DNA of 64,000 nucleotides from Caulobacter mirabilis (GTDB lineage Bacteria > Pseudomonadota > Alphaproteobacteria > Caulobacterales > Caulobacteraceae), in NCBI RefSeq assembly GCF_002749615.1, contig NZ_CP024201.1:2542001-2606000 (forward strand), written 5' to 3'. The position numbers were made by a program, and so were the translations under genes. Positions 1 through 64,000 of the stretch are shown one piece after another; position 1 is the first letter of the stretch; each line of letters starts with the position of its first letter. Below the pieces are notes generated by a model. The model did no database searches. It was given only the letters and a program-made list of their open reading frames with translations, and was not told where the DNA came from.

Positions 1-2
1 AC

Positions 3-458
3 AGCTACAAGCGCCTGGTGCCCGGCTACGAAGCCCCGGTGAAGCTGGCCTACTCCAGCCGCAACCGCTCGGCCTCGATCCGCATCCCGCACGTCGACAG
101 CCCGAAGGCCAAGCGCATCGAGTGCCGGTTCCCCGATCCCATGGGCAACCCGTACCTGACCTTCACCGCCCTGCTGATGGCCGGCCTCGACGGCATCGAG
201 AACCGCATCGATCCGGGCGCGGCCGCCGACAAGAACCTCTACGACCTGCCGCCCCGCGAGCAGAAGAAGATCCCGGAAGTCTGCGGCTCGCTGCGCGAAG
301 CCCTGGAGAACCTCGACAAGGACCGCGCCTTCCTCAAGAAGGGCGGCGTCATGGATGACGACTTCATCGACGGCTACATCGAGCTGAAGATGCAGGAAGT
401 CATGCGCCTGCAGCTGCATCCGCACCCGGTCGAGTTCGACATGTACTACTCGTGCTAG
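3..458 (+). CDS. glnA: Glutamine synthetase type I, C-terminal part (partial)
   Basis: Last 151 residues of ATP-dependent glutamine synthetase, which makes glutamine from glutamate and ammonia in the cytoplasm. The gene enters from the left edge in frame 3. Visible are the NRSASIRIP substrate-binding segment, the [11 protein letters not shown] segment, and the loop [10 protein letters not shown], whose Tyr (codon at 240-242) is the residue adenylylated in enteric GlnA. This suggests control by GlnE-type adenylylation. The protein ends in EFDMYYSC. A strong intrinsic terminator follows 25 bp downstream, so glnA ends its transcript here. The N-terminal two thirds, and any glnB upstream, are outside the window. 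Confidence 0.97.
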
Positions 459-483
459 TCGGCGACAGCTGACCGATACGGAA

Positions 484-511
484 GGGCCGGAGAGCGATCT
501 CCGGCCCTTTT
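484..511 (+). terminator. Rho-independent terminator of glnA
   Basis: Perfect 10 bp GC-rich stem (484-493 with 498-507) closed by a GCGA tetraloop and followed by TTTT (508-511). It lies 25 bp after the glnA stop. Confidence 0.9.
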
Positions 512-694
512 CTTGTGCGGCGGCGCCCGATGCTGTCGCAGCCGCGACACAGGATCGTCGCAAACGCGCCTTCCAACCCCGGATCGCGCCGTTTCGCGAT
601 GGCGGGATATCGCTGTTCGCCCTACCGATTCCCCCCAGGCGCGAGGGGGCGACTGATTCCGCCGCCTCCCGCGATGGCTGGCGGAGGTCCCCCT

Positions 695-2863
695 ATGAAG
701 ATCGGTCGAAGCGCGCTCACCCTGTCCTGCGGCCTGGCCGCGCTGACCGCGGCGCTCGCCGCCGCGCCGGCCTTGGCGCAGGAAACGACGCTCGAGGAGA
801 TCGTCGTCACCGCCCAGAAGCGCAGCGAGAACCTCCAGGACGTGCCGATCTCGGTCGCCGCCGTCGAGGGCGAACAGCTGAAGAGCATCCTGGCCGGGGG
901 CGAGGACATCCTCGCCCTCTCCGCCCGCGTGCCGGCCCTCTATGTCGAGTCTTCGAACGGCCGGGTGGCGCCGCGGTTCTACATCCGGGGCCTCGGCAAC
1001 GCCGACTTCGACATCGCCGCCTCACAACCGGTCTCGGTGATCATGGACGAGGTGGTGATGGAGAACGTGGTGCTGAAGAGCACCCCGCTGTTCGACGTCG
1101 ACCGGGTCGAAATCCTGCGGGGGCCGCAGGGCACGCTGTTCGGCCGCAACACCACCGCCGGCATCGTCAAGTTCGACAGCGTCCGGCCCAGCCAGGACTT
1201 CCGGGCCAACGGCACGTTGAGCATCGGCACGTTCCGCACCATCACCCTGGACGCCGGCATGGGCGGCCCGATCATCGACGGCAAGCTGGCCGTCCGCCTG
1301 TCGGCCCTGGTCCAGCACCGCGACGACTGGATCGACAACGGCTTCACCGGCGAGAAGGACGCCCTCGGCGGCTTCGACGAACAGGCCGCCCGGCTGCAGC
1401 TGCTGTTCACCCCGAACGACCAGCTCAGCGCCCTGTTCAACATCCATAGCCGCACCCTGCAGGGCACCTCGGCGGTGTTCCGCGCCAACATCCTGACGCC
1501 GGGCAGCAACAAGCTGAACAAGAACTACGACCGCGACACGGTCTGGTACGACGCCGGCGGCGGCAATCCGCAGGCCTACGACGGCTGGGGCTCTTCGCTG
1601 AAGGTCGACTACGACTTCGGCGGCGTGACCCTGACCTCGATCACCGCCTTCGAGAACACCAGCGGCTACAGCCGCGGCGACATCGACGGCGGCAACCCGA
1701 CGGGACCCGGCTTCATCCCCTTCCAGTCGGACACCACCGACGGCATCGACAACCTCGACCAGTTCACCCAGGAAATCCGCCTGGCCAGCGGCGACGACGG
1801 CCCGATGACCTGGCAGGTCGGCGCCTACTATTTCGACTCCGAGCTGGACGCGACGACCAACCCCGGCTTCGCGCCGCCGACCACGCTGCGCCACACCAAC
1901 ACCTCCTGGGCGGTGTTCGGCCAGGCGACCTATCAGGTCACCGAGCCGCTGAAGATCACCGGCGGCCTGCGCTACACCAGCGACGAGAAGGATCTGAAGG
2001 TGCTGGCCGGCCCCAACCCGGCCGCGCCGGTCTCGATCTCGGACGAGCGGGTCAGCTGGGACCTGTCCGCCTTCTACGAGGTGACGCCGGACGTCAGCCT
2101 GTTCGCCCGGGTGGCCTCCGGCTTCCGCGGCCCGTCGATCCAGGGCCGCGACGTGGCCTTCTTCAACCCGCCGTCGGTCGCCCAGTCCGAAACGATCATG
2201 TCCTACGAGGCGGGCTTCAAGAGCGAACTGTTCTCACGCCGGGTCCGCCTCAACGGCGCGGTGTTCACCTACAAGGTCGAGGACCCGCAGTTCACCGCCG
2301 TCGGCGGCGGCGGCAACTTCAATCGGCTCATCAACGCCGAAGCCGGCAAGGCCTGGGGCTTCGAGGTCGACGGCGAATGGATCGTCACCGACAATCTGGT
2401 CGTGACCGGCGGCTACAGCTACGCCAAGACCGAGATCGACGACTCGAAGCTGGCCGTCGCCGGCTGCGCCCAATGCACCCTGACCGATCCGCTGAACGGC
2501 TTCGGCCAGGCCCTCGTCGACGGCAACCCGTTCCCGAACGCGCCGGAGTACATCCTCGACTTCACCGCCCGCTACAGCATCCCCTACGAGGACGGCGAGT
2601 TCTTCGTGTTCACCGACTGGAGCGTCCAGGGAAAGACCAACCTCTTCCTGTACGAATCCAAGGAATTCAACAGCGACGGCAACTTCGAGGGCGGTCTGAA
2701 GCTCGGCTGGGCCAAGCTGGACGGCTCGCTGGAGGCGGCGCTGTTCGTGCGCAACATCACCGACGAGGACAATCTCGAAGGCGGCATCGACTTCAACAAC
2801 AACACCGGCTTCGTCAACGAGCCCCGGGTGATCGGAGTCAGCCTCAGCGCGCGGCTGAACTAG
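695..2863 (+). CDS. TonB-dependent outer-membrane receptor
   Basis: A 722-residue outer-membrane receptor that imports a ligand using TonB/ExbBD energy. The start at 695 has GGAGG seven bases upstream and gives a clean signal peptide ending in APALAQ; a longer upstream open frame lacks these. A TonB-box-like EEIVVTAQK follows directly. The plug domain covers roughly residues 45-170 (RFYIRGLGN, VEILRGPQGTLFGRNTTAG). The rest is the beta-barrel, ending in an aromatic-poor SLSARLN. The length and VTAQKR-type start match the large Caulobacterales/Sphingomonadales receptor family, whose substrates are mostly unknown. Neighbours do not reveal the ligand. Confidence 0.93.
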   Translation: MKIGRSALTLSCGLAALTAALAAAPALAQETTLEEIVVTAQKRSENLQDVPISVAAVEGEQLKSILAGGEDILALSARVPALYVESSNGRVAPRFYIRGLGNADFDIAASQPVSVIMDEVVMENVVLKSTPLFDVDRVEILRGPQGTLFGRNTTAGIVKFDSVRPSQDFRANGTLSIGTFRTITLDAGMGGPIIDGKLAVRLSALVQHRDDWIDNGFTGEKDALGGFDEQAARLQLLFTPNDQLSALFNIHSRTLQGTSAVFRANILTPGSNKLNKNYDRDTVWYDAGGGNPQAYDGWGSSLKVDYDFGGVTLTSITAFENTSGYSRGDIDGGNPTGPGFIPFQSDTTDGIDNLDQFTQEIRLASGDDGPMTWQVGAYYFDSELDATTNPGFAPPTTLRHTNTSWAVFGQATYQVTEPLKITGGLRYTSDEKDLKVLAGPNPAAPVSISDERVSWDLSAFYEVTPDVSLFARVASGFRGPSIQGRDVAFFNPPSVAQSETIMSYEAGFKSELFSRRVRLNGAVFTYKVEDPQFTAVGGGGNFNRLINAEAGKAWGFEVDGEWIVTDNLVVTGGYSYAKTEIDDSKLAVAGCAQCTLTDPLNGFGQALVDGNPFPNAPEYILDFTARYSIPYEDGEFFVFTDWSVQGKTNLFLYESKEFNSDGNFEGGLKLGWAKLDGSLEAALFVRNITDEDNLEGGIDFNNNTGFVNEPRVIGVSLSARLN

Positions 2864-2906
2864 AGCGCGTCCTTCGACACGGCGCTTCGCGCCCGCTCAG
2901 GATGAC
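2864..2906. repeat. Short interspersed imperfect palindrome
   Basis: Directly after the receptor stop, a segment of the form GTCCTTCGACACGGCGCTTCG...GCTCAGGATGAC. It resembles the dispersed 'CATCCTGAGC...GTCGAAGGA' elements I recall from many alphaproteobacterial genomes. Only one copy is seen in this window, so the assignment rests on recall. Confidence 0.4.
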
Positions 2907-2962
2907 GAGGGAACAGTCGCGGAGATCAGCGCTCGAGGAGCACGTGTCGAACCCCGCAATGA

Positions 2963-3046
2963 ACAGGGGACATGAACCGCAGGTTCGTGTCCCCTGTGCC
3001 GGCAGCAAACGGGGACACGCACCGCCTCGCGGAGCATGTCCCCCGT
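2963..3046. repeat. REP-like element, two palindromes of the GGGGAC...GTCCCC family (copy 1)
   Basis: Two adjacent hairpin-forming units, 2963-2997 and 3009-3046, each bounded by GGGGACA and TGTCCCC (or GGGGACAC/GTGTCCCC). The reverse complement of the whole element is closely matched at 46986-47067, and a single hairpin of the same type sits at 42517-42539. The arrangement (two inverted units around a short spacer) is like bacterial REP/BIME doublets. It lies between the receptor gene and the convergent Kazal genes. Confidence 0.8.
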
Positions 3047-3049
3047 CAT

Positions 3050-3400
3050 TCAGCCCTTGCACTCGCCCGTGTGGGCCACATTGACGCCGGCGCCGGCCGC
3101 GCCGCAGGCGTTGCCATAGGTCTTGCCGTCGACGCCGCAGACCGGGCGGTAGTCCATCGTGCAGGCCTGCGGGCGCTTCGTGCAGGTCCCCGAGCCGTCG
3201 GCGACGTTCACCATCTCGGGCGTCATCCTGCAGTACAGGCCCTCCTGGCACTGCAGGCCGGCGATGCCGCCGCACATGCCGCCCTCGGCCACGCTCGACC
3301 GCCCCGGCTCCGACGTTCCTCCGCCCGAGGTCGTCTGGCAGGCGGCGAGCAGCAGAACCGAAACAGCGATGGCGGCATAGCCGCCGAGACGGACGATCAT
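3050..3400 (-). CDS. Kazal-type domain lipoprotein (copy 1)
   Basis: A 116-residue predicted lipoprotein. The start at 3400 is chosen because GGAGAG lies just upstream; longer in-frame starts lack this. The signal peptide ends in LLLAAC, a lipobox, so the mature protein should be anchored by an N-terminal Cys. A low-complexity linker leads to an MCGGIAGLQC motif and a Kazal core, YRPVCGVDGKTYGNAC. Kazal domains inhibit serine proteases in animals; bacterial members are largely uncharacterised, so inhibitor activity is inference. The mature part has eight further cysteines, consistent with four disulfides in the periplasm or at the surface. A paralogue lies 75 bp upstream on the same strand. 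Confidence 0.85.
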   Translation of the reverse strand: MIVRLGGYAAIAVSVLLLAACQTTSGGGTSEPGRSSVAEGGMCGGIAGLQCQEGLYCRMTPEMVNVADGSGTCTKRPQACTMDYRPVCGVDGKTYGNACGAAGAGVNVAHTGECKG

Positions 3401-3475
3401 GGGTCTCTCCATTGGAAACGGCCGGCGGACCCAGGGCCCGCCGGCGCGCATCTGTTCAAACGGTAGGTCGTCAGC

Positions 3476-3868
3476 CTAGGCGCAGGCGCCCGTGCTGGCG
3501 ACGTTGACGCCCTTCACCGCAGCGGCGCAGGCGTTGTTGTAGGTCTTGCCGTCACAGCCGCAGACCGGCTTGTACTCGAGCGTACAGGCGGTCGGCTTGG
3601 CCGTGCAGGTCCCCGCCGCGTCGGCGACGTTGCAGGTTCCAGCCGGCTTGGCGCAGTAGTCGGCGGTGTTCTTGCACTGGATGCCCGCCACGCCGCCGCA
3701 CATGGCGCCGGTTTCGGCTGGCGTATTGACCGGCGTCGCCGCCGGTGCGGCGGCCGGAGCCGCGGCGGTCGAGGACGCAGCCGGAGCGGCCGCCTCCTTC
3801 TTGCCGCAGGCGGCCAGCAGCAGCAGAGACGCGGCCACGACGGTAAGCACTTTGATTGGAGCGATCAT
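3476..3868 (-). CDS. Kazal-type domain lipoprotein (copy 2)
   Basis: A 130-residue paralogue of the gene at 3050-3400, in the same orientation and probably co-transcribed. The start at 3868 is preceded by GGGGAGGA at ideal spacing. The lipobox is LLLAAC, followed by KKEAA and a 25-residue Ala/Pro/Thr-rich linker. The MCGGVAGIQC module and Kazal core YKPVCGCDGKTYNNAC follow. It carries ten cysteines after the lipid Cys against eight in copy 1: the two extra lie in AGTCN and in CGC. Function is unknown; protease inhibition or a structural disulfide-knot role at the envelope are possibilities. Confidence 0.85.
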   Translation of the reverse strand: MIAPIKVLTVVAASLLLLAACGKKEAAAPAASSTAAAPAAAPAATPVNTPAETGAMCGGVAGIQCKNTADYCAKPAGTCNVADAAGTCTAKPTACTLEYKPVCGCDGKTYNNACAAAVKGVNVASTGACA

Positions 3869-4008
3869 GCAGTCCTCCCCAGGCGTCAGTCGCACCGCTG
3901 TATAAGCGCGGGGCAGGCCTTCGGTTCCCGGGAAATCGTCGCGACCTTGGATTGACCGTCTCCGGCTTTTCGTCTGATCTGCGCGCCTTCAGTAAGGGCG
4001 GGGACGGA

Positions 4009-5472
4009 ATGACTCCCAGATTGCGCGCGGCCTTGGCCGCAACGGCGACGGCGGCTCTTTTGAGCGCCTGCGCCACCACCGGAACAACCACGCCGGCGAA
4101 CAAGCCGGCCAAGAGCGAAACGCCGGCCAAACCGCCGCGCGCGGGACTGGATCCTTCGGCCAGGCCCGACGCCTTCCCCAGCACCTATGCGCCGCTGCCG
4201 TCGCGCACGACGGCGATCCGCGGGGCCACGGTCCTGACGGCCACGGGCCAGGAAATCCCGAACGGCGTGGTGGTCATGTCGGGCGGCAAGATCCTCGTCG
4301 TCGGCGGCGCCGACACCGCCATTCCGGCCGACGCCGAGGTCGTCGACGGGTCCGGCAAGTGGATCACGCCGGGGATTATCGACTCCCATAGCCACCTGGG
4401 CGTCTATCCCTCCCCCTCCGTGCCGGCGAAGTCGGACGGCAACGAGGCGACCGATCCCAACACCGCCTACGTCTGGGCCGAACATTCGCTATGGCCGCAG
4501 GATCCGGGCTTCAACCGCGCCCGCGCCGGGGGGGTGACCACGCTGCAGATCCTTCCGGGCTCGGCCAACCTGTTCGGCGGCCGCTCGGTGGCGGTCCGCA
4601 ACGTGCCCAGCGTGACCATGCAGGGGATGAAGTTCCCCGGCGCGCCCTATGGCGTGAAGATGGCCTGCGGCGAGAATCCCAAGCGGGTCTACGGCGGCAA
4701 GGGCCGCACCCCCTCGACCGCCATGGGCAACGTGGCCGGCTACCGCCGGGCCTGGATCGACGCGGCGGACTACGCTCGCAAGTGGGACGACTACCGCGCC
4801 AAGTCCGAAAAGGGCGAGAAGGCCGATGCGCCCAAGCGCGACCTGACCCTGGACACCCTGGCCGGCGTGCTGCGCGGCGAGATCCTGGTTCAGAACCACT
4901 GCTACCGGGCCGACGAGATGGCCGTCATGATCGATGTGGCCAAGGAGTTCGGCTACAGGATCACGATGTTCCACCACGCCAGCGAGGCCTACAAGGCCGG
5001 CGCGCTGCTGGCCAAGGAAGACATCTGCTTCGCCACCTGGGCGGACTGGCAGGGCTTCAAGATGGAGTCGCTGGACGGCATCGAGGCCAACGCCGCGATC
5101 GCCTACAAGGCCGGCGCCTGCACCGTCATCCACTCCGACGACGAGACCATGACCCAGCGGCTGAACCAGGAAGCCGCCCTGGCCATGGCCGCCGGCAACC
5201 GCATCGGCTTCGGCATCACCCGGGCCGAGGCGATCAGCTGGATCACGGCCAACCCGGCCAAGGCCATGGGCATCGCCGACCAGACCGGTTCACTGGTCCC
5301 CGGCAAGCGCGCCGACGTGGTGATCTGGAGCGGCGATCCGTTCAGCACCTACTCGCTGGCCGAGCGCGTCTTCCTCGACGGGGCCGTGGTCTACGACCGC
5401 AAGGATCCCCGCTACCAACCCAAGTCTGATTTCGAGCTCGGCACGCCCGGCGCGGGAGCCTTCCACCAATGA
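4009..5472 (+). CDS. Amidohydrolase-family lipoprotein, metal ligands present
   Basis: A 487-residue member of the imidazolonepropionase/dihydroorotase-like amidohydrolases. The start at 4009 has a GGGACGGA ribosome site and yields a lipoprotein signal (LLSACATTG). The TIM barrel carries the HxH metal motif in DSHSHLG (about residue 125), further histidines in QNHCYR and MFHHASE, and an Asp in VIHSDDE. It also has the usual C-terminal composite sheet (GKRADVVIWSGDPF). Substrate cannot be read from sequence; secreted relatives include dipeptidase-like enzymes. Its stop overlaps the start of the next gene (ATGA), so the two are translationally coupled. Confidence 0.88.
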   Translation: MTPRLRAALAATATAALLSACATTGTTTPANKPAKSETPAKPPRAGLDPSARPDAFPSTYAPLPSRTTAIRGATVLTATGQEIPNGVVVMSGGKILVVGGADTAIPADAEVVDGSGKWITPGIIDSHSHLGVYPSPSVPAKSDGNEATDPNTAYVWAEHSLWPQDPGFNRARAGGVTTLQILPGSANLFGGRSVAVRNVPSVTMQGMKFPGAPYGVKMACGENPKRVYGGKGRTPSTAMGNVAGYRRAWIDAADYARKWDDYRAKSEKGEKADAPKRDLTLDTLAGVLRGEILVQNHCYRADEMAVMIDVAKEFGYRITMFHHASEAYKAGALLAKEDICFATWADWQGFKMESLDGIEANAAIAYKAGACTVIHSDDETMTQRLNQEAALAMAAGNRIGFGITRAEAISWITANPAKAMGIADQTGSLVPGKRADVVIWSGDPFSTYSLAERVFLDGAVVYDRKDPRYQPKSDFELGTPGAGAFHQ

Positions 5473-6815
5473 AACGCGCCCTCTTTGCTTTCGCGGCCCT
5501 GATCGCCGCTTCCCCCGCCGCCGCTGAGACGGTGGCCATCGTCAACGCCCGGATCGAGATCGGCAACGGGACCCCGACCCTTCCGTCGGGAACCGTCGTG
5601 CTGAAGGACGGCCGCATCGCCGCCGTCGGCGCGGGGGTCTCCGCGCCGGCCGGCGCCCGCGTCATCGACGCCAAGGGCGGCGTGGTCACGCCCGGCCTGG
5701 TCTTCCCGTCGACCAACCTGTCGGCCTCGGAGATCGGCGGGGTGCGCAGCACCCGCGACGACAACTCCGGCAGCCTCTCGGCCGGTTTCGACATCAGCTA
5801 CAGCTTCAACCCCGCCTCGGCGATGATCCCGCTGGCCCGCCAGACCGGAGTCACCACCGCGGTCGTCACGCCCACCCTGGGCGGCGGCGGCGGCGGTCAC
5901 GCCCATGACGGCTGGGAAGGCGACGGCCGGGACGATTTCGCCGGCGGCGACACCCACGGCCTGCCCAATCTGTTCGCCGGCCAGGCCGCGACCATCACCC
6001 TGGCCGACGGCCGCGACCAGCTGCTGAAGAGCAAGGTCGCCGTCGTGCTGGACCTCGGCGAGGACGGGGCCCGGGCGGCCGGCGGCTCGCGCGGCGCCGA
6101 CCTGGTGCTGATCCGCGCCGCGCTGGAGGACGCCCGCCTCTACGCCCGCAACCGCGCCGCCTTCGCCCGCGGCGAGACCCGCGAGCTGGGTCTGTCGCGC
6201 ATCGATCTGGAAGCGCTGGTCCCGGTGGTCGAGGGGCGCACCCCGCTGCTGCTCCGCGTCCATCGCGCCTCCGACATCCGCCAGGCCCTGCGTCTGGCGC
6301 GCGAAGAGAAGCTGAAGATCATTCTGGAAGGCGCCGAGGAAGGCTGGCTCGTCGCCGACGAACTGGCCGCCGCCGGCGTGCCGGTGATCCTCGACAGCCA
6401 GGCCAGCCTGCCCAGCCAGTTCGAGGCCCTGGGCTCGCGCCTGGACAACGCCGCACGCCTCCAGCGGGCCGGGGTCCAGATCGCGATCATGGGCAGCCGC
6501 GACTTCAACAACCTGCGCCAGGCGCGCCTCAACGCCGGCCTCGCCGTCGCCTACGGCCTGCCGCGCGAGGCCGCCATCGCGTCGGTGACGTCGGTTCCGG
6601 CGAAGATCTGGGGCCTGACCTCCACCGGCTCGCTCGAGACCGGCAAGGAGGCCGACGTGGTGCTGTGGAACGGCGACCCGCTGGAGACGACCAGCTGGCC
6701 GGTCGCGGTCTTCATCGACGGCGTCGAGCAGCCGCAGAGCACGCGGGCGTTCGAGCTCCGCGACCGCTACGCCAGGCCGAACGCGAGCGGCTACCCGCCC
6801 GCGTACAGCCACTAG
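5469..6815 (+). CDS. Amidohydrolase-like protein lacking metal ligands
   Basis: A 448-residue exported protein (signal peptide ending SPAAA/E) overlapping the preceding amidohydrolase by 4 bp. The fold signatures are present: the N-terminal sheet IVNARIEIGNG, GGVVTPGLV at the end of the first barrel strand, and the C-terminal ETGKEADVVLWNGDPLE. However, the segment that normally reads DxHxH after TPGL is FPSTNLSAS, and the late Asp-bearing motif is IMGSRDFNN rather than a GTDS-type motif. It is therefore probably catalytically dead or altered, perhaps a partner subunit of the upstream enzyme. A His/Gly-rich loop (GGGGGGHAHDGWEGD) is unusual. Confidence 0.85.
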   Translation: MKRALFAFAALIAASPAAAETVAIVNARIEIGNGTPTLPSGTVVLKDGRIAAVGAGVSAPAGARVIDAKGGVVTPGLVFPSTNLSASEIGGVRSTRDDNSGSLSAGFDISYSFNPASAMIPLARQTGVTTAVVTPTLGGGGGGHAHDGWEGDGRDDFAGGDTHGLPNLFAGQAATITLADGRDQLLKSKVAVVLDLGEDGARAAGGSRGADLVLIRAALEDARLYARNRAAFARGETRELGLSRIDLEALVPVVEGRTPLLLRVHRASDIRQALRLAREEKLKIILEGAEEGWLVADELAAAGVPVILDSQASLPSQFEALGSRLDNAARLQRAGVQIAIMGSRDFNNLRQARLNAGLAVAYGLPREAAIASVTSVPAKIWGLTSTGSLETGKEADVVLWNGDPLETTSWPVAVFIDGVEQPQSTRAFELRDRYARPNASGYPPAYSH

Positions 6816-6816
6816 A

Positions 6817-7743
6817 TCATGGGTTGCCGATCTTCCTCGGCGGCAGGGCGCGCTTGATCCCGCGCGTGAAGCCGCTGGGGAAGACGGTCAGGTGATCCTC
6901 GCCCTCGACCACCGTCGAGGCGAGGCGAAGGCCCGGATAGTTCCGGGCCTTCAGCGTCTGCTCGAACCGCTGGTTGTCGCCGACCATGTCGGTGTCGGTG
7001 TAGCGCGGGTCGCCCGCCTTCACCGTCTCGAAGGCGCCGATGTACAGGAAGACGTCCGCCGGCAGATCCTTATGGGTTTCGGCATAGCGCGCCTCGACCC
7101 CAAACATGTGCCGCTTGTCGTACCAGAGCGACGGACTGCCCAGGATGTAGTGGCTGAACGTCTCGGGCTTGGTGAACAGGACCTGGGCCCCGAGCAGCGC
7201 GCCGTAGGAGTGGCCCATGTAGACGCGCCGCGCCGGATCGGTGCGGAACTTGCCGTCCACGAACGGCAACGCCTGGGAGACGACATAATCCGCATAGGCC
7301 GCGCCCTGACCGTGAACCTGGTCCTTCGGCGCACTCGACGGACCGTTCGGGGTCAGGGTGTAGTCCCGGCGGCGGCTGCTGACGGGATCGTCGCCCACGG
7401 CGTAGGAGAGGCCGACCAGGATGAAGTCCTCCAGCCCCTCGCCGTTCGCGCCGACGCGGCGTGAGATGCTCCGGACCACCGGAAAGGCGTAGTCGGCGTC
7501 GGTGACGTAGACCACCGGATACCGCCGCCCAGGCTCCTTGGCGTAGGAGGCCGGCAGGCTGACGAAGACCTGGTAGCTTCGGCCCGACTTCGGGTCTGGA
7601 ACAGTCCAGACCTGGGTGTCCTTGAGGACGTAGGGCTGCCCTTCGGCGACCTCGGCGGGCGCGCTCTGGGCCTTCACGGCGCCCGAACAGGCCGGCAGCA
7701 ACAACACGGCGGCCAGCAAGGCCAGTTTGAAGCCTGATTTCAC
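6817..7743 (-). CDS. Alpha/beta-hydrolase esterase lipoprotein (PF00756-like)
   Basis: A 308-residue putative esterase of the Fes/IroE/esterase-D-like family. I place the start at the GTG at 7743 because a GGGGGATT site precedes it and it begins a lipoprotein signal (LLLPACSG). Longer open frames upstream overlap parE's leader. The sequence VYVTDADYAF matches the core strand of this family. The nucleophile elbow is YMGHSYGALLG, and a His near the C-terminus (EDHLTVFPSG) completes the likely triad. Such proteins hydrolyse siderophore or other acyl esters in the periplasm; the substrate here is unknown. It is divergent from parE. Confidence 0.82.
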   Translation of the reverse strand: MKSGFKLALLAAVLLLPACSGAVKAQSAPAEVAEGQPYVLKDTQVWTVPDPKSGRSYQVFVSLPASYAKEPGRRYPVVYVTDADYAFPVVRSISRRVGANGEGLEDFILVGLSYAVGDDPVSSRRRDYTLTPNGPSSAPKDQVHGQGAAYADYVVSQALPFVDGKFRTDPARRVYMGHSYGALLGAQVLFTKPETFSHYILGSPSLWYDKRHMFGVEARYAETHKDLPADVFLYIGAFETVKAGDPRYTDTDMVGDNQRFEQTLKARNYPGLRLASTVVEGEDHLTVFPSGFTRGIKRALPPRKIGNP

Positions 7744-7885
7744 GTCGAATCCCCCAGGGCGCACAGAACCAAGATCGGCCACCGTAGAGCGGATTGTGAC
7801 CGAGGTGCGGCGGCGCGCCACTTGCTCTGCTTGCCCCGACGCCGCATACGCACCGTTCCCGAATCGTTCGAAACTCCCCCGCGTA

Positions 7886-9976
<2,091 letters not shown>

Positions 9977-10037
9977 GGCACAACGCACGGCTCGCCCGGT
10001 AAAGCGCTGGGCGATCAGAGTAATTCCAAAATCCTGC

Positions 10038-10063
10038 ACGCGCCGCGCCCAGTCGCGGCGCGT
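10038..10063. terminator. Perfect 10 bp GC-rich inverted repeat after parE
   Basis: Stem 10038-10047 with 10054-10063 (ACGCGCCGCG) around loop CCCAGT, 62 bp after the parE stop. It is not followed by a clear T-run, so it may be a terminator of weak type or simply an RNA-stabilising hairpin. The remaining gap to 10211 shows no gene. Confidence 0.45.
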
Positions 10064-10211
10064 CTGCATTTGCCCCCACGTGCAGCGGGATCACATCTGC
10101 TCAAACCTATTTGATCGGGCTTTATCGGGAACGCCCGGCCGTTGCCGATAGTTTTGCTCCGAGGCGTCGCGGGACGGCGACGCCCTGTACGCGTAACTGT
10201 CGGGACCTTGC

Positions 10212-10976
10212 ATGCTACAGACAGAGATCGAGACGACCATGGCTCCGGCCATGGCGCAGCCCCCTGCGCTGGACCTTTCCCGGACCGCTCTGTTCCTGGA
10301 TCTGGACGGCACCCTGGCGGCCATCGAGCCGACCCCCGACGCCGTCGGGCCCCAGCCGCGGCGCAACTGGATGCTGCACGAGCTGTCGCGCCAGCTGCAC
10401 GGGCGGCTGGCCGTGCTGAGCGGTCGTTCGATCGACGACATCGACCGCATCCTGGGCGAGACGGTCCGCAGCCTGGCCGGCGTGCATGGGCTGGAGCGCC
10501 GAACGCCGCAGGGCGAACGCGTCGACCTGAAACCGCATCCCGACCTGCCTGCCGTCGCCGGCATGCTGCAGAGCTTCGCGGCCGGCCAAAGCGGCCTGCT
10601 GCTGGAGCCCAAGGAACGCAGCCTGGCCCTGCACTACCGCGGTCACCCGCCGGCCGAGGCCGCCTGCCTGGAGATCGCCCACCGCCTCGGCGCCGCCTAC
10701 GGCCTGACGGTACAGGAGGGGCGCATGGTCGTGGAACTGCGCACGCCGGGTCCGGACAAGGGCGACGCCCTTCAGGTCTTCATGAACGACCCCGTCTTCG
10801 TCGGCGCGACGCCGGTGATGGTCGGCGACGACCTGACCGACGAGGACGCCTTCACGGCCGCCGAGACCCTGGGCGGCTTCGGCGTGCTGGTCGGCGATCC
10901 GCGCCCGACCGCCGCGCGCTATCGCCTCGATGATCCCAAGGCCGTACTGGCCTGGCTTGAGGAGTCGATCGCTTGA
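10212..10976 (+). CDS. otsB: Trehalose-6-phosphate phosphatase
   Basis: A 254-residue HAD-superfamily phosphatase that removes phosphate from trehalose-6-phosphate, the last step of the OtsA/OtsB route to trehalose. Motif I is FLDLDGTLA (nucleophile and acid Asp) near residue 30, a SGRSIDDI motif II follows, a conserved Lys is in the PDKGDAL segment, and motif IV is VGDDLTDEDAF. It precedes and overlaps otsA by 4 bp, so enzyme levels should be coupled. The pathway is typically for osmotic, desiccation or heat stress. Confidence 0.95.
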   Translation: MLQTEIETTMAPAMAQPPALDLSRTALFLDLDGTLAAIEPTPDAVGPQPRRNWMLHELSRQLHGRLAVLSGRSIDDIDRILGETVRSLAGVHGLERRTPQGERVDLKPHPDLPAVAGMLQSFAAGQSGLLLEPKERSLALHYRGHPPAEAACLEIAHRLGAAYGLTVQEGRMVVELRTPGPDKGDALQVFMNDPVFVGATPVMVGDDLTDEDAFTAAETLGGFGVLVGDPRPTAARYRLDDPKAVLAWLEESIA

Positions 10977-12385
10977 GCCGCCTGATCGTCGTCTCCAACC
11001 GTGTGAACCTGTCCCGCGACACCGGCGCCGGAGCCGTCGGCGGCCTGGCCGCCGCGATCGCCGCCGCCCTGCGCGAACGGCCGGGGATCTGGTTCGGCTG
11101 GAGCGGCGAGACCACCCCTCAGTACACCGGCCAGATCGCCATGGAGCGGATCGGCGAGGTCACCGTGGCGCGGGTCGATCTCGAGGAGCAGGACGTCGAG
11201 GAATACTACAACGGCTACGCCAACAAGACGCTGTGGCCGCTGTTCCACAACCGCATCGACCTGACCGCCTACGAGCGCCCGTTCGACGCCGGCTACGCCC
11301 GGGTGAACCGCCGCTTCGCCGAGGCCCTGGCCCCGCTGATCGCGCCGGACGACCTGATCTGGGTGCACGACTATCACCTGGCCCCGCTGGCCCGGGAGCT
11401 GCGGGCGCTGGGCGTGAAGAACCGGATCGGCTTCTTCCTGCACATCCCCTGGCCGGCGCGGCAGCTGCTGACCACCCTGCCCGGCCACCGCAAGCTGGTC
11501 GAGGCGCTGTTCCATTACGACCTGATCGGCTTCCAGACCGAGGATCACCTCACCGCCGTGACCGACTATCTGGCGCACGAGATCGGGGCCGCCCCGATCT
11601 CGGCGACGGGCGAGGTCGAGGCCTTCGGCCTACGAACTCAGCTGGGCGTGTTCCCGATCGGCATCGAGGCGCCCGACTTCCGCGACGGCTCCCGGTCGCC
11701 GCTCGGCGAGGAGAGCTTCCAGCGGATGCGCGAGAGCCAGGCCGGCCGCAAGATGGTGCTGGGCGTCGACCGCCTCGACTATTCCAAGGGGCTGGAGGAG
11801 CGCTTCCTATCTTACGAACAGTTCCTCGCCGCGCATGAGGAACAGCGGGAAAAAGTCTTCCTGCTGCAGATCGCCACCCTCAGCCGCGACAGCGTCGAGG
11901 CCTATCAGGAGCTGCGCGGCCGGCTGGACGCCATCGCCGGTCGGGTGAACGGCGCCTACGGGACCGTCGACTGGGTGCCGCTGCGCTATATCAACAGCGG
12001 TTATCGGCAGGACGAGCTGGCCGGCATCTACCGCGCCGCCCATGTCGGCCTGGTCACGCCGTTGCGGGACGGGATGAACCTGGTGGCCAAGGAGTACGTC
12101 GCCGCGCAGGATCCGGAGGATCCGGGCGTACTGATCCTGTCGCGCTTCGCCGGCGCGGCCGCCCAGATGGGCTCGGCCCTGATCGTCAATCCCTACGACC
12201 GCGACGACGTCGCCGCCGCCATCCAGCGGGCCCTCTCCATGGGCTACGCCGAGCGGCGCAAGCGATGGGAACGGCTGATGGAGACGGTCGCCCGCGACGA
12301 CGTCAGCGCCTGGCGCACCCGGTTCGTGGACGCCCTCGGCGCGCCGCGGCGACCGCGCCCGAGGCTGGCCAACGACGCGGCGTGA
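10973..12385 (+). CDS. otsA: Alpha,alpha-trehalose-phosphate synthase (UDP- or GDP-forming)
   Basis: A 470-residue GT20 glycosyltransferase joining glucose-6-phosphate with a nucleotide-glucose donor. It starts at a TTG (10973) inside the otsB stop (TTGA), with GAGGAG eight bases upstream. Family motifs are present in order: [63 protein letters not shown] and [11 protein letters not shown]. The length matches E. coli OtsA. The order otsB-otsA is as in several alphaproteobacteria. Confidence 0.95.
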
Positions 12386-12407
12386 CGATCCTCGATTTGA
12401 CCGGCGT

Positions 12408-12782
12408 CTAGGATCCGCGCCCGGCCACTACCGTGTGGCGCACCGGTTCGCCCTTGAGGCCCTTGGCCGTCCAGCTGACGCCGACGCCGCCCTTCAGCGA
12501 CGGAATGCCGGTGCAGAAGGCCAGCGGGACGAAGATCGGCCGCCTCTGGGTCATGCACAGCCTGTCGCCCTTCATCTGCCAGCTGCCGCCCGTACGCTGG
12601 CCATTGGCGCGCAGGGCTTCGTACTGCCCATTCCGCTCCAGCCACAGCTTGGTCGACTTGCCGTCCGGATAGGTGCTGACGATGGTGTTCTGGAACGCGG
12701 GCTCCAGAATGGCGAGCGGCAGGGGCGCCGGGGCGAGCAAGGTCGCCACGAGCGCGCCCGCGCCCACGATGATTGCCGACAT
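12408..12782 (-). CDS. Small secreted protein of unknown function
   Basis: A 124-residue protein with an N-terminal hydrophobic signal (IIVGAGALVATLLAPAPLPLA) and a mature part rich in beta-type sequence (YPDGKSTKLWLERNGQYEALRANG, GGSWQMKGDRLCM, two Cys). A good ribosome site (GGGAGGAGGA) precedes the ATG at 12782. The repeated pattern of a short strand followed by G-W-x-G resembles the small lipocalin/MORN-like proteins that Caulobacterales secrete, but I do not recognise a named family. It is convergent with otsA, 22 bp away. Confidence 0.7.
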   Translation of the reverse strand: MSAIIVGAGALVATLLAPAPLPLAILEPAFQNTIVSTYPDGKSTKLWLERNGQYEALRANGQRTGGSWQMKGDRLCMTQRRPIFVPLAFCTGIPSLKGGVGVSWTAKGLKGEPVRHTVVAGRGS

Positions 12783-12915
12783 CCGTCCTCCTCCCGGCCC
12801 TCCTCGCTACGGCCACATCACACGACTGTTGCAAAACCGTCACCCGATTTCTTCCGAACCGGGAACATATCCACAGCCGGAGTGTCGCACTTGACGCCCG
12901 GCGGGAGAGGCCTCA

Positions 12916-14025
12916 TTGCGCCGCCATCACCCCTTCCGGCTGGACCTCGACGCGCCGATGACGCGCCCGATCACGCGACCGACCCTCGATACGCTGCAGG
13001 CCGGGCGGGCGTTCGCCGCGCTCGTGGTGCTGCTGTTCCATGTCGAGATCACCCTGGCTCTGCCCCAGTACCTGGGCCGCGAGATCCATCCCGTCTTCGA
13101 CATGGGCTACAGCGGCGTCCACTTCTTCTTCGTGCTCAGCGGCTTCGTGATCATGCTGGCGCACGGCCGCGACCTGGGCCGCCCGGAAGCCGTCTCGGAA
13201 TTCGTCTGGAAGCGGTTCCGGCGCATCTATCCGCCGCTCTGGATCGTCCTGCTGGCGATGCTCCCGCTGGTCCTGGCCGCGCCGGCGGTGAACCACAACG
13301 CTCCGCTCGATCCCCTGGACCTGCTGTCCGCCTTCGCCCTGGCTCCGGCCCTGCACGAGCCGCTCCTCAGCGTGGCCTGGACGCTGCGCCATGAGATGCT
13401 GTTCTACGCCGTGTTCGGACTGATCATCTGGCGGCCAAAGCTCGGCCTTTCGGTCGGCGCGATCTGGATGGCGCTGTCCGCCGTGCTGCCCTGGCTGGGG
13501 ATCGACGACTGGCTGCGCTTCTTCTTCACCAGCCAGCATCTGCTGTTCGGGTTCGGGGCCTTGGCCTACGTCGCCCTGGAACGCGGCTGGGTGCGGCTCC
13601 CGCGACTCACCCTGTTCGTCGGGATCGCCCTGTTCACGGTCACCTGGAGCATCCCGCTGCTCAAGCTTCCGCTCAACGGCGTCATCGGCAATTGGGCGTT
13701 CGGCCTGGGCGCCGCCCTGGCCATCGCCGGGGCCGCCGCCGTGGAGCGCGGCCGGGGACTGCGCACGCCGCGCGCGCTCGCCTTCCTGGGCGAGGCGTCC
13801 TACGCCGTCTACCTGGCGCATCTGCCGATCATCTACCTGGCGGCCGAGGTCATCGACCGGAGCGCCGTCCTGCGCGGCCTGCCCGCGCCGCTGCTGTTCT
13901 GGAGCGTCGCCGCCGTCTCCCTGGCCGTCGGCGTCGCCTTCCATCTGGCCGTCGAGAAGCCCCTGCTGAAGCGCCTCCCGAACCGGTCGCCGCTGCGCGC
14001 GGCGACCGGCGGCGCCCTGCCCTGA
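12916..14025 (+). CDS. Membrane acyltransferase (acyltransferase-3 family)
   Basis: A 369-residue polytopic inner-membrane acyltransferase, the family that O-acetylates or acylates surface sugars (OafA/NodX-like). Early motifs are TLQAGRAFAALVVLLFHV (with the conserved His), GVHFFFVLSGFVI and WKRFRRIYPPLW, and about ten hydrophobic helices follow. A TTG at 12916 has GGGAGAGG just upstream and is my preferred start; an ATG at 12958 (14 codons later) lacks a ribosome site. The polysaccharide target is unknown and no glycan cluster is adjacent. Confidence 0.88.
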   Translation: MRRHHPFRLDLDAPMTRPITRPTLDTLQAGRAFAALVVLLFHVEITLALPQYLGREIHPVFDMGYSGVHFFFVLSGFVIMLAHGRDLGRPEAVSEFVWKRFRRIYPPLWIVLLAMLPLVLAAPAVNHNAPLDPLDLLSAFALAPALHEPLLSVAWTLRHEMLFYAVFGLIIWRPKLGLSVGAIWMALSAVLPWLGIDDWLRFFFTSQHLLFGFGALAYVALERGWVRLPRLTLFVGIALFTVTWSIPLLKLPLNGVIGNWAFGLGAALAIAGAAAVERGRGLRTPRALAFLGEASYAVYLAHLPIIYLAAEVIDRSAVLRGLPAPLLFWSVAAVSLAVGVAFHLAVEKPLLKRLPNRSPLRAATGGALP

Positions 14026-14048
14026 GTCCTCGCGAAACCAAGCAAACA

Positions 14049-14076
14049 TTGACTTTGCGAGGTTTCCGCCTATGTA
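14049..14076 (+). promoter_or_regulatory. Candidate sigma-70-type promoter of the DEAD-box helicase
   Basis: TTGACT (14049-14054) and TATGTA (14071-14076) separated by 16 bp, giving a leader of about 80 nt before the ATG at 14165. Inferred from sequence only. Confidence 0.5.
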
Positions 14077-14164
14077 GACCGCCAAGCTCCGGGCAGGTCT
14101 GGCGAATCCGCGCCGCCCGCTCGCCCAAGATCCGGGCGGCTCGGCGCTTCCGATTAAGCGAGAC

Positions 14165-15790
14165 ATGACCGAATTTTCCCAGCTGGGGCTTAGCGCTCCC
14201 ACCCTGCAGGCGGTGGCCGATACCGGCTACACGACCGCCACCCCCATCCAAGAGCAGGCCATCCCGGTGGCCCTGGCCGGCCGCGACGTCCTGGGCATCG
14301 CCCAGACCGGCACCGGCAAGACCGCCGCCTTCACCCTGCCGATGATCGACCGCCTGGCCTCGGGCCGCGCCCGCGCGCGGATGCCCCGCGCCCTGGTGCT
14401 CGCCCCGACCCGCGAACTGGCCGACCAGGTCGCCGCCTCGTTCGAGAAGTACGCCAAGGGCCAGAAGCTCAGCTGGGCCCTGCTGATCGGCGGCGTCTCG
14501 ATGGGCGACCAGGTCGCCGCCCTCGACAAGGGCGTGGACGTGCTGATCGCCACCCCGGGCCGCCTGCTCGACCTGTTCGACCGCAGCAAGATCCTGCTGA
14601 CCGGCGTGCAGCTGATGGTCGTCGACGAAGCCGACCGCATGCTCGACATGGGCTTCATCCCGGACATCGAGCGGATCTTCAAGCTGACGCCGCCCAAGCG
14701 TCAGACCCTGTTCTTCAGCGCCACCATGCCGCCGGAAATCACCCGGCTGACGCAGCAGTTCCTGAAGGACCCGACCCGCATCGAGGTCGCCCGTCCGGCC
14801 ACGACCGCCGACACCATCACCCAGTACCTGGCCAAGATCCCGACCAGCGACCCGAAGGCCAAGCGCACCGCGCTGCGCAGCCTGATCGACCGCAGCGAGA
14901 TCAAGAACGGGATCGTCTTCTGCAACCGCAAGAGCGAGGTCGACATCGTCGCCAAGTCGCTGCGGACCCACGGCTATGACGCCGGCGCCATCCACGGCGA
15001 CCTGGATCAGGCCACGCGGATGAGGACGCTGGAGAACTTCCGCAAGGGCGAGCTGAAGTTGCTCTGCGCCTCGGATGTCGCCGCCCGCGGCCTCGACATC
15101 CCGGACGTCAGCCACGTCTTCAACTACGATGTCCCGCACCACGCCGACGACTATGTCCACCGCATCGGCCGCACCGGCCGCGCCGGCCGCACCGGCGAGG
15201 CGTTCATGATCGTGACGCCGGGCGACGACAAGAACCTGGACAAGGTCCTCAAGCTGATCGGCAAGACCCCGAAGGAAGCCACCTTCGAGGGCATCGACTG
15301 GTCGACGGTGAAGACCGAGGCCCGCCATAAGGAAGCCAACAAGCGCGACCGTGAACGCGCCCGGGGCGACAAGGGCCGCGGTCGCGGCCGTCCGGCCTCG
15401 GAGACCTCGGTCGTGTCGATGGAGGCCATCGCCGCCCCCACGCCGACCTCCGAAACGCCGGCCGAGAAACCCGCGCGCCGCAAGCGCCCGGCCAAGACCG
15501 AGCCGGTCGAGACCGTCGTCGCCGCGCCGGTGAAGGCCGCCAAGCCGCCCAGGGCGGAAGAGGCGCCGATCCCGCTGCCCTCCGAACGTCCGGACCGCCA
15601 GCGTCGCGAAGCCGCCCGCCCGGAACCGCGCGAGCGGGATCGCGACCGGGATCGCGGCCGTCGCGACGACCGCCGCCGCGACGATCGCGGCGAGGATCGT
15701 GACGACCGCCGCGTCGTCGGCTTCGGCGCCGACATGCCGGCCTTCATGATGCGCGCCACGCCCCTCGCGACGACGACGCCGGAAGACTAG
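14165..15790 (+). CDS. DEAD-box ATP-dependent RNA helicase (RhlE-like)
   Basis: A 541-residue RNA helicase. Core motifs in order are: Q motif (TPIQEQAIP), AQTGTGKT (I), PTREL (Ia), TPGR (Ib), DEAD (II), SAT (III), ARGLD (V) and HRIGRTGRAG (VI), spanning residues about 1-370. The last 170 residues are a charged, low-complexity tail, with an Ala/Pro/Glu section and then dense Arg-Asp repeats (RDRDRDRGRRDDRRRDD). This is typical of RhlE-type helicases, where the tail binds RNA and can aid degradosome contacts. The stop overlaps that of the convergent reductase (CTAG). Confidence 0.93.
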   Translation: MTEFSQLGLSAPTLQAVADTGYTTATPIQEQAIPVALAGRDVLGIAQTGTGKTAAFTLPMIDRLASGRARARMPRALVLAPTRELADQVAASFEKYAKGQKLSWALLIGGVSMGDQVAALDKGVDVLIATPGRLLDLFDRSKILLTGVQLMVVDEADRMLDMGFIPDIERIFKLTPPKRQTLFFSATMPPEITRLTQQFLKDPTRIEVARPATTADTITQYLAKIPTSDPKAKRTALRSLIDRSEIKNGIVFCNRKSEVDIVAKSLRTHGYDAGAIHGDLDQATRMRTLENFRKGELKLLCASDVAARGLDIPDVSHVFNYDVPHHADDYVHRIGRTGRAGRTGEAFMIVTPGDDKNLDKVLKLIGKTPKEATFEGIDWSTVKTEARHKEANKRDRERARGDKGRGRGRPASETSVVSMEAIAAPTPTSETPAEKPARRKRPAKTEPVETVVAAPVKAAKPPRAEEAPIPLPSERPDRQRREAARPEPRERDRDRDRGRRDDRRRDDRGEDRDDRRVVGFGADMPAFMMRATPLATTTPED

Positions 15791-16731
15791 AGCCTGAGCA
15801 GAACCCGCCCCTGTTTGGCGCGGGTTTCGAACCGTTCGAAGGCGGCGTCGGCGTTTGAAACGTCGAAGACGCTGTCGATGACCGGTTTCAGCACGCCCGC
15901 CTCGTACAGCGCCACCAGTCGGGCCAGCTTGGCCGGATCGGTGCGCAGCATCATCAGCCAGCCGGCGCGTTTGCGGCCGAAGGCGGCGCGGACGAAGGCC
16001 CCCAGGTCGTGGGTCGGGTTGCTGCTGACGAAGGTCCCGTCCCGCGAGAGATAGGGCGAGGCCTCCGCGAAGGACGACTTGGCCGGCGCGTCCAGGATCA
16101 GGTCGAAGCGATCGCCCTTGCGGTATCGCGGCTCGGTCTCGTACGGCCGCACCTCGGTCGCGCCCTGCATGCCGACCCAGTCGGCGTTGACCGCCGAACA
16201 GATCGCCGTCACCCGCGCGCCCCGGCTGGCCGCCAGCTGCACCGCATAGGCCCCGACGCCGCCGGCCGCCCCGATCACCAAACACCTCTGGCCCGGCGTC
16301 AGGGGGCGGATCCGCTCCAGCACCTCGATGGCGGTCAGTCCCATGACCACCAGGGCGGCGGCCGCCTCGTCCCCCAAGGTATCCGGGATGGCGACCATGT
16401 CGCGCTCGTCCACACAGGCGAATTCGGCATGGACGCGCGGGCCGTTCAGCACGTGGCAGTAGCCGATGACGCGCTGGCCGGCGCGGATGCGGGCGCCGTC
16501 GGTCCGCGCCGTCCCGACGAACTCGAACCCGGTCAGGACAGGTCCCGCGCGGCGGAAGCCCTTCACCTGCGAAGCCCAGCCGCCGGCGCGGACCTGGACG
16601 TCCATTTCGTTCACCGCCGAGACGGCGATCTGGACCAGAATCCGACCAGGACCGGGAACGGGTCTCGGAACCTCGATGACCCGCGAGCGATGATTCACCG
16701 TGTCCACGGCCAGAGCGCGCATCGCGTTCAC
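15787..16731 (-). CDS. Zinc-independent MDR-family NADP-dependent oxidoreductase
   Basis: A 314-residue medium-chain reductase of the quinone-oxidoreductase type. The GroES-like N-terminus is intact (VIEVPRPVPGPGRILVQIAVSAVNEMDVQVRAGG). The Rossmann motif is VIGAAGGVGAYAVQLA. The zinc-binding cysteines of alcohol dehydrogenases are missing, so it probably reduces quinones or enones. It is the last gene of a three-gene operon, overlapping the preceding gene by 4 bp (ATGA), and is presumably under the divergent TetR regulator. Confidence 0.88.
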   Translation of the reverse strand: MNAMRALAVDTVNHRSRVIEVPRPVPGPGRILVQIAVSAVNEMDVQVRAGGWASQVKGFRRAGPVLTGFEFVGTARTDGARIRAGQRVIGYCHVLNGPRVHAEFACVDERDMVAIPDTLGDEAAAALVVMGLTAIEVLERIRPLTPGQRCLVIGAAGGVGAYAVQLAASRGARVTAICSAVNADWVGMQGATEVRPYETEPRYRKGDRFDLILDAPAKSSFAEASPYLSRDGTFVSSNPTHDLGAFVRAAFGRKRAGWLMMLRTDPAKLARLVALYEAGVLKPVIDSVFDVSNADAAFERFETRAKQGRVLLRL

Positions 16732-17717
16732 GCCGCCGCCTCGATCCGGACGCCGAACGACCGCATCCGAGCGACGGCGCGGCCGGGATCGATGATCTGT
16801 TCCGGAAACAGCAGCCCGCCCGCCGGCGGCGGATCGCCGTCCAGGCCCAGCAGCCGTTCGACGCCGATCAGCACGCCCAGCCCGGTCAGATGCGCCTGCC
16901 CCTTGGGATCGCTCACCAGCGTCCGCTGGCTCGTCGTCTCGCCGGTCGCGGCCAGGCCGGTCAGGTCGATGTACAGATCATGCGAGGCTGGACCGCCCGC
17001 CGCCGTTCCGATGGAAGTCCCGCTGCCCAGATCGAAGCGCACGTCGCGCGCGCCGGTCACGGCGGCCAAACCCGGCGTGTCGAGCACGCCCATCGGCAGG
17101 GCGTCGAAAGGGTCCCCGCCGCCACGCGTCACCGACCGGCCGTTTTCAGCCGCCTCGACCGTCGCCCAGACTCCGTCCCTGCGGATCAGCGCCCGCCCGA
17201 CGAAACCCTCGGCGTCGCCGGCGGTCATCGGCCCGATCGGGTCGGCATAGTCGTACAGCGACGCCAGTTCGATCCGGTCCACGCGCGTGAACCCCTTCGC
17301 GGCCGCCATGGCGGCGAAGGTCAGGGCGCCCGCCAGCCAGTGGCCGAGCATCAGCGCCGGGCGGCGCGATAGGATCGCAGCGGTCATCGCCCGCGGCGCC
17401 ATCAGGCTGTCCGCCGTCCCGACGATGCTGATGTGACCGGCCCCGGTCAGCAGCGCCGCCGTCTGCAGATGATCGCCCGGGTCATGCAAGGCGGCGATGA
17501 CCAGGTCGACCGGCCCCACGGCGGCCAGGTCGGCGACAGGATCGGCGACGTCTAGGCGAGCCGTACGTGCGCGCAGCTCCCCGGCCAGCGCTTCGCCGCT
17601 TTCCGGATGGCGGCCGGCGAGGATCAGGTCCAGGTCATGCCCCGCCGCGCGCAGATGGCGGGCGATCATGCCCCCGACCAGGCCGTAGCCGCCGGCGATG
17701 AGGATCCGCGCGCTCAC
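16728..17717 (-). CDS. Saccharopine-dehydrogenase-like NAD(P)-binding protein
   Basis: A 329-residue protein opening with the Rossmann motif ILIAGGYGLVGGMIARHLRAAG, followed by a dinucleotide-specificity region (LAGRHPESGEAL). It resembles the saccharopine dehydrogenase N-terminal family, which contains many uncharacterised reductases. The start is a GTG (17717) embedded in the upstream stop (GTGA). It lies in the middle of the operon GNAT - this gene - MDR reductase. The reaction is unknown. Confidence 0.8.
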   Translation of the reverse strand: MSARILIAGGYGLVGGMIARHLRAAGHDLDLILAGRHPESGEALAGELRARTARLDVADPVADLAAVGPVDLVIAALHDPGDHLQTAALLTGAGHISIVGTADSLMAPRAMTAAILSRRPALMLGHWLAGALTFAAMAAAKGFTRVDRIELASLYDYADPIGPMTAGDAEGFVGRALIRRDGVWATVEAAENGRSVTRGGGDPFDALPMGVLDTPGLAAVTGARDVRFDLGSGTSIGTAAGGPASHDLYIDLTGLAATGETTSQRTLVSDPKGQAHLTGLGVLIGVERLLGLDGDPPPAGGLLFPEQIIDPGRAVARMRSFGVRIEAAA

Positions 17718-18361
17718 AGGGCTGCCGCCATGCGGTATTCGCTGGGAAAACCGTGATCCCGCGTCAACCTCGGCGATCGGGTCTCGCTCAGGATGCGCAG
17801 CCCCATCGCCTGGTAGAAGCCGACCGCCGGATTGTCGGCCAGGACGTCGAGCTGCAGCTCGCGATAGCCCGCCGCCCTCGCCCGTCCGATCGCCGCCTCG
17901 AGCAGCGCCCGGCCGGCGCCCTTGCCGCGATGGGCCGGCGGGGCCGACAGCGCGTGAAGATAGTAGACGTCGTCGGGAACGTGGGCGTTGAGATAGCTGG
18001 CCTCCTCGGCCCGCTCAAGCAGCCCCGCCAGTTCCTCATGGGTCGCGACCCCGCGGGCCAGCAGGTCCGACGCGAGGCCCGCCAGGTTGGCCTTGAAGGC
18101 ATAGAAGTTCGGGCCGGCGAACCCCAGCTCGATGCCAAGCAGGTCGTCGCCGTCGAACATCGCCGTAGTGCAGGCGGCGCAGAACAAGGTGTCCGCTGTC
18201 GGCCAGGACGCTCCCACCATCCGATCCAGCAGATCCCCGGGGCCGAACTGGTAGCCGTAGCTGACCGGTCCGGTGGCGCGGATCAGATCGGGTATCAGGG
18301 CGGCGATGTGTTCGGCCTGTTCCGTGGTCGGCGTCGCGGGTGGATTGAGCTTGGCGGTCAT
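17714..18361 (-). CDS. GNAT-family N-acetyltransferase
   Basis: A 215-residue acetyltransferase, the first gene of the operon facing the TetR regulator. The acetyl-CoA loop PPAHRGKGAGRALLEAAIGRA (a variant of R/Q-x-x-G-x-G/A) lies near residue 150, followed by LQLDVLADNPAVGFYQAMGLR, which is typical of GNAT motif B. The N-terminal 100 residues are less conserved. Together with two reductases under TetR control, it may act on a small toxic or signalling molecule, but this is inference from context. Confidence 0.88.
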   Translation of the reverse strand: MTAKLNPPATPTTEQAEHIAALIPDLIRATGPVSYGYQFGPGDLLDRMVGASWPTADTLFCAACTTAMFDGDDLLGIELGFAGPNFYAFKANLAGLASDLLARGVATHEELAGLLERAEEASYLNAHVPDDVYYLHALSAPPAHRGKGAGRALLEAAIGRARAAGYRELQLDVLADNPAVGFYQAMGLRILSETRSPRLTRDHGFPSEYRMAAAL

Positions 18362-18387
18362 CGTTCCCTCCGTTAGATGTGTTGTTA

Positions 18388-18414
18388 TTACGATTGGTAA
18401 CTTACTTATCGTAA
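18388..18414. promoter_or_regulatory. 27 bp palindromic operator in the GNAT/TetR divergent region
   Basis: TTACGAT (18388-18394) and ATCGTAA (18408-18414) flank an inner GTAAcTTAC. Over 13 bp half-sites, 11 positions pair. The stretch is AT-rich against its surroundings and lies midway between the divergent starts at 18361 and 18470, as expected for a TetR-family site. Confidence 0.72.
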
Positions 18415-18469
18415 CTTATGTCGGACGCGCTGGCTGTCAAGCGGCGGTCGCAGCCAGAAGGGAGCGCAC

Positions 18470-19045
18470 ATGTCGAACAGGCGAATGCCGCGCGAGGAAC
18501 GGCGGCGACAGCTTCTGGAAACCGCGGCGACCGTCATCCGCACCGAGGGCACCGACGCCCTCACCCTGGCGCGCCTGGCCGAACAGGCCGGGGTGACCAA
18601 ACCGATCGCCTACGAACACTTCGGAACCCGAGCCGGACTGCTGATCGCCCTCTATCGGCACTTCGACGAGCAGCAGTCGGAGGCCGTGCACGCCGCCCTG
18701 GCCGAGACCGCCAGGACGCTCGACGACGCGGTCGCCATCGTCGCGGCGGCCTATGTCGACTGCGTTCTACAAGCCGGACCCGAGTACGGCGCGATCGCCG
18801 CGGCTTTGTCGGCCAGCGAGGAGATGAGCGACGTCCGCCAGACCCTGCGCGAGGGCTACGTCGACCTCTACCAGGCGGCGCTGGCCCGATTCGTCTTGGA
18901 TCCGGCCGCAGTGTCCCGTCCGCTTCTTCTGGGCCTGATCGCCGCCGCCGACGGCTTGTCGGAAGCCGCCGCCGCCGAACGCATGAGCCGCGACGAAGCC
19001 GTCGACGCCCTCTCGCGGATCATGCTGGGCGCGCTGAGGGACTAG
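18470..19045 (+). CDS. TetR/AcrR-family transcriptional regulator
   Basis: A 191-residue repressor-type regulator. The helix-turn-helix is at residues about 10-55 (RQLLETAATVIRTEG, then LAEQAGVTKPIAYEHFGTRAGLL), with a variable all-helical ligand domain after it. AAGGGAG precedes the ATG. It faces the GNAT-reductase-reductase operon across the palindrome at 18388-18414, so the simplest model is repression of that operon and of itself. Confidence 0.9.
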   Translation: MSNRRMPREERRRQLLETAATVIRTEGTDALTLARLAEQAGVTKPIAYEHFGTRAGLLIALYRHFDEQQSEAVHAALAETARTLDDAVAIVAAAYVDCVLQAGPEYGAIAAALSASEEMSDVRQTLREGYVDLYQAALARFVLDPAAVSRPLLLGLIAAADGLSEAAAAERMSRDEAVDALSRIMLGALRD

Positions 19046-19100
19046 CGCCGGACGAACGGCGTTCCCAACTGAGAGTCAGCTTCAGTCGGAGGGTTTCCCC

Positions 19101-19478
19101 ATGTTCGATCACCTGTCCGTAGGCGTCCGCGACCTGGCCGCCGCGCGCCGCTTCTACGACGCCTTCTTCGCGCCGCTGGGCAGCGCCAACGCCTGGGCCG
19201 CGGAGGCGGAGCTGGCCTACGGGCCCGGCGGAACCAGCCGACAGTTCTTCCTCTATCCGGTGACCGGCGACCAGGTTCACGGCCTGGGAACCCACATCGC
19301 CTTCTCGGCCGACAGCCGCGCGGCGGTCGACGCCGCCTATGCGGCCGCCCTCGCCCACGGCGCGACCACGATCCGGGCCGCCGGCCTGCACCCGGACGTC
19401 GCGCCCGACTACTACGGCGCGGTGGTGCTCGATCCAGACGGCAACAAGCTCGAGATCGTCGCCGACACCATGCACTGA
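19101..19478 (+). CDS. VOC/glyoxalase-family protein
   Basis: A 125-residue single-domain vicinal-oxygen-chelate protein: FDHLSVGVRDLAAARRFYDAFFAPLG at the N-terminus, HIAFSADSRAAVDAAYAAAL in the middle, and VVLDPDGNKLEIV at the end. This is the usual betaalphabetabetabeta pair with candidate metal ligands His (FDHLSV), His (THIAFS) and Glu (KLEIV). It follows the TetR gene by 55 bp and may be in the same transcript. The reaction is unknown. Confidence 0.87.
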   Translation: MFDHLSVGVRDLAAARRFYDAFFAPLGSANAWAAEAELAYGPGGTSRQFFLYPVTGDQVHGLGTHIAFSADSRAAVDAAYAAALAHGATTIRAAGLHPDVAPDYYGAVVLDPDGNKLEIVADTMH

Positions 19479-19503
19479 TCGCCCGCTGACCCAGCGGACA
19501 AAC

Positions 19504-19533
19504 GAAAGGGCGCGGCTTCCACCGCGCCCTTTC
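19504..19533. terminator. Bidirectional intrinsic terminator
   Basis: Perfect 12 bp stem (19504-19515 with 19522-19533, GAAAGGGCGCGG arm), six-base loop, with the A-run and T-run as part of the stem ends. It sits between the convergent VOC gene and the small secreted protein and can serve both. Confidence 0.85.
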
Positions 19534-19550
19534 TCAATTTCAGGTCGGCT

Positions 19551-19898
19551 CTAGAGCCCGAGCTGGCTGTCGCAGTTGTCGGCGGCGGCCTGGACCGCGG
19601 CCGGGGCCAGCTTGTCGAGGCGAGCCTCCTCGGCCTTGCGTTCCTGCTGGCTGGCGCGGCTGTCGGCCGGCGACAGGTCGGTGCGGGTGGCCAGGGCCAG
19701 CGAGGTGCGCTCGCGCGCGGCGTCCAGCTTGGCGATGCGCTTCTTGGCGCCGGCGTTGGCCGAATCGGACTCGAGCTGGCTGGCGGCCACTTCATAGGCG
19801 GCGATACAGCGAGCCTGGACCCGGAAATCGACCCGGGCCTGGGCCGCCGTGACGGCGGTCAGCGAGGCCAGAGCGGCCACGAAGGCAACCTTACGCAT
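19551..19898 (-). CDS. Small periplasmic protein of unknown function
   Basis: A 115-residue protein with a Sec signal peptide (MRKVAFVAALASLTAVTAAQA/R). The mature part is mainly helical and charged, with two cysteines (ARCIAAYEVA and DNCDSQLGL) that could pair between the N- and C-terminal ends. I do not recognise a family. It ends at the terminator at 19504-19533 and is probably monocistronic. Confidence 0.72.
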   Translation of the reverse strand: MRKVAFVAALASLTAVTAAQARVDFRVQARCIAAYEVAASQLESDSANAGAKKRIAKLDAARERTSLALATRTDLSPADSRASQQERKAEEARLDKLAPAAVQAAADNCDSQLGL

Positions 19899-19976
19899 GA
19901 TACTCTCCAGTCGCAGCGGGGCCGGAAAGCCCCGGGAGGCGAAACATCCTGCTTCGCCATGAGGGCTTCAATACGG

Positions 19977-20016
19977 CGCCGAAGCTGACGCGTCGATGAA
20001 CGGCTCAGCTTCGGCG
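19977..20016 (-). terminator. 12 bp inverted repeat after the aldehyde dehydrogenase gene
   Basis: Perfect 12 bp arms CGCCGAAGCTGA (19977-19988) and TCAGCTTCGGCG (20005-20016) with a 16-base loop, just 3' of the dehydrogenase stop. There is no T-run, so it is a possible terminator or an mRNA-end hairpin. Confidence 0.5.
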
Positions 20017-20022
20017 TCCGAT

Positions 20023-21480
20023 TTACCGGGTCAGCGTGCCGGCGAGATACTTGCGAATGCCCGGGCCATACGGCGGCCGCATCTGCTTGAGCGGCGCGAT
20101 GTCCTTCTTCAGCTGGGTGAAGATCGCCTTCTTGTGACTGAACTCCTTGAAGCCGTCATGGCCGTGGTAGCTGCCCATGCCGGACGGGCCGACGCCGCCG
20201 AACGGCAAGTCCTCCTGGGCGACGTGCATGACCACGTCGTTGACCGTGACCCCGCCGCTGGTCGTGCGCTCCAGCACCTTGGCCTTCTCCGCCTCGTCGG
20301 TCCCGAACCAGTAGAGGCCCAGCGGCCGTTCGTTGGCGTTGATGTAGTTCACCGCCTCGTCGACCTGCTTGTAGGTCTTCACCGGCAGGACCGGGCCGAA
20401 GATCTCCTCCTGCATGACCTTCATGTCGTCCGACGGGTTCAGGATCAGGGTCGGCGGGATCTTGCGATGCTCCTGCTGGCTGAAGTCCTCGCCCGCCGGG
20501 TTGATCTCGACGATCTGCGCGCCCTTGGCCCGGGCGTCGTCGATGTAGCCCTTGATCCGATCGTAGTGCCGCTGGGCGACCACGGCGGTGTAGTCGGGAT
20601 TGTCCTTGAGGGTCGGGAACATCCGCGTCACCGCGCCCTGGGCCTCCTTCACGAACTCGCCGACGCTCTCCTCCGGCGCCAGGACGTAGTCGGGCGCCAG
20701 GCAGATCTGGCCGGCGTTCAGCGTCTTGCCGTTCATGATCCGCGCCGCGGCCAGCGAGACGTCCGCCGACTTGGACAGGATCACCGGACTCTTGCCGCCC
20801 AGCTCCAGCGTCAGCGGCACCAGGTTCTCGGCCGCCGCCCGCATGACGTGGCGGGCGATCGAGGTCGCGCCGGTGAAGATCATGTGGTCGAACGGCAGCT
20901 CGGAGAAGGCCTGGCCGACCTCCGGCCCGCCCGTTAGGACCGCGATCTCTTCCTCGCTGAACACCTTGCCGAACATGGTCTTCATCAGCTCGGAGGTGGC
21001 CGGCGTGAACTCCGACGGCTTGATCATGGCGCGGTTGCCCGCCGCCAGGATGCCGGCCAGCGGCGCGAAGGTCAGGTTCACCGGGAAGTTCCAGGGACTG
21101 ATCACGCCGACCACGCCCTTGGGCTGGTAGACGACCTCGGCCTTGGCGCCGAACAGGCCCAGGATCGCCGGCGTGGTCTTGCGCTTCTCGCCCTTCATCC
21201 ACTTGCGGACGTTTTCCTTGGCGTGCTTCAGCGGGCCGATCGAACCGCTGACGTCGGTCAACAGGGTGGCGTCCTTGGAGCGGTTGCCGAAGTCCTCGTT
21301 GAGCGCCTCCTGGATGTCCTTGGCGTGGTCGACCAGCAGGCCGATGCAGCGATCCAGCCGCTCGATGCGCTGCTCGGCGGTCGGGGCGCCGTCCCGCAGA
21401 TGCGCGGCCTTCTGGCGCTCGAGCACCGCCAGCATGGCGGCCTTGTGGCCTTCGGCCCCGAGGTTGGCGGGAGCGTTCAT
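20023..21480 (-). CDS. Coniferyl-aldehyde dehydrogenase-type aldehyde dehydrogenase
   Basis: A 485-residue NAD(P)-dependent aldehyde dehydrogenase. Core motifs are SPWNFPVNL (cofactor), the Glu in LTLELGGKSP, and the catalytic Cys in NAGQICLAPDYVL. The C-terminal half keeps EEIFGPVLPVKTY. The short N-terminus and absence of the FVAG leader match the class that includes coniferyl aldehyde dehydrogenase (CalB) and related membrane-proximal enzymes, so aromatic or long-chain aldehydes are likely substrates. It is probably monocistronic. Confidence 0.88.
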   Translation of the reverse strand: MNAPANLGAEGHKAAMLAVLERQKAAHLRDGAPTAEQRIERLDRCIGLLVDHAKDIQEALNEDFGNRSKDATLLTDVSGSIGPLKHAKENVRKWMKGEKRKTTPAILGLFGAKAEVVYQPKGVVGVISPWNFPVNLTFAPLAGILAAGNRAMIKPSEFTPATSELMKTMFGKVFSEEEIAVLTGGPEVGQAFSELPFDHMIFTGATSIARHVMRAAAENLVPLTLELGGKSPVILSKSADVSLAAARIMNGKTLNAGQICLAPDYVLAPEESVGEFVKEAQGAVTRMFPTLKDNPDYTAVVAQRHYDRIKGYIDDARAKGAQIVEINPAGEDFSQQEHRKIPPTLILNPSDDMKVMQEEIFGPVLPVKTYKQVDEAVNYINANERPLGLYWFGTDEAEKAKVLERTTSGGVTVNDVVMHVAQEDLPFGGVGPSGMGSYHGHDGFKEFSHKKAIFTQLKKDIAPLKQMRPPYGPGIRKYLAGTLTR

Positions 21481-21675
21481 CTTGGTCTTCCTCCAGGCGA
21501 CCGGGCTCGCTCCCGGTTCAAGTGATCGGCGATCAGAATGACCCCTGTCGCGCCTCGCCGCAAGCGAACGGCGTTACCGCTTTTAACCGCTCGTTCGGAC
21601 CTTCCGGCCTAGGTTGCCCGCCATCTACTGCCCACGTGCTTCAGAAGAGGCGCGTGACTACGGGGGAACTTAACG

Positions 21676-22731
21676 ATGTCCGGCAACGTAGAAACCACGC
21701 TGCGCGGTCCCGACGCCTACAAGGTCGCTCACAGGACGCTCGAAATCATGGAGCGGCACGCCGTTTGGCCGACGCCGCTGAACTTCGAGCTGTGGTCGCA
21801 CTACGTCGCCGATCCGGAAGGCCCGCTTGCCCGGGAACTCAATCGCCTGCTGTCGATCGGCGAGCCGCTGACCGAAACGGTCAGCGAGGAACTGGCCGCC
21901 GTCTACCTGGCGAAGGCGCGCCTGAACGAACAGATCCGCGACGCCGGCGACCAGCTGTCCAAGGAGCTGGCGGCCGTTTCCCGCGCCATCGTCCAGGCGC
22001 AGAAGTCGCACGAGACCTACGGCCAGACCCTGGCCGGCGCCAGCAAGGGCCTGGCCGACGCCAAGGACACCGCGCAGATCAAGGCGATGGTCGACTCCCT
22101 GTCGACCGCGACCCGCCGGGTCCAGCGCGAGAACAAGTCTCTCGAGAAGAAGCTGGCGGAGTCGACCGGCGAGGTCCAACGCCTGCGCGAACACCTGGAG
22201 CAGGTCCGCCGCGACGCCACCACCGACGGCCTGACCAACCTGGCCAACCGCAAGGCCTTCGACGAGGAACTGGCCCGCGCCTGCGCCGAGGCCGACGAGA
22301 ACGGCTCGATCCTGACGCTGGCCGTGCTCGATATCGACCATTTCAAGAGCTTCAACGACACCTGGGGCCACCAGACCGGCGACCAGGTGATCCGCTACGT
22401 CGCCAGCGTCATCGGCAGCCGCGGCGCCACGCCACGCTTCTCCGCCCGCTACGGCGGCGAGGAGTTCGCGATGATCTTCCCAGGCGAGGACGCCGCGCTG
22501 GTCGAGGCCTGCCTCGAGGAAATCCGCGAGGAAGTGGCCTCGCGCATGCTCAAGCGTCGCTCGACCAACGAAGACCTGGGCACGGTCACCGTCTCCGCCG
22601 GCCTGGCCACGCGCCAGGAGGGCGAGACCGGCAGCTGTGTCATGGAGCGGGCCGACAAGGCGCTCTACGCCTCCAAGCGCACGGGCCGCAACCGCGTGAC
22701 CAACGCCGAGAAACCGGCCAAGGCGGCCTGA
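21676..22731 (+). CDS. GGDEF-domain diguanylate cyclase
   Basis: A 351-residue cytoplasmic protein predicted to make cyclic di-GMP. Residues about 1-80 form a helical, unnamed N-terminal region (GPDAYKVAHRTLEIMERHAVWPTP). Residues about 80-185 look like a coiled coil, which could dimerise the enzyme. The GGDEF domain follows, with DIDHFKSFNDTWGH and the active site RYGGEEF near residue 260. The residues that normally make the RxxD inhibitory site just before it read A-T-P-R, so product inhibition through that site is unlikely. There is no receiver or sensor domain that I can name. Confidence 0.92.
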   Translation: MSGNVETTLRGPDAYKVAHRTLEIMERHAVWPTPLNFELWSHYVADPEGPLARELNRLLSIGEPLTETVSEELAAVYLAKARLNEQIRDAGDQLSKELAAVSRAIVQAQKSHETYGQTLAGASKGLADAKDTAQIKAMVDSLSTATRRVQRENKSLEKKLAESTGEVQRLREHLEQVRRDATTDGLTNLANRKAFDEELARACAEADENGSILTLAVLDIDHFKSFNDTWGHQTGDQVIRYVASVIGSRGATPRFSARYGGEEFAMIFPGEDAALVEACLEEIREEVASRMLKRRSTNEDLGTVTVSAGLATRQEGETGSCVMERADKALYASKRTGRNRVTNAEKPAKAA

Positions 22732-22796
22732 GGCCGCCCCTTCCCGCCTACCCCGAATGCTTGCGGGACGATCGCTTCCAAACCCTCCATACCGAT

Positions 22797-22900
22797 CGTC
22801 CCGGCGAAGGCCGGGACCCAGCCTCAACCTCGGCGACAGGTGATTTCGCACCGGCGCGCAGACCCATGGCCTGGATCCCGGCCTTCGCCGGGATGAACGG
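22797..22900. repeat. Interspersed inverted-repeat element (GGCGAAGGCC family)
   Basis: Two oppositely oriented arms, GTCCCGGCGAAGGCCGGGAC near 22799 and GATCCCGGCCTTCGCCGGGA near 22873, around about 50 bp. The same arms recur at 25018-25112 and 27939-28039, with related hairpins at 31443-31525, 36616-36739, 40045-40138 and 57277-57308. It fills most of the gap before the MFS gene; I see no other feature there. Confidence 0.8.
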
Positions 22901-22990
22901 ATGAAGAGGCATGGCAAACCTTCGGCTATTGAGCGCTGAGGCGAGCGCTGCCACACCAGCTCTGACCTCCCCGCCGCCCCTCGGCCGACC

Positions 22991-24133
22991 ATGTCGCTTC
23001 AGACCCCGACCGCGCTGAGCCGCGTCAACCTGCACTACGCGATCCAGGCCTTCGCCCAGGCGGCCGGCGGCGTCTTCCTGCTGGCCGTCCTGCTCAAGGC
23101 GGGCGTCTCCGTCCCGGTCGCCCTGCTGTTCCAGGCCGGCATCGTCGCCGGTCGCTTCGTGCTGCGCCCGATGGTGCTGCCGCTGGCCAAGCGCACCGGC
23201 ATCAAGCCCCTACTCATCGCCGGCACCCTGGCCACGGCGGCCTACTACGCCCTGTTCGCCTACCTGGGCGGCCCCGGCCCGATCCTGATCCTGCTCAGCG
23301 CCGTCAGCTCGATCGGCTATCTGCTCTACTGGCTGAGCTTCCACGCCTATTTCGCCGCCTTGGGAGATCCGGCCCAGCGCGGCGGTCAGGTCGGCCTGCG
23401 CGAGGCGATGGTCGCGGGGGTCGGCGTCGTCGCGCCGCTGGCCGGAGCCTGGGCGCTGACCGCCGGCGGGCCGAAGATCGCCTTCCTGCTGGTCGGGCTG
23501 GTCCAGGCCCTGGCCATCGTCCCGCTGATCGGCGCGCCGAACGTACCGGTCGCCCGCACGCCGCCCGAGGGCTACCGCATGCCCAGGCTTGGTCTGGGCC
23601 TGATGTTCGGCGACGGGCTGTTCGCGGCCGGCTACCACTTCGTCTGGCTGATCGCCCTCTTCCTGACCCTCGGCGAGAGCTACGCCGCGTTCGGCGGGGC
23701 GGCGGCGGTCGCGGCGATCGCCGGAGCCGCCGGCGCCCTGTTCCTGGGCCGGCGCATCGACACCGGGCGCGGCCGGCGCGCCGTCGTCATCGCCTACGCG
23801 GCCGCGGCCGTCATCATCGTCCTGCGCGCCCTGGGCGTGGGGACGCCCTGGCTGGCGGTGCTGGCCAACGCCGGCGGCGCGCTGATGGTCGCCCTGGTCA
23901 CGCCGGTGATGATGACGCCGGTCTACAATCTGTCGAAGGGCTCCAACTGCACCCTGCGCTTCCATATCGCCACCGAAGGGGCCTGGGACGCCGGCTGTTT
24001 CGTCGGCTGCGTCGGCGCGGCGGCGTTGGTCGCGGCCGGCCTGCCGCTGTCGGTCCCGATCCTGATCGCCCTCGCCGCCATCGCCCTGCTGGTCGCGCAA
24101 CTGCTGCGCTACTACGGCCGTCTTCAGGCCTGA
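22991..24133 (+). CDS. MFS-type membrane transporter
   Basis: A 380-residue polytopic inner-membrane protein with about twelve hydrophobic segments. It starts SRVNLHYAIQAFAQAAGGVFLLAVLLKAG and has a positively charged loop after helix 2-3 (RPMVLPLAKRTGIKP). The pattern fits a major-facilitator transporter, but the classic motif A is degenerate and the substrate is unknown. It is preceded by a repeat-filled gap and followed 73 bp later by the crotonase gene on the same strand. Confidence 0.8.
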   Translation: MSLQTPTALSRVNLHYAIQAFAQAAGGVFLLAVLLKAGVSVPVALLFQAGIVAGRFVLRPMVLPLAKRTGIKPLLIAGTLATAAYYALFAYLGGPGPILILLSAVSSIGYLLYWLSFHAYFAALGDPAQRGGQVGLREAMVAGVGVVAPLAGAWALTAGGPKIAFLLVGLVQALAIVPLIGAPNVPVARTPPEGYRMPRLGLGLMFGDGLFAAGYHFVWLIALFLTLGESYAAFGGAAAVAAIAGAAGALFLGRRIDTGRGRRAVVIAYAAAAVIIVLRALGVGTPWLAVLANAGGALMVALVTPVMMTPVYNLSKGSNCTLRFHIATEGAWDAGCFVGCVGAAALVAAGLPLSVPILIALAAIALLVAQLLRYYGRLQA

Positions 24134-24206
24134 ACTTTCCGCTGGCGTTCCGCCGCGTTATCCGCGCTTACCCTCTGGAGAAGAAGAAGACCCAGGGAGA
24201 CGCGTC

Positions 24207-25010
24207 TTGGACTACACGAAGATCAAGGTCGAGCTGACCGACGGCGTAGCCGTGGTCACGCTGAACGACCCCGCCACCATGAACGCCGCCGGCCTGGACC
24301 TGGCCGCCGAGCTGAGCCACGCCTTCGCCAGCATCGCCGCCGGCAAGATCGCCGCCCGCGCGGTGGTGCTGACCGGCGAGGGCCGCGGCTTCTGCTCCGG
24401 CGCCAACCTGTCGGGCGGCGGCGCCGCCGGCCGCGAGGCGGACGTCGACGGCAAGCCGGACGCCGGCCGCGCCCTGGAAACGGTCTACAATCCTCTGGTC
24501 AACCAGATGCGCGACCTGCCCGTGCCGCTGGTCACCGCGGTGAACGGCGCGGCGGCCGGGGTCGGCTGCTCGTTCGCCCTGCTCGGCGACCTGATCATCG
24601 CCGGCGAGAGCGCCTACTTCCTGCAGGCCTTCCGCCGCATCGGCCTGGTGCCGGACGGCGGCTCGACCTACCTGCTGAGCCGCGCCGTCGGCCGGGCCCG
24701 CGCCATGGAGATGGCCCTGCTCGGCGAGAAGATCGGCGCCGCCAAGGCGCTGGAATGGGGCCTGGTCAACCGCGTCGTCCCCGACGCCGAGCTGCAGGCC
24801 GCCGCTCTGGAGCTGGCCAAGGAGCTGGCCAGCGGCCCGGCCTCGCTGGGCGCGATCCGCAAGCTGATCTGGGAAGGGCTGGACAACGACTGGGGCGGCC
24901 AGCTGACCGCCGAGCGCAAGGCCCAGAAGCTCGCCGGCAAGACCGAGGACTTCGTCGAGGGCGTCAGCGCCTTCCTCCAGAAGCGCGTGGCGGCGTTCAA
25001 GGGCAAGTAG
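24207..25010 (+). CDS. Enoyl-CoA hydratase/isomerase (PaaG-like crotonase)
   Basis: A 267-residue crotonase-fold enzyme acting on acyl-CoAs. The oxyanion-hole segments are CSGANLSGGG and NGAAAGVGCSFAL. The active-site loop reads RRIGLVPDGGSTYLLSRAVG: Asp stands where hydratases carry Glu, as in PaaG-type ring isomerases and delta-enoyl isomerases. The start is TTG at 24207 with CAGGGAGA upstream. Without other beta-oxidation or phenylacetate genes nearby, the exact substrate is open. Confidence 0.88.
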   Translation: MDYTKIKVELTDGVAVVTLNDPATMNAAGLDLAAELSHAFASIAAGKIAARAVVLTGEGRGFCSGANLSGGGAAGREADVDGKPDAGRALETVYNPLVNQMRDLPVPLVTAVNGAAAGVGCSFALLGDLIIAGESAYFLQAFRRIGLVPDGGSTYLLSRAVGRARAMEMALLGEKIGAAKALEWGLVNRVVPDAELQAAALELAKELASGPASLGAIRKLIWEGLDNDWGGQLTAERKAQKLAGKTEDFVEGVSAFLQKRVAAFKGK

Positions 25011-25017
25011 TTCCGAG

Positions 25018-25112
25018 CGTCCCGGCGAAGGCCGGGATCCAGATCCAGCTCAGATATTCGAGTTCCATTTGAGGTTCCGAATCCCTGACGGGGCCCTGGC
25101 CTTCGCCGGGAA
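25018..25112. repeat. Interspersed inverted-repeat element (GGCGAAGGCC family)
   Basis: Arms GTCCCGGCGAAGGCCGGGAT (from 25019) and CTGGCCTTCGCCGGGAAA (to about 25112), about 50 bp apart. It occupies the convergent gap between the crotonase and TfoX-N genes. Confidence 0.75.
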
Positions 25113-25125
25113 AACGGATCTGAGG

Positions 25126-25521
25126 TCACCCATCCCAAGGGCCGGGCCCGATGTCCTCGCGCATCGCCCGGCCCTTCTTCGTTTTCGGCTGCTTGGCCCT
25201 CAGCGCCGCGTCGATCGCCAACCGGGCCCAGCGCTCGGCCGCGTCCGGATCGTCCCAGGCCGCCTCCGGCAGCCGCCAGTAGTGCAGCCGTCCGGTCTTG
25301 CCGTTCTTCATGGCGTAGACGAACGGCTCCGAGTCGGTCGCCTCGAAGGCCGCGCGGTTGAGGTCGTCGACCTTCAGATACAGGGTCTCGCCGAAGATCA
25401 GGCCGAAGTTGACGTCGCCGACCGAGACGCTGGCCCCGCCGAACATTCCCTTGAATTTCAACATTCCCAGGCCCCCCAACGCCTCCTGGACCTGATCCTT
25501 GAACTCGGCGCTGACCGCCAT
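25126..25521 (-). CDS. TfoX N-terminal domain protein
   Basis: A 131-residue protein made of a TfoX-N domain: FKDQVQEALGGLGMLKFKGMFGGASVSV, then GLIFGETLYLKVDDLNRAAFEA, and YWRLPEAAWDDPDAAERWARLA. TfoX in gamma-proteobacteria regulates competence; stand-alone N-domain proteins are common in alphaproteobacteria and have no settled role. The gene starts 10 bp from an operator-like site at 25531 and is divergent from a TetR gene, so it may be its target. Confidence 0.85.
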   Translation of the reverse strand: MAVSAEFKDQVQEALGGLGMLKFKGMFGGASVSVGDVNFGLIFGETLYLKVDDLNRAAFEATDSEPFVYAMKNGKTGRLHYWRLPEAAWDDPDAAERWARLAIDAALRAKQPKTKKGRAMREDIGPGPWDG

Positions 25522-25530
25522 TCTCCACCC

Positions 25531-25583
25531 GTGAGCAAATGATCACTTGTCATCCCGACGCCGATATGTGAGCATTTGCTCAC
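25531..25583. promoter_or_regulatory. Two TetR-type operator-like sites
   Basis: GTGAGCAAATGATCAC (25531-25546) and GTGAGCATTTGCTCAC (25568-25583; seven of eight half-site bases pair), with centres 37 bp apart. They fill the 78 bp between TfoX-N and the TetR gene. The shared GTGAGCA half-site suggests one regulator binds both. Confidence 0.7.
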
Positions 25584-25599
25584 AACCGGAGTCGAGACC

Positions 25600-26160
25600 A
25601 TGTCCGCCAAGCCTCGCATCGAGCGCGCCGCCCTGGAAGTCTTCGTTCGCGACGGCGTCGACGCCGCCACGACCCGGGCCATCGCGGCCCAGGCGGGGGT
25701 GTCGGAAGGCGCCCTCTATCGCCACTACCGGTCCAAGGACGAGCTGGCGATCACCCTGTTCATGACCATCCACCGCCGTCTCTCGACCCTGATCGAGGCC
25801 AGCGCGGCCGAGGCGACCGGCGTCAAGGCCAAGGCCGCCGCCATCGTGAAGGCCTACTGCCTGGTCGCCGACGAGGACTGGCTGACCTTCGCCTTCCACC
25901 TGACCCAGATCCACCGCTTCATCCCCTACTACCAGGAGGACGGGAAGGATCCGGTCACGGTGACCGAAAACGTGATCAAACAGGCGATGATCGGCGCCGA
26001 GCTGCCGCCGGCCGACCCCCGCGTGCTGGCCGCCATGGCCATCGGCGTGATCACCCAGACAGCCCAGAACAAGGCCTACGGCCGGATCGGGGACGACCCC
26101 CTTTCCGCCCACGCCCCGCTCATGACCGCGGCCGTCCAGGCCGTTCTCTTCGCCCGTTAG
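25600..26160 (+). CDS. TetR/AcrR-family transcriptional regulator
   Basis: A 186-residue regulator. The helix-turn-helix is at residues about 5-50 (IERAALEVFVRDGVDAATTRAIAAQAGVSEGALYRHYRSKDEL). The ATG at 25600 is chosen over an in-frame TTG at 25576 because the latter lies inside the operator. It is followed after 72 bp by a PlsC-like acyltransferase on the same strand. With TfoX-N divergent, likely targets are itself, the acyltransferase and TfoX-N. A lipid or fatty acyl ligand is possible but unproven. Confidence 0.9.
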   Translation: MSAKPRIERAALEVFVRDGVDAATTRAIAAQAGVSEGALYRHYRSKDELAITLFMTIHRRLSTLIEASAAEATGVKAKAAAIVKAYCLVADEDWLTFAFHLTQIHRFIPYYQEDGKDPVTVTENVIKQAMIGAELPPADPRVLAAMAIGVITQTAQNKAYGRIGDDPLSAHAPLMTAAVQAVLFAR

Positions 26161-26232
26161 CGAGCGCGATCAGGCGAAGTGGATGCCGGTTCGCCGCCCG
26201 GATCGCGCGACAAACAAGGAATCTCCAACGCC

Positions 26233-27012
26233 ATGACCTTCCGCAATCGACTGTTCAACGCCTACTACTGGGTGCTGTCGATCTTCTACGGCCTGACCGC
26301 CGCCCTCTGCGCCCTGTTTCCGGGCCGCGGCCTGATGACCGGGGCGATCAAGCTCTACACCCGCCGAATGCTGTGGGCGATGCGGACCTTCGCCGGCATC
26401 AAGATCGATCTGCGCGGCCAGGAGAAGCTGCCGGAGGGCGCCTTCATCATCGCCGCCAAGCACCATAGCTGGGGCGACGGCTTCGTGATGTTCGCCAATG
26501 TGCCGAACCTCAGCTTCGTGACCGGCGACCATATGGAGCGCTTCCCGCTGGTCGGGGCCATCCTGCGCAAGTTCGGGGCGATCATCGTCAACAGCTGCGG
26601 CGGCCCGGAAGCCCGCGAGGCCCTGTCGCGGAGCGCGGCCCAGGTGGCCAAGGAAGGCCGCCGCATCCTGATCTATCCGGAAGGCCACCTGGCCAGGCCG
26701 GGCGAGCGGTTCCGCTACCGCACCGGCGTCTACTACATGTCCAAGGACTTCGACCTGCCGGTGGTGCCGGTGGCGACGAACCTCGGCCTGTTCTGGGAGC
26801 AGACCTCGAAGATCAAGACGCCGGGGACGGCCACCATCGAGTTCCTCGACCCGATCCCGACCGGCCTCGAGAAGGACGAGTTCCTGCGCCGCCTGGAGAC
26901 CGTGGTCGAAACCCGCAGCCAGGAACTGATCGCCATGGCCACGAGCGAGCCGGTCCGGCCGAGCGTCCTGGTCCCGACGCCGAACGAGGCCCGGGCGGCA
27001 GAGGCGGCCTAG
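26233..27012 (+). CDS. 1-acyl-sn-glycerol-3-phosphate acyltransferase (PlsC-like)
   Basis: A 259-residue membrane-bound acyltransferase. A hydrophobic N-terminal segment (YYWVLSIFYGLTAALCALF) anchors it. Block I is AAKHHSWGDGF, a valid HX4D catalytic motif. The block III region reads IYPEGHLARPGERFRYRTG, so the usual EGTR is EGHL. This makes lysophosphatidate the likely but not certain acceptor, since lysolipid and ornithine-lipid acyltransferases share the fold. The ATG at 26233 has AAGGA at slightly long spacing. Confidence 0.85.
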   Translation: MTFRNRLFNAYYWVLSIFYGLTAALCALFPGRGLMTGAIKLYTRRMLWAMRTFAGIKIDLRGQEKLPEGAFIIAAKHHSWGDGFVMFANVPNLSFVTGDHMERFPLVGAILRKFGAIIVNSCGGPEAREALSRSAAQVAKEGRRILIYPEGHLARPGERFRYRTGVYYMSKDFDLPVVPVATNLGLFWEQTSKIKTPGTATIEFLDPIPTGLEKDEFLRRLETVVETRSQELIAMATSEPVRPSVLVPTPNEARAAEAA

Positions 27013-27350
27013 GGGCGGGCCAGCCTCAGCTCCCTGAGGATCGCATCGACGACGGCCGTGGTCTCCGTGAGCACGGCCGCGTTCCAGAATCGCCGGACGG
27101 TCCAGCCGCAACCTTCCAGGACCTCGGTCCGCGCCGCATCATACGCGACCCGTTCGGCATGCTGGCCGCCGTCCAGCTCGATGACGAGCTTGGCTTCCAC
27201 GCAGGCGAAGTCGGCGAAATACCTGTCGATCGGCATCTGCCGGCGGAACTTGAAACCGTCGAGTTTCCACCCACGCAGGATCGACCAGAGCTTTCGCTCC
27301 GCACCGGTCTGCTCCTGTCGCAGCCGCCTGGCGTTCCCCACACGATCCAT
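27009..27350 (-). CDS. DUF559-domain endonuclease-like protein
   Basis: A 113-residue protein of the DUF559 family, related in fold to very-short-patch-repair endonucleases. Features are ARRLRQEQTGAERKLWSILR, GFKFRRQMPIDRYFADFACVEAKLVIELDGGQH (the likely nuclease core with E/D residues) and RRFWNAAVL. The stop overlaps the PlsC stop by 4 bp (convergent). These small genes are scattered through alphaproteobacterial genomes, often beside repeats as here, and their role is unknown. Confidence 0.85.
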   Translation of the reverse strand: MDRVGNARRLRQEQTGAERKLWSILRGWKLDGFKFRRQMPIDRYFADFACVEAKLVIELDGGQHAERVAYDAARTEVLEGCGWTVRRFWNAAVLTETTAVVDAILRELRLARP

Positions 27351-27362
27351 GGATCGAGCCTA

Positions 27363-27516
27363 CTTCCCTTCTCCCGGAGGGAGAAGGAGGGGCCCGCGAG
27401 CCGCAGGCGAAGCGGGAGGATGAGGGGTTGGGGACGGCGCAGACTTGGCGAGGGCGAAACACCTCACCCTCCCACGCTTCGCGTGGGCCCCTCCCTCTCC
27501 CTAAAGGAGAGGGGTT
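27363..27516. repeat. Interspersed repeat with CTCCC/GGGAG arms
   Basis: From CTTCCCTTCTCCCGGAGGGAG near 27364 to CTCTCCCTAAAGGAGAGGGG at 27516, including the inner palindrome CCCACGCTTCGCGTGGG (27471-27487). I recall elements of this type in many Caulobacterales. Its right end overlaps the 3' end of the sufA-like gene, supplying that gene's stop codon. Confidence 0.65.
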
Positions 27517-27929
27517 TTAGCCGGTTCGATCGTCACGCTTTCCCCACAGCCGCAGGCGTCGGTCTCGTTCGGGTTGCGGAACACGAACTTCGACGACAGG
27601 CGGGTGATCTCGTAGTCGATCTCGGTGCCGACCAGGAACAGGACGGCCTTGGGCTCGATCAGGATGGTGACGCCCTTGTCCTCGACCACCTCGTCCAGCG
27701 GATCGGCGGCCTCGGCGTAGGCGAGGATGTACTCCTGGCCGGCGCAGCCGCTGTTCTTCACGCCCACGCGCAGGCCGGCGTAGGGCTTGTCGGGCTCCTG
27801 CTCCGCCTTGCGGGCCATGATCTCCTTGACCCGCGTCGCGGCGGCGTCGGTCAGGGTGACGATCTTGGGCCGCGGGCGGCGGGGTCTCGGAGCGTTGATC
27901 TGCGGTTCCATCGTCATCACCAAACCCAT
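27501..27929 (-). CDS. sufA: Iron-sulfur cluster carrier, HesB/IscA/SufA family
   Basis: A 142-residue A-type carrier for Fe-S clusters. The three conserved cysteines are in NSGCAGQEY and in DACGCGES. The body matches the family (KIVTLTDAAATRVKEIM, GVTILIEPKAVLFLVGTEIDYE). It has a basic N-terminal extension; of several in-frame starts I use the ATG at 27929, and 27911 is the alternative. It is the last gene of the suf operon. The final three codons and stop lie in an interspersed repeat. Confidence 0.88.
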   Translation of the reverse strand: MGLVMTMEPQINAPRPRRPRPKIVTLTDAAATRVKEIMARKAEQEPDKPYAGLRVGVKNSGCAGQEYILAYAEAADPLDEVVEDKGVTILIEPKAVLFLVGTEIDYEITRLSSKFVFRNPNETDACGCGESVTIEPAKTPLL

Positions 27930-27938
27930 CAAACCCCG

Positions 27939-28039
27939 GTCATCCCGGCGAAGGCCGGGACCCAGATCCAACCACAGCCTGTCGAAGCCTGACCCAGGTC
28001 CGGCGCTCGCAACTGGGTCCCGGCCTTCGCCGGGATGAC
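27939..28039. repeat. Perfect 27 bp inverted repeat inside the suf operon
   Basis: Arms at 27939-27965 and 28013-28039 are exact reverse complements (core CCCGGCGAAGGCCGGG) with 47 bp between. It is a member of the GGCGAAGGCC family. In the transcript it would form a very stable hairpin between the sufT-like stop and the sufA-like start. Confidence 0.9.
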
Positions 28040-28056
28040 GGGAGAAACTGTGTGCA

Positions 28057-28416
28057 TCAGAACATGTTCAGCTGCAGCTTGGCCTCGTCGCTCATGCGCG
28101 ACTGGTCCCACGGCGGGTCGAACACCAGGTCGACCGAGCAGGACTTCAGGCCCGGGATCTCCATGACCGCGTCCTCGACCCAGCCCGGCATCTCGCCGGC
28201 CACCGGGCAGCCCGGCGCGGTCAGGGTCATGTCGATCTTCACGTCCTTCTCGTCCGAGACGTCGACCTTGTAGATCAGGCCCAGCTCGTAGATGTCGACC
28301 GGGATCTCCGGGTCGAACACGGTCTTGAGCTTCTCGACCAGCTGATCGGTCAGCGAGTCGAGCTCCTTCTGGCTCAGAGCGGACGGCTTGTCGGACGCGG
28401 TGCTGATCTCGGTCAT
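28057..28416 (-). CDS. sufT: SUF-associated MIP18/DUF59-family protein (SufT-like)
   Basis: A 119-residue protein with the DUF59 signature: VFDPEIPVDIYELGLIY near residue 35 and TLTAPGCPVAGEMPGWVEDAV with the conserved Cys. Family members help Fe-S cluster maturation. It follows sufS by 7 bp, consistent with co-transcription, and is separated from the sufA-like gene by the 27939-28039 hairpin element. Confidence 0.92.
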   Translation of the reverse strand: MTEISTASDKPSALSQKELDSLTDQLVEKLKTVFDPEIPVDIYELGLIYKVDVSDEKDVKIDMTLTAPGCPVAGEMPGWVEDAVMEIPGLKSCSVDLVFDPPWDQSRMSDEAKLQLNMF

Positions 28417-28423
28417 CGATGTC

Positions 28424-29638
28424 TCAGGCGAAGAAGCTGCGGGCCTTGACCAGCGCGTCCACGAACGCGTCGGCCTCGGCCTCGGTGTTATATAGGGCGA
28501 AGGAGGCGCGGCTGCTCGCCGTCAGGCCGAAACGGGCCATCAGCGGCTCGGCGCAGTGGGTTCCGGCGCGGATCGCGACCCCCTGCTTGTCCAGGATCTG
28601 GGCGATGTCGTGCGGGTGGGCGTCGGCGACGGTGAAGCTGAGGATGGCCCCCTTCCCCTCCGCCGTGCCGAGGATCCGCAGCCAGTTGGCGCCGTCCAGC
28701 CGTTCGACGACCCGCCGGTACAGCGCGTGCTCGTGGGCCAGCACCGCGTCGCGGTCCAGGCTCATGATCCAGTCGACCGCCGCGCCCAGCGCGATCGCCT
28801 CGATGATCGGCGGGGTGCCGGCCTCGAACCGCATCGGCGGCTCGGCGTAGGTGATCTCATCCTCACGGACATAGCCGATCATCTCGCCGCCGCCCTGGTA
28901 GGGCGGCAGGACGGCCAGCCGCTCGGCCTTGCCGTACAGGATGCCGATCCCAGTGGGACCGTACAGCTTGTGGCCGGTGGCGACGTAGAAGTCGACGTCC
29001 AGGTCCTTCACATCGACCCTGGCGTGGACCGCGCCCTGACAACCGTCGACCAGCACCGCCGCGCCGGCGGCATGGGCCATCTCGGTCAGGGCCTTCACCG
29101 GGTTCAGCGTGCCCAGCACATTGGACATGTGGGTGAAGGCGACCAGCCTGGTCCTCTCGCCGATCAGGTTCCGGGCCGCTTCCAGATCCAGCGAGCCGTC
29201 GTCCAGCACCGGGATGAAGCGCAGCACCACGCCCTTGCGCTCGCGCAGCAGGTGCCAGGGCACGATGTTGGAGTGGTGCTCCATCTGGGTGAGGACGATC
29301 TCGTCGCCGGCCTTCAGCCCCAGGCCGAAGGTCGCGGCGACCAGGTTGATCGCCTCGGTGCCCCCCTTGGTGAAGATGATCTCGTCGCGCGAACAGCCTA
29401 TGAAGGCGGCGACGCTTTCGCGGGCTTTTTCATAGGCTTCTGTCGTTTCGTTGGCGAGCGTGTGCAGACCGCGATGGACGTTGGCGTAGCTGCCCTCCAT
29501 GGTCCGAGTGATCGCCTCGATCACCGCGCGCGGCTTCTGGGCGCTGGCCGCGTTGTCCAGATAGACCAGCGGCCGGCCGTTCACCTGGCGCGACAGGATC
29601 GGAAACTGGGCGCGGACGGCTTCTGCATCAAAGGCCAC
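28424..29638 (-). CDS. sufS: Cysteine desulfurase SufS (group II)
   Basis: A 404-residue PLP enzyme that takes sulfur from cysteine for cluster assembly. The GTG start at 29638 shares one base with the sufD stop (TAGTG). N-terminal LVYLDNAASAQKP, the PLP Lys in VATGHKLYGPTG, and the active Cys in RAGTHCAEPLM identify group II, which normally needs a SufE/SufU partner; none is seen in this operon. It is one of two cysteine desulfurases in the same operon. Confidence 0.95.
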   Translation of the reverse strand: MAFDAEAVRAQFPILSRQVNGRPLVYLDNAASAQKPRAVIEAITRTMEGSYANVHRGLHTLANETTEAYEKARESVAAFIGCSRDEIIFTKGGTEAINLVAATFGLGLKAGDEIVLTQMEHHSNIVPWHLLRERKGVVLRFIPVLDDGSLDLEAARNLIGERTRLVAFTHMSNVLGTLNPVKALTEMAHAAGAAVLVDGCQGAVHARVDVKDLDVDFYVATGHKLYGPTGIGILYGKAERLAVLPPYQGGGEMIGYVREDEITYAEPPMRFEAGTPPIIEAIALGAAVDWIMSLDRDAVLAHEHALYRRVVERLDGANWLRILGTAEGKGAILSFTVADAHPHDIAQILDKQGVAIRAGTHCAEPLMARFGLTASSRASFALYNTEAEADAFVDALVKARSFFA

Positions 29639-30669
29639 TACCCGGCCCTCCCCAGCTGCGCGGCGACCCAGGCGGCGGCGACCTCGCGGGCCGGTTCGTA
29701 GGCGATGCGGTCGACCACCTCGCCAACGAAGGCGGCGGTGAGCAGGGCCTTGGCCTCGTCCAGCGGAATGCCGCGCTGGCGGGCGTAGAACAGGGCGTTC
29801 TCGTCGAGCGCGCCGATGGTGTTGCCGTGGGCGCACTGGACGTCGTCGGCGAAGATCAGCAGCTCGGGCTTGGCGTCGATCTCGGCCTTGTCCGACAGGA
29901 TCAGCGCGTGGTGGCCCATGCGGGCGTCGGTCTTGTCGGCGCCGTGCTCGACGACGATCCGCCCCTGGAACACCCCGCGAGCCTGGTCGTGGACCACGCC
30001 CTTGGTCAGCTGCGAGGTCGTCCCGTCCAGGCCGCCGTGGGTGACCACGGTGGTCAAGTCGGCGTGGCGCTGGTCTCGTAGCAGGTAGGCGCCGTCCATC
30101 CGGATCGTGGCGTGTATCCCGGGATGTGCGACATGGGTCTCGATGCGCTGGCGGCGACCGCCGCTGGTCAGGACCGTCTGGCCCATCTCGGCGCCGGCGG
30201 CCAGGAAGATGCGGGCCTGGGAGACGGTGACGCTCTCGGGGCCGTCCTGGACCAGGACCACCCGCTCCAGCCGCGCGCCCTCGCCCAGTACGATGTCGAC
30301 CTCGGCGCTGGCGACCGCGCCGTCGGCCTGGGCCTCGTAGCTCTCCAGCAGGTGCAGCGACGCGCCCGGCTTGATCTCGATCTTGACCTTGGCGGCATGG
30401 CTGCCCAGGGCCGTCGAGACGAAGCGCAGGCGGACCAGCCGCTCACCCTCGACGATCAGCCCGGCGGCGCCGGCGACACGGCCGTTGACGACGGACAGCT
30501 CTTCGCCGCCCGCCGCCTCGAACGGCCCGCCCGGCGCGATTTGCGCTTCCGGCGAGGCCGGCGGCAGCGCGCGCAGCAGCCCGCGCAAGTCGGTCCAGCG
30601 CCAGTCCTCGTCGCGGCGCGACGGCAGCTGGGTCAGGTCGCCGGTCTCGATGGCCTTGGCCAGACTCAC
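29638..30669 (-). CDS. sufD: Fe-S cluster assembly protein SufD
   Basis: A 343-residue SufBD-family scaffold subunit. The N-terminus SRRDEDWRWTDLRGLL is the family signature, and the C-terminal beta-helix contains CAHGNTIGALDENALFYARQRGIPLDEA. It is shorter than E. coli SufD (423). It starts at a GTG (30669) in the sufC stop (GTGA). It partners SufB and SufC in the SufBC2D complex. Confidence 0.94.
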   Translation of the reverse strand: MSLAKAIETGDLTQLPSRRDEDWRWTDLRGLLRALPPASPEAQIAPGGPFEAAGGEELSVVNGRVAGAAGLIVEGERLVRLRFVSTALGSHAAKVKIEIKPGASLHLLESYEAQADGAVASAEVDIVLGEGARLERVVLVQDGPESVTVSQARIFLAAGAEMGQTVLTSGGRRQRIETHVAHPGIHATIRMDGAYLLRDQRHADLTTVVTHGGLDGTTSQLTKGVVHDQARGVFQGRIVVEHGADKTDARMGHHALILSDKAEIDAKPELLIFADDVQCAHGNTIGALDENALFYARQRGIPLDEAKALLTAAFVGEVVDRIAYEPAREVAAAWVAAQLGRAG

Positions 30670-31421
30670 GCGGCGGCCCTCACGTACTTGTCGTAGCCGT
30701 CGCGCTCGAGCTCATGGGCCAGTTCGGGCCCGCCCGAGGCGACGATGCGGCCGGCGCTCAGCACGTGCACGCGGTCGGGTTTGATGTAGTCGAGCAGCCG
30801 CTGGTAGTGGGTGATCACCAGCATGGCGCGGTCCGGCGAGCGCATGGCGTTGACGCCTTCGGACACGATGCGCAGCGCGTCGATGTCCAGGCCGCTGTCG
30901 GTCTCGTCCAGGATCAGGAAGCGCGGCTCCAGCATGGCCATCTGGAAGATCTCCATGCGCTTCTTCTCGCCGCCCGAGAAGCCGACGTTCAGGGCCCGCT
31001 TGAGCATGTCGAAGTCGATCTTCAGCGAAGTCGCCACGGCGCGGGCGCGCTTGAGGAACTCCGGCGCGCTGATCTCGTCCTGGCCGCGCGCCTTACGCTG
31101 GGCGTTGACCGCGGTGCGGATGAAGGTCAGGGCCGGAACGCCCGGGATTTCAAGCGGATACTGGAAGGACAGGAACAGCCCCTTGGCCGCCCGCTCGTTG
31201 GGCTCCAGGCTCAGCAGGTCCTCGCCGTCCAGGGTCGCGGTTCCGTCGACGACCTCGTAGCCCTCGCGGCCGGTCAGCACGTAGCTCAGCGTCGACTTGC
31301 CGGCCCCGTTCGGCCCCATGATGGCGTGCACCTCGCCCGCGGGGACGTCGAGAGTCAGGCCGTTGATGATCGGCTTGTCGGCGACCGTGGCGTGGAGGTT
31401 GTTGATCGAAAGCATGGTCAT
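30666..31421 (-). CDS. sufC: Fe-S cluster assembly ATPase SufC
   Basis: A 251-residue ABC-type ATPase with Walker A GPNGAGKST, a Q-loop in LSFQYPLEIPGV, signature motif FSGGEKKRMEI, Walker B FLILDETDSGLD and H-loop THYQR. It drives cluster assembly on SufBD. A second Met at codon 3 is an equally possible start. An intergenic repeat of about 120 bp separates it from the VOC gene upstream. Confidence 0.96.
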   Translation of the reverse strand: MTMLSINNLHATVADKPIINGLTLDVPAGEVHAIMGPNGAGKSTLSYVLTGREGYEVVDGTATLDGEDLLSLEPNERAAKGLFLSFQYPLEIPGVPALTFIRTAVNAQRKARGQDEISAPEFLKRARAVATSLKIDFDMLKRALNVGFSGGEKKRMEIFQMAMLEPRFLILDETDSGLDIDALRIVSEGVNAMRSPDRAMLVITHYQRLLDYIKPDRVHVLSAGRIVASGGPELAHELERDGYDKYVRAAA

Positions 31422-31442
31422 TCGTTGCAGTTCTTATCTTCC

Positions 31443-31525
31443 GTCATCGTCGGACTTGTTCCGACGACCCATGCACACGGGCTGACGGGGTGTTCATGGG
31501 TCCTCGCGACAAGCGCGAGGATGAC
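31443..31525. repeat. Interspersed hairpin element between VOC and sufC
   Basis: Arms GTCATCGTCGGACTTGTTCCGACGACCCATG (left, written here only in part: GTCATCGTCGG...CCGACGACCC) and CATGGGTCCTCGCGACAAGC with GCGAGGATGAC to the right. The same GTCATCC...GGACCCA layout recurs at 36616-36739. It lies within the suf operon and could form RNA hairpins between genes. Confidence 0.65.
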
Positions 31526-31545
31526 GCTGGGGGTGAAGGCGGCGA

Positions 31546-31916
31546 TCATTCGGAACCTCTCAGGGGCCTGAGAAACTCCAAGCGATTGCCGAAGGGATCG
31601 TAGATGAAGACGCGCTCGTAACCTTCGAGATCGTCATCGGATTTCGTGTCGTAGCCGGCAACCCGGGCGCGCGCGGCGATATCCGCTACGTCGTCGACCT
31701 GGAAAGCCACATGCGCCTTGGTGTTGGCGCGGAAGTCCTGCTCGACGCCGAGATGCACCTTGATCGCGCCGGCCTCGAACCAGGCCCCGCCGCGCTTGGC
31801 CATCTCGGCCGGCTTGGGAACCTCGGCCAGGCCCAGCAGGTCGCGATAGAACGGACGCGCCCGCTCCTCCCCGCCGACGGGGATCGCGATCTGGACATGG
31901 TCGATGGCGCGGAGCA

Positions 31917-31917
<1 letters not shown>
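31546..31917 (-). CDS. VOC/glyoxalase-like protein within the suf operon
   Basis: A 123-residue single VOC domain: AIDHVQIAIPVGGEERARPFYRDLLGL at the N-terminus, HVAFQVDDVADIAARARVAGY, and YDPFGNRLEFLRP at the C-terminus. Candidate metal residues are His (IDHVQI), His (AHVAFQ) and Glu (RLEFL). The start is a GTG sharing one base with the sufB stop (TAGTG), so it is tightly coupled to sufB. Such a gene is not a standard suf component. Its function is unknown. Confidence 0.85.
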
Positions 31918-33385
<1,468 letters not shown>

Positions 33386-33386
<1 letters not shown>

Positions 33387-34510
33387 CAGGCCACTTCCTT
33401 CCTGCGCGAGAGATGCCGCGCGTACAGTTCGAGCCAGGCGTCGCCCGCCCGGCTCCAGTCGTCTTGAGTGGTCGTCCAGCCGCCGCTGATGCGGACGGCG
33501 AACGGCGCGAGGTCGGCGCGGCCCATGGCCGCCACCACCTCGCTGGGCTTCATCTTGCCGGAGGAGCAGGCCGGGCCGGCGCTGATCATCACGCCCGCCA
33601 GATCCATGCCCATGACCTGCATCTGGGCGTCGAAGCCGGCGGCGGCGAAGCCCAGGGTCTGCGGCAGGCGCGGCGCGCCCTTGCCCAGGATCACGACGCC
33701 GGCCTCCTCGACCCGCGCCTGCATCGCGTCGCGCCAGCGAGCCTGCTCGGCGACATGCGGCAGGTCGCGGACGGCGGCGACGGCGGCGGCGCCGAAACCG
33801 GCGATGCCGGTCAGGTTCTCCGCCCCGGCGCGGCGGCCGCGCTCCTGGCCGCCGCCGTGCAGACGGCGAACGACGGTCGAGCGCGTGCCGGCGATCAGGG
33901 CCCCGCTGCCGAACGGCCCGCCGATCTTGTGCGCGGCCAGGGCCAGAGTGTCGGCGCCCAGGTCGGTGAAGTCGATGGCGATCTTGCCGGCGGCCTGGAC
34001 GGCGTCGACGTGCAGCCAGCCGCCGGCCTCGCGCACCAGGGCCGAAGCCTCGGCGACGGGCTGGATGACGCCCGTCTCGTTGTTGGCCAGCATCAGGCAG
34101 ACCAGCGGCCGGCCGCCCTTGGAAAGCTCGTCCTTCAGCCAGTCCAGATCGGCGACGCCCTCGGCGTTCACCGGCCAGAGGGCGACGGGAACCTTGGCGG
34201 CCCGGACGTTCTCGCCCACGGCCCCGTGCTCGGTCCCGCCGAGGATGATGCGGTCGAAGCCGGCGGCGACCGCGCTCTCGATGGCCAGGGCGTTGGATTC
34301 GGTGCCGCCGCTGGTGAAGGTGACCGAGCCGACCTTGACCCCGACCAGGTCCGCGACCTGCTGCCGGGCGGTCTCGATCAGGTTGCGGGCGGCGCGGCCG
34401 GCGGCGTGGACGGACGAGGGATTGCCGCCGACCTCGAGCGCGCGCACGACCGCGTCCTTCGCCTCGGGGCGGACCGGCGCGGTGGCGTTATGGTCGAGGT
34501 AGACGGTCAC
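33386..34510 (-). CDS. Cysteine desulfurase, NifS/IscS-like (group I)
   Basis: A 374-residue PLP-dependent cysteine desulfurase. N-terminal [15 protein letters not shown], histidine in [11 protein letters not shown] Lys in [11 protein letters not shown], and active Cys in [14 protein letters not shown] mark group I, unlike SufS further downstream. It starts at a GTG (34510) in the iscR stop (GTGA). In related alphaproteobacteria the same iscR-nifS-sufB order occurs. It may supply the suf machinery or tRNA thiolation. Confidence 0.94.
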
Positions 34511-34959
34511 GCGGCGGCGGCCTCCGCGGAAGGGCGCAGCTTCCCGGCCAGAACATCGGCCAGCGAGACCGACTCCAGATAGCTGTGCAGCTGGCGGCCC
34601 ATCTCCTCCCACAGGTCGTGGGTCATGCAGCGCTCGCCGCCGATCATGCAGCCCTTGCCGATGGTCTTGCCGCAGCGAGTCGCGCGCAGCGGCTCGTCGA
34701 CGGCCAGGACGATGTCGGAGATCCGGGTCTTGCAGGCGTCGTGCGCCAGGCGGTAGCCGCCGCCCGGCCCGCGCACGCTCTTGACCAGTCCGCGGCGGCG
34801 CAGGCGCGCGAACAGCTGCTCCAGATAGGACAGCGAAATCTGCTGGCGGGCGGCGATATCGGCCAGCGAAACGGCCCGCAGGGCTTCGTCCGCATCCTGA
34901 CGGGAAGCGAGGTCGGTCATGGCCATAACGGCGTAGCGGCCCTTGGTCGACAGGCGCAT
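34507..34959 (-). CDS. iscR: Rrf2-family iron-sulfur regulator IscR
   Basis: A 150-residue winged-helix regulator that heads the suf operon and senses cluster supply. The start at 34959 has AAGGA upstream; an ATG six codons earlier lies before this site. The DNA-binding part is MRLSTKGRYAVMAMTDLA and SLSYLEQLFARLRRRGLVKSVRGPGGGY. Three cysteines, C96, C104 and C111 (RCGKTIGKGCMIGGERC), are the expected cluster ligands with slightly longer spacing than in E. coli. It probably represses this operon when clusters are abundant. Confidence 0.93.
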   Translation of the reverse strand: MRLSTKGRYAVMAMTDLASRQDADEALRAVSLADIAARQQISLSYLEQLFARLRRRGLVKSVRGPGGGYRLAHDACKTRISDIVLAVDEPLRATRCGKTIGKGCMIGGERCMTHDLWEEMGRQLHSYLESVSLADVLAGKLRPSAEAAAA

Positions 34960-35046
34960 GGCGAGATTCCTTGGCATCCGGCGCGCGGCCTGTGCTAAAG
35001 CCGCGCCTCGCGCGCGGCCGCCGACGAGGCCGGACCGCGCAAGGCG

Positions 35047-35075
35047 GATTTAGGAAAACCAAGCGCAGTGGTCAA
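35047..35075 (-). promoter_or_regulatory. Candidate promoter of the iscR-suf operon
   Basis: On the minus strand, TTGACC (35070-35075) and TAAATC (35047-35052) are separated by exactly 17 bp, about 90 bp upstream of the iscR start. The context ATACTTGACCA around the -35 resembles the left half of an IscR site, which would allow autorepression. Binding is inference. Confidence 0.6.
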
Positions 35076-35113
35076 GTATTCTGACCCTCGCCTGGGCAAG
35101 ATGGGAGCCCTCG

Positions 35114-35764
35114 ATGCCCGAGGTTGTTCTGACCGGCGCGGCCGGCCGGATCGAAGGTCGCTATTCCCCCGGCAAGCGCGAGAACGCGCCGATCGCCCTG
35201 GTCCTGCACCCTCACCCCCGCGCCGGCGGTCATATGAACAACCCGGTCGCGGTGCAGATGTACCACCTGTTCATGCAGCGCGGCTTCTCGGTGCTGCGCT
35301 TCAATTTCCGCGGCGTCGGCCGCAGCCAGGGCGAATTCGATTCGGGCATCGGCGAGCTGGCCGACGCGGCGACGGCGCTCGATTGGCTGCAGGCCACCAA
35401 CCCGCAGGCCTCCCAGTTCTGGGTCGCCGGCTACAGCTTCGGGGCCTACATCGGCATGCAGCTGCTGATGCGCCGGCCCGAGACCGACGGCTTCATCTCG
35501 GTGTCGCCGCCGACCAATATGTACGACTTCAGCTTCCTGGCGCCCTGCCCCGCCTCGGGCCTGATCCTGCACGGCGCGGCCGACACCATCGTTCCGCCCG
35601 TCGAGGTGGAGCGGGTCGTCAGCAAGCTTCGGACCCAGAAGGGCATCGTCATCGACTACGACCTGGTCGACGGCGCCAACCACTTCTGGTCCGACCATCT
35701 CACCGACGTCGAGAAGCGCGTCGGCGGCTATCTGGACAAGCGTCTGGAAGCCGAACCGGCCTGA
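35114..35764 (+). CDS. Alpha/beta hydrolase
   Basis: A 216-residue cytoplasmic hydrolase. HPHPRAGGHMNNPV (oxyanion region), FNFRGVGRSQG, the nucleophile elbow VAGYSFGAYIG, an Asp in HGAADTIVPP and a His in DGANHFWSDH complete a Ser-Asp-His triad. It belongs to the small alpha/beta hydrolases that are common in alphaproteobacteria and has no assigned substrate. It is divergent from iscR and is followed after 28 bp by ppa. Confidence 0.9.
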   Translation: MPEVVLTGAAGRIEGRYSPGKRENAPIALVLHPHPRAGGHMNNPVAVQMYHLFMQRGFSVLRFNFRGVGRSQGEFDSGIGELADAATALDWLQATNPQASQFWVAGYSFGAYIGMQLLMRRPETDGFISVSPPTNMYDFSFLAPCPASGLILHGAADTIVPPVEVERVVSKLRTQKGIVIDYDLVDGANHFWSDHLTDVEKRVGGYLDKRLEAEPA

Positions 35765-35792
35765 TCATCTGATCCAAGGATAAGTACGAACC

Positions 35793-36332
35793 ATGCGTCT
35801 GGAAGCCGTGCCCGTGGGCGCTAACGCGCCGCACGAGGTCAATGTCGTGATCGAAGTGCCGATCGGCGGCGAGCCGATCAAGTACGAGATGCACAAGGAG
35901 TCGGGGGCCCTGATGGTCGACCGCTTCCTGTACACGTCGATGCGCTACCCCGGGAACTACGGCTTCATCCCGCACACCCTGTCGGACGATGGCGACCCCT
36001 GCGACGTCATCGTCGCCAACACCCGCGCCATCGTGCCGGGCGCGGTCATGGCCTGCCGCATCGTCGGCGTGCTGATCATGGAAGACGAGGCCGGCGGCGA
36101 CGAGAAGCTGCTCGCCGTCCCGACCAGCAAGCTGACCAAGCGCTACGACAGCGTGAACAACTACACCGACCTGCCCAAGATCACCCTGGAGCAGATCGAG
36201 CACTTCTTCGCCCACTACAAGGACCTCGAGCCCGGCAAGTGGGTGAAGATCGTCCGCTGGGGCGACGCCGAGGAAGCCCGCAAGATGATCGAGGCCGGCA
36301 TCGCCCGCGCCAAGGCGGCGAAGGCGGAATGA
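35793..36332 (+). CDS. ppa: Inorganic pyrophosphatase
   Basis: A 179-residue family I soluble pyrophosphatase, which hydrolyses PPi to drive biosynthesis. The core is conserved: [45 protein letters not shown] contains the family's DGDPxD metal motif, and [13 protein letters not shown] follows. The length matches E. coli Ppa. Its stop overlaps the next start by 3-4 bp (ATGA). Confidence 0.97.
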
Positions 36333-36598
36333 ACCTCGTCCAGCTGGGCGGGCTGCTGCTGACGGTCGCGGGGGTCGCCCTGCTGATCATGACCGTGCTC
36401 GCCTGGCTGGTCCGCGGGATCGCCCGGCTGGCCCGCCGTCCGCTCGACCGCTGGGACGGCTTCTACGCTCGCTGGCCGGCGCGGTTCGTCATCCTGGGCG
36501 TCTTCGGCATGGCCCTGGGCTACGGCATGATGTGGGGGCCGTCCCTGGTCATGGGCGCCAAGACCGATCGGGCGGAGAAGGAACGGCGGTTCCAGTAG
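36329..36598 (+). CDS. Small two-helix membrane protein
   Basis: An 89-residue protein coupled to ppa by a 4 bp overlap. Two hydrophobic segments ([45 protein letters not shown]) flank a basic loop ([24 protein letters not shown]); the tail is charged. I do not recognise a family. The overlap argues that it is a real gene. Confidence 0.7.
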
Positions 36599-36615
36599 GG
36601 ACGCTTCCCGGCGCC

Positions 36616-36739
36616 GTCATCCTCGCGCTTGTCGCGAGGACCCAGGAACACGGCGAACAGCAAGAAGGGCGCGGATCGTTCCGCGCCCTTTTCATATTGC
36701 TCATCACGCATGGGTCCTCACGACGAGCGCGAGGATGAC
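36616..36739. repeat. Interspersed inverted-repeat arms flanking a terminator
   Basis: GTCATCCTCGCGCTTGTCGC...GGACCCA (from 36616) and TGGGTCCTCACGACGAGC...GATGAC (to 36739) are inverted relative to each other, with a hairpin between them. It is related to the element at 31443-31525. Confidence 0.7.
36665..36693 (+). terminator. Intrinsic terminator after ppa and the small membrane gene
   Basis: Perfect 11 bp stem (36665-36675 with 36680-36690, AAGGGCGCGGA arm), TCGT loop, followed by TTCAT. It may also serve the convergent NamZ gene. Confidence 0.8.
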
Positions 36740-36756
36740 GGGTGTTTGGAGGGCGC

Positions 36757-37959
36757 TCAGTAGATCAGGTACGGCGCCCGCTCTTGCGCCCAGGCCGCTT
36801 CGTCGGGCGTGGTGATGGCGTCGAGGTCCCCCGGCGCCGCCTCGCTGTCGTCGACCCACTCGCGCAGGCCGGGCCCGCCGTTGATGACGTCGATGGCCAG
36901 CTTGTCGAACACGTACTCGTACGGGAAGTCGCGCCACAGGTCGTAGTCCGGGTACAGCGCCCGGATCGCCTTGAAGGCCAGCGCCTGCAGCCGCCAGGGC
37001 TTGAAGGCCTCGTGATCGTAGCTCGGGTCCTCGGTGTGGATCTGCACCCCGCTGCTCAGCGTCTTGGCGTGCTTGTGGAAGGTCGGCTCGAAGGCGACCT
37101 CGCGCAGGCGGCAGCCTTTCAGCCACTGCGGCGCCAGGGCGTACATCTTGGCGATGACGTCGCGGGCGGCGATGTCCGGCGCGCCGAACAACTCCAGCGG
37201 CCGGGTCGTGCCGCGCCCCTCGCTGAGGGTCGTCCCCTCCAGCATGACCGTGCCGGCGTAGGCCCGGGCCATCCAGAGGTTCGGCGCATTGGGGCTCGGG
37301 TTGATCCAGGCCCGCTGGCCCAGCGGCCAGCCGTAGCCTGGCCCGGCGGCCGGGTCGTAACCCTCCATCTCGACCACCTTGTAGGCGACGTCGAGCCTGT
37401 AGCGAGCGATGAACCAGCGGCCCAGCTCGCCCAGGGTCAGGCCGTGACGCATCGGGATCGGGCCAGCGCCGACGAAACTCTCCCAGCCCGGGCGCAGGGT
37501 CAGTCCCTCGATCGGCCGTCCGGCGGGGTTGGGCCGGTCCAGCACCCAGACCTCCTTGCCGTGCTCGGCCGCGGCTTCCAGCACGTACAGCAGCGTGGTG
37601 ATGAAGGTGTAGATGCGACAACCCAGGTCCTGCAGGTCGACGAGGATGACGTCGAAGGTCCCCATCGACTGGCCGCTGGGGCGACGCACCTCGCCATAGA
37701 GGCTGAAGACGGGAATGCCGTGCACCGGATCGGTGAAGTCCGGCGACTCCATCATGTTGTCCTGCAGGTCCCCGCGCATGCCGTGCTGCGGCCCGAAGGC
37801 GGCGGAGAGCTTGATCTCCGGGCAGGCCGCCAGGGCGTCCAGCGTATGGGTCAGGTCGGCCGTCACCGAGGCCGGGTGGCCCAGCACGGCGACCCGCTTG
37901 CCCTTCAGCTGCGCGCGGAGGGCCGGGTCGGAGATCAGGCGGTCGATGCCGAACTTCAT
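36757..37959 (-). CDS. NamZ-like exo-beta-N-acetylmuramidase (DUF1343 family)
   Basis: A 400-residue member of DUF1343, whose characterised member NamZ removes MurNAc from the non-reducing end of peptidoglycan fragments. Signature segments include GKRVAVLGHPASVT, AFGPQHGMRGDLQDNM, PVFSLYGEVRRPS, ILVDLQDLGCRIYTFITTL and VWVLDRPNPAGRPIEG. No signal peptide is visible, so it would act in the cytoplasm, perhaps in muropeptide recycling. The start overlaps the upstream gene by 4 bp. Confidence 0.87.
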   Translation of the reverse strand: MKFGIDRLISDPALRAQLKGKRVAVLGHPASVTADLTHTLDALAACPEIKLSAAFGPQHGMRGDLQDNMMESPDFTDPVHGIPVFSLYGEVRRPSGQSMGTFDVILVDLQDLGCRIYTFITTLLYVLEAAAEHGKEVWVLDRPNPAGRPIEGLTLRPGWESFVGAGPIPMRHGLTLGELGRWFIARYRLDVAYKVVEMEGYDPAAGPGYGWPLGQRAWINPSPNAPNLWMARAYAGTVMLEGTTLSEGRGTTRPLELFGAPDIAARDVIAKMYALAPQWLKGCRLREVAFEPTFHKHAKTLSSGVQIHTEDPSYDHEAFKPWRLQALAFKAIRALYPDYDLWRDFPYEYVFDKLAIDVINGGPGLREWVDDSEAAPGDLDAITTPDEAAWAQERAPYLIY

Positions 37960-38498
37960 GCGGGCTCCAGATCGTACGCGAAGGCGGCGGGATGGTGGAA
38001 GTCGGGCTTGTCCGGCGCATGGGCCAGCGCCCAGTAGGACTTGCGGCCGTCGGCCTCTTCGATGACCGCCGAGAGGCCGAGCCGCCAGTCGCCCGCGGAC
38101 AGGTCGGACAGGCCGGCGAGATCCATGGTGGCGACCATCTCATAGAGCCGGCCGTCCGTCCGCTGGGTCATGTGAGTCACCGCCACGCCGTCCGGCGCGG
38201 TCATGCCGTCCCGATAACCGTCGAAGCCGTAGGCCGCCCAGCGGTTCGAGGGCGACAGGTTGAACTCATAGTACCCCGCCCCCTCTTCCTTCCTCAGGAA
38301 GGCCTCGAAACAGGTGGTCCGCCAGAGCTCGTCGGCGCGGCCTCGCTCGACCGGGCGCGGCAGGCGCAATCCGGCGATGTCGCCGGTCACGACGAAGCGC
38401 AGGGCCAGGCCGGCCGGCGCGGACCGGGCCAGGTTGACCGCGATCGTCTCGACCGCCTCGCAGGGCGTCAGGGGGTGTGGCGTCAGGGCCAGAGTCAT
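37956..38498 (-). CDS. DOMON-like domain protein
   Basis: A 180-residue protein with a beta-sandwich pattern: ELWRTTCFEAFLRKEEGAGYYEFNLSPSNRWAAYGFDGYRDGM, then DWRLGLSAVIEEADGRKSYWALAHAPDKPDFHHPAAF. These match the DOMON-like proteins often found beside DUF1343 genes. Ligand and role are unknown. It is upstream of and overlaps the NamZ-like gene (ATGA), so the two form an operon. Confidence 0.82.
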   Translation of the reverse strand: MTLALTPHPLTPCEAVETIAVNLARSAPAGLALRFVVTGDIAGLRLPRPVERGRADELWRTTCFEAFLRKEEGAGYYEFNLSPSNRWAAYGFDGYRDGMTAPDGVAVTHMTQRTDGRLYEMVATMDLAGLSDLSAGDWRLGLSAVIEEADGRKSYWALAHAPDKPDFHHPAAFAYDLEPA

Positions 38499-38554
38499 GC
38501 CCCTTCGATACCCCGCGGTTGACGCGGGTCAATGGGCGGCGGTACGAAGCCCGC

Positions 38555-38605
38555 ATGATCGCCAAGGCCGCCCTCGCCGCCCTCTATTACGCCCGCTCGT
38601 TCTGA
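38555..38605 (+). CDS. Candidate Tyr-Tyr leader peptide upstream of tyrS
   Basis: A 16-codon open frame, MIAKAALAALYYARSF, ends 166 bp before tyrS. Two consecutive Tyr codons (TAT TAC, 38585-38590) are followed closely by a hairpin that overlaps the stop (38594-38600 with 38605-38611). A second perfect 9 bp hairpin lies at 38624-38649. This is how amino-acid attenuators are built. There is no clear ribosome site and no T-run after the second hairpin, so it may be chance. Confidence 0.35.
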   Translation: MIAKAALAALYYARSF

Positions 38606-38623
38606 CGAGCGGCGCTGCGATCG

Positions 38624-38649
38624 CATGCCGCCCAACCTCCGGCGGCATG
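38624..38649 (+). promoter_or_regulatory. Perfect 9 bp hairpin in the tyrS leader
   Basis: CATGCCGCC (38624-38632) and GGCGGCATG (38641-38649) with an eight-base loop, between the short Tyr-Tyr frame and tyrS. The right arm (GGCGGC) is also complementary to GCCGCC runs inside the short frame, so alternative pairings are possible. Confidence 0.5.
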
Positions 38650-38771
38650 TCCTGATCTGATCCAGCACACGGTCGCCGGTCCCCTTCGAAGGAGACCTCC
38701 GTATGCTCATGACCTTGAACCCCTCCCCGCCTGACGTGCTAGAGCCCTCGGCGCAAGGAGACTCCCCGCCG

Positions 38772-40031
38772 ATGACCGCCGACGCCGCCTTCAAGTCCGA
38801 TTTCCTGCACACGCTGCAGGAGCGGGGCTTCATCCACCAGATCACCCATCCGGAGGAGCTGGACCAGGCGGCGTCCAAGGGACCGATCGCGGCCTACATC
38901 GGTTTCGACGCCACCGCGCCCAGCCTGCATGTCGGCAGCCTGATCCAGATCATGATGCTGCGCCGCCTGCAGCAGGCCGGCCACAAGCCGATCGTCCTGA
39001 TGGGCGGCGGCACGACCAAGGTCGGCGACCCGACCGGCAAGGACGAGGCGCGCAAGCTGCTGAGCGAGGCCGACATCCAGGCCAACATCGCCTCGATCCG
39101 GACCGTGTTCGCCAAGTTCCTGACCTTCGGCGACGGCCCAACCGACGCGGTGATGGTCGACAACGACGAGTGGCTGAGCCAGTTCGGCTACGTCCAGTTC
39201 CTGCGCGACTACGGCGTGCACTTCACGATCAACCGCATGCTGTCGTTCGACTCGGTGAAGCTGCGGCTCGAGCGCGAGCAGCCGATGACCTTCCTCGAGT
39301 TCAACTACATGCTGATGCAGTCGGTGGACTTCCTGGAGCTCAGCCGGTCGCGCGCCGCGGTGCTGCAGATGGGCGGCAGCGACCAGTGGGGCAACATCCT
39401 CAACGGGGTCGAGCTGATCCGGCGCGTCGACCAGAAGCCGGCCTTCGGCCTGACCACCCCGCTGCTGTCGACCGCTTCGGGCGCCAAGATGGGCAAGACG
39501 GCCCAGGGCGCGGTCTGGCTGAACGCCGACATGCGGTCGCCGTACGACTACTGGCAGTTCTGGCGCAACGCCGAGGACGCCGACGTCGGCCGGTTCCTGC
39601 GCCTGTTCACCGACCTGCCGCTGGACAGGATCGCCGAACTGGAGGCTCTCCGGGGCGCCCAGATCAACGACGCCAAGAAGGTGCTGGCCGACGAGACCAC
39701 CACCATGCTCCACGGCGCCGAGGCGGCGAAGGCCGCGCGGGAAGCCGCCGAGAAGGCGTTCGAGCAGGGCGCGCTGTCGGCCGACCTGCCGACGGTGGAG
39801 ATCGCCGCCTCGGTCCTGGCCGAGGGCGTGGCCCTGGCCGTGCTGGCGACCGACATCGGCCTGACCGCCTCGCGCGGCGAGGCCCGCCGTCTGGCCCAGG
39901 GCGGCGGCCTGCGTCTCAATGACGCCCAGGAGAAGGACGGTGACCGCGTCATCACGCCGGCCGACTTGGTCGACGGCGTGGTCAAGCTGAGCCAGGGCAA
40001 GAAGAAGATCGTGCTGGTGAAGCCGGTCTAG
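38772..40031 (+). CDS. tyrS: Tyrosyl-tRNA synthetase
   Basis: A 419-residue class I synthetase charging tRNA-Tyr. HIGH-type motif PSLHVGSL near residue 55 and KMSKS-type AKMGKT near residue 240 are present; the tyrosine pocket shows [12 protein letters not shown] and [10 protein letters not shown], and an S4-like domain ends the protein. The ATG at 38772 (AAGGAG, 11 bases upstream) gives the normal length. An in-frame ATG at 38703 also has a good AAGGAG eight bases upstream and would add 23 residues; I prefer 38772 from family length. Confidence 0.95.
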
Positions 40032-40044
40032 CGACCCCAACTGT

Positions 40045-40138
40045 GTCATCCCGGACGGCCGCAGGCCGATCCGGGACCCAGTCGCCGGCGTTCGCCGCCC
40101 TGGGTCCCGGCTCTCTGCTTCGCTTCGGCCGGGATGAC
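40045..40138. repeat. Interspersed inverted-repeat element after tyrS
   Basis: GTCATCCCGG (40045-40054) and CCGGGATGAC (40129-40138) bound inner arms GGGACCCAG/CTGGGTCCC. It has the same outer ends as the GGCGAAGGCC family but a diverged core. It reaches to the start region of the peroxiredoxin gene. Confidence 0.75.
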
Positions 40139-40160
40139 CCTTGACCATGTGGAGGCCCGA

Positions 40161-40628
40161 GTGAACGGACCCAACGAAGGCGACAAGGCCCCCGACTTCG
40201 ACCTGCCGACCGACACCGGCCGGGTGCGGTTCGCCGACCTGAAGGGCCGCAAGGTGGTGCTGTTCTTCTATCCGAAGGACGACACCCCCGGCTGCACCAC
40301 CGAGTCCGTCGGCTTCTCTCAGGCCAAGGCGGATTTCGAGGCCGTCGGCGCGGTCCTGGTCGGGGTCTCGAAGGACACCGCGGCCAAGCACGGCAAGTTC
40401 CGCGCGAAGCACGGCCTGACCGTCGAGCTGGGCTCGGACGCCGAGAGCGACGTCATCGAACGCTACGGCTCCTGGGTCGAGAAGAGCCTCTACGGCCGCC
40501 AGTACATGGGCATCGACCGCTCGACCTTCCTGATCGACGGGAACGGGGTCGTTCGCCGGATCTGGCGCAAAGTGAAGGTCAAGGGCCACGTCGAGGCGGT
40601 GCTTGAGGCCGCGCGCGAACTCGCCTGA
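40161..40628 (+). CDS. bcp: Thiol peroxidase of the Bcp/PrxQ family
   Basis: A 155-residue peroxiredoxin that reduces peroxides. The start is taken as the GTG at 40161, six bases after GGAGG, because the upstream ATG (40134) lies in an interspersed repeat. The peroxidatic Cys is in YPKDDTPGCTTES; the resolving Cys usually five residues later is Ser/Gly here, so it is a 1-Cys form or uses another resolving thiol. GIDRSTFLIDGNG and RRIWRKVKVKGH match the family. Confidence 0.92.
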   Translation: MNGPNEGDKAPDFDLPTDTGRVRFADLKGRKVVLFFYPKDDTPGCTTESVGFSQAKADFEAVGAVLVGVSKDTAAKHGKFRAKHGLTVELGSDAESDVIERYGSWVEKSLYGRQYMGIDRSTFLIDGNGVVRRIWRKVKVKGHVEAVLEAARELA

Positions 40629-40854
40629 GCGCCCGCACCAGGAAGTGTTGCGAAAAGGTCGCGCCGCGGAGCGAATATTCGCGTGAGACGTGTCATCGAC
40701 GCTTCGGCGCTGGCGACCCGGGGGCGACCTGATTAACGATTGAGCCCAGTGAGGGATTCCACGTTTCGCGCCGCCCCTGACGCGCGAAGCCTCTTGCGCA
40801 TTTCATAATCTTAATTGCATATCCCCAAGTCCGAAAAATTCGGGTTCGGGGGCT

Positions 40855-42006
40855 ATGACGACTACGCGCTTGCGTCGAATTCGGCGGGCCATGGAGGAGT
40901 TGTTCCCGGAACGACACCTCTACATCCGCTCGGGCGGGGAAATGCGCGGCTTCGTGCTTTCCACCGGCAAACAGGTGATGGGCGCCGGCGTGGTCGCCGC
41001 CGCCGCGTTGTGGATGGGCGTGACCACCGCCGCCATGATGGTCAACGCGCTGTCGGCCAGCGCCGCGGACCAGGAACTCATCAAGCAGAAGCGCTATTTC
41101 GAGCGGGTCACCGCCGATCGCCAGGCGCGCCTGAACGCCGCCATCGACCAGCTGTCGACCACCGACGGCTCGCTGGACGAGCTGGCCAAGGTGGTCGAGA
41201 ACCGCCACCAGGCCCTGGCGCTGCTGCTGCAGGACTACAAGGGCGCCCCGGGCGCGCTGCAGGCCCTGGCGCCGGCCAAGCCGCAGTTGGCGGCCACCAC
41301 CCCGGTCCAGCGCGTCAAGAACACCCTGATCGACCAGGAGCGGATCATCTCCGCCGCCGAGGGCTTCGCCCGCAGCCGCGCCGAGCGCCTGCGTCTGGCC
41401 TTCCGCCTCGCCGGCCTGGATCCGGCCAGCTACGGCGGCCGCGGCGGCTCGCTGGGCGGCCCGCTGATCGAGGCGAAGGACCCGCGCGCGCTCGCCGCCG
41501 TGCTGGACGTCGACGAGAGCTTCGCCATGCGCATCCAGCGCGCGGCGAACAACATGTCCGACATGCGCTCGCTGCAGCAGGCGGCCAAGGCCCTGCCCTT
41601 CTATCGCCCGACCAGCGCCGGCGAGCAGTCGTCAAGCTACGGCGTGCGCCTCGACCCCTTCACGCGGCGTCCGGCCTTCCATTCGGGCCTCGACTTCCCG
41701 GGCGCCAGCTTCACCCCGATCTACGCCGCCGCGCCGGGCGTGGTGTCCTATTCCGGGGTGCGCTCTGGATACGGCAACACCGTGGAAATCGACCACGGCG
41801 GCGGATTCAAGACTCGCTACGCCCACCTCGCCGGGTTCAACGTGAGCGTCGGTCAGCGAGTCGCGGTTGGCCAGCGTATTGCATCGATGGGCTCGACCGG
41901 TCGCTCCACCGGCCCCCACTTGCACTATGAAGTGTGGGCCAACGGCCGGGCGCAGAACCCAAACCGTTTTCTGAAGGCCGGCGAATATGTTCAGCAAGCA
42001 GACTAA
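40855..42006 (+). CDS. M23 (LytM) peptidoglycan endopeptidase, LmdC-like
   Basis: A 383-residue bitopic protein: a basic cytoplasmic N-terminus (TTTRLRRIRR), a transmembrane helix at about residues 39-62, coiled-coil-like region and a C-terminal LytM domain. The zinc and catalytic residues are all present: H276 and D280 (HSGLD) and H355/H357 (PHLHYEVW). It overlaps the bactofilin gene by 20 bp. In the related Hyphomonas, the equivalent pair is LmdC and BacA, where bactofilin positions the endopeptidase for shape control; that role here is inference from synteny. Confidence 0.92.
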   Translation: MTTTRLRRIRRAMEELFPERHLYIRSGGEMRGFVLSTGKQVMGAGVVAAAALWMGVTTAAMMVNALSASAADQELIKQKRYFERVTADRQARLNAAIDQLSTTDGSLDELAKVVENRHQALALLLQDYKGAPGALQALAPAKPQLAATTPVQRVKNTLIDQERIISAAEGFARSRAERLRLAFRLAGLDPASYGGRGGSLGGPLIEAKDPRALAAVLDVDESFAMRIQRAANNMSDMRSLQQAAKALPFYRPTSAGEQSSSYGVRLDPFTRRPAFHSGLDFPGASFTPIYAAAPGVVSYSGVRSGYGNTVEIDHGGGFKTRYAHLAGFNVSVGQRVAVGQRIASMGSTGRSTGPHLHYEVWANGRAQNPNRFLKAGEYVQQAD

Positions 42007-42493
42007 GACCCCGGCGAAGACGTTGCCGCCCGCGGCGCCGTCGACGCCCACCCCCGCCCTGGTGATCCCCGAACAGCCCAAGGCCCGCCCCCGCGTGGCG
42101 TCGCTGATCAGCGACGGCATCACCATCGAGGGCGGCGTCACCGGCGACGGCGAGCTGCAGATCGACGGCGTGGTCCGCGGCGACGTCCGCGTGGGCCGCC
42201 TGACCGTCGGCGACACCGGCCATATCGAGGGCTCGGTGTTCGCCGAGGCGATCGAGGTCCGCGGTCGCGTGATCGGCGCGGTGACCGCCAAGCAGGTGCG
42301 TCTTTATGGCACAGCCTACATCGACGGCGACATCACCCATGAACAGCTGGCGATGGAAACCGGCGCCTTCTTCCAGGGCCGCAGCCTGAAGTTCCAGCGC
42401 CCGGCCACGCCGCCGCCGAGCCAACCTGCGCCGCAGGCCGCCGCGGCGCCGCTGAGCGGCGAGGTTCTGCCGGCGCCCGCGCCGATCGCCTAG
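41987..42493 (+). CDS. bacA: Bactofilin
   Basis: A 168-residue cytoskeletal protein. A Pro/Ala-rich N-terminus precedes the bactofilin beta-helix at about residues 40-135 (DGITIEGGVTGDGELQIDGVVRGDVRVGRLTVGDTGHIEGSVFAEAIEVRGRVIGAV, with regular beta repeats). Pro/Ala-rich tails flank it, as usual. It polymerises without nucleotides and recruits cell-wall enzymes. The start lies inside the M23 gene (20 bp overlap), so the two are co-expressed. A terminator-like hairpin follows at 42517. Confidence 0.94.
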   Translation: MFSKQTKTPAKTLPPAAPSTPTPALVIPEQPKARPRVASLISDGITIEGGVTGDGELQIDGVVRGDVRVGRLTVGDTGHIEGSVFAEAIEVRGRVIGAVTAKQVRLYGTAYIDGDITHEQLAMETGAFFQGRSLKFQRPATPPPSQPAPQAAAAPLSGEVLPAPAPIA

Positions 42494-42516
42494 GCAGGGC
42501 TCTGACGTCCGGTTCC

Positions 42517-42539
42517 GGGACAGGTCGCTGACCTGTCCC
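42517..42539. repeat. Single GGGGACA/TGTCCC hairpin, possible terminator of the M23-bactofilin operon
   Basis: Perfect 10 bp stem (42517-42526 with 42530-42539), GCT loop, no T-run. Its ends match the hairpin units of the element at 2963-3046 and 46986-47067, so it may be a lone member of that family. Confidence 0.7.
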
Positions 42540-42571
42540 CGACCTCCTGCATCAAATCTGCACGGACGCGA

Positions 42572-42600
42572 TTGACAGTCCGCAGCAACCCCAATACTGC
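42572..42600 (+). promoter_or_regulatory. Candidate promoter of the second TonB receptor operon
   Basis: Consensus TTGACA (42572-42577), 17 bp spacer, then TACTGC (42595-42600), which is a weak -10. It lies 30 bp before the ATG at 42631. Confidence 0.5.
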
Positions 42601-42630
42601 GAACGCCTCGCAATAACGGGGGTTTTCTGC

Positions 42631-44913
42631 ATGCGTACGGCCGCGCTCTTCCTGTCGGCAGGCGTTCTTTCCTTGCTGGCGGCCGGTCTGGCGCAGGCCG
42701 CCGAAATCGCCCCCGCCGAAGCGACCGACGTCGAGGCGGTCATCATCACCGGCGAAAAGGTCGGCCGCTCGGTCCAGGAGACCGTGACCAGCGTCGCCGT
42801 CGTCGGCGCCAAACAGATCGAGCAGCAGAACATCCAGAACTTCGCGGACATCGTGCAGCGCACGGCCAACATGTCCGACACCTACGGCGCCACCGGCTTC
42901 ACCATCCGCGGCGTCAGTAACACCAGCGTCTCTGGCGGCGGCAGCGCCGGCCTGGCGACGGTCTATGTCGACGGCGCCTCCATCCCCGAGCGCGGCCTCG
43001 CCAACGGCCCGCTGGAAATGTGGGACATCAGCCAGGTCGAGATCCTGCGCGGTCCTCAGTCCACCCTGCAGGGGCGCAACGCCATGGCCGGCGCGGTGAT
43101 CATCCGCTCGGCCGAGCCGACCTTCGACTTCAGCGGCAAGGCCCGCCTGATCATGACGGACGCCAAGGACCGGTCGTTCGCCGTCGCCGTCAGCGGCCCG
43201 CTCATCGCCGACCAGCTGGCCTTCCGCGTCTCGGCCGAGGAGCGGCACAAGGACGGCTTCATCCGCAACATCACCCGCGGCGGCCAGGAAGACGCCCTGG
43301 ACGCTTCCACGGTGCGCGCCCAGCTGATGTTCACCCCGACGGCGCTGCCGGGCCTGAAACTGCGCGCCATCTGGACGCACGACGAACGCCAGGGCGCCTA
43401 CATCTACACCTACGTGCGCACCGATCGGCCGAACTTCTACGACCAGCGCGTCTCGATCTCCGACTATCCGAACAGCAGCGACAGCAAGACCGACATGCTG
43501 ACGCTGGAGGGGGACTACCGGCTGAACGACCGCTTCTCGCTGTCCAGCGTCACCGCCTGGAGCAAGGTCGACAACTTCAGCCGCTACGACGGCGACGACA
43601 CCGACCGCCCCCTCTCCTACGGAGACTCGCTGGAAGGCGAAGAGAGCCTGTCCCAGGAGCTGCGCCTCAACTACCAGGGCGAGCGCCTGAGCGGCGTCGT
43701 CGGCCTCTGGTACTCCAAGCGTGAGCGTGACTACGACCTGAAGAGCCTGACCAACGTCGACACGCCGCAGCCGACCCTCGCCGCCCTGCTGCAAACCCCC
43801 GCGTTCGGCAGCTTCCCGGCGGCCCAGGCCAACGCCATCGCGACCCAGTACGTCGCCGCCCTGCCGGTGATCCCGGTGAACTTCAAGGGCGTGTCGTACG
43901 AGGACATCACCACGACCGCCCTGTTCGCGGACGGCCGCTACCAGCTGACCGACAAGCTCTCGATCCTCGGCGGGTTCCGGTATGATCGCGAGGAGAACGA
44001 ACAGGCCGTCGACCAGGTCACCACCTTCGCCGGGATCTATCCGAACCCGACGAACTTCGGCCCGCTGGCCCCGGTGATCGCCGGCCTGAACTTCGCGGTC
44101 AGCCAGTTCGTCGCCCAGGCCAACGCCACCACCCCGGCCTATACCCGCACCTTCGAGGCCTTCCTGCCCAAGCTGGGCGTGAAGTACGACTTCACCGACG
44201 ACATCTCCGCCAGCTTCGTGGTCCAGCGCGGCTACCGCTCCGGCGGCTCGTCCGTGAACCAGGCGCGGTCCTCGGTCGTGGCCTACGATCCGGAGTACAC
44301 CTGGAACTACGAGGCGGCGCTGCGGACCCAGTGGCTGGACCGCACCCTGACCGTCAACGCCAACGCCTACTACGTCGACTGGACCGACCAACAGGTCGCG
44401 GTGAACATGGGTCTCAACGCCTACGACACCCAGATCCAGAACGCCGGCGCCTCGCACCTGTACGGCTTCGAGATCGAGGCGGCCCACCAGGTGAACCCCA
44501 GCCTCGACTGGTACGCCTCGCTGGGTCACACCAAGACCAAGTTCGACGAGTTCAACGTCACGATCGGCGCCCTGACGACCGACCTGGCCGGTTCGGAGTT
44601 TCCGTTCGCCCCGGCCTGGACCCTGGCCGGCGGCGTCAACTGGCGCTGGGGGAACGGCTTCATCGGCAACCTGAACGCCAACTACCGCACCGAGTCCTAT
44701 TCCAGCGTCGGCGTCGACCAGAAGAACTACAAGGTGCCGGCGCGCACCCTGGTCAACGCCAAAGTCGGCTGGGAGAACCAAGCCTACGGGATCTACGCCT
44801 ACGCCAACAACCTGCTCGACGAGCAGTACATCCAGTACAATCAGGCCGCCCTGAACCGCGCCATGCTCGGCGATCCGCGCGTCATCGGCTTCATGGTCGA
44901 GGCGCGCTGGTGA
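42631..44913 (+). CDS. TonB-dependent receptor, probable siderophore uptake
   Basis: A 760-residue outer-membrane receptor. A signal peptide ends in GLAQA/AE, a TonB-box-like segment follows (EAVIITGEK), and the plug shows FTIRGVSNTS and VEILRGPQSTLQGRNAMAGA. The C-terminus is VIGFMVEARW, with the terminal aromatic typical of barrel insertion. The next gene starts in its stop codon and the one after encodes a PepSY-helix protein, as in ferric-siderophore uptake/reduction modules; iron uptake is therefore likely, though the ligand is unknown. Confidence 0.93.
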   Translation: MRTAALFLSAGVLSLLAAGLAQAAEIAPAEATDVEAVIITGEKVGRSVQETVTSVAVVGAKQIEQQNIQNFADIVQRTANMSDTYGATGFTIRGVSNTSVSGGGSAGLATVYVDGASIPERGLANGPLEMWDISQVEILRGPQSTLQGRNAMAGAVIIRSAEPTFDFSGKARLIMTDAKDRSFAVAVSGPLIADQLAFRVSAEERHKDGFIRNITRGGQEDALDASTVRAQLMFTPTALPGLKLRAIWTHDERQGAYIYTYVRTDRPNFYDQRVSISDYPNSSDSKTDMLTLEGDYRLNDRFSLSSVTAWSKVDNFSRYDGDDTDRPLSYGDSLEGEESLSQELRLNYQGERLSGVVGLWYSKRERDYDLKSLTNVDTPQPTLAALLQTPAFGSFPAAQANAIATQYVAALPVIPVNFKGVSYEDITTTALFADGRYQLTDKLSILGGFRYDREENEQAVDQVTTFAGIYPNPTNFGPLAPVIAGLNFAVSQFVAQANATTPAYTRTFEAFLPKLGVKYDFTDDISASFVVQRGYRSGGSSVNQARSSVVAYDPEYTWNYEAALRTQWLDRTLTVNANAYYVDWTDQQVAVNMGLNAYDTQIQNAGASHLYGFEIEAAHQVNPSLDWYASLGHTKTKFDEFNVTIGALTTDLAGSEFPFAPAWTLAGGVNWRWGNGFIGNLNANYRTESYSSVGVDQKNYKVPARTLVNAKVGWENQAYGIYAYANNLLDEQYIQYNQAALNRAMLGDPRVIGFMVEARW

Positions 44914-45485
44914 GCCCCGCGGCCACGGTCGCGGGCTGCGGCCTGCTCCTCGTGCTCGGCGTCGGCGCGGCGCTGCTGCTGAGGCAGGCCTGGCGCGACC
45001 GCGGCCCGCGCCGGCCGTGGCTTATCGTCGGAGGCTGGCTGCTCATCGCCGCCGGCGTCGTCGCCTCCGGCTGGCTGCTCGGCGCCGACCGGGGGCCGTT
45101 CGCGGCCTTCGCCCTGATCCCCTTCGCCGCCCTGGTCCTGATCGCCATCGGGGTTCAGGTCCGCGACCCGAACAAGCGCGCCCCTCGTGAGATCGCTCTG
45201 GAGCCGTCCGAGCGGCCATCCAAGGCCTGGCGCGGCTGGCTGCGCGCGGCCCTGGCCGGCCCGATCGGCGGCATCGCCGCCATGGGCGTGGGTCTGGCCT
45301 GGACCGTCTGGGTTCCGGGCGAGCCGCAGACCCGGATGGTCATCGGCGGCCTGCTGGTGCCGGTTCTGTGGGGCGGCGCCATGGCCTGGACCCTGGCCGA
45401 CAACAAGATCCTGCGCGCCACCGCCGTGCTGGTCGGCGTCACGGTGGTCACCTTCGCCGCCTCCGCGATCAAGGGGTTCGCATGA
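44910..45485 (+). CDS. Five-helix inner-membrane protein in the receptor-PepSY operon
   Basis: A 191-residue protein with about five hydrophobic segments in two groups, joined by a charged segment (VRDPNKRAPREIALEPSERPS). The start is GTG at 44910, overlapping the receptor stop (GTGA), and the stop overlaps the next start (ATGA). I do not recognise a family. Comparable small membrane proteins accompany PepSY proteins in siderophore operons, suggesting a role in reduction or transfer of iron across the inner membrane. Confidence 0.8.
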   Translation: MSPAATVAGCGLLLVLGVGAALLLRQAWRDRGPRRPWLIVGGWLLIAAGVVASGWLLGADRGPFAAFALIPFAALVLIAIGVQVRDPNKRAPREIALEPSERPSKAWRGWLRAALAGPIGGIAAMGVGLAWTVWVPGEPQTRMVIGGLLVPVLWGGAMAWTLADNKILRATAVLVGVTVVTFAASAIKGFA

Positions 45486-46978
45486 GCAAGTCGATCTGGC
45501 CGAAAATCCCCTCCGGCTTCGTCCGCGCCGTCCTGGCCGGCCACTCCTCGCTGGGCCTGGCCTTCGCGGCGCTGATCTACCTGGTCTGCTTCTCCGGCTC
45601 GATCGCCGTGCTGGCCAACGAGTTCAAGCGCTGGGAGCAGCCGGACGCCCCGCAGCTGACCCGCGTCGAGCCGGCCGCCATCCAGCGGGCCGTCGAGCAG
45701 GCCGTCGCCCGTCACAAGGGCGCAGAGCACATCTACCTCTACCCGCCGACGCCGGATCTGCCGCGCTTCACCCTGTACGTCGACGTCCCGAAGATCACGC
45801 ACGATCCCGAGTACGTTGCCGACGGTCAGGGCACGCTCGTCTCCGATGCGCAGCACGCCTGGACCGAGTTCATGACGTCGATGCACATCTATCTGCATCT
45901 GCCGCAGACCTGGGGGATGTTCGTCGTCGGCCTGACCGGCGTGGCGCTGCTGTCATCGCTGATCTCCGGCGTGCTCGCCCACCCCCGGGTGTTCAAGGAC
46001 GCCTTCCACCTGCGCTGGGGCGGCTCGAAGCGCCTGCAGGAGGCCGACCTGCACAACCGCATCGGCGTCTGGGCCCTGCCCTTCCACATCGCCATCTCGC
46101 TGACCGGCGCGCTGCTGGGCCTGACCATCGTCATCGTCGGCATCCTGGCCCTGGCCGTGTTCAAGGGCGACACCGACAAGGCCTACGCCCTCTTTATCCC
46201 GCCTCATCCGGTCGACGACCCGCGCCCGGCGGCCCTGCCCGACATCCCCGCCGCCATCAAGGTGATCCAGGCCAAGGCCCCCGGCTACGCGCCCGTGCTG
46301 GTGGTCCTGGAGCATCCCGGCGAGGAAGGCGGCGCCATCCTGATCAACGCGGCCAAGCCCGGCACGCTGTCGCGCGGCGACACCTACACCTTCGACCGCC
46401 ACGGCAAGCTGATGTACTCGAAGCGGTTCGAGGAGATGAACCTGGGCGAGAAGATCATCCAGGTCCTGGCTCCGATCCACTTCGGCTGGTTCGCCGGCGG
46501 GCTGATGAAGACGGTCTATGTCGTGCTCGGCCTTGGGCTCACGGCGGTCACCTCCAGCGGCGTCGCCATCTGGCTGGCCCGCCGCCGCGCCAAGGGCCGC
46601 CCGGCGCCGCGCTGGGAACGGGTCTGGATCGCCACGGTCTGGAGCCAGCCGTTCAGCTTTGCTGTCGCGGCCGTGGTCTCCCTGCTGGCGCCGCTGCCGA
46701 TGCTGGCGGTCTGGGCCGCGGCCACGGCCGTCGCCCTGGCCCTGGCCGCCGCCTGGACGCCGCAGCAGCTCAGCGCCCGCCTACGCCTGGCCACGGCCGG
46801 CTTCATGGTCGGCGCGGCCGTGCTGCACATGATCCTGAAGGGCGGCGTCATGGCCGACCCGATGGGCTGGATCATGGACGCCATCATCCTGGCCTCGGCC
46901 GCCGTCCTGGCCGCCACCGTCCTGCGCCTCAAGCCGCGTGAAACCGTCGCCGAGCCGCAGCCGGTTCCGGCGGAGTAG
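45482..46978 (+). CDS. PepSY-associated transmembrane protein (siderophore reductase-like)
   Basis: A 498-residue inner-membrane protein of the PepSY-TM family, which includes ferric-siderophore reductases such as FsrB/PiuB-like proteins. The first helix is RAVLAGHSSLGLAFAALIYLVCFSGSIAVLANEF. A periplasmic PepSY part follows, with MSMHIYLHLPQT-like HIYLHLPQTWGMF, LHNRIGVWALPFHIAISLTGALLG (conserved histidines), and further helices to the C-terminus. It overlaps the upstream gene by 4 bp and is last in the operon. Confidence 0.9.
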   Translation: MSKSIWPKIPSGFVRAVLAGHSSLGLAFAALIYLVCFSGSIAVLANEFKRWEQPDAPQLTRVEPAAIQRAVEQAVARHKGAEHIYLYPPTPDLPRFTLYVDVPKITHDPEYVADGQGTLVSDAQHAWTEFMTSMHIYLHLPQTWGMFVVGLTGVALLSSLISGVLAHPRVFKDAFHLRWGGSKRLQEADLHNRIGVWALPFHIAISLTGALLGLTIVIVGILALAVFKGDTDKAYALFIPPHPVDDPRPAALPDIPAAIKVIQAKAPGYAPVLVVLEHPGEEGGAILINAAKPGTLSRGDTYTFDRHGKLMYSKRFEEMNLGEKIIQVLAPIHFGWFAGGLMKTVYVVLGLGLTAVTSSGVAIWLARRRAKGRPAPRWERVWIATVWSQPFSFAVAAVVSLLAPLPMLAVWAAATAVALALAAAWTPQQLSARLRLATAGFMVGAAVLHMILKGGVMADPMGWIMDAIILASAAVLAATVLRLKPRETVAEPQPVPAE

Positions 46979-46985
46979 TCACGAA

Positions 46986-47067
46986 AAGGGCGACATGCTC
47001 CGCGCAGCGGTGCGTGTCCCCGTCTTCGGCTCGGCGAAAGGGGACACGTACCTGCGGTACATGTCCC
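46986..47067. repeat. REP-like element, GGGGAC...GTCCCC family (copy 2)
   Basis: Nearly the reverse complement of the element at 2963-3046: GACATGCTCCGC...GGTGCGTGTCCCCG, a short spacer, then GGGGACACGTACCTGCGG...CATGTCCC. It lies between the convergent PepSY gene and prfB. Confidence 0.85.
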
Positions 47068-47084
47068 GAAGGCCCCGGGGTCCC

Positions 47085-48207
47085 CTACCCCTCCACCGCG
47101 TCGCGGGTCGCGCCAACGCGCTGGGCCAAGGCGGCGCCCATGAAGTCGTCCAGGTCGCCGTCAAGGACGCCCTGGGTGTCTGAGGTCTCCACGCCGGTGC
47201 GCAGGTCCTTCACCATCTGGTACGGCTGCAGGACGTAGCTGCGGATCTGGTGCCCCCAGCCGATGTCGGTCTTCTGGTCCTGCAGCGCCTGCTGGGCGGC
47301 TTCCCGCTTCTGCAGCTCGGCCTCGTACATCCGCGCGCGCAGCATCTTCCAGGCCTCGTCGCGGTTGGCGTGCTGGCTGCGGCCGGCCTGGCAGGCCACG
47401 ACGATGCCGGTCGGGATGTGCGTCAGACGCACGGCCGAGTCGGTCTTGTTGACGTGCTGGCCGCCGGCGCCGCTGGCGCGGTAAGTGTCGGTGCGCACGT
47501 CGGCCGGGTTGATCTCGATCTCGATGGTGTCGTCGACCACCGGATAGATCCAGGCCGAGGCGAACGAGGTGTGCCGCTTGGCCGCCGCGTCATAGGGGCT
47601 GATCCGCACCAGCCGGTGCACCCCCGCCTCGGTCTTCAGCCAGCCGTAAGCGTTGGCCCCCTTGATCTGCAGCGTCGCGGACTTGATCCCGGCCTGTTCG
47701 CCCGAGGTCTCCTCCACCAGTTCGACGCTGTAGCCATGAGCGTTGGCCCAACGGCTGTACATGCGCAGCAGCATGCCGGCCCAGTCGTTGGACTCGGTGC
47801 CCCCGGCGCCGGAATTGATCTCGACATAGGCGTCGTTGCTGTCGGCTTCACCGGACAGCAGGGCTTCCAGCTCGGCCTTGGCGGCGCGGGCGCGGATGTC
47901 CTTCAGCTGGGCGCGGGCGTCCTCCAGGGAGGCCTCGTCGCCCTCCATGTCGGCGAGCTCGGCGTATTCGACCGCGTCGGCGAGATCCTTCTCGATCGAC
48001 TTCACGGCGTTCACGCGATCGGCCAGCTGCTGGCGCTCGCGCATCAGGGCCTGAGCCTCGGCCGGCTTGTCCCACAGCGTGGGATCTTCGGAACGGGCGT
48101 CCAGCTCGTGGAGACGTCTTAGAGCGACATCCCAGTCAAAGTCGCCTCCTGAGCAGTCCGGCGGACTGCTCGATGTCGGCCTTGGCGGCCTCGACATCCG
48201 GTCTCAT
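47085..48207 (-). CDS. prfB: Peptide chain release factor 2, with programmed +1 frameshift
   Basis: A 373-residue release factor reading UGA/UAA stop codons. The true start is the ATG at 48207 (GGAGAAGA upstream). The first 23 codons end in CTT followed by an in-frame TGA (48136-48138); an AGGAGG lies 3 bases before CTT. Skipping one base (48138) joins this to the long frame beginning DWDVALRRL. This is the classical RF2 autoregulatory site: the ribosome pauses at UGA when RF2 is scarce and shifts. Downstream are the GGQ motif (GAGGQHVN) and SPF-type tripeptide region. Annotations that use only the long frame will give a wrong N-terminus. Confidence 0.95.
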
Positions 48208-48253
48208 GAAATTCTTCTCCGTTTGGAGGCGCGGACATAAGCCGCGTCGCGCC

Positions 48254-50683
48254 TCAATACAATCCGCTCAGGTCATCCGGGACCTTGGGCTTGGGTTGCG
48301 GCGCGCTCGGCGGCGGGGGCTGGTCGCTGTTCAGCCGTCCGCCGGGCCAGGCCTCCTGGTAGGAGATCGGGCCGTCGGCCGGACGGGCGGCCGGTCCGAC
48401 CGGCGCCTTGGGCTCGCTGCCTGGCCGGAAGGCCTCGCGCTGGCCGTTGACGATGCCGAACTTGGCCGTCTTCGGCGGCTTGAACTCCTCGGCCGGCACG
48501 CCCTTGATGGCTTCCTGCATGAAGTTGATGAACACCGGCAGGGCCGAGACGCCGCCGGTCTCGCCCTCGCCCAGCGACCGGTTGTCGTCGAAGCCGATGA
48601 ACACCCCGGTGACGATCTGCGGCGTGAAGCCGACGAACCAGGCGCTGCGGTACTCGTTGGTGGTGCCGGTCTTGCCGGCCACGGGGCGCCCCAGCACCCG
48701 GGCCTGGGTGGCCGTACCGCGCTGGACCACGCCCTCGAGCATCGAGGAAATCTGGTAGGCGGTGACCGGGTCCATCACCTGCTCGCCGGCCGGGGCGATG
48801 CGCGGGCTCTCGCCGCCGTCGAACCCGGCGGTGCAGCGCGGGCAGGCGCGCTTGTCGGCGCGGTAGATCACCTGGCCCTCGCGATCCTGGACCAGCTCGA
48901 TCAGGTGCGGCTCGACCGTCCGGCCGCCGTTGACGAAGGCGGTGTAGGCGGTGGTCAGGCGGAAAGGCGTGGTCTCCCCCGCCCCCAGCGCCATGGCCAG
49001 CACCGGCGACATCGACTTCATGATGCCCAGCTTCACGGCCAGGTCGGCGATCTTCTTCATGCCGACGCCCTGGGCCAGGCGCACCGTCATCGCGTTGCGC
49101 GACAGCTCCAGGCCCCGGCGAAGCGGCATCGAGCCGTAGTAGCGCCGGTTGTAGTTCTCGGGCGTCCAGTCCTCGCCGTTGTTGCCGCGCAGGGTGATCT
49201 GGGCGTCGGTGACGTAGCTGGCGGGCGTGTAGCCGTTCTCCAGAGCCGCGGCGTAGACGAACGGCTTGATGGCCGAGCCCGGCTGACGCATCGCCTGGGT
49301 GGCGCGGTTGAAGTTCGACAGCGAGAAGGAATAGCCGCCGACCATGGCCAGCACTCGGCCTGAATAGGGCTCCATCGCCACCAGCGCGCCGTTCACCGCC
49401 GGCACCTGGCGGAGGCGATAGCCCGACCCGCTCTTGGCCGGCTCGACGAAGATCAGGTCGCCGGCCTTCAGCCCCTTGCCGGCGCGGGCCCAGGCCACGT
49501 CTTCGGCGACCAGGCTTCCGGGCTCGTAGTCCTTGGCCGGCTGGACGCGAACGCCGCCCTCGACGCTGGTGACCGCGGCCACCCGCCAGTCGCGACGCTC
49601 TGACGGGTGCGGCATCTGCTTGATTGCGACCGCTTCCCAGCCCCCGGCCATGTCGGTGGAGAACTTGGCGCCGCGCCAGCCATGGCGACGGTCGTAGGTT
49701 TCCAGCCCGTCCATCAGCGCCACCCGGGCCGCCGTCTGCAGACGCGGGTCGAGCGTGGTGCGCATGTAGTAGCCGCCTTTCAGCAGCCGGTCGTCCAGCG
49801 TGGCCAGGCCGCGGCGGCGGACTTCCTCGACGAAATAGTCGGCGTCCTTGTACTTGGCGCGGGTCGGCGCGGGCTGAACCTTCAGGTCCTCCTTCATCGC
49901 CGCCTCGGCGTCCGCCCGGCTGACCCAGCCCAGCTCGGCCATCTCGTTGAGCACCCAGTTGCGGCGCTCCAGGGCCTTCTGCTTGCGGCGGATCGGGTGG
50001 TAGTTGTCCGGCCCCTTCGGCAGGGCGGCCAGATAGGCGCTCTCGGCCAGGGTCAGCTGCGACACCGGCTTGCCGAAGTAGTTGTAGGCCGCGGCGCCGA
50101 CGCCATAGCTGCGATAGCCCAGCCAGATCTCGTTCAGGTACAGCTCGAGGATGCGATCCTTGGTTAGCGTCTGCTCCAGCCGGCGGGCCAGGATGGCTTC
50201 CTTCAGCTTGCGGCCGACAGTGGCGTCGCTGGTCAGCAGGACGTTCTTGGCCACCTGCTGGGTGATGGTCGAACCGCCTTCGAGGCGACGACCGCGCACG
50301 GCGTTCAGGACGTTCTTGGCCATCGCCCGGCTCAGGCCCTGGACGTCCACGCCGCTGTGCTCGAAGAAGTTGCGGTCCTCCGCCGCCAGATAGGCCTGCA
50401 CCAGCTGCGGCGGGATCTGGTCATAGGGCACGAAGATTCGGCGCTCGTCCGAGAATTCGCCAATCAGGGTGCCGTCCCAGGCGTAGACGCGAGTCGCCGT
50501 CGGCGGACGATAGTCGGCCAGATCGCCGGCGTCGGGCATGTCGTGAAACAGCCACGCGGCATAGATCGCCAGCGCGAAACCGCCGGCGGCGATGACGCTC
50601 AGAACCGTGACGCCGACGACGACCACCCAGCGCTCGGGGGGCTCTTCGAACGGCCAAAGTCGGCGAAGGGCCTTCTCAAGCAT
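48254..50683 (-). CDS. mrcA: Penicillin-binding protein 1A
   Basis: An 809-residue bifunctional peptidoglycan synthase. A transmembrane helix is at about residues 19-45. The GT51 glycosyltransferase follows (catalytic E102 in AAEDRNFFEHSGVD; RRLEGGSTITQQVAKN). After a linker with an OB-like insert (about 340-430), the transpeptidase has SAIK (S470-K473), SRN (528-530) and KTGTTNEYRSAW (K671). A Pro-rich tail ends in DLSGLY. It is between prfB and the amidase on the minus strand, 47 bp from the latter. Confidence 0.95.
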   Translation of the reverse strand: MLEKALRRLWPFEEPPERWVVVVGVTVLSVIAAGGFALAIYAAWLFHDMPDAGDLADYRPPTATRVYAWDGTLIGEFSDERRIFVPYDQIPPQLVQAYLAAEDRNFFEHSGVDVQGLSRAMAKNVLNAVRGRRLEGGSTITQQVAKNVLLTSDATVGRKLKEAILARRLEQTLTKDRILELYLNEIWLGYRSYGVGAAAYNYFGKPVSQLTLAESAYLAALPKGPDNYHPIRRKQKALERRNWVLNEMAELGWVSRADAEAAMKEDLKVQPAPTRAKYKDADYFVEEVRRRGLATLDDRLLKGGYYMRTTLDPRLQTAARVALMDGLETYDRRHGWRGAKFSTDMAGGWEAVAIKQMPHPSERRDWRVAAVTSVEGGVRVQPAKDYEPGSLVAEDVAWARAGKGLKAGDLIFVEPAKSGSGYRLRQVPAVNGALVAMEPYSGRVLAMVGGYSFSLSNFNRATQAMRQPGSAIKPFVYAAALENGYTPASYVTDAQITLRGNNGEDWTPENYNRRYYGSMPLRRGLELSRNAMTVRLAQGVGMKKIADLAVKLGIMKSMSPVLAMALGAGETTPFRLTTAYTAFVNGGRTVEPHLIELVQDREGQVIYRADKRACPRCTAGFDGGESPRIAPAGEQVMDPVTAYQISSMLEGVVQRGTATQARVLGRPVAGKTGTTNEYRSAWFVGFTPQIVTGVFIGFDDNRSLGEGETGGVSALPVFINFMQEAIKGVPAEEFKPPKTAKFGIVNGQREAFRPGSEPKAPVGPAARPADGPISYQEAWPGGRLNSDQPPPPSAPQPKPKVPDDLSGLY

Positions 50684-50730
50684 GGGTGCTGATTAACCCG
50701 ACTGGCGACGGGCGCCAACGGCCGCGTGCG

Positions 50731-51924
50731 TCAGCGCGTCGCCAGCTTGTTCTCACGGGCGAACCAGGCGTCCACGGCGTCGCCGACGGCGTCCATCATC
50801 TGCTTGCGCTTGGCCGGGTTGGTGAGGGCCTTCTCGTCGTCGGGATTGTTGATGAATCCCATCTCCAGAAGGATCGCCGGCACGTCCGGCGCCAGCAGCA
50901 CCATCAGATTGGCGTCGCGGTGGCTGCGCCGGAGCAGCACCGTCTTGTCGGCGATATGCTCGAGCACCATCTCCGCGAAGACCGCCGACCGGTTGCGCGT
51001 CGACCGCTGGGTCAGGTCCAGGATGATGTCGCCCACGGCCCCGCCGCCGAAGCTGGCGGGCTGCAGCCAGTCGTCCTTGCGCAGAACGGAGGCCACCCGG
51101 CGTTCTCCCTTTTCCGACAGGGTGTAGACGCTGGCCCCGCGGATTTCGGTCGTCGGACCGGAATCAGCGTGCAGTGAGATGAACAGGTCGGCGTCGGCGG
51201 CGCGGGCGATCGGCACCCGGCTCTCCAGCGGCACATAGACATCCGAGCCGCGCGTCATGACGACGCGATAGCGGCCGGTCTTTTCCAGGCGCGCCTTCAG
51301 GGCCTTGGCGGCCGCCAGGGTGACGTCCTTCTCAAGCGTGTTGACGCCGCTGGCGCCCGGATCCTTGCCGCCGTGGCCGGCGTCGATGACGATGATCTTG
51401 GGTCCCTTGCGCGCCGCCGCGCGGGCCACGACCGGCGCCGAGGGCTTGGCCGGTCCGGCCGCGACCGGACGGACGGCCGCGCCGCCCTTGGCCTTCAGGT
51501 CGATCACATAGCGGTAGTTGGCCACGCCGTCGCCCGGCGGCAACAGGAAGCGCCGGCTGACTTCGGCGTCGCGCGCCAGCTCCAGGTTGATCTTCACCGC
51601 GCCGGGACCACGCTCGACGTCCCAGCGGCGAACCAGCCCCTGCCCCGCGCCGCGCAGGCCGCCCGGCGCGTCGATGCGCGGCAGCGAGACCACGATCTTG
51701 CCGTCGGCGTCCTCGGTCGCCACCTTTCCGGAAACGGCGCGATCGAGGTCCAGAACCACTCGGGTCTCGGCTTGGTCGCCGCCCAGCCGGACCTTCAACA
51801 GACCCGACGAGCCGGCCGAGCCCTGCGCGCCGCCGCCCGCCGCGAGCGCAGCAACGGTCAGGCTGGCGAGCGCGAGAACGCCCTTCCAGCCCGCCATGAC
51901 TCCGCCGGCACGCAACGCCCGCAT
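50731..51924 (-). CDS. amiC: N-acetylmuramoyl-L-alanine amidase with AMIN domain
   Basis: A periplasmic amidase of about 397 residues that cuts stem peptides from glycan strands at division. A signal peptide ends near ALAAGGGAQG, an AMIN domain follows (LLKVRLGGDQAETRVVLDLDRAVSGK, KINLELARDAEVSRRFLLPPG), and then an Amidase_3 domain from about residue 180 (VIDAGHGGKDPGASGVNTLEKDVTLAAAKAL, then FISLHADS, MGFINNPDDEKALTNP). Start uncertain: ATG at 51924 or 51897, or GTG at 51936. Amidase-PBP1A-prfB forms a minus-strand group, and rne is divergent. Confidence 0.93.
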   Translation of the reverse strand: MRALRAGGVMAGWKGVLALASLTVAALAAGGGAQGSAGSSGLLKVRLGGDQAETRVVLDLDRAVSGKVATEDADGKIVVSLPRIDAPGGLRGAGQGLVRRWDVERGPGAVKINLELARDAEVSRRFLLPPGDGVANYRYVIDLKAKGGAAVRPVAAGPAKPSAPVVARAAARKGPKIIVIDAGHGGKDPGASGVNTLEKDVTLAAAKALKARLEKTGRYRVVMTRGSDVYVPLESRVPIARAADADLFISLHADSGPTTEIRGASVYTLSEKGERRVASVLRKDDWLQPASFGGGAVGDIILDLTQRSTRNRSAVFAEMVLEHIADKTVLLRRSHRDANLMVLLAPDVPAILLEMGFINNPDDEKALTNPAKRKQMMDAVGDAVDAWFARENKLATR

Positions 51925-52331
51925 CCTGCAGCCCACTCACATCGCTTTACGATTCAGCCTGGGACTATGGCGGCGGCGGCGTATCGAAATGGTTAAGGGT
52001 CATCAACGATCGCCAAGCTTTCCTTTTACCGGCGACTGAGGGTAATGTCCGATCGCGCGCCGGTCCCCGCGAAGACGGGGAGCCTCCGCGCAGCAGAGTT
52101 ACAGGCCGCGCGTCCGGCCCATCGCCCCCAAGCGAGAGACGCACCATCCGACCCCGCGCCGATCCAAGGCGCATCAGGGAATGAACCTTATGGGCAGCGC
52201 ATACGCCCCGGCCTGGCATACGCCCCAACGCATCGCGGTTCGCGACGCGTCGGTCGGCCACGCGCAGCGCGCCTCCATCACAAGCCGGCGACCGGGCTAC
52301 GGCCTCGCAGCGCGCCGTGGAGACACGTTTA
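51925..52331 (+). other. Divergent amiC-rne intergenic region with long rne leader
   Basis: 407 bp without a protein gene. It contains a CCCCG-CGGGG hairpin (52065-52080), two direct copies of GCATACGCCCC (52199-52209 and 52216-52226, period 17), and GC-rich structured sequence up to the rne start. In several bacteria the rne leader mediates autoregulation by RNase E cleavage; that is a reasonable inference here. I cannot place the promoters with confidence. Confidence 0.6.
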
Positions 52332-54983
52332 ATGACCAAGAAGATGCTTATCGACGCGGCCCACCCGGAAGAAACCCGGGTCGTGGTCGTCGATGGAACC
52401 CGGGTTGAAGAATTCGACTTCGAAAGCCAGTCCAAGAAACAGCTTCGCGGAAACATCTATCTCGCCAAGGTGACGCGGGTGGAGCCCAGCCTCCAGGCCG
52501 CCTTCATCGAGTATGGCGGCAACCGCCACGGCTTCCTGGCCTTCAACGAAATCCATCCTGACTACTACCAGATCCCCCTCGCCGACCGCGAAGCCCTGCT
52601 GCGCGCCCAGGCCGAGGACGACGACGAACCGACCAACGGCCGGCGCGGCAAGCCCGCCGCCGCCGAGAGCGACGGCGAGGACGAGGACGAGGATCACGCC
52701 CACGGTTCGGACGACGAGGACGACGTCGTCGAGGAAGAGCTGGCGCGCCGTCGCCGCCGCCTGATGAAGACCTACAAGATCCAGGAGGTGATCCGTCGCC
52801 GCCAGATCATGCTGGTCCAGGTCGTCAAGGAAGAGCGCGGCAACAAGGGCGCGGCCCTGACCACCTACCTGTCGCTGGCCGGCCGGTACGGCGTCCTGAT
52901 GCCCAACACCGCCCGGGGCGGCGGCATCAGCCGCAAGATCACCACCGCCACCGATCGCAAGAAGCTGAAGAGCATCGTCCAGAGCCTGGACGTGCCGCAG
53001 GGCATGGGCCTGATCGTCCGCACCGCAGGCGCCAAGCGGACCAAGACCGAGATCAAGCGCGACTACGACTACCTGCTGCGCCTCTGGGAGAACATCCGCG
53101 AGACCACCCTGCATTCGATCGCGCCGGCGTTGATCTACGAGGAAGAAGACCTCGTGAAGCGCGCCATCCGCGACATGTACGACAAGGACATCGACGGCGT
53201 CTGGGTCGAGGGCGAAGCCGGCTACAAGGAAGCGCGCGAGTTCATGCGCATGCTGATGCCGGCCCAGGCCAAGAAGGTTCAGCCCTACCGCGAGCCGACG
53301 CCGCTGTTCGTGGCCCACAAGGTCGAAGGCCATCTGTCGCAGATCTACAGCCCGGTCGTGCCGCTGAAGTCCGGCGGCTATCTCGTGATCAACCAGACCG
53401 AGGCCCTGGTCGCCATCGACGTCAACTCCGGCCGCGCCACCCGCGAGCGGAACATCGAGGCCACCGCCCTCAAGACCAACCTCGAGGCGGCCGAGGAAGC
53501 CGCCCGCCAGCTGCGCCTGCGCGACCTGGCCGGCCTGATCGTCATCGACTTCATCGACATGGAGGAGTCGAAGAACAACCGGGCGGTCGAGAAGAAGCTG
53601 AAGGACGCCCTGAAGGACGACCGCGCCCGCATCCAGATGGGCAAGATCAGCGCCTTCGGCCTGATGGAGATCAGCCGCCAGCGTCGCCGCTCGGGCGTCC
53701 TGGAAGGCACCACCCATGTCTGTGAGCACTGCGCCGGCACCGGCCGCGTGCGCTCCACCGAATCGGCCGCCCTCGCCGCCCTGCGCGCGGTGGAGATGGA
53801 GGCCCTGCAAGGCGGCGGCGAAGTGACGCTGAAGGTGTCGCCGGCCGTGGGCCTGTACATTCTCAATGAGAAGCGCGGCTACCTGACCCGGGTGCACCAG
53901 ACGCACCACCTGTTCGTCACCGTCCTGATCGACGAGCAGCTGGGCCAGGCCGACCACGAGATCGAACGCACCGCCAGCGGCGAGCATTCGCTGCATGCCC
54001 CCGAGCCCTACGCCCCCCTCGCCCAGCCGGTCTATGAGCCGGAGGACGACCTCGTCGACGAGGTCGAGGAGGAAGAAGAGGAAGAGGACGAGGAAGACGA
54101 GGACGTCGACGCCGCGATCAGCGACGAAGAAGAAGAAGGCGGGCCGGTCTACGCCCGTGACGGCGATGACGACCGCCGCGGCGGTCGTGGCCGCCGCCGC
54201 CGCCGCCGCGGCGGTCGCCGCGACGAGGCCGAGGACGACGAGACGCCGCGCGCCGCGCGTGAGGACGACGCCGAGGACGGCGATGACAGCGGCCAGCGCC
54301 GCCGCCGTCGCGGCCGTCGCGGCGGTCGCCGGATGCGCGACGACGCCCGGCCGCAGGACGGCTTCAGCTGGACCCGTCCGCGGGTGCCCTTCGGCGACGA
54401 TGCCTACATCTGGCACGATCCGGCCGCTCTGGTCGAAGGCGGCGCTGCGCCGGCCCCGGTCGATGCGCCGGCGTCCGAACCTGTCGAGGCCGAGGAGGCC
54501 CGCCCGGCCGCCGGCGACCGCGAAGGCCGCCGTCGTCGCGGCCGCGGTCGCGGCCGTGGCCGCGCCGAGACGACCGAAGCCGTCGTCGCCGAAACGCCCG
54601 CGGTGATCGAAGCCGCCGGCGAGGTCGAGGCGGAAGCGGAAGCCGAGCCCGCGCCGGAGTTCGCCATGGTCGAGGTCTTCACCGAGGATCTGCCGGCCGA
54701 CGAAATCTGGGTCGAGCTGCCGGCCGATCCTGAACCCGTGAAGAAGCCGCGCCGCAGCCGCCGCAAGGCCGCCGAGCCCGTCGCTGAAGCCGTGGAGGCT
54801 GCGCCGGTCGAGACGCCGGCCGTGGTGGTGGAAGCTGCGCCGGAACCCATCGCCGAGCCCGAGCCGGCGCCCGAGCCGGAACCTCAACCCGAGCCTGTCG
54901 CCGCCGCTCCGGCCGAACCGGATCCGGCGGAAATCTCGGCGCCGCCGGAAAAGCCGCGCCGCGGCTGGTGGCGCCGCGGCTGA
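52332..54983 (+). CDS. rne: Ribonuclease E
   Basis: An 883-residue endoribonuclease and degradosome core. The S1 domain (about 38-190) is split by a long acidic/basic insert (about 94-143), typical of alphaproteobacteria. Catalytic aspartates are D363 (VAIDVNSGR) and D406 (VIDFIDME), equivalent to E. coli D303 and D346; the zinc-link is C464/C467 (CEHCAGTGR). The C-terminal 320 residues are disordered, with acidic runs and two Arg-rich RNA-binding patches, and end in EKPRRGWWRRG, the GWW motif that binds PNPase in Caulobacter. The start at 52332 has GGAG upstream. Confidence 0.96.
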   Translation: MTKKMLIDAAHPEETRVVVVDGTRVEEFDFESQSKKQLRGNIYLAKVTRVEPSLQAAFIEYGGNRHGFLAFNEIHPDYYQIPLADREALLRAQAEDDDEPTNGRRGKPAAAESDGEDEDEDHAHGSDDEDDVVEEELARRRRRLMKTYKIQEVIRRRQIMLVQVVKEERGNKGAALTTYLSLAGRYGVLMPNTARGGGISRKITTATDRKKLKSIVQSLDVPQGMGLIVRTAGAKRTKTEIKRDYDYLLRLWENIRETTLHSIAPALIYEEEDLVKRAIRDMYDKDIDGVWVEGEAGYKEAREFMRMLMPAQAKKVQPYREPTPLFVAHKVEGHLSQIYSPVVPLKSGGYLVINQTEALVAIDVNSGRATRERNIEATALKTNLEAAEEAARQLRLRDLAGLIVIDFIDMEESKNNRAVEKKLKDALKDDRARIQMGKISAFGLMEISRQRRRSGVLEGTTHVCEHCAGTGRVRSTESAALAALRAVEMEALQGGGEVTLKVSPAVGLYILNEKRGYLTRVHQTHHLFVTVLIDEQLGQADHEIERTASGEHSLHAPEPYAPLAQPVYEPEDDLVDEVEEEEEEEDEEDEDVDAAISDEEEEGGPVYARDGDDDRRGGRGRRRRRRGGRRDEAEDDETPRAAREDDAEDGDDSGQRRRRRGRRGGRRMRDDARPQDGFSWTRPRVPFGDDAYIWHDPAALVEGGAAPAPVDAPASEPVEAEEARPAAGDREGRRRRGRGRGRGRAETTEAVVAETPAVIEAAGEVEAEAEAEPAPEFAMVEVFTEDLPADEIWVELPADPEPVKKPRRSRRKAAEPVAEAVEAAPVETPAVVVEAAPEPIAEPEPAPEPEPQPEPVAAAPAEPDPAEISAPPEKPRRGWWRRG

Positions 54984-55100
54984 CGGGCGCCTAAACTAAC
55001 ACCACTCCCCCGGCCGATCGTCACGACCGGCCGGGGACCTGGGTCTCGCACCGCGGGATCCGATGTGGCGCGGGGGCGCGAACCGGAGACGAGCCAGGGC

Positions 55101-56519
55101 ATGATCCGAAAGACGTTCCGACCCTTCCGGACCATCGGCGCCGCCGCGGCCCTCGCCGCAGCGATCATCGGCCCGCTGGGGACGGCCTGGGCGCAGTCCT
55201 CCGGCGCGCCGGGCCGCGCCCCGACCCTGCTTCGCGACACCGAGATCGAGGAAACCCTGCACAGGCAGGCCGACCCTATCTTCGCGGCCGCCGGGCTGAA
55301 CCCCAAGGATGTCCGCATCCTGCTCATCGGCGACAACGAACTGAACGCCTTCGCCACCCAGGGCCAGCAGATGGGCCTGAACACCGGCCTGATCCTGGAG
55401 ACCGAGACCCCCAACCAGCTCAAGGGCGTCATCGCCCACGAAACCGGCCACATCGCCGGCGCCCACCCGCTGCGGTCGGGCGAGTTGATGCGCGCCGGGC
55501 TGCGGCCGATGCTGCTGACCATGGGCCTGGGCGTGCTGGCGCTGCTGGCCGGCGCGCCCGACGCCGGCGCCGTGCTGATCGGCAGCTCCCCACAGTTCGG
55601 CACCCTCGGCGCGCTGGGCTACAGCCGCACCCAGGAAGGCCGAGCTGACCAGGCCGCCGTCGGCTATCTCGAGAAGACCGGCCAGTCGGCCGAGGGCCTG
55701 GTCGAGTTCTTCGACAAGTTCCGCTACCAGGAAGTCTTCACCGAGGCCCGCCGCTTCCCCTATTTCCGCAGCCACCCGCTGTCGTCCGAGCGGATCGAGA
55801 TGCTGCGCAACCGCGTCGCCTCGCAGCCCCACTTCAAGGTCAAGGACACGCCGGAGGAGATCGCCGAGTTCCAGATCATGAAGGCCAAGATCGACGCCTT
55901 CCTGAACCCGCAGATCGCGCTGACCAAGTACAAGGAAACCGCGACCGACTATCCGTCGCGGTACGCCCGGGTGATCGCCTACTACCAGACCAAGGAGCCG
56001 GACAAGGCGCTGAAGCTGCTCGAGGCCCTGCTGTCCGAACAGCCGAACAACCCCTACCTCTGGGAGCTGAAGGGCCAGATCCTGTTCGAATTCAACCGCA
56101 TCCCCGAGGCCGAGGCGCCGCAGCGCAAGTCGGTCGAGCTGAAGCCCGACGCGCCGCTGCTGCGCACCAACCTGGGCCAGACGCTGATCAACCACGAGGA
56201 CCCGAAGAAGCGCGACGAAGGCATCGCCGAGCTGAAGAAGGTCGTGCTCCAGGAGGACGACAACGCCGAGGCCTGGCGCCTGCTGGCCATGGCCTACGAC
56301 CGCCGCGGCGATGAGGGCCTCGCCCGCCTGGCCACGGCGGAACGCTACTTCTCCTACGGCGCCCTCAACGAATCCCGCGCGTTCGCCATCCGCGCGCGCG
56401 AGTTGCTGCCGCGCTCGGGCACCGACTGGGTGCGCGCCACCGACATCGTCATGGCCTCAAATCCGTCCGACCAGGACCTTCGAGAACTGGCCCGCGACGA
56501 CTCGCCTCGCGGCCGCTGA
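55101..56519 (+). CDS. M48-family metalloprotease with TPR-like C-terminus
   Basis: A 472-residue periplasmic protease of the BepA/YfgC type. A signal peptide (MIRKTFRPFRTIGAAAALAAAIIGPLGTAWAQ, of which only the start is distinctive) precedes the M48 domain with zinc motif H113-E114-x2-H117 (AHETGHIAGAH) and a third ligand in TQEGRAD. The C-terminal half has TPR-like repeats (YQTKEPDKALKLLEALLSEQPNNPYLW). Such proteins help outer-membrane protein quality control. The start at 55101 is preferred over 55065. It is probably transcribed with the DsbA-family gene 32 bp downstream. Confidence 0.92.
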   Translation: MIRKTFRPFRTIGAAAALAAAIIGPLGTAWAQSSGAPGRAPTLLRDTEIEETLHRQADPIFAAAGLNPKDVRILLIGDNELNAFATQGQQMGLNTGLILETETPNQLKGVIAHETGHIAGAHPLRSGELMRAGLRPMLLTMGLGVLALLAGAPDAGAVLIGSSPQFGTLGALGYSRTQEGRADQAAVGYLEKTGQSAEGLVEFFDKFRYQEVFTEARRFPYFRSHPLSSERIEMLRNRVASQPHFKVKDTPEEIAEFQIMKAKIDAFLNPQIALTKYKETATDYPSRYARVIAYYQTKEPDKALKLLEALLSEQPNNPYLWELKGQILFEFNRIPEAEAPQRKSVELKPDAPLLRTNLGQTLINHEDPKKRDEGIAELKKVVLQEDDNAEAWRLLAMAYDRRGDEGLARLATAERYFSYGALNESRAFAIRARELLPRSGTDWVRATDIVMASNPSDQDLRELARDDSPRGR

Positions 56520-56551
56520 CGCGCCGCGCCCCATTCCTCCAGGATCAAAGA

Positions 56552-57265
56552 ATGCGCCTTATGCTGACCGTCGCCGCCGTCGCCCTGCTCACCGCCTGCA
56601 GCCCCTCGCAGCCCAAGGCGGATCCCGAGTTCGGGGCCAAGGTGCGCGCCTATCTGCTCGAGCATCCCGAGCTCCTGGTCGAAATGAGCGAGAAGCTGGA
56701 GGTCAAACAGGCCGAGGCTTCGCGTCAGAAGGCCTTGGCCGGCATCGGCGCCAATCGCGACAAGCTTGAGCGCGACCCCCGCGACCACGTCCTGAATCCG
56801 GACGGCAAGATCACGGTGGTGCAGTTCTTCGACTACAACTGCGGCTACTGCAAACTGATCGCCCCGCAGGTCCTGACCATGGCCAAGGAGAACCCGGACG
56901 TCCGGTTCGTGTTCAAGGACCTGGTCATCTTCGGCGAGGCCAGCGAGTACTCGGCCGCCGGCGCCTCGCTGGCCAAGACGTCCGAGCAGTACAAGGCGAT
57001 CCACAACGCCTTCATGTCCACCAAGCCGCTGAACGACGAGGCGGTCGACCGGATCCTGAAGGCCAACGGCGTCGACCCGGCCGAAGCCCGCAAGGCCCAG
57101 TCGGACGCCAAGCGCAAGGCCTACATCAAGGACGTCCATACCCTGGCCGAGACGCTCGGCATCCAGGGCACGCCGGCGTTCATCATCGGCGACGTGCTGA
57201 TCCCCGGCGCCGACGGCGCCGCGCTCAAGGCCGCTGTCGCCAACGCCAAGAAGAAGGCGAGCTGA
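56552..57265 (+). CDS. DsbA-family thioredoxin-fold lipoprotein
   Basis: A 237-residue lipoprotein (LLTACSPS lipobox) with a short helical N-terminal extension (EHPELLVEMSEKLEVKQAEAS) and a DsbA/ScsC-like thioredoxin fold. The redox site is C97-G-Y-C100 (DYNCGYCK) and the cis-Pro is in GIQGTPAFIIG. The extension resembles the trimerisation stalk of ScsC-type proteins, so it may be a disulfide isomerase or oxidase. Context with the M48 protease suggests envelope protein folding. Confidence 0.9.
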   Translation: MRLMLTVAAVALLTACSPSQPKADPEFGAKVRAYLLEHPELLVEMSEKLEVKQAEASRQKALAGIGANRDKLERDPRDHVLNPDGKITVVQFFDYNCGYCKLIAPQVLTMAKENPDVRFVFKDLVIFGEASEYSAAGASLAKTSEQYKAIHNAFMSTKPLNDEAVDRILKANGVDPAEARKAQSDAKRKAYIKDVHTLAETLGIQGTPAFIIGDVLIPGADGAALKAAVANAKKKAS

Positions 57266-57276
57266 GCCGCGCCTGC

Positions 57277-57308
57277 CCGCTCATCCTCGCGAAGGCGGGG
57301 ATGAGCGG
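57277..57308. terminator. Hairpin between convergent DsbA-family gene and thiG
   Basis: 10 bp stem CCGCTCATCC (57277-57286) with GGATGAGCGG (57299-57308), loop TCGCGAAGGCGG. It resembles half of the GGCGAAGGCC interspersed family and may act as a bidirectional terminator. Confidence 0.6.
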
Positions 57309-57324
57309 ACGAAGATCGCCGCGC

Positions 57325-58128
57325 CTAGATCAGCCCTGCCAGCGGCGACGACGGATCGGCGTACATCCGCCTGGGCATCCGCCCCGCCAGATACGCTTCC
57401 CGGCCGGCGATGACGGCGTGCTTCATCGCCACCGCCATGCGGATCGGGTCGCGCGCCTCGGCGATCGCGGTGTTCATCAGGATGCCGTCACAGCCCAGCT
57501 CCATGCCGACCGTGGCGTCCGAGGCCGTGCCCACGCCGGCGTCGACCAGCACCGGCACCTTGGCCTGTTCGACGATGAGCCGCAGGTTGACCTTGTTCTG
57601 GATGCCCAGACCCGAGCCGATCGGCGCGCCCAGCGGCATGATGGCGGCGGCGCCGGCCTCTTCCAGCTTGCGGGCGTAGACGATGTCGTCGGTGCAGTAG
57701 ACCATCACGTCGAAGCCCTCGGCGACCAGCAGCTTCAGCGCCCGCAAGGTCTCCTCCATGTCCGGATAGAGGGTCTTGGGATCGCTCAGCACCTCCAGCT
57801 TGACCAGCGTCCAGCCGCCGGCCTCGCGCGCCAGGCGCAGGGTCCGCACCGCGTCCTCGCCCGTGAAGCAACCCGCCGTGTTGGGCAGATAGGTGAACCG
57901 GTCCGGCTTGATGAAGTCCATCAGCAGCGGCTGGCTGGGGTCGGAGATGTTCACCCGGCGCACGGCCACGGTGACGATCTCGGCTCCGGCGGCCTCGGCC
58001 GCGGCGGCGTTGGTCGCGTAATCCTTGTACTTTCCCGTGCCGACGATCAGGCGCGAGGAGAAGGTGCGTCCGGCGACGGTCCAGGTGTCGGCGGATGCGG
58101 CGGCGATATCGGTCACGGGGGCGTTCAT
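57325..58128 (-). CDS. thiG: Thiazole synthase
   Basis: A 267-residue TIM-barrel enzyme forming the thiazole of thiamine from deoxyxylulose phosphate, dehydroglycine and ThiS thiocarboxylate. The Schiff-base Lys is K110 (LVKLEVL), with [18 protein letters not shown]-like [38 protein letters not shown] and [11 protein letters not shown] matching the family. The start ATG at 58128 is chosen from family length. Unusually, no thiS, thiO, thiE or thiC is adjacent in the window, and I see no TPP riboswitch in the 133 bp upstream. Confidence 0.95.
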
Positions 58129-58261
58129 GGGAGCGGTGTACGCCGCATCGGCCGCCGCTGGAAGTCCAGCCCCGTCCCCTGCATCGATCCTGCACAGGAG
58201 CGGTTCGCGCCCTGCATCCCTGCCCCGTTGACCCTGCGCGCGGCTCGCCGATGATGCAGCC

Positions 58262-58966
58262 ATGTCGCACACCATCCTGATCGCCGACGACGACCCGCAT
58301 ATTCGGCAGCTGCTCGCCTTCGCCCTCTCCAAGGCCGGGCTGGCCACGCGGGAGGCCGAGGACGGCGAGGCCGCCTTGGCCTCGATCGCCGCCCAGGCGC
58401 CGGACCTGGTCGTCCTCGACATCAACATGCCACGGATGAACGGCCTGGACGTCTGCCGCCGCATCCGGGCCCAGGGCGACCTGCCGATCCTGTTTCTCAG
58501 CTCCCGCGACGACGAGATCGACCGGGTGCTCGGCATCGAGCTGGGCGGCGACGACTACGTCGTGAAACCGTTCAGCCCCCGCGAGGTGACCGCCCGCGTC
58601 CAGGCCATCCTGCGGCGCGCCCGGGTCCCCGCGGCGACAGTCGAGCCGGGCGGCGTCATCACCCACGGCCGCCTGGCCGTCGACCTGGAAGGCTGGAGCG
58701 CCCAGTGGGCCGGCGCCGATGTCGCGCTGACCGTCACCGAGTTCGGCATCCTTCGCGCCCTGGCCGGAGCCCCGACGCGGGTCTTCACCCGCGACGCCAT
58801 CATCGACCGCCTGCACGGTCCCGGCTTCGCGATCACCGACCGCACCATCGACAGCCATGTCCGCAACCTGCGCGGCAAGTTCGCGGCCGTCGGCGGCAGC
58901 GACGTGGTCGAGACCAAACCCGGCGTCGGCTATCGGCTGGGAGCCTGCGCCGGCGCGCCGGCGTGA
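58262..58966 (+). CDS. OmpR-family response regulator
   Basis: A 234-residue two-component regulator. The receiver domain has acidic residues DDD near position 10, phosphoacceptor D53 (VVLDINMP), and K in [10 protein letters not shown]. The winged-helix output domain is at about 140-230 ([49 protein letters not shown]). It overlaps the kinase gene by 4 bp (GTGA). The sequence looks most like CreB/BaeR-type regulators; targets are unknown. Confidence 0.94.
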
Positions 58967-60549
58967 TCGAGGCGCTCAAGACCCTCCTCAAGCGCCATTG
59001 GCCGGCGCTGCACCTGCGCACCATCCTGCTAGCGATGCTGTTCTTCGCCGCGGCCATGCCCGGCCTGACCGCCATCTTCCTGCGGGTCTACGAAAACACC
59101 CTGGTGCGTCAGACCGAGGCCGAGCTGGTCGCCCAGAGCGCGGCGCTGGCGGCCTCGGCGCGGGTCTTCTGGCCCGGCGCGCCCGAGACGGACACGCCCG
59201 CGCTCAAGCGCGAGCCGGGCTACTACCGCCCGGAGTTGACCACGATCGACCTGAGTTCGTCGCCGGTCCTGCCCGAGCGTGAGCCCGCGCGCGTCGCGAC
59301 CCAGCCCGCCGATCCCGCCGCCGCGGCGACCGCGACCTTGCTGACGCCGGTGTTCGACCGCACCAGCCAGACCACGCTGGCCTCCATCATCCTGCTCGAC
59401 CGCAACGGCCGCGAGGTGTTCGGCCCCGACGTCGGCCGCAGCCTGGCCCACCTGCCAGAGGTGAAGTCGGCCCTGGCCGACGATCCGAGCACCGTGCTGC
59501 GCCGCAACGGCGCCTATCAGCAGCGCTACGCCTTCGAATGGCTCAGCCGCGCCTCGGCCATTCGCCTGCATCACGCCCGGCCGATCCGAGTCGGCGACCG
59601 GGTCGTCGGCGCCCTGCTGGTGTCGCGGTCGCCGCGGGCGCTGTTCCGCGGCATCTACGAGGACAAGGGCAAGATCGCGCTCGGCGTGGCCGGCATCTTC
59701 GGTCTGCTGGTGGTGTTGGCGGGCCTCGTCTCGCGCGGGGTCACCCGTCCGATCGAGGGCCTCAGCGCCGCCTCGCGCGAGGTCGCCGCCGGCCGGGGGA
59801 CGGTGCCGGAAACGCCCCAGACGGCGGCCATCGAGATCCGCCAGCTCTACGAGGACTTCCGGCATATGGCCCAGGCCATCGACCGGCGCTCGCAGTACCT
59901 GCGCGACTTCGCGGCCGCCGTCAGCCACGAGTTCAAGACGCCGCTGGCCGGCATCGGCGGCGCCGTCGAACTGCTGCAGGACCACGGCGAGACCATGAGC
60001 CCGGCCGAGCGCGAGCGATTCCTGGCCAACATCGCCGCCGACAAGGATCGCCTCAATCAGCTGGTCACCCGCCTGCTGGAGCTGGCCCGGGCCGACATGG
60101 CCCGTCCCGAGGCCGGCGTGGCGGAGGACGTTGTGCGGCCGGCGCGACGCGTCGCCGACGCCCTCGGCGGGCGCGGCCTGACCATCGACCTACATCTGCC
60201 GTCGGACCTGCCTCGCGTGGCGGCGCCGGAGGCGACCGTCGAAACCGTGCTGACCATCCTGGTCGAGAACGCCCGCCAGGCCGGCGCGACCTCGGTGCGG
60301 ATCGAGGCGCGCGACACCTCGGACCAGCTCGTCCTGGCGGTGACGGACAACGGGCCCGGCGTCGCCGAGGCCGACCGCGAGCGGCTCTTCGAACCCTTCT
60401 TCACCAGTCGCCGGGCCCAGGGCGGCACCGGCCTGGGCCTGGCCATCGCCCGCTCCCTCCTGGCCGCCAGCGACGGCGCCATCACCTTGGCTCCATCGAC
60501 GGGCGGCGCTCGCTTCGAGGTCGTCCTGCCCCGCGCCGACGTCGCCTAG
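58963..60549 (+). CDS. Membrane sensor histidine kinase
   Basis: A 528-residue kinase, partner of the preceding regulator. It has an N-terminal membrane helix (TILLAMLFFAAAMPGLTAIFL), a periplasmic sensor of about 190 residues, and a second helix near residue 240 (IALGVAGIFGLLVVLAGLV). A HAMP-like linker (RGVTRPIEGLSAASREVAAG) leads to the H box (AVSHEFKTPL, H322) and a HATPase domain (LVENARQAGA, VTDNGPGV, GGTGLGLAIARS). The GTG start (58963) is in the regulator stop. The periplasmic signal is unknown. Confidence 0.93.
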   Translation: MIEALKTLLKRHWPALHLRTILLAMLFFAAAMPGLTAIFLRVYENTLVRQTEAELVAQSAALAASARVFWPGAPETDTPALKREPGYYRPELTTIDLSSSPVLPEREPARVATQPADPAAAATATLLTPVFDRTSQTTLASIILLDRNGREVFGPDVGRSLAHLPEVKSALADDPSTVLRRNGAYQQRYAFEWLSRASAIRLHHARPIRVGDRVVGALLVSRSPRALFRGIYEDKGKIALGVAGIFGLLVVLAGLVSRGVTRPIEGLSAASREVAAGRGTVPETPQTAAIEIRQLYEDFRHMAQAIDRRSQYLRDFAAAVSHEFKTPLAGIGGAVELLQDHGETMSPAERERFLANIAADKDRLNQLVTRLLELARADMARPEAGVAEDVVRPARRVADALGGRGLTIDLHLPSDLPRVAAPEATVETVLTILVENARQAGATSVRIEARDTSDQLVLAVTDNGPGVAEADRERLFEPFFTSRRAQGGTGLGLAIARSLLAASDGAITLAPSTGGARFEVVLPRADVA

Positions 60550-61712
60550 CCGCCCCAGATCTCGCGCGCGGCGCGGACATAGTTGCCGCCCAGGATCTTC
60601 TCGATCCGCCGGGACGGATGGCCTCGCTTGGCCAGCAGGCGCGCCAAGCGGCGGTACTGGTTCGGACCGGACAGGTCGGGCACCAGGAACAGGATGTCGG
60701 CCGACTCGCCGGTGGCGGCGATGCCCTGGCTGCGGCGAAGCTCGACGTAGGCCGCCTGCTCCTTGCGCGTCGCCTCGAAGTCGACCTCCGAGGCCCCGCC
60801 GTCCGTGCCGATCCCGACATGATCCTCGCCGCAGACCTTGAGCGCATGCTCGATGTGGGCGACCACGTCCTCGCCGGTCGGCTGCCGTCCGGGCGTCAGG
60901 AAGGGCATGAAATAGATGCCGACGAAGCCGCCCTTCTCGGCCACGCCGCGCAGCTCGGCGTCGGTCTTGTTGCGCGGACTCTCGGCGAGCGCCCGACAGC
61001 CGGTATGGCTGATCACGATCGGGGCCTTGGAGGCGGCGATGGCGTCCAGACAGATGCGTTCGCCGCTATGCGACAGGTCGATCATGCCCCGCTTGGCGTT
61101 CAGCCGCGCCACCACCTCGCGCCCGAACCGCGTCAGGCCGCGGTTCTGCGGCGCCATCGAGCCGTCGCCCAGGGGCGTGGCCAGGTTGTAGGTCAGCTGG
61201 AACTGCCGCACGCCAAGGTCGTGGAAGATATCGACCCGGTCGGCCCGGTCGCCGAGCATCAGGCTGTTCTGGAAACACAGGATCACGCCCAGCCTGCGCT
61301 CGTCGCGAGCGCGCAGGATGTCGGCCGCCGTCCGGATCGGCAGCGTCGTCGCCGAGTTCGCCCGCAGGATCTCCTGCCAGCGGCCGACCTCGCGCACGGT
61401 GTGCTCGAACGGATCGGCCGGCCCCGACACGTGGCCGACGGTCACCACCACGGCGGACAGACCGGCCTTGCGATGGTCCCCGATCGACCGGTCGTCGACC
61501 ATGCCGGGCCGGGTGTCGACGATGGTGCTCATCGGCGGATCGCCGGCCGGCGGAACGTAGCTGTCGCTGTTGAGCCCGCCCAAGGCGTTGACCACGGTCA
61601 TGCCCTTGATCGGATCCGGTTCCGCCGCCCGGGCCGCCGCGGCCATGGCCGGCGCCGCCAAGCCTGCGGCCAGCACGCCGCGTCGGGCGATTCCGTGTTT
61701 CGCTTCGGTCAT
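60546..61712 (-). CDS. M19 (renal dipeptidase-like) exported protein
   Basis: A 388-residue exported protein with an Arg-Arg signal (IARRGVLAAGLAAPAMAAAARA), possibly Tat-dependent. The M19 barrel keeps the later histidines (IDLSHSGE and VISHTGCRAL) and the terminal region VGIGTDGG. The N-terminal HxD is absent (NALGGLNSD) and the bridging Glu region reads ILCFQNSLM, a Gln variant that I recall in a subfamily. Dipeptidase activity is therefore uncertain. It converges with the kinase gene (CTAG overlap) and precedes an amidohydrolase-type operon partner in the other direction (14 bp). Confidence 0.85.
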   Translation of the reverse strand: MTEAKHGIARRGVLAAGLAAPAMAAAARAAEPDPIKGMTVVNALGGLNSDSYVPPAGDPPMSTIVDTRPGMVDDRSIGDHRKAGLSAVVVTVGHVSGPADPFEHTVREVGRWQEILRANSATTLPIRTAADILRARDERRLGVILCFQNSLMLGDRADRVDIFHDLGVRQFQLTYNLATPLGDGSMAPQNRGLTRFGREVVARLNAKRGMIDLSHSGERICLDAIAASKAPIVISHTGCRALAESPRNKTDAELRGVAEKGGFVGIYFMPFLTPGRQPTGEDVVAHIEHALKVCGEDHVGIGTDGGASEVDFEATRKEQAAYVELRRSQGIAATGESADILFLVPDLSGPNQYRRLARLLAKRGHPSRRIEKILGGNYVRAAREIWGG

Positions 61713-61726
61713 TTCCGTCTCCCCTC

Positions 61727-63748
61727 TCAGCGCTTCGAGGGCGCGATCCCCACCGCGCGGTAGAGCGCGTCCGGCTCGAAGATCACCCCGTCCTTCATGA
61801 CCAGCACGCCCTTGCGCAGATCGCCGATGTCGCGCTCCGGATCGCCCTCGACCAGCAGCAGGTCCGCCGCCTTGCCGACCTCGATCGACCCAAGACGGTC
61901 GGCGGCGCCCGCGACCTGGGCCGCGCCCAGCGTCGCGGTCCGCAGCGCCTGCGCCGGGGTCAGGCCGGCCTGGACGTAGAGCTCCAGCTCATGGAACAGA
62001 GCCAGGCTCGCCGCGCCGCTGTCGGTGCCGGCGACGACCGGCACGCCCCGGTCGTGGAGCAGCTTCAGCATCTCCAACAGGCGGCCGTAGGACTGGCCGT
62101 AGCGGGCCCGCTCGGCGTCGGTCTTGGCGAAGCCGGGCGCAGCGGCGCCGCGGCGCACGGTCGACGGCAGGCGGTCGGCGACGGCCGCGAGGCTGGGCGC
62201 GATCCGGCGCGGCCGGCCGGTCAGGACGTCCTCCATGGCGCCCATGGTCGGGTCGACGACGATCCGGCGGGTCGCCAGCAGCTCGACGAAGGCCTTCACC
62301 TCCGGCGAAGCCAGGTCCAGGCCCGCGCCCTTCTCGCCCACGGCGGTGAACCGCACCGGGCTGTTGGTCTTGGCGGCCACCTCCGGCCCCATGAAGTTCA
62401 GCATCCAGAAATTGGCGTGCTGGACCTCGTCGTAGCCGGCTCGGACGGCCTGCTCCATGGTCATCCCCGCCGGGACGTGGCCGCTGACCCGCAGGCCGCG
62501 CCGGTGCGCCTCCTCGATCAGCACCGGGACCAGCTCCGGCTTCAGGGAGCTGTAGAGCTTCACCTGCGGATAGCCGCGGCGGGCCCAGTCGGCGACCGTC
62601 GCGCGGGCGTTCTCGGGCGTGTCGACCAGCGCCTTGGTGGGCCCGGCCAGCGGGCCGACGCCGTCGATGATCCCGGCCATGAAGATGCGTGGCCCGACCA
62701 GCTCGCCCCTGTCGAAGGCCGCCTTCCGCCGGCCCAGGTCGTCGGGATCGTTGGCCAGGTCGCGAACGCTGGTCACGCCCGAGGCGATGTCGATCAGGCC
62801 GTCGCTGTCCTGGGCGATGTGGACGTGCATGTCGAACAGTCCCGGGACCAGGGTCCGGCCGCGGCCGTCGATGCGCTCGGCGTCCCTCGGGGCCGGCGTG
62901 CTGGACGCCGGGCCGACCGCGCGGATCCGGCCGCCCTCGACCACGACCGTCATTCCGGACCGGAAGACGCCCTTGACCGCGTCGTAGAGGGTCACGTCCT
63001 GGAAGGCGACCGAACCGGCCGGCCGCCGCCCCAGCGACCGCGCAGCGGCGACGGCGCGCTCACGCAGGACCGCGTCCTGGGCCGAGAGCAGCGCCGGCGC
63101 CGCCTCGGCCGCCAGGTCCGTGCGCGCCACGGCGACCCAGCTGCCGCCCTCGAACAGCAGCTCGCCCTTCGCGTCCAGCCAGATGGGGCTGGCCGAGAAG
63201 CCGAGCCCGTCGACGAGATAGAGGGTCGCTGTCGCCGGACCGGACGCCGTCTGGACCGTACGCTCCCCGCCGCTCTCGATCCGGGCGCGGCCGCCGGGCA
63301 GCAGCGCCAGCGTTCGAGACGGCGCCGCCAGCAGAGCCCGGGCCAGCGAAGCGCTGATCTCGGCGTTGAACTCGTACGGCAGGTAGTAGGCGCCGGCGTT
63401 CCCGGTCCCCTCGTCGGCGGCGCTGGTCCAGGTCACGGCGCCGTCCTTGGACGTCGCCCGCTCGTCCACCGGCGTCTTGAAGTAGCCGAGGCCGGTCACG
63501 CCCAGTTCGACCGGCAGGCCGTCCGCGCCGGTGCGCAGACGCGTCCTGGTCTCGGGCCCGCGCCCACGATCGACGTAGCTGTAGGCGATCTCCCGAACGC
63601 CCGCCCCGTCGCTGCGCACCGTCATGGCGCCTCGCGTCTGGCCCGCGATGGTGACCGTGTAGTCGCCGTCAGCCCGTACGGCCGTCCCTGTCAGCCACGC
63701 GCCCGCTCCGATCAGGGCGGCCAGGATCAAAGGGTGACGGAGACGCAT
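61727..63748 (-). CDS. Exported amidohydrolase with N-terminal extension
   Basis: A 673-residue protein: signal peptide (LAALIGAGAWLTGTAVRA), a beta-rich domain of about 230 residues before the amidohydrolase part, then a complete imidazolonepropionase-like barrel. Metal and catalytic residues are present: HVH (LFDMHVHIAQD), K in VKLYSS, H in SGHVPAG, H in VQHANF and D in VVAGTDSGA. It is upstream of and probably co-transcribed with the M19 gene (14 bp gap). Two secreted hydrolases together suggest peptide or dipeptide use, but substrates are unknown. Confidence 0.9.
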   Translation of the reverse strand: MRLRHPLILAALIGAGAWLTGTAVRADGDYTVTIAGQTRGAMTVRSDGAGVREIAYSYVDRGRGPETRTRLRTGADGLPVELGVTGLGYFKTPVDERATSKDGAVTWTSAADEGTGNAGAYYLPYEFNAEISASLARALLAAPSRTLALLPGGRARIESGGERTVQTASGPATATLYLVDGLGFSASPIWLDAKGELLFEGGSWVAVARTDLAAEAAPALLSAQDAVLRERAVAAARSLGRRPAGSVAFQDVTLYDAVKGVFRSGMTVVVEGGRIRAVGPASSTPAPRDAERIDGRGRTLVPGLFDMHVHIAQDSDGLIDIASGVTSVRDLANDPDDLGRRKAAFDRGELVGPRIFMAGIIDGVGPLAGPTKALVDTPENARATVADWARRGYPQVKLYSSLKPELVPVLIEEAHRRGLRVSGHVPAGMTMEQAVRAGYDEVQHANFWMLNFMGPEVAAKTNSPVRFTAVGEKGAGLDLASPEVKAFVELLATRRIVVDPTMGAMEDVLTGRPRRIAPSLAAVADRLPSTVRRGAAAPGFAKTDAERARYGQSYGRLLEMLKLLHDRGVPVVAGTDSGAASLALFHELELYVQAGLTPAQALRTATLGAAQVAGAADRLGSIEVGKAADLLLVEGDPERDIGDLRKGVLVMKDGVIFEPDALYRAVGIAPSKR

Positions 63749-63946
63749 GGAAGACCTCAGAGGGACGCCGATTCAGCGACCATTGTTCCACACCGGGCCG
63801 CGTCTTCCAGACTGTTGACGGCGAATGGCGGTGAACGGTCGTCTCGGCGCGGCGGACGGCGCCGCAACGTCTGCACCGTTTCTCCACATCGCCTCCCTCA
63901 CCGCTGCCTCGGCGCGGCTCAGTCTAGCCGGTTCGTGGAGGCGTGG

Positions 63947-64000
63947 ATGAGTCACACCGAACAGCACAACGGGTATGCGGTGGTCGTGCAGCGCGCGGCG
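63947..64000 (+). CDS. Start of an unidentified gene leaving the window
   Basis: The ATG at 63947 with GGAG at 63937-63940 opens a frame (MSHTEQHNGYAVVVQRAA) that runs off the right edge after 18 codons. It is divergent from the exported amidohydrolase, with about 200 bp between them. Too short to identify. Confidence 0.55.
   Translation, partial: MSHTEQHNGYAVVVQRAA

Follow-up and report, generated by a model that had tools for sequence, protein, structure and literature searches.

A conserved reading frame with tandem tyrosine codons ahead of Caulobacter tyrS, probably a tyrosine attenuator

The synthetase gene tyrS of Caulobacter mirabilis is preceded by a 16-codon reading frame with two adjacent tyrosine codons, an arrangement that is real and is conserved in Caulobacter and many relatives. 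Comparison of these leaders suggests that the element most likely raises production of the synthetase when charged tyrosine tRNA runs short. That it senses tyrosine is very probable; that a relay of hairpins carries the response to translation is slightly favoured; and the two parts taken together and loosely read, a tyrosine-sensing leader peptide that attenuates tyrS at the level of translation by way of a hairpin relay, make a reasonably probable account. Leader-peptide control of tyrS was put forward in an original prediction for this DNA, and the conservation of frame and tyrosine codons together with the co-evolution of the helices supports the idea, but its output should be changed, a hairpin over the Shine-Dalgarno sequence being favoured over a transcription terminator. 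The window analysed here is a stretch of 64,000 nucleotides of the 4.58-Mb genome, in which tyrS lies downstream of the leader.

The leader frame, its predicted promoters and the probable start of tyrS

The features of the region, with the basis of each assignment, are as follows.

38519..38548, forward strand: predicted leader promoter P1, with -35 TTGACG (38519-38524), a weak -10 TACGAA (38543-38548) and a predicted start at 38555 (TTGAC spacing)
38555..38605, forward strand: leader reading frame (tyrL), 16 codons, MIAKAALAALYYARSF followed by a stop, predicted leaderless (list of reading frames, comparison across loci)
38585..38590, forward strand: tandem tyrosine codons TAT TAC, codons 11-12 (comparison across loci)
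38703..40031, forward strand: tyrS, probable full frame of 442 residues, with a shorter start at 38772 (Pfam tRNA-synt_1b, 1.2e-76, for the part from 38772; extended start open in relatives)
38715..38745, forward strand: predicted second promoter P2 in tyrS codons 5-15, with TTGAAC (38715-38720) and extended -10 TGCTAGAGC (38737-38745) (TGNTA conservation)

The 16-codon frame with tandem tyrosines that the original prediction described is confirmed at 38555-38605. Leaders at other loci were collected by a rule that ignores residue identity, namely TTGAC lying 35-38 nucleotides 5′ of an ATG that opens a frame of 12-24 codons. By this rule a short frame stands upstream of the gene at 67 of the 70 tyrS loci read in the genus Caulobacter, and it carries tandem codons for the synthetase's own amino acid (YY), as an attenuator should, in 65 of the 67, at codons 11-12 in 63. 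These 70 loci come from 69 genomes, with two loci in G053; TyrS matches are found in 72 of 75 genus genomes, of which G020, G066 and G070 were left out. Further loci of the family, drawn from the best-scoring TyrS matches, have a leader at 53 of 62 (YY in 50), and the named loci, distant outgroups included, at 28 of 80 (YY in 25). Pooled over all sets, with some genomes counted twice through the named and unnamed sets, leaders are present at 148 of 212 loci, with YY in 140 and at codons 11-12 in 133. The frame and its tyrosine codons, whose absence from close relatives was to count against the original prediction, are thus conserved well beyond close relatives. Among the eight leaders that lack YY, six retain one tyrosine (YH, HY, YC, SY); the other two, L079 and L183, belong to one genome and form a natural variant in which both tyrosine codons are lost. 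The leader of L067 (G060) apparently starts at ATT and reads Tyr-Ser-Tyr by eye. Several relatives have no such leader, among them L090 and other Brevundimonas tyrS genes.

A second set, selected for YY, was used for the register count, the MAFFT alignment, the duplex permutation test and the counts of promoter spacing and U-tails; YY falls at codons 11-12 in 136 of its 142 leaders. Across 62 sixteen-residue genus peptides, pre-filtered for YY, only M1, Y11 and Y12 are invariant, codons 3-10 vary, and codons 4-10 show an entropy of 1.8-2.4 bits. The first tyrosine codon is TAT in 131 of the 140 YY leaders, and TAT is the minor tyrosine codon in seven genes of the window (11 vs 43).

TTGAC lies 35-38 nucleotides 5′ of the leader ATG in 140 of 141 YY leaders, and exactly 36 in 110; from this spacing we predict a leaderless transcript that starts at the leader ATG. 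Leaderless transcripts number 375 in C. crescentus according to PMC4117421. The -10 element of P1 is poor in this species and reads TAGCTAG in many relatives. A near palindrome, TTGACGCGGGTCAA at 38519-38532 (TTGACGCCGGTCAA in several relatives), lies across P1 in the window's subtype and is possibly an operator, and a divergent gene of 180 residues lies beside the leader on the minus strand (37956-38498), with no Pfam match at E<=0.001.

The second promoter, P2, is predicted from TGNTA, mostly TGCTAGA, which is retained inside the tyrS extension in 116 of 118 long leaders; the search rule demanded NTA, and the finding is the near-universal presence of the site. We read TGNTA as an extended -10 motif. 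Its in-frame codon in the 118 long leaders is CTA in 94, TTA in 13, ATA in 6 and GTA in 3, and among the leucine codons of seven window genes CTA occurs once in 176, at the P2 -10 site itself. By eye, the position of the P2 -35 varies between subgroups, and a similar GTGCTACAC stands near tyrS in several Brevundimonas and relatives that lack the leader. A transcript start 3′ of 38605 was also to speak against the original prediction. The start is predicted at the leader ATG, from the spacing found in 140 of 141 YY leaders, although a second promoter 3′ of 38605 also appears to exist.

The end point of the leader at 38771 presupposes a tyrS start at 38772. The ATG at 38703 has its own Shine-Dalgarno sequence and is in frame with 38772, and of 111 leaders with GGAG-ATG, 107 have an equivalent start whose frame is open and joins that of tyrS (142 leaders examined; the 31 without GGAG-ATG are mainly from short-spacer species), so that tyrS probably starts at 38703. 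The resulting TyrS extension of 23 residues (38703-38771) has in-frame counterparts in many relatives, and its CTA codon, a rare one, coincides with the predicted -10 of P2.

Helices of the leader and their behaviour in folding models

The paired elements, numbered by segment, are listed below.

38557..38562, forward strand: 5′ strand of P0, GATCGC, in the start-codon region, pairing with 38617-38622 (native duplexes stronger than cross-species ones)
38591..38615, forward strand: hairpin A (segments 1:2), the leader stop codon overlapping its loop (fold, co-evolution)
38609..38613, forward strand: segment 2 core GCGGC, alternative partner of segment 3 at 38627-38631 (2:3 co-evolution)
38617..38622, forward strand: 3′ strand of P0, GCGATC, after hairpin A (fold, cross-species duplex test)
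38623..38650, forward strand: hairpin B (segments 3:4), without U-tail (fold, co-evolution, tail count)
38627..38631, forward strand: segment 3 core GCCGC, alternative partner of 38609-38613 (2:3 co-evolution)
38639..38644, forward strand: segment 4 core CCGGCG, alternative partner of segment 5 at 38674-38679 (4:5 co-evolution, masking)
38674..38679, forward strand: segment 5 core CGCCGG, which in this species shares two bases with the 5′ side of hairpin C (4:5 co-evolution, masking)
38678..38697, forward strand: hairpin C (segments 5:6), covering the tyrS Shine-Dalgarno AGGAG at 38690-38694 (fold, co-evolution, masking)

Both hairpins of the original prediction are real. The stem of the one over the stop codon lies inside 38591-38615, and the second, at 38623-38650, consists of the reported 9 bp plus one closing G-U pair. 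The right arm of the second hairpin is, as had been pointed out, complementary to GCCGCC runs of the short frame, but this pairing is unlikely to matter because leader codons 4-10 differ among species; the conserved alternative partner of that arm is 38674-38679 (CGCCGG). The 218-nucleotide leader folds stably, only 1 of 200 dinucleotide shuffles being at least as stable (z -2.74). A T-box riboswitch was rejected, as no Rfam family matches at E<=1 in 38500-38800.

Co-evolution was assessed by a permutation test that compares the duplex energies of segments from the same leader with those of segments taken from leaders in different clusters (130 unique leaders, 21 clusters). All six pairings are stronger within than between species at p<=0.012: P0 (-13.0 native vs -10.8 cross-species), A (-15.4 vs -12.7), C (-12.4 vs -10.7), 2:3 (-13.2 vs -12.0, p 0.012), 4:5 (-15.6 vs -13.9) and B (-16.1 vs -11.9), the test of B being biased through the selection of segments 3 and 4 as the best hairpin, whereas the other segments were not selected for the pairing tested. 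Seven control pairings in the same leaders and clusters show no native excess (p 0.07-0.68). The original prediction proposed to judge its two hairpins by compensatory changes; co-evolution is indicated for both of them, A and B, and likewise for P0, C, 2:3 and 4:5. Once 15 leaders of other families are included, four of five settings give significance for all six pairings. In the fifth, which has only seven broad clusters, P0 (p 0.0035) and B remain significant, A (0.05) and C (0.09) are borderline, and significance is lost for 2:3 (p 0.22) and 4:5 (p 0.15). Mutually exclusive structures 3′ of the tyrosine codons, a mark of attenuators, are accordingly found with the 21 clusters and in four of the five extended settings, not with the seven broad clusters. 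The variants of P0 include GATCGC:GCGATC, GTTCGC:GCGAAC, GATCGGAC:GTCCGATC and GACCG:CGGTC, and in another family ATGTCGCACCGC with GCGGTGCGAACAT. RNAalifold predicted no pair on the MAFFT alignment A1, which holds 122 of the 130 unique leaders (one duplicate and seven leaders with YY out of register were excluded); subgroups in the MAFFT alignment look misregistered, and per-sequence duplexes with cross-species controls were therefore used.

In the default fold the mean pairing of the Shine-Dalgarno sequence with upstream RNA is 0.90 over 130 leaders, that is, the sequence is sequestered. Given the size of a ribosome footprint, a ribosome stalled with codon 12 in its A site would cover the 5′ arm of hairpin A and leave the 3′ arm free, and one at the leader stop would cover both arms. 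When a ribosome is masked at YY rather than at the stop, Shine-Dalgarno exposure rises by more than 0.1 in 49 of 126 leaders and falls in 7 (four of the 130 were dropped, having no recognisable Shine-Dalgarno). Masking of segment 3, as if 2:3 had formed, raises the mean p(4:5) from 0.07 to 0.70 in the 130 leaders, and lowers Shine-Dalgarno pairing with upstream RNA by more than 0.1 in 81 of them while raising it in 5. Outside the family, p(4:5) exceeds 0.5 in 12 of 19 leaders, with Shine-Dalgarno exposure up by more than 0.1 in 4 and down in 1 (21 leaders were given, two being dropped for want of a start).

The window itself is a poor example of Shine-Dalgarno release in these models. Masking of segment 3 takes its p(4:5) from 0.03 to 0.89, and the Shine-Dalgarno sequence stays in a small local hairpin, its pairing going from 0.75 to 0.70; stalled-ribosome masking with equilibrium folding gives no switch in the window, the Shine-Dalgarno being 0.25 unpaired in all three states. 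In the fold of the window's leader, 2:3 is less stable than hairpin B, and the relay would therefore need kinetic control.

Proposed mechanism and alternative explanations

In the mechanism that we propose, transcription from P1 would begin at the A of the leader ATG, as the promoter spacing suggests, and a ribosome would start directly on the leaderless end. With Tyr-tRNA(Tyr) plentiful, this ribosome would pass codons 11-12, end at the stop within A and leave, upon which A, B and C would form; C would hide the tyrS Shine-Dalgarno sequence and TyrS synthesis would be low. With Tyr-tRNA(Tyr) short, the ribosome would stall at the tyrosine codons and cover the 5′ arm of A, segment 2 would take segment 3, the freed segment 4 would take segment 5, and segment 6, which holds the Shine-Dalgarno sequence, would be released so that more TyrS is made. 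P0 would tie up the start codon once about 68 nucleotides have been made and, at a guess, would limit initiation to early-loading ribosomes. P2 would supply a leader-free tyrS mRNA.

The same tyrosine sensor might instead act on transcription, with termination at hairpin B or in the untranslated RNA behind it through an unusual U-poor terminator or Rho. This we hold to be rather unlikely, even though the geometry resembles that of trp attenuators, with the stop codon in A, a stall that covers the 5′ arm of A and a 2:3 pairing that competes with B, and even though a U-run closes the cysS leader of Rhodobacterales. A U-rich tail follows B in only 9 of 130 leaders, seven of which belong to the L015 group of Caulobacter, and is missing from the other 121; any 8-nucleotide stretch with six U between leader stop and tyrS start is found in only 5 of the 130. 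The lack of a T-run remarked on in the original prediction is borne out in the window, where the tail of B is not U-rich and where no terminator-like site was found in 38400-38900; a classical hairpin-and-U-run terminator of the trp type is thus absent from that interval. Furthermore, C and 4:5 co-evolve, which a terminator at B does not require. The missing U-tail in 121 of 130 leaders, the co-evolution of C and 4:5 and the masking results make a translational output likelier than termination, without settling the matter.

The remaining explanations dispense with tyrosine sensing or with a working leader in this genome. A decaying remnant, with tyrS run mainly from P2, would agree with the weak P1 -10 and the poor Shine-Dalgarno release in the window, with the well-kept P2 and with the relatives that show no such leader; the window leader nevertheless retains its start, YY, A, B, P0 and 4:5, and we regard decay as improbable. 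More improbable still is a translated upstream frame that feeds ribosomes or a peptide and does not sense tyrosine. The trp leader peptide of Sinorhizobium meliloti is reported to act in trans (PMC7298713), but most residues of the present peptide besides M1, Y11 and Y12 vary, and the tyrosine pair fits the downstream gene, leaders of prephenate dehydrogenase genes included. Hairpins are common in GC-rich DNA, but a chance frame with chance hairpins is refuted by conservation and co-evolution, which leave it next to no probability.

Occurrence elsewhere and comparison with known systems

Of the two models used, R1 draws on 42 leaders and R2 on 35. At E<=1e-3 a sequence-only model finds matches in 104 of the order's 398 genomes, spread over 19 of 59 genera, a count that can miss distant forms and includes false hits. 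Twenty stretches were fetched, made up of 18 order-level matches outside the genus, one further family member and one weak match in the own genome. TyrS adjoins the match in 16 of the 20; at L237 the sequence stops before this can be judged, and the remaining three are not leaders of tyrS. L245 and L248 have neither TyrS nor such a leader, and the other matches in the own genome are weak, the best of them (L249, E 0.004) lying in DNA that looks coding-like by eye. Under a rule that required one tyrosine after residue 8, the fetched stretches hold 17 leaders, 14 of them with YY or YYY, in families f1, f2 and f3; the leader thus precedes tyrS in three families of the order.

At the level of the class, the second model matches 2 of 385 genomes at E<=1e-4, the own genome and one (G974) of f74, another alphaproteobacterial family. 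Matches at E<=0.01 occur in 31 of 60 f74 genomes, many probably by chance, and a promoter-anchored short frame is found at 7 of the 15 loci examined there (L252-L266). Five of these leaders (L252, L253, L254, L257, L259) have 16 codons with YY and precede prephenate dehydrogenase genes of tyrosine biosynthesis, which score over the Pfam cut-off and below the NCBIfam equivalog cut-offs. The leader at L256 has YY and is followed by a gene that passes the TIGR00234 tyrS cut-off; the one at L261 has Tyr-Phe-Trp and is followed by a class II DAHP synthase that passes the TIGR01358 cut-off. The f74 leaders may share an origin with the tyrS leader or be convergent.

The leader of L261 and L280/L281 (f74, genus g366), MIAAPAQNRYFWTTLT, has Tyr-Phe-Trp in a row ahead of the DAHP synthase of the common aromatic pathway, and is possibly a three-amino-acid attenuator. 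As a general partner of the tyrS leader it was rejected, being present at only 2 of 50 DAHP synthase loci (30 of f74, 20 of the Caulobacter genus), both in one genus. The own tyrA-like gene (PF02153; L267) directly follows another reading frame and has no leader by eye, and a search of the own genome for leaders with tryptophan codons gave 5 sites against 6 in the reversed control.

We tentatively extend the proposal to a six-segment relay in which a leaderless mRNA would pass on a ribosome stall over two hairpins to a Shine-Dalgarno sequence about 100 nucleotides away, with the start codon locked by P0 and only early-loading ribosomes counting. The same module would have been fitted to tyrS and tyrA in several families of alphaproteobacteria and, in one genus, to DAHP synthase in a form with Tyr-Phe-Trp. 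If true, the tyrosine attenuator would fill the tyrosine gap in alphaproteobacterial synthetase control, and would provide a small natural system in which to test leaderless initiation, together with a series of competing helices open to testing step by step. Natural variants, losses included, allow direct tests of the leader with reporters and with ribosome profiling data already available.

Leader-peptide attenuation of synthetase genes is known already, for trpS and leuS in Streptomyces and pheST in gammaproteobacteria (PMC1262725). No description of a tyrosine leader-peptide attenuator was found in the open-access literature, as judged mostly from listings, which is weak evidence of absence. 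In Actinobacteria, leader-peptide elements are reported for trpS, leuS and cys genes, the cys leaders without obvious terminators; no conserved RNA structure is described upstream of tyrosine operons there, and T-boxes are cited for tyrosine in other species (PMC1262725). Ribosome profiling of C. crescentus is reported to show a leader frame ahead of trpS (PMC4117421), in the same genus and before a synthetase gene, although for tryptophan; the main text of that paper does not mention tyrS, whose leader may be listed in its supplements. The uORFC-8-2 motif ahead of cysS in Rhodobacterales, interpreted as ribosome-mediated attenuation, resembles the tyrS leader in joining an alphaproteobacterial synthetase gene to a short upstream frame with tandem cognate codons, there cysteine and usually at codons 14-15; its consensus always ends in a 3′ U-run taken as an intrinsic terminator (PMC8632094).

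The tyrS leader, in contrast, has no U-run after B in 121 of 130 cases and instead a hairpin that covers the Shine-Dalgarno sequence. With trp-type attenuators, E. coli trp among them, it shares the stop codon over the first hairpin and the competing 2:3 pairing, and it would share the stall at tandem codons. S. meliloti trpL is of the same type, and its RNA also starts at its ATG, as predicted for the tyrS leader (PMC7298713). What appears to be new is the use of tyrosine, the predicted leaderless start, the general lack of a U-run after B, the Shine-Dalgarno hairpin and the start-codon helix. Whereas the output of trp-type systems is a terminator, the tyrS leader would add a fifth and a sixth segment and place the Shine-Dalgarno sequence under its control.
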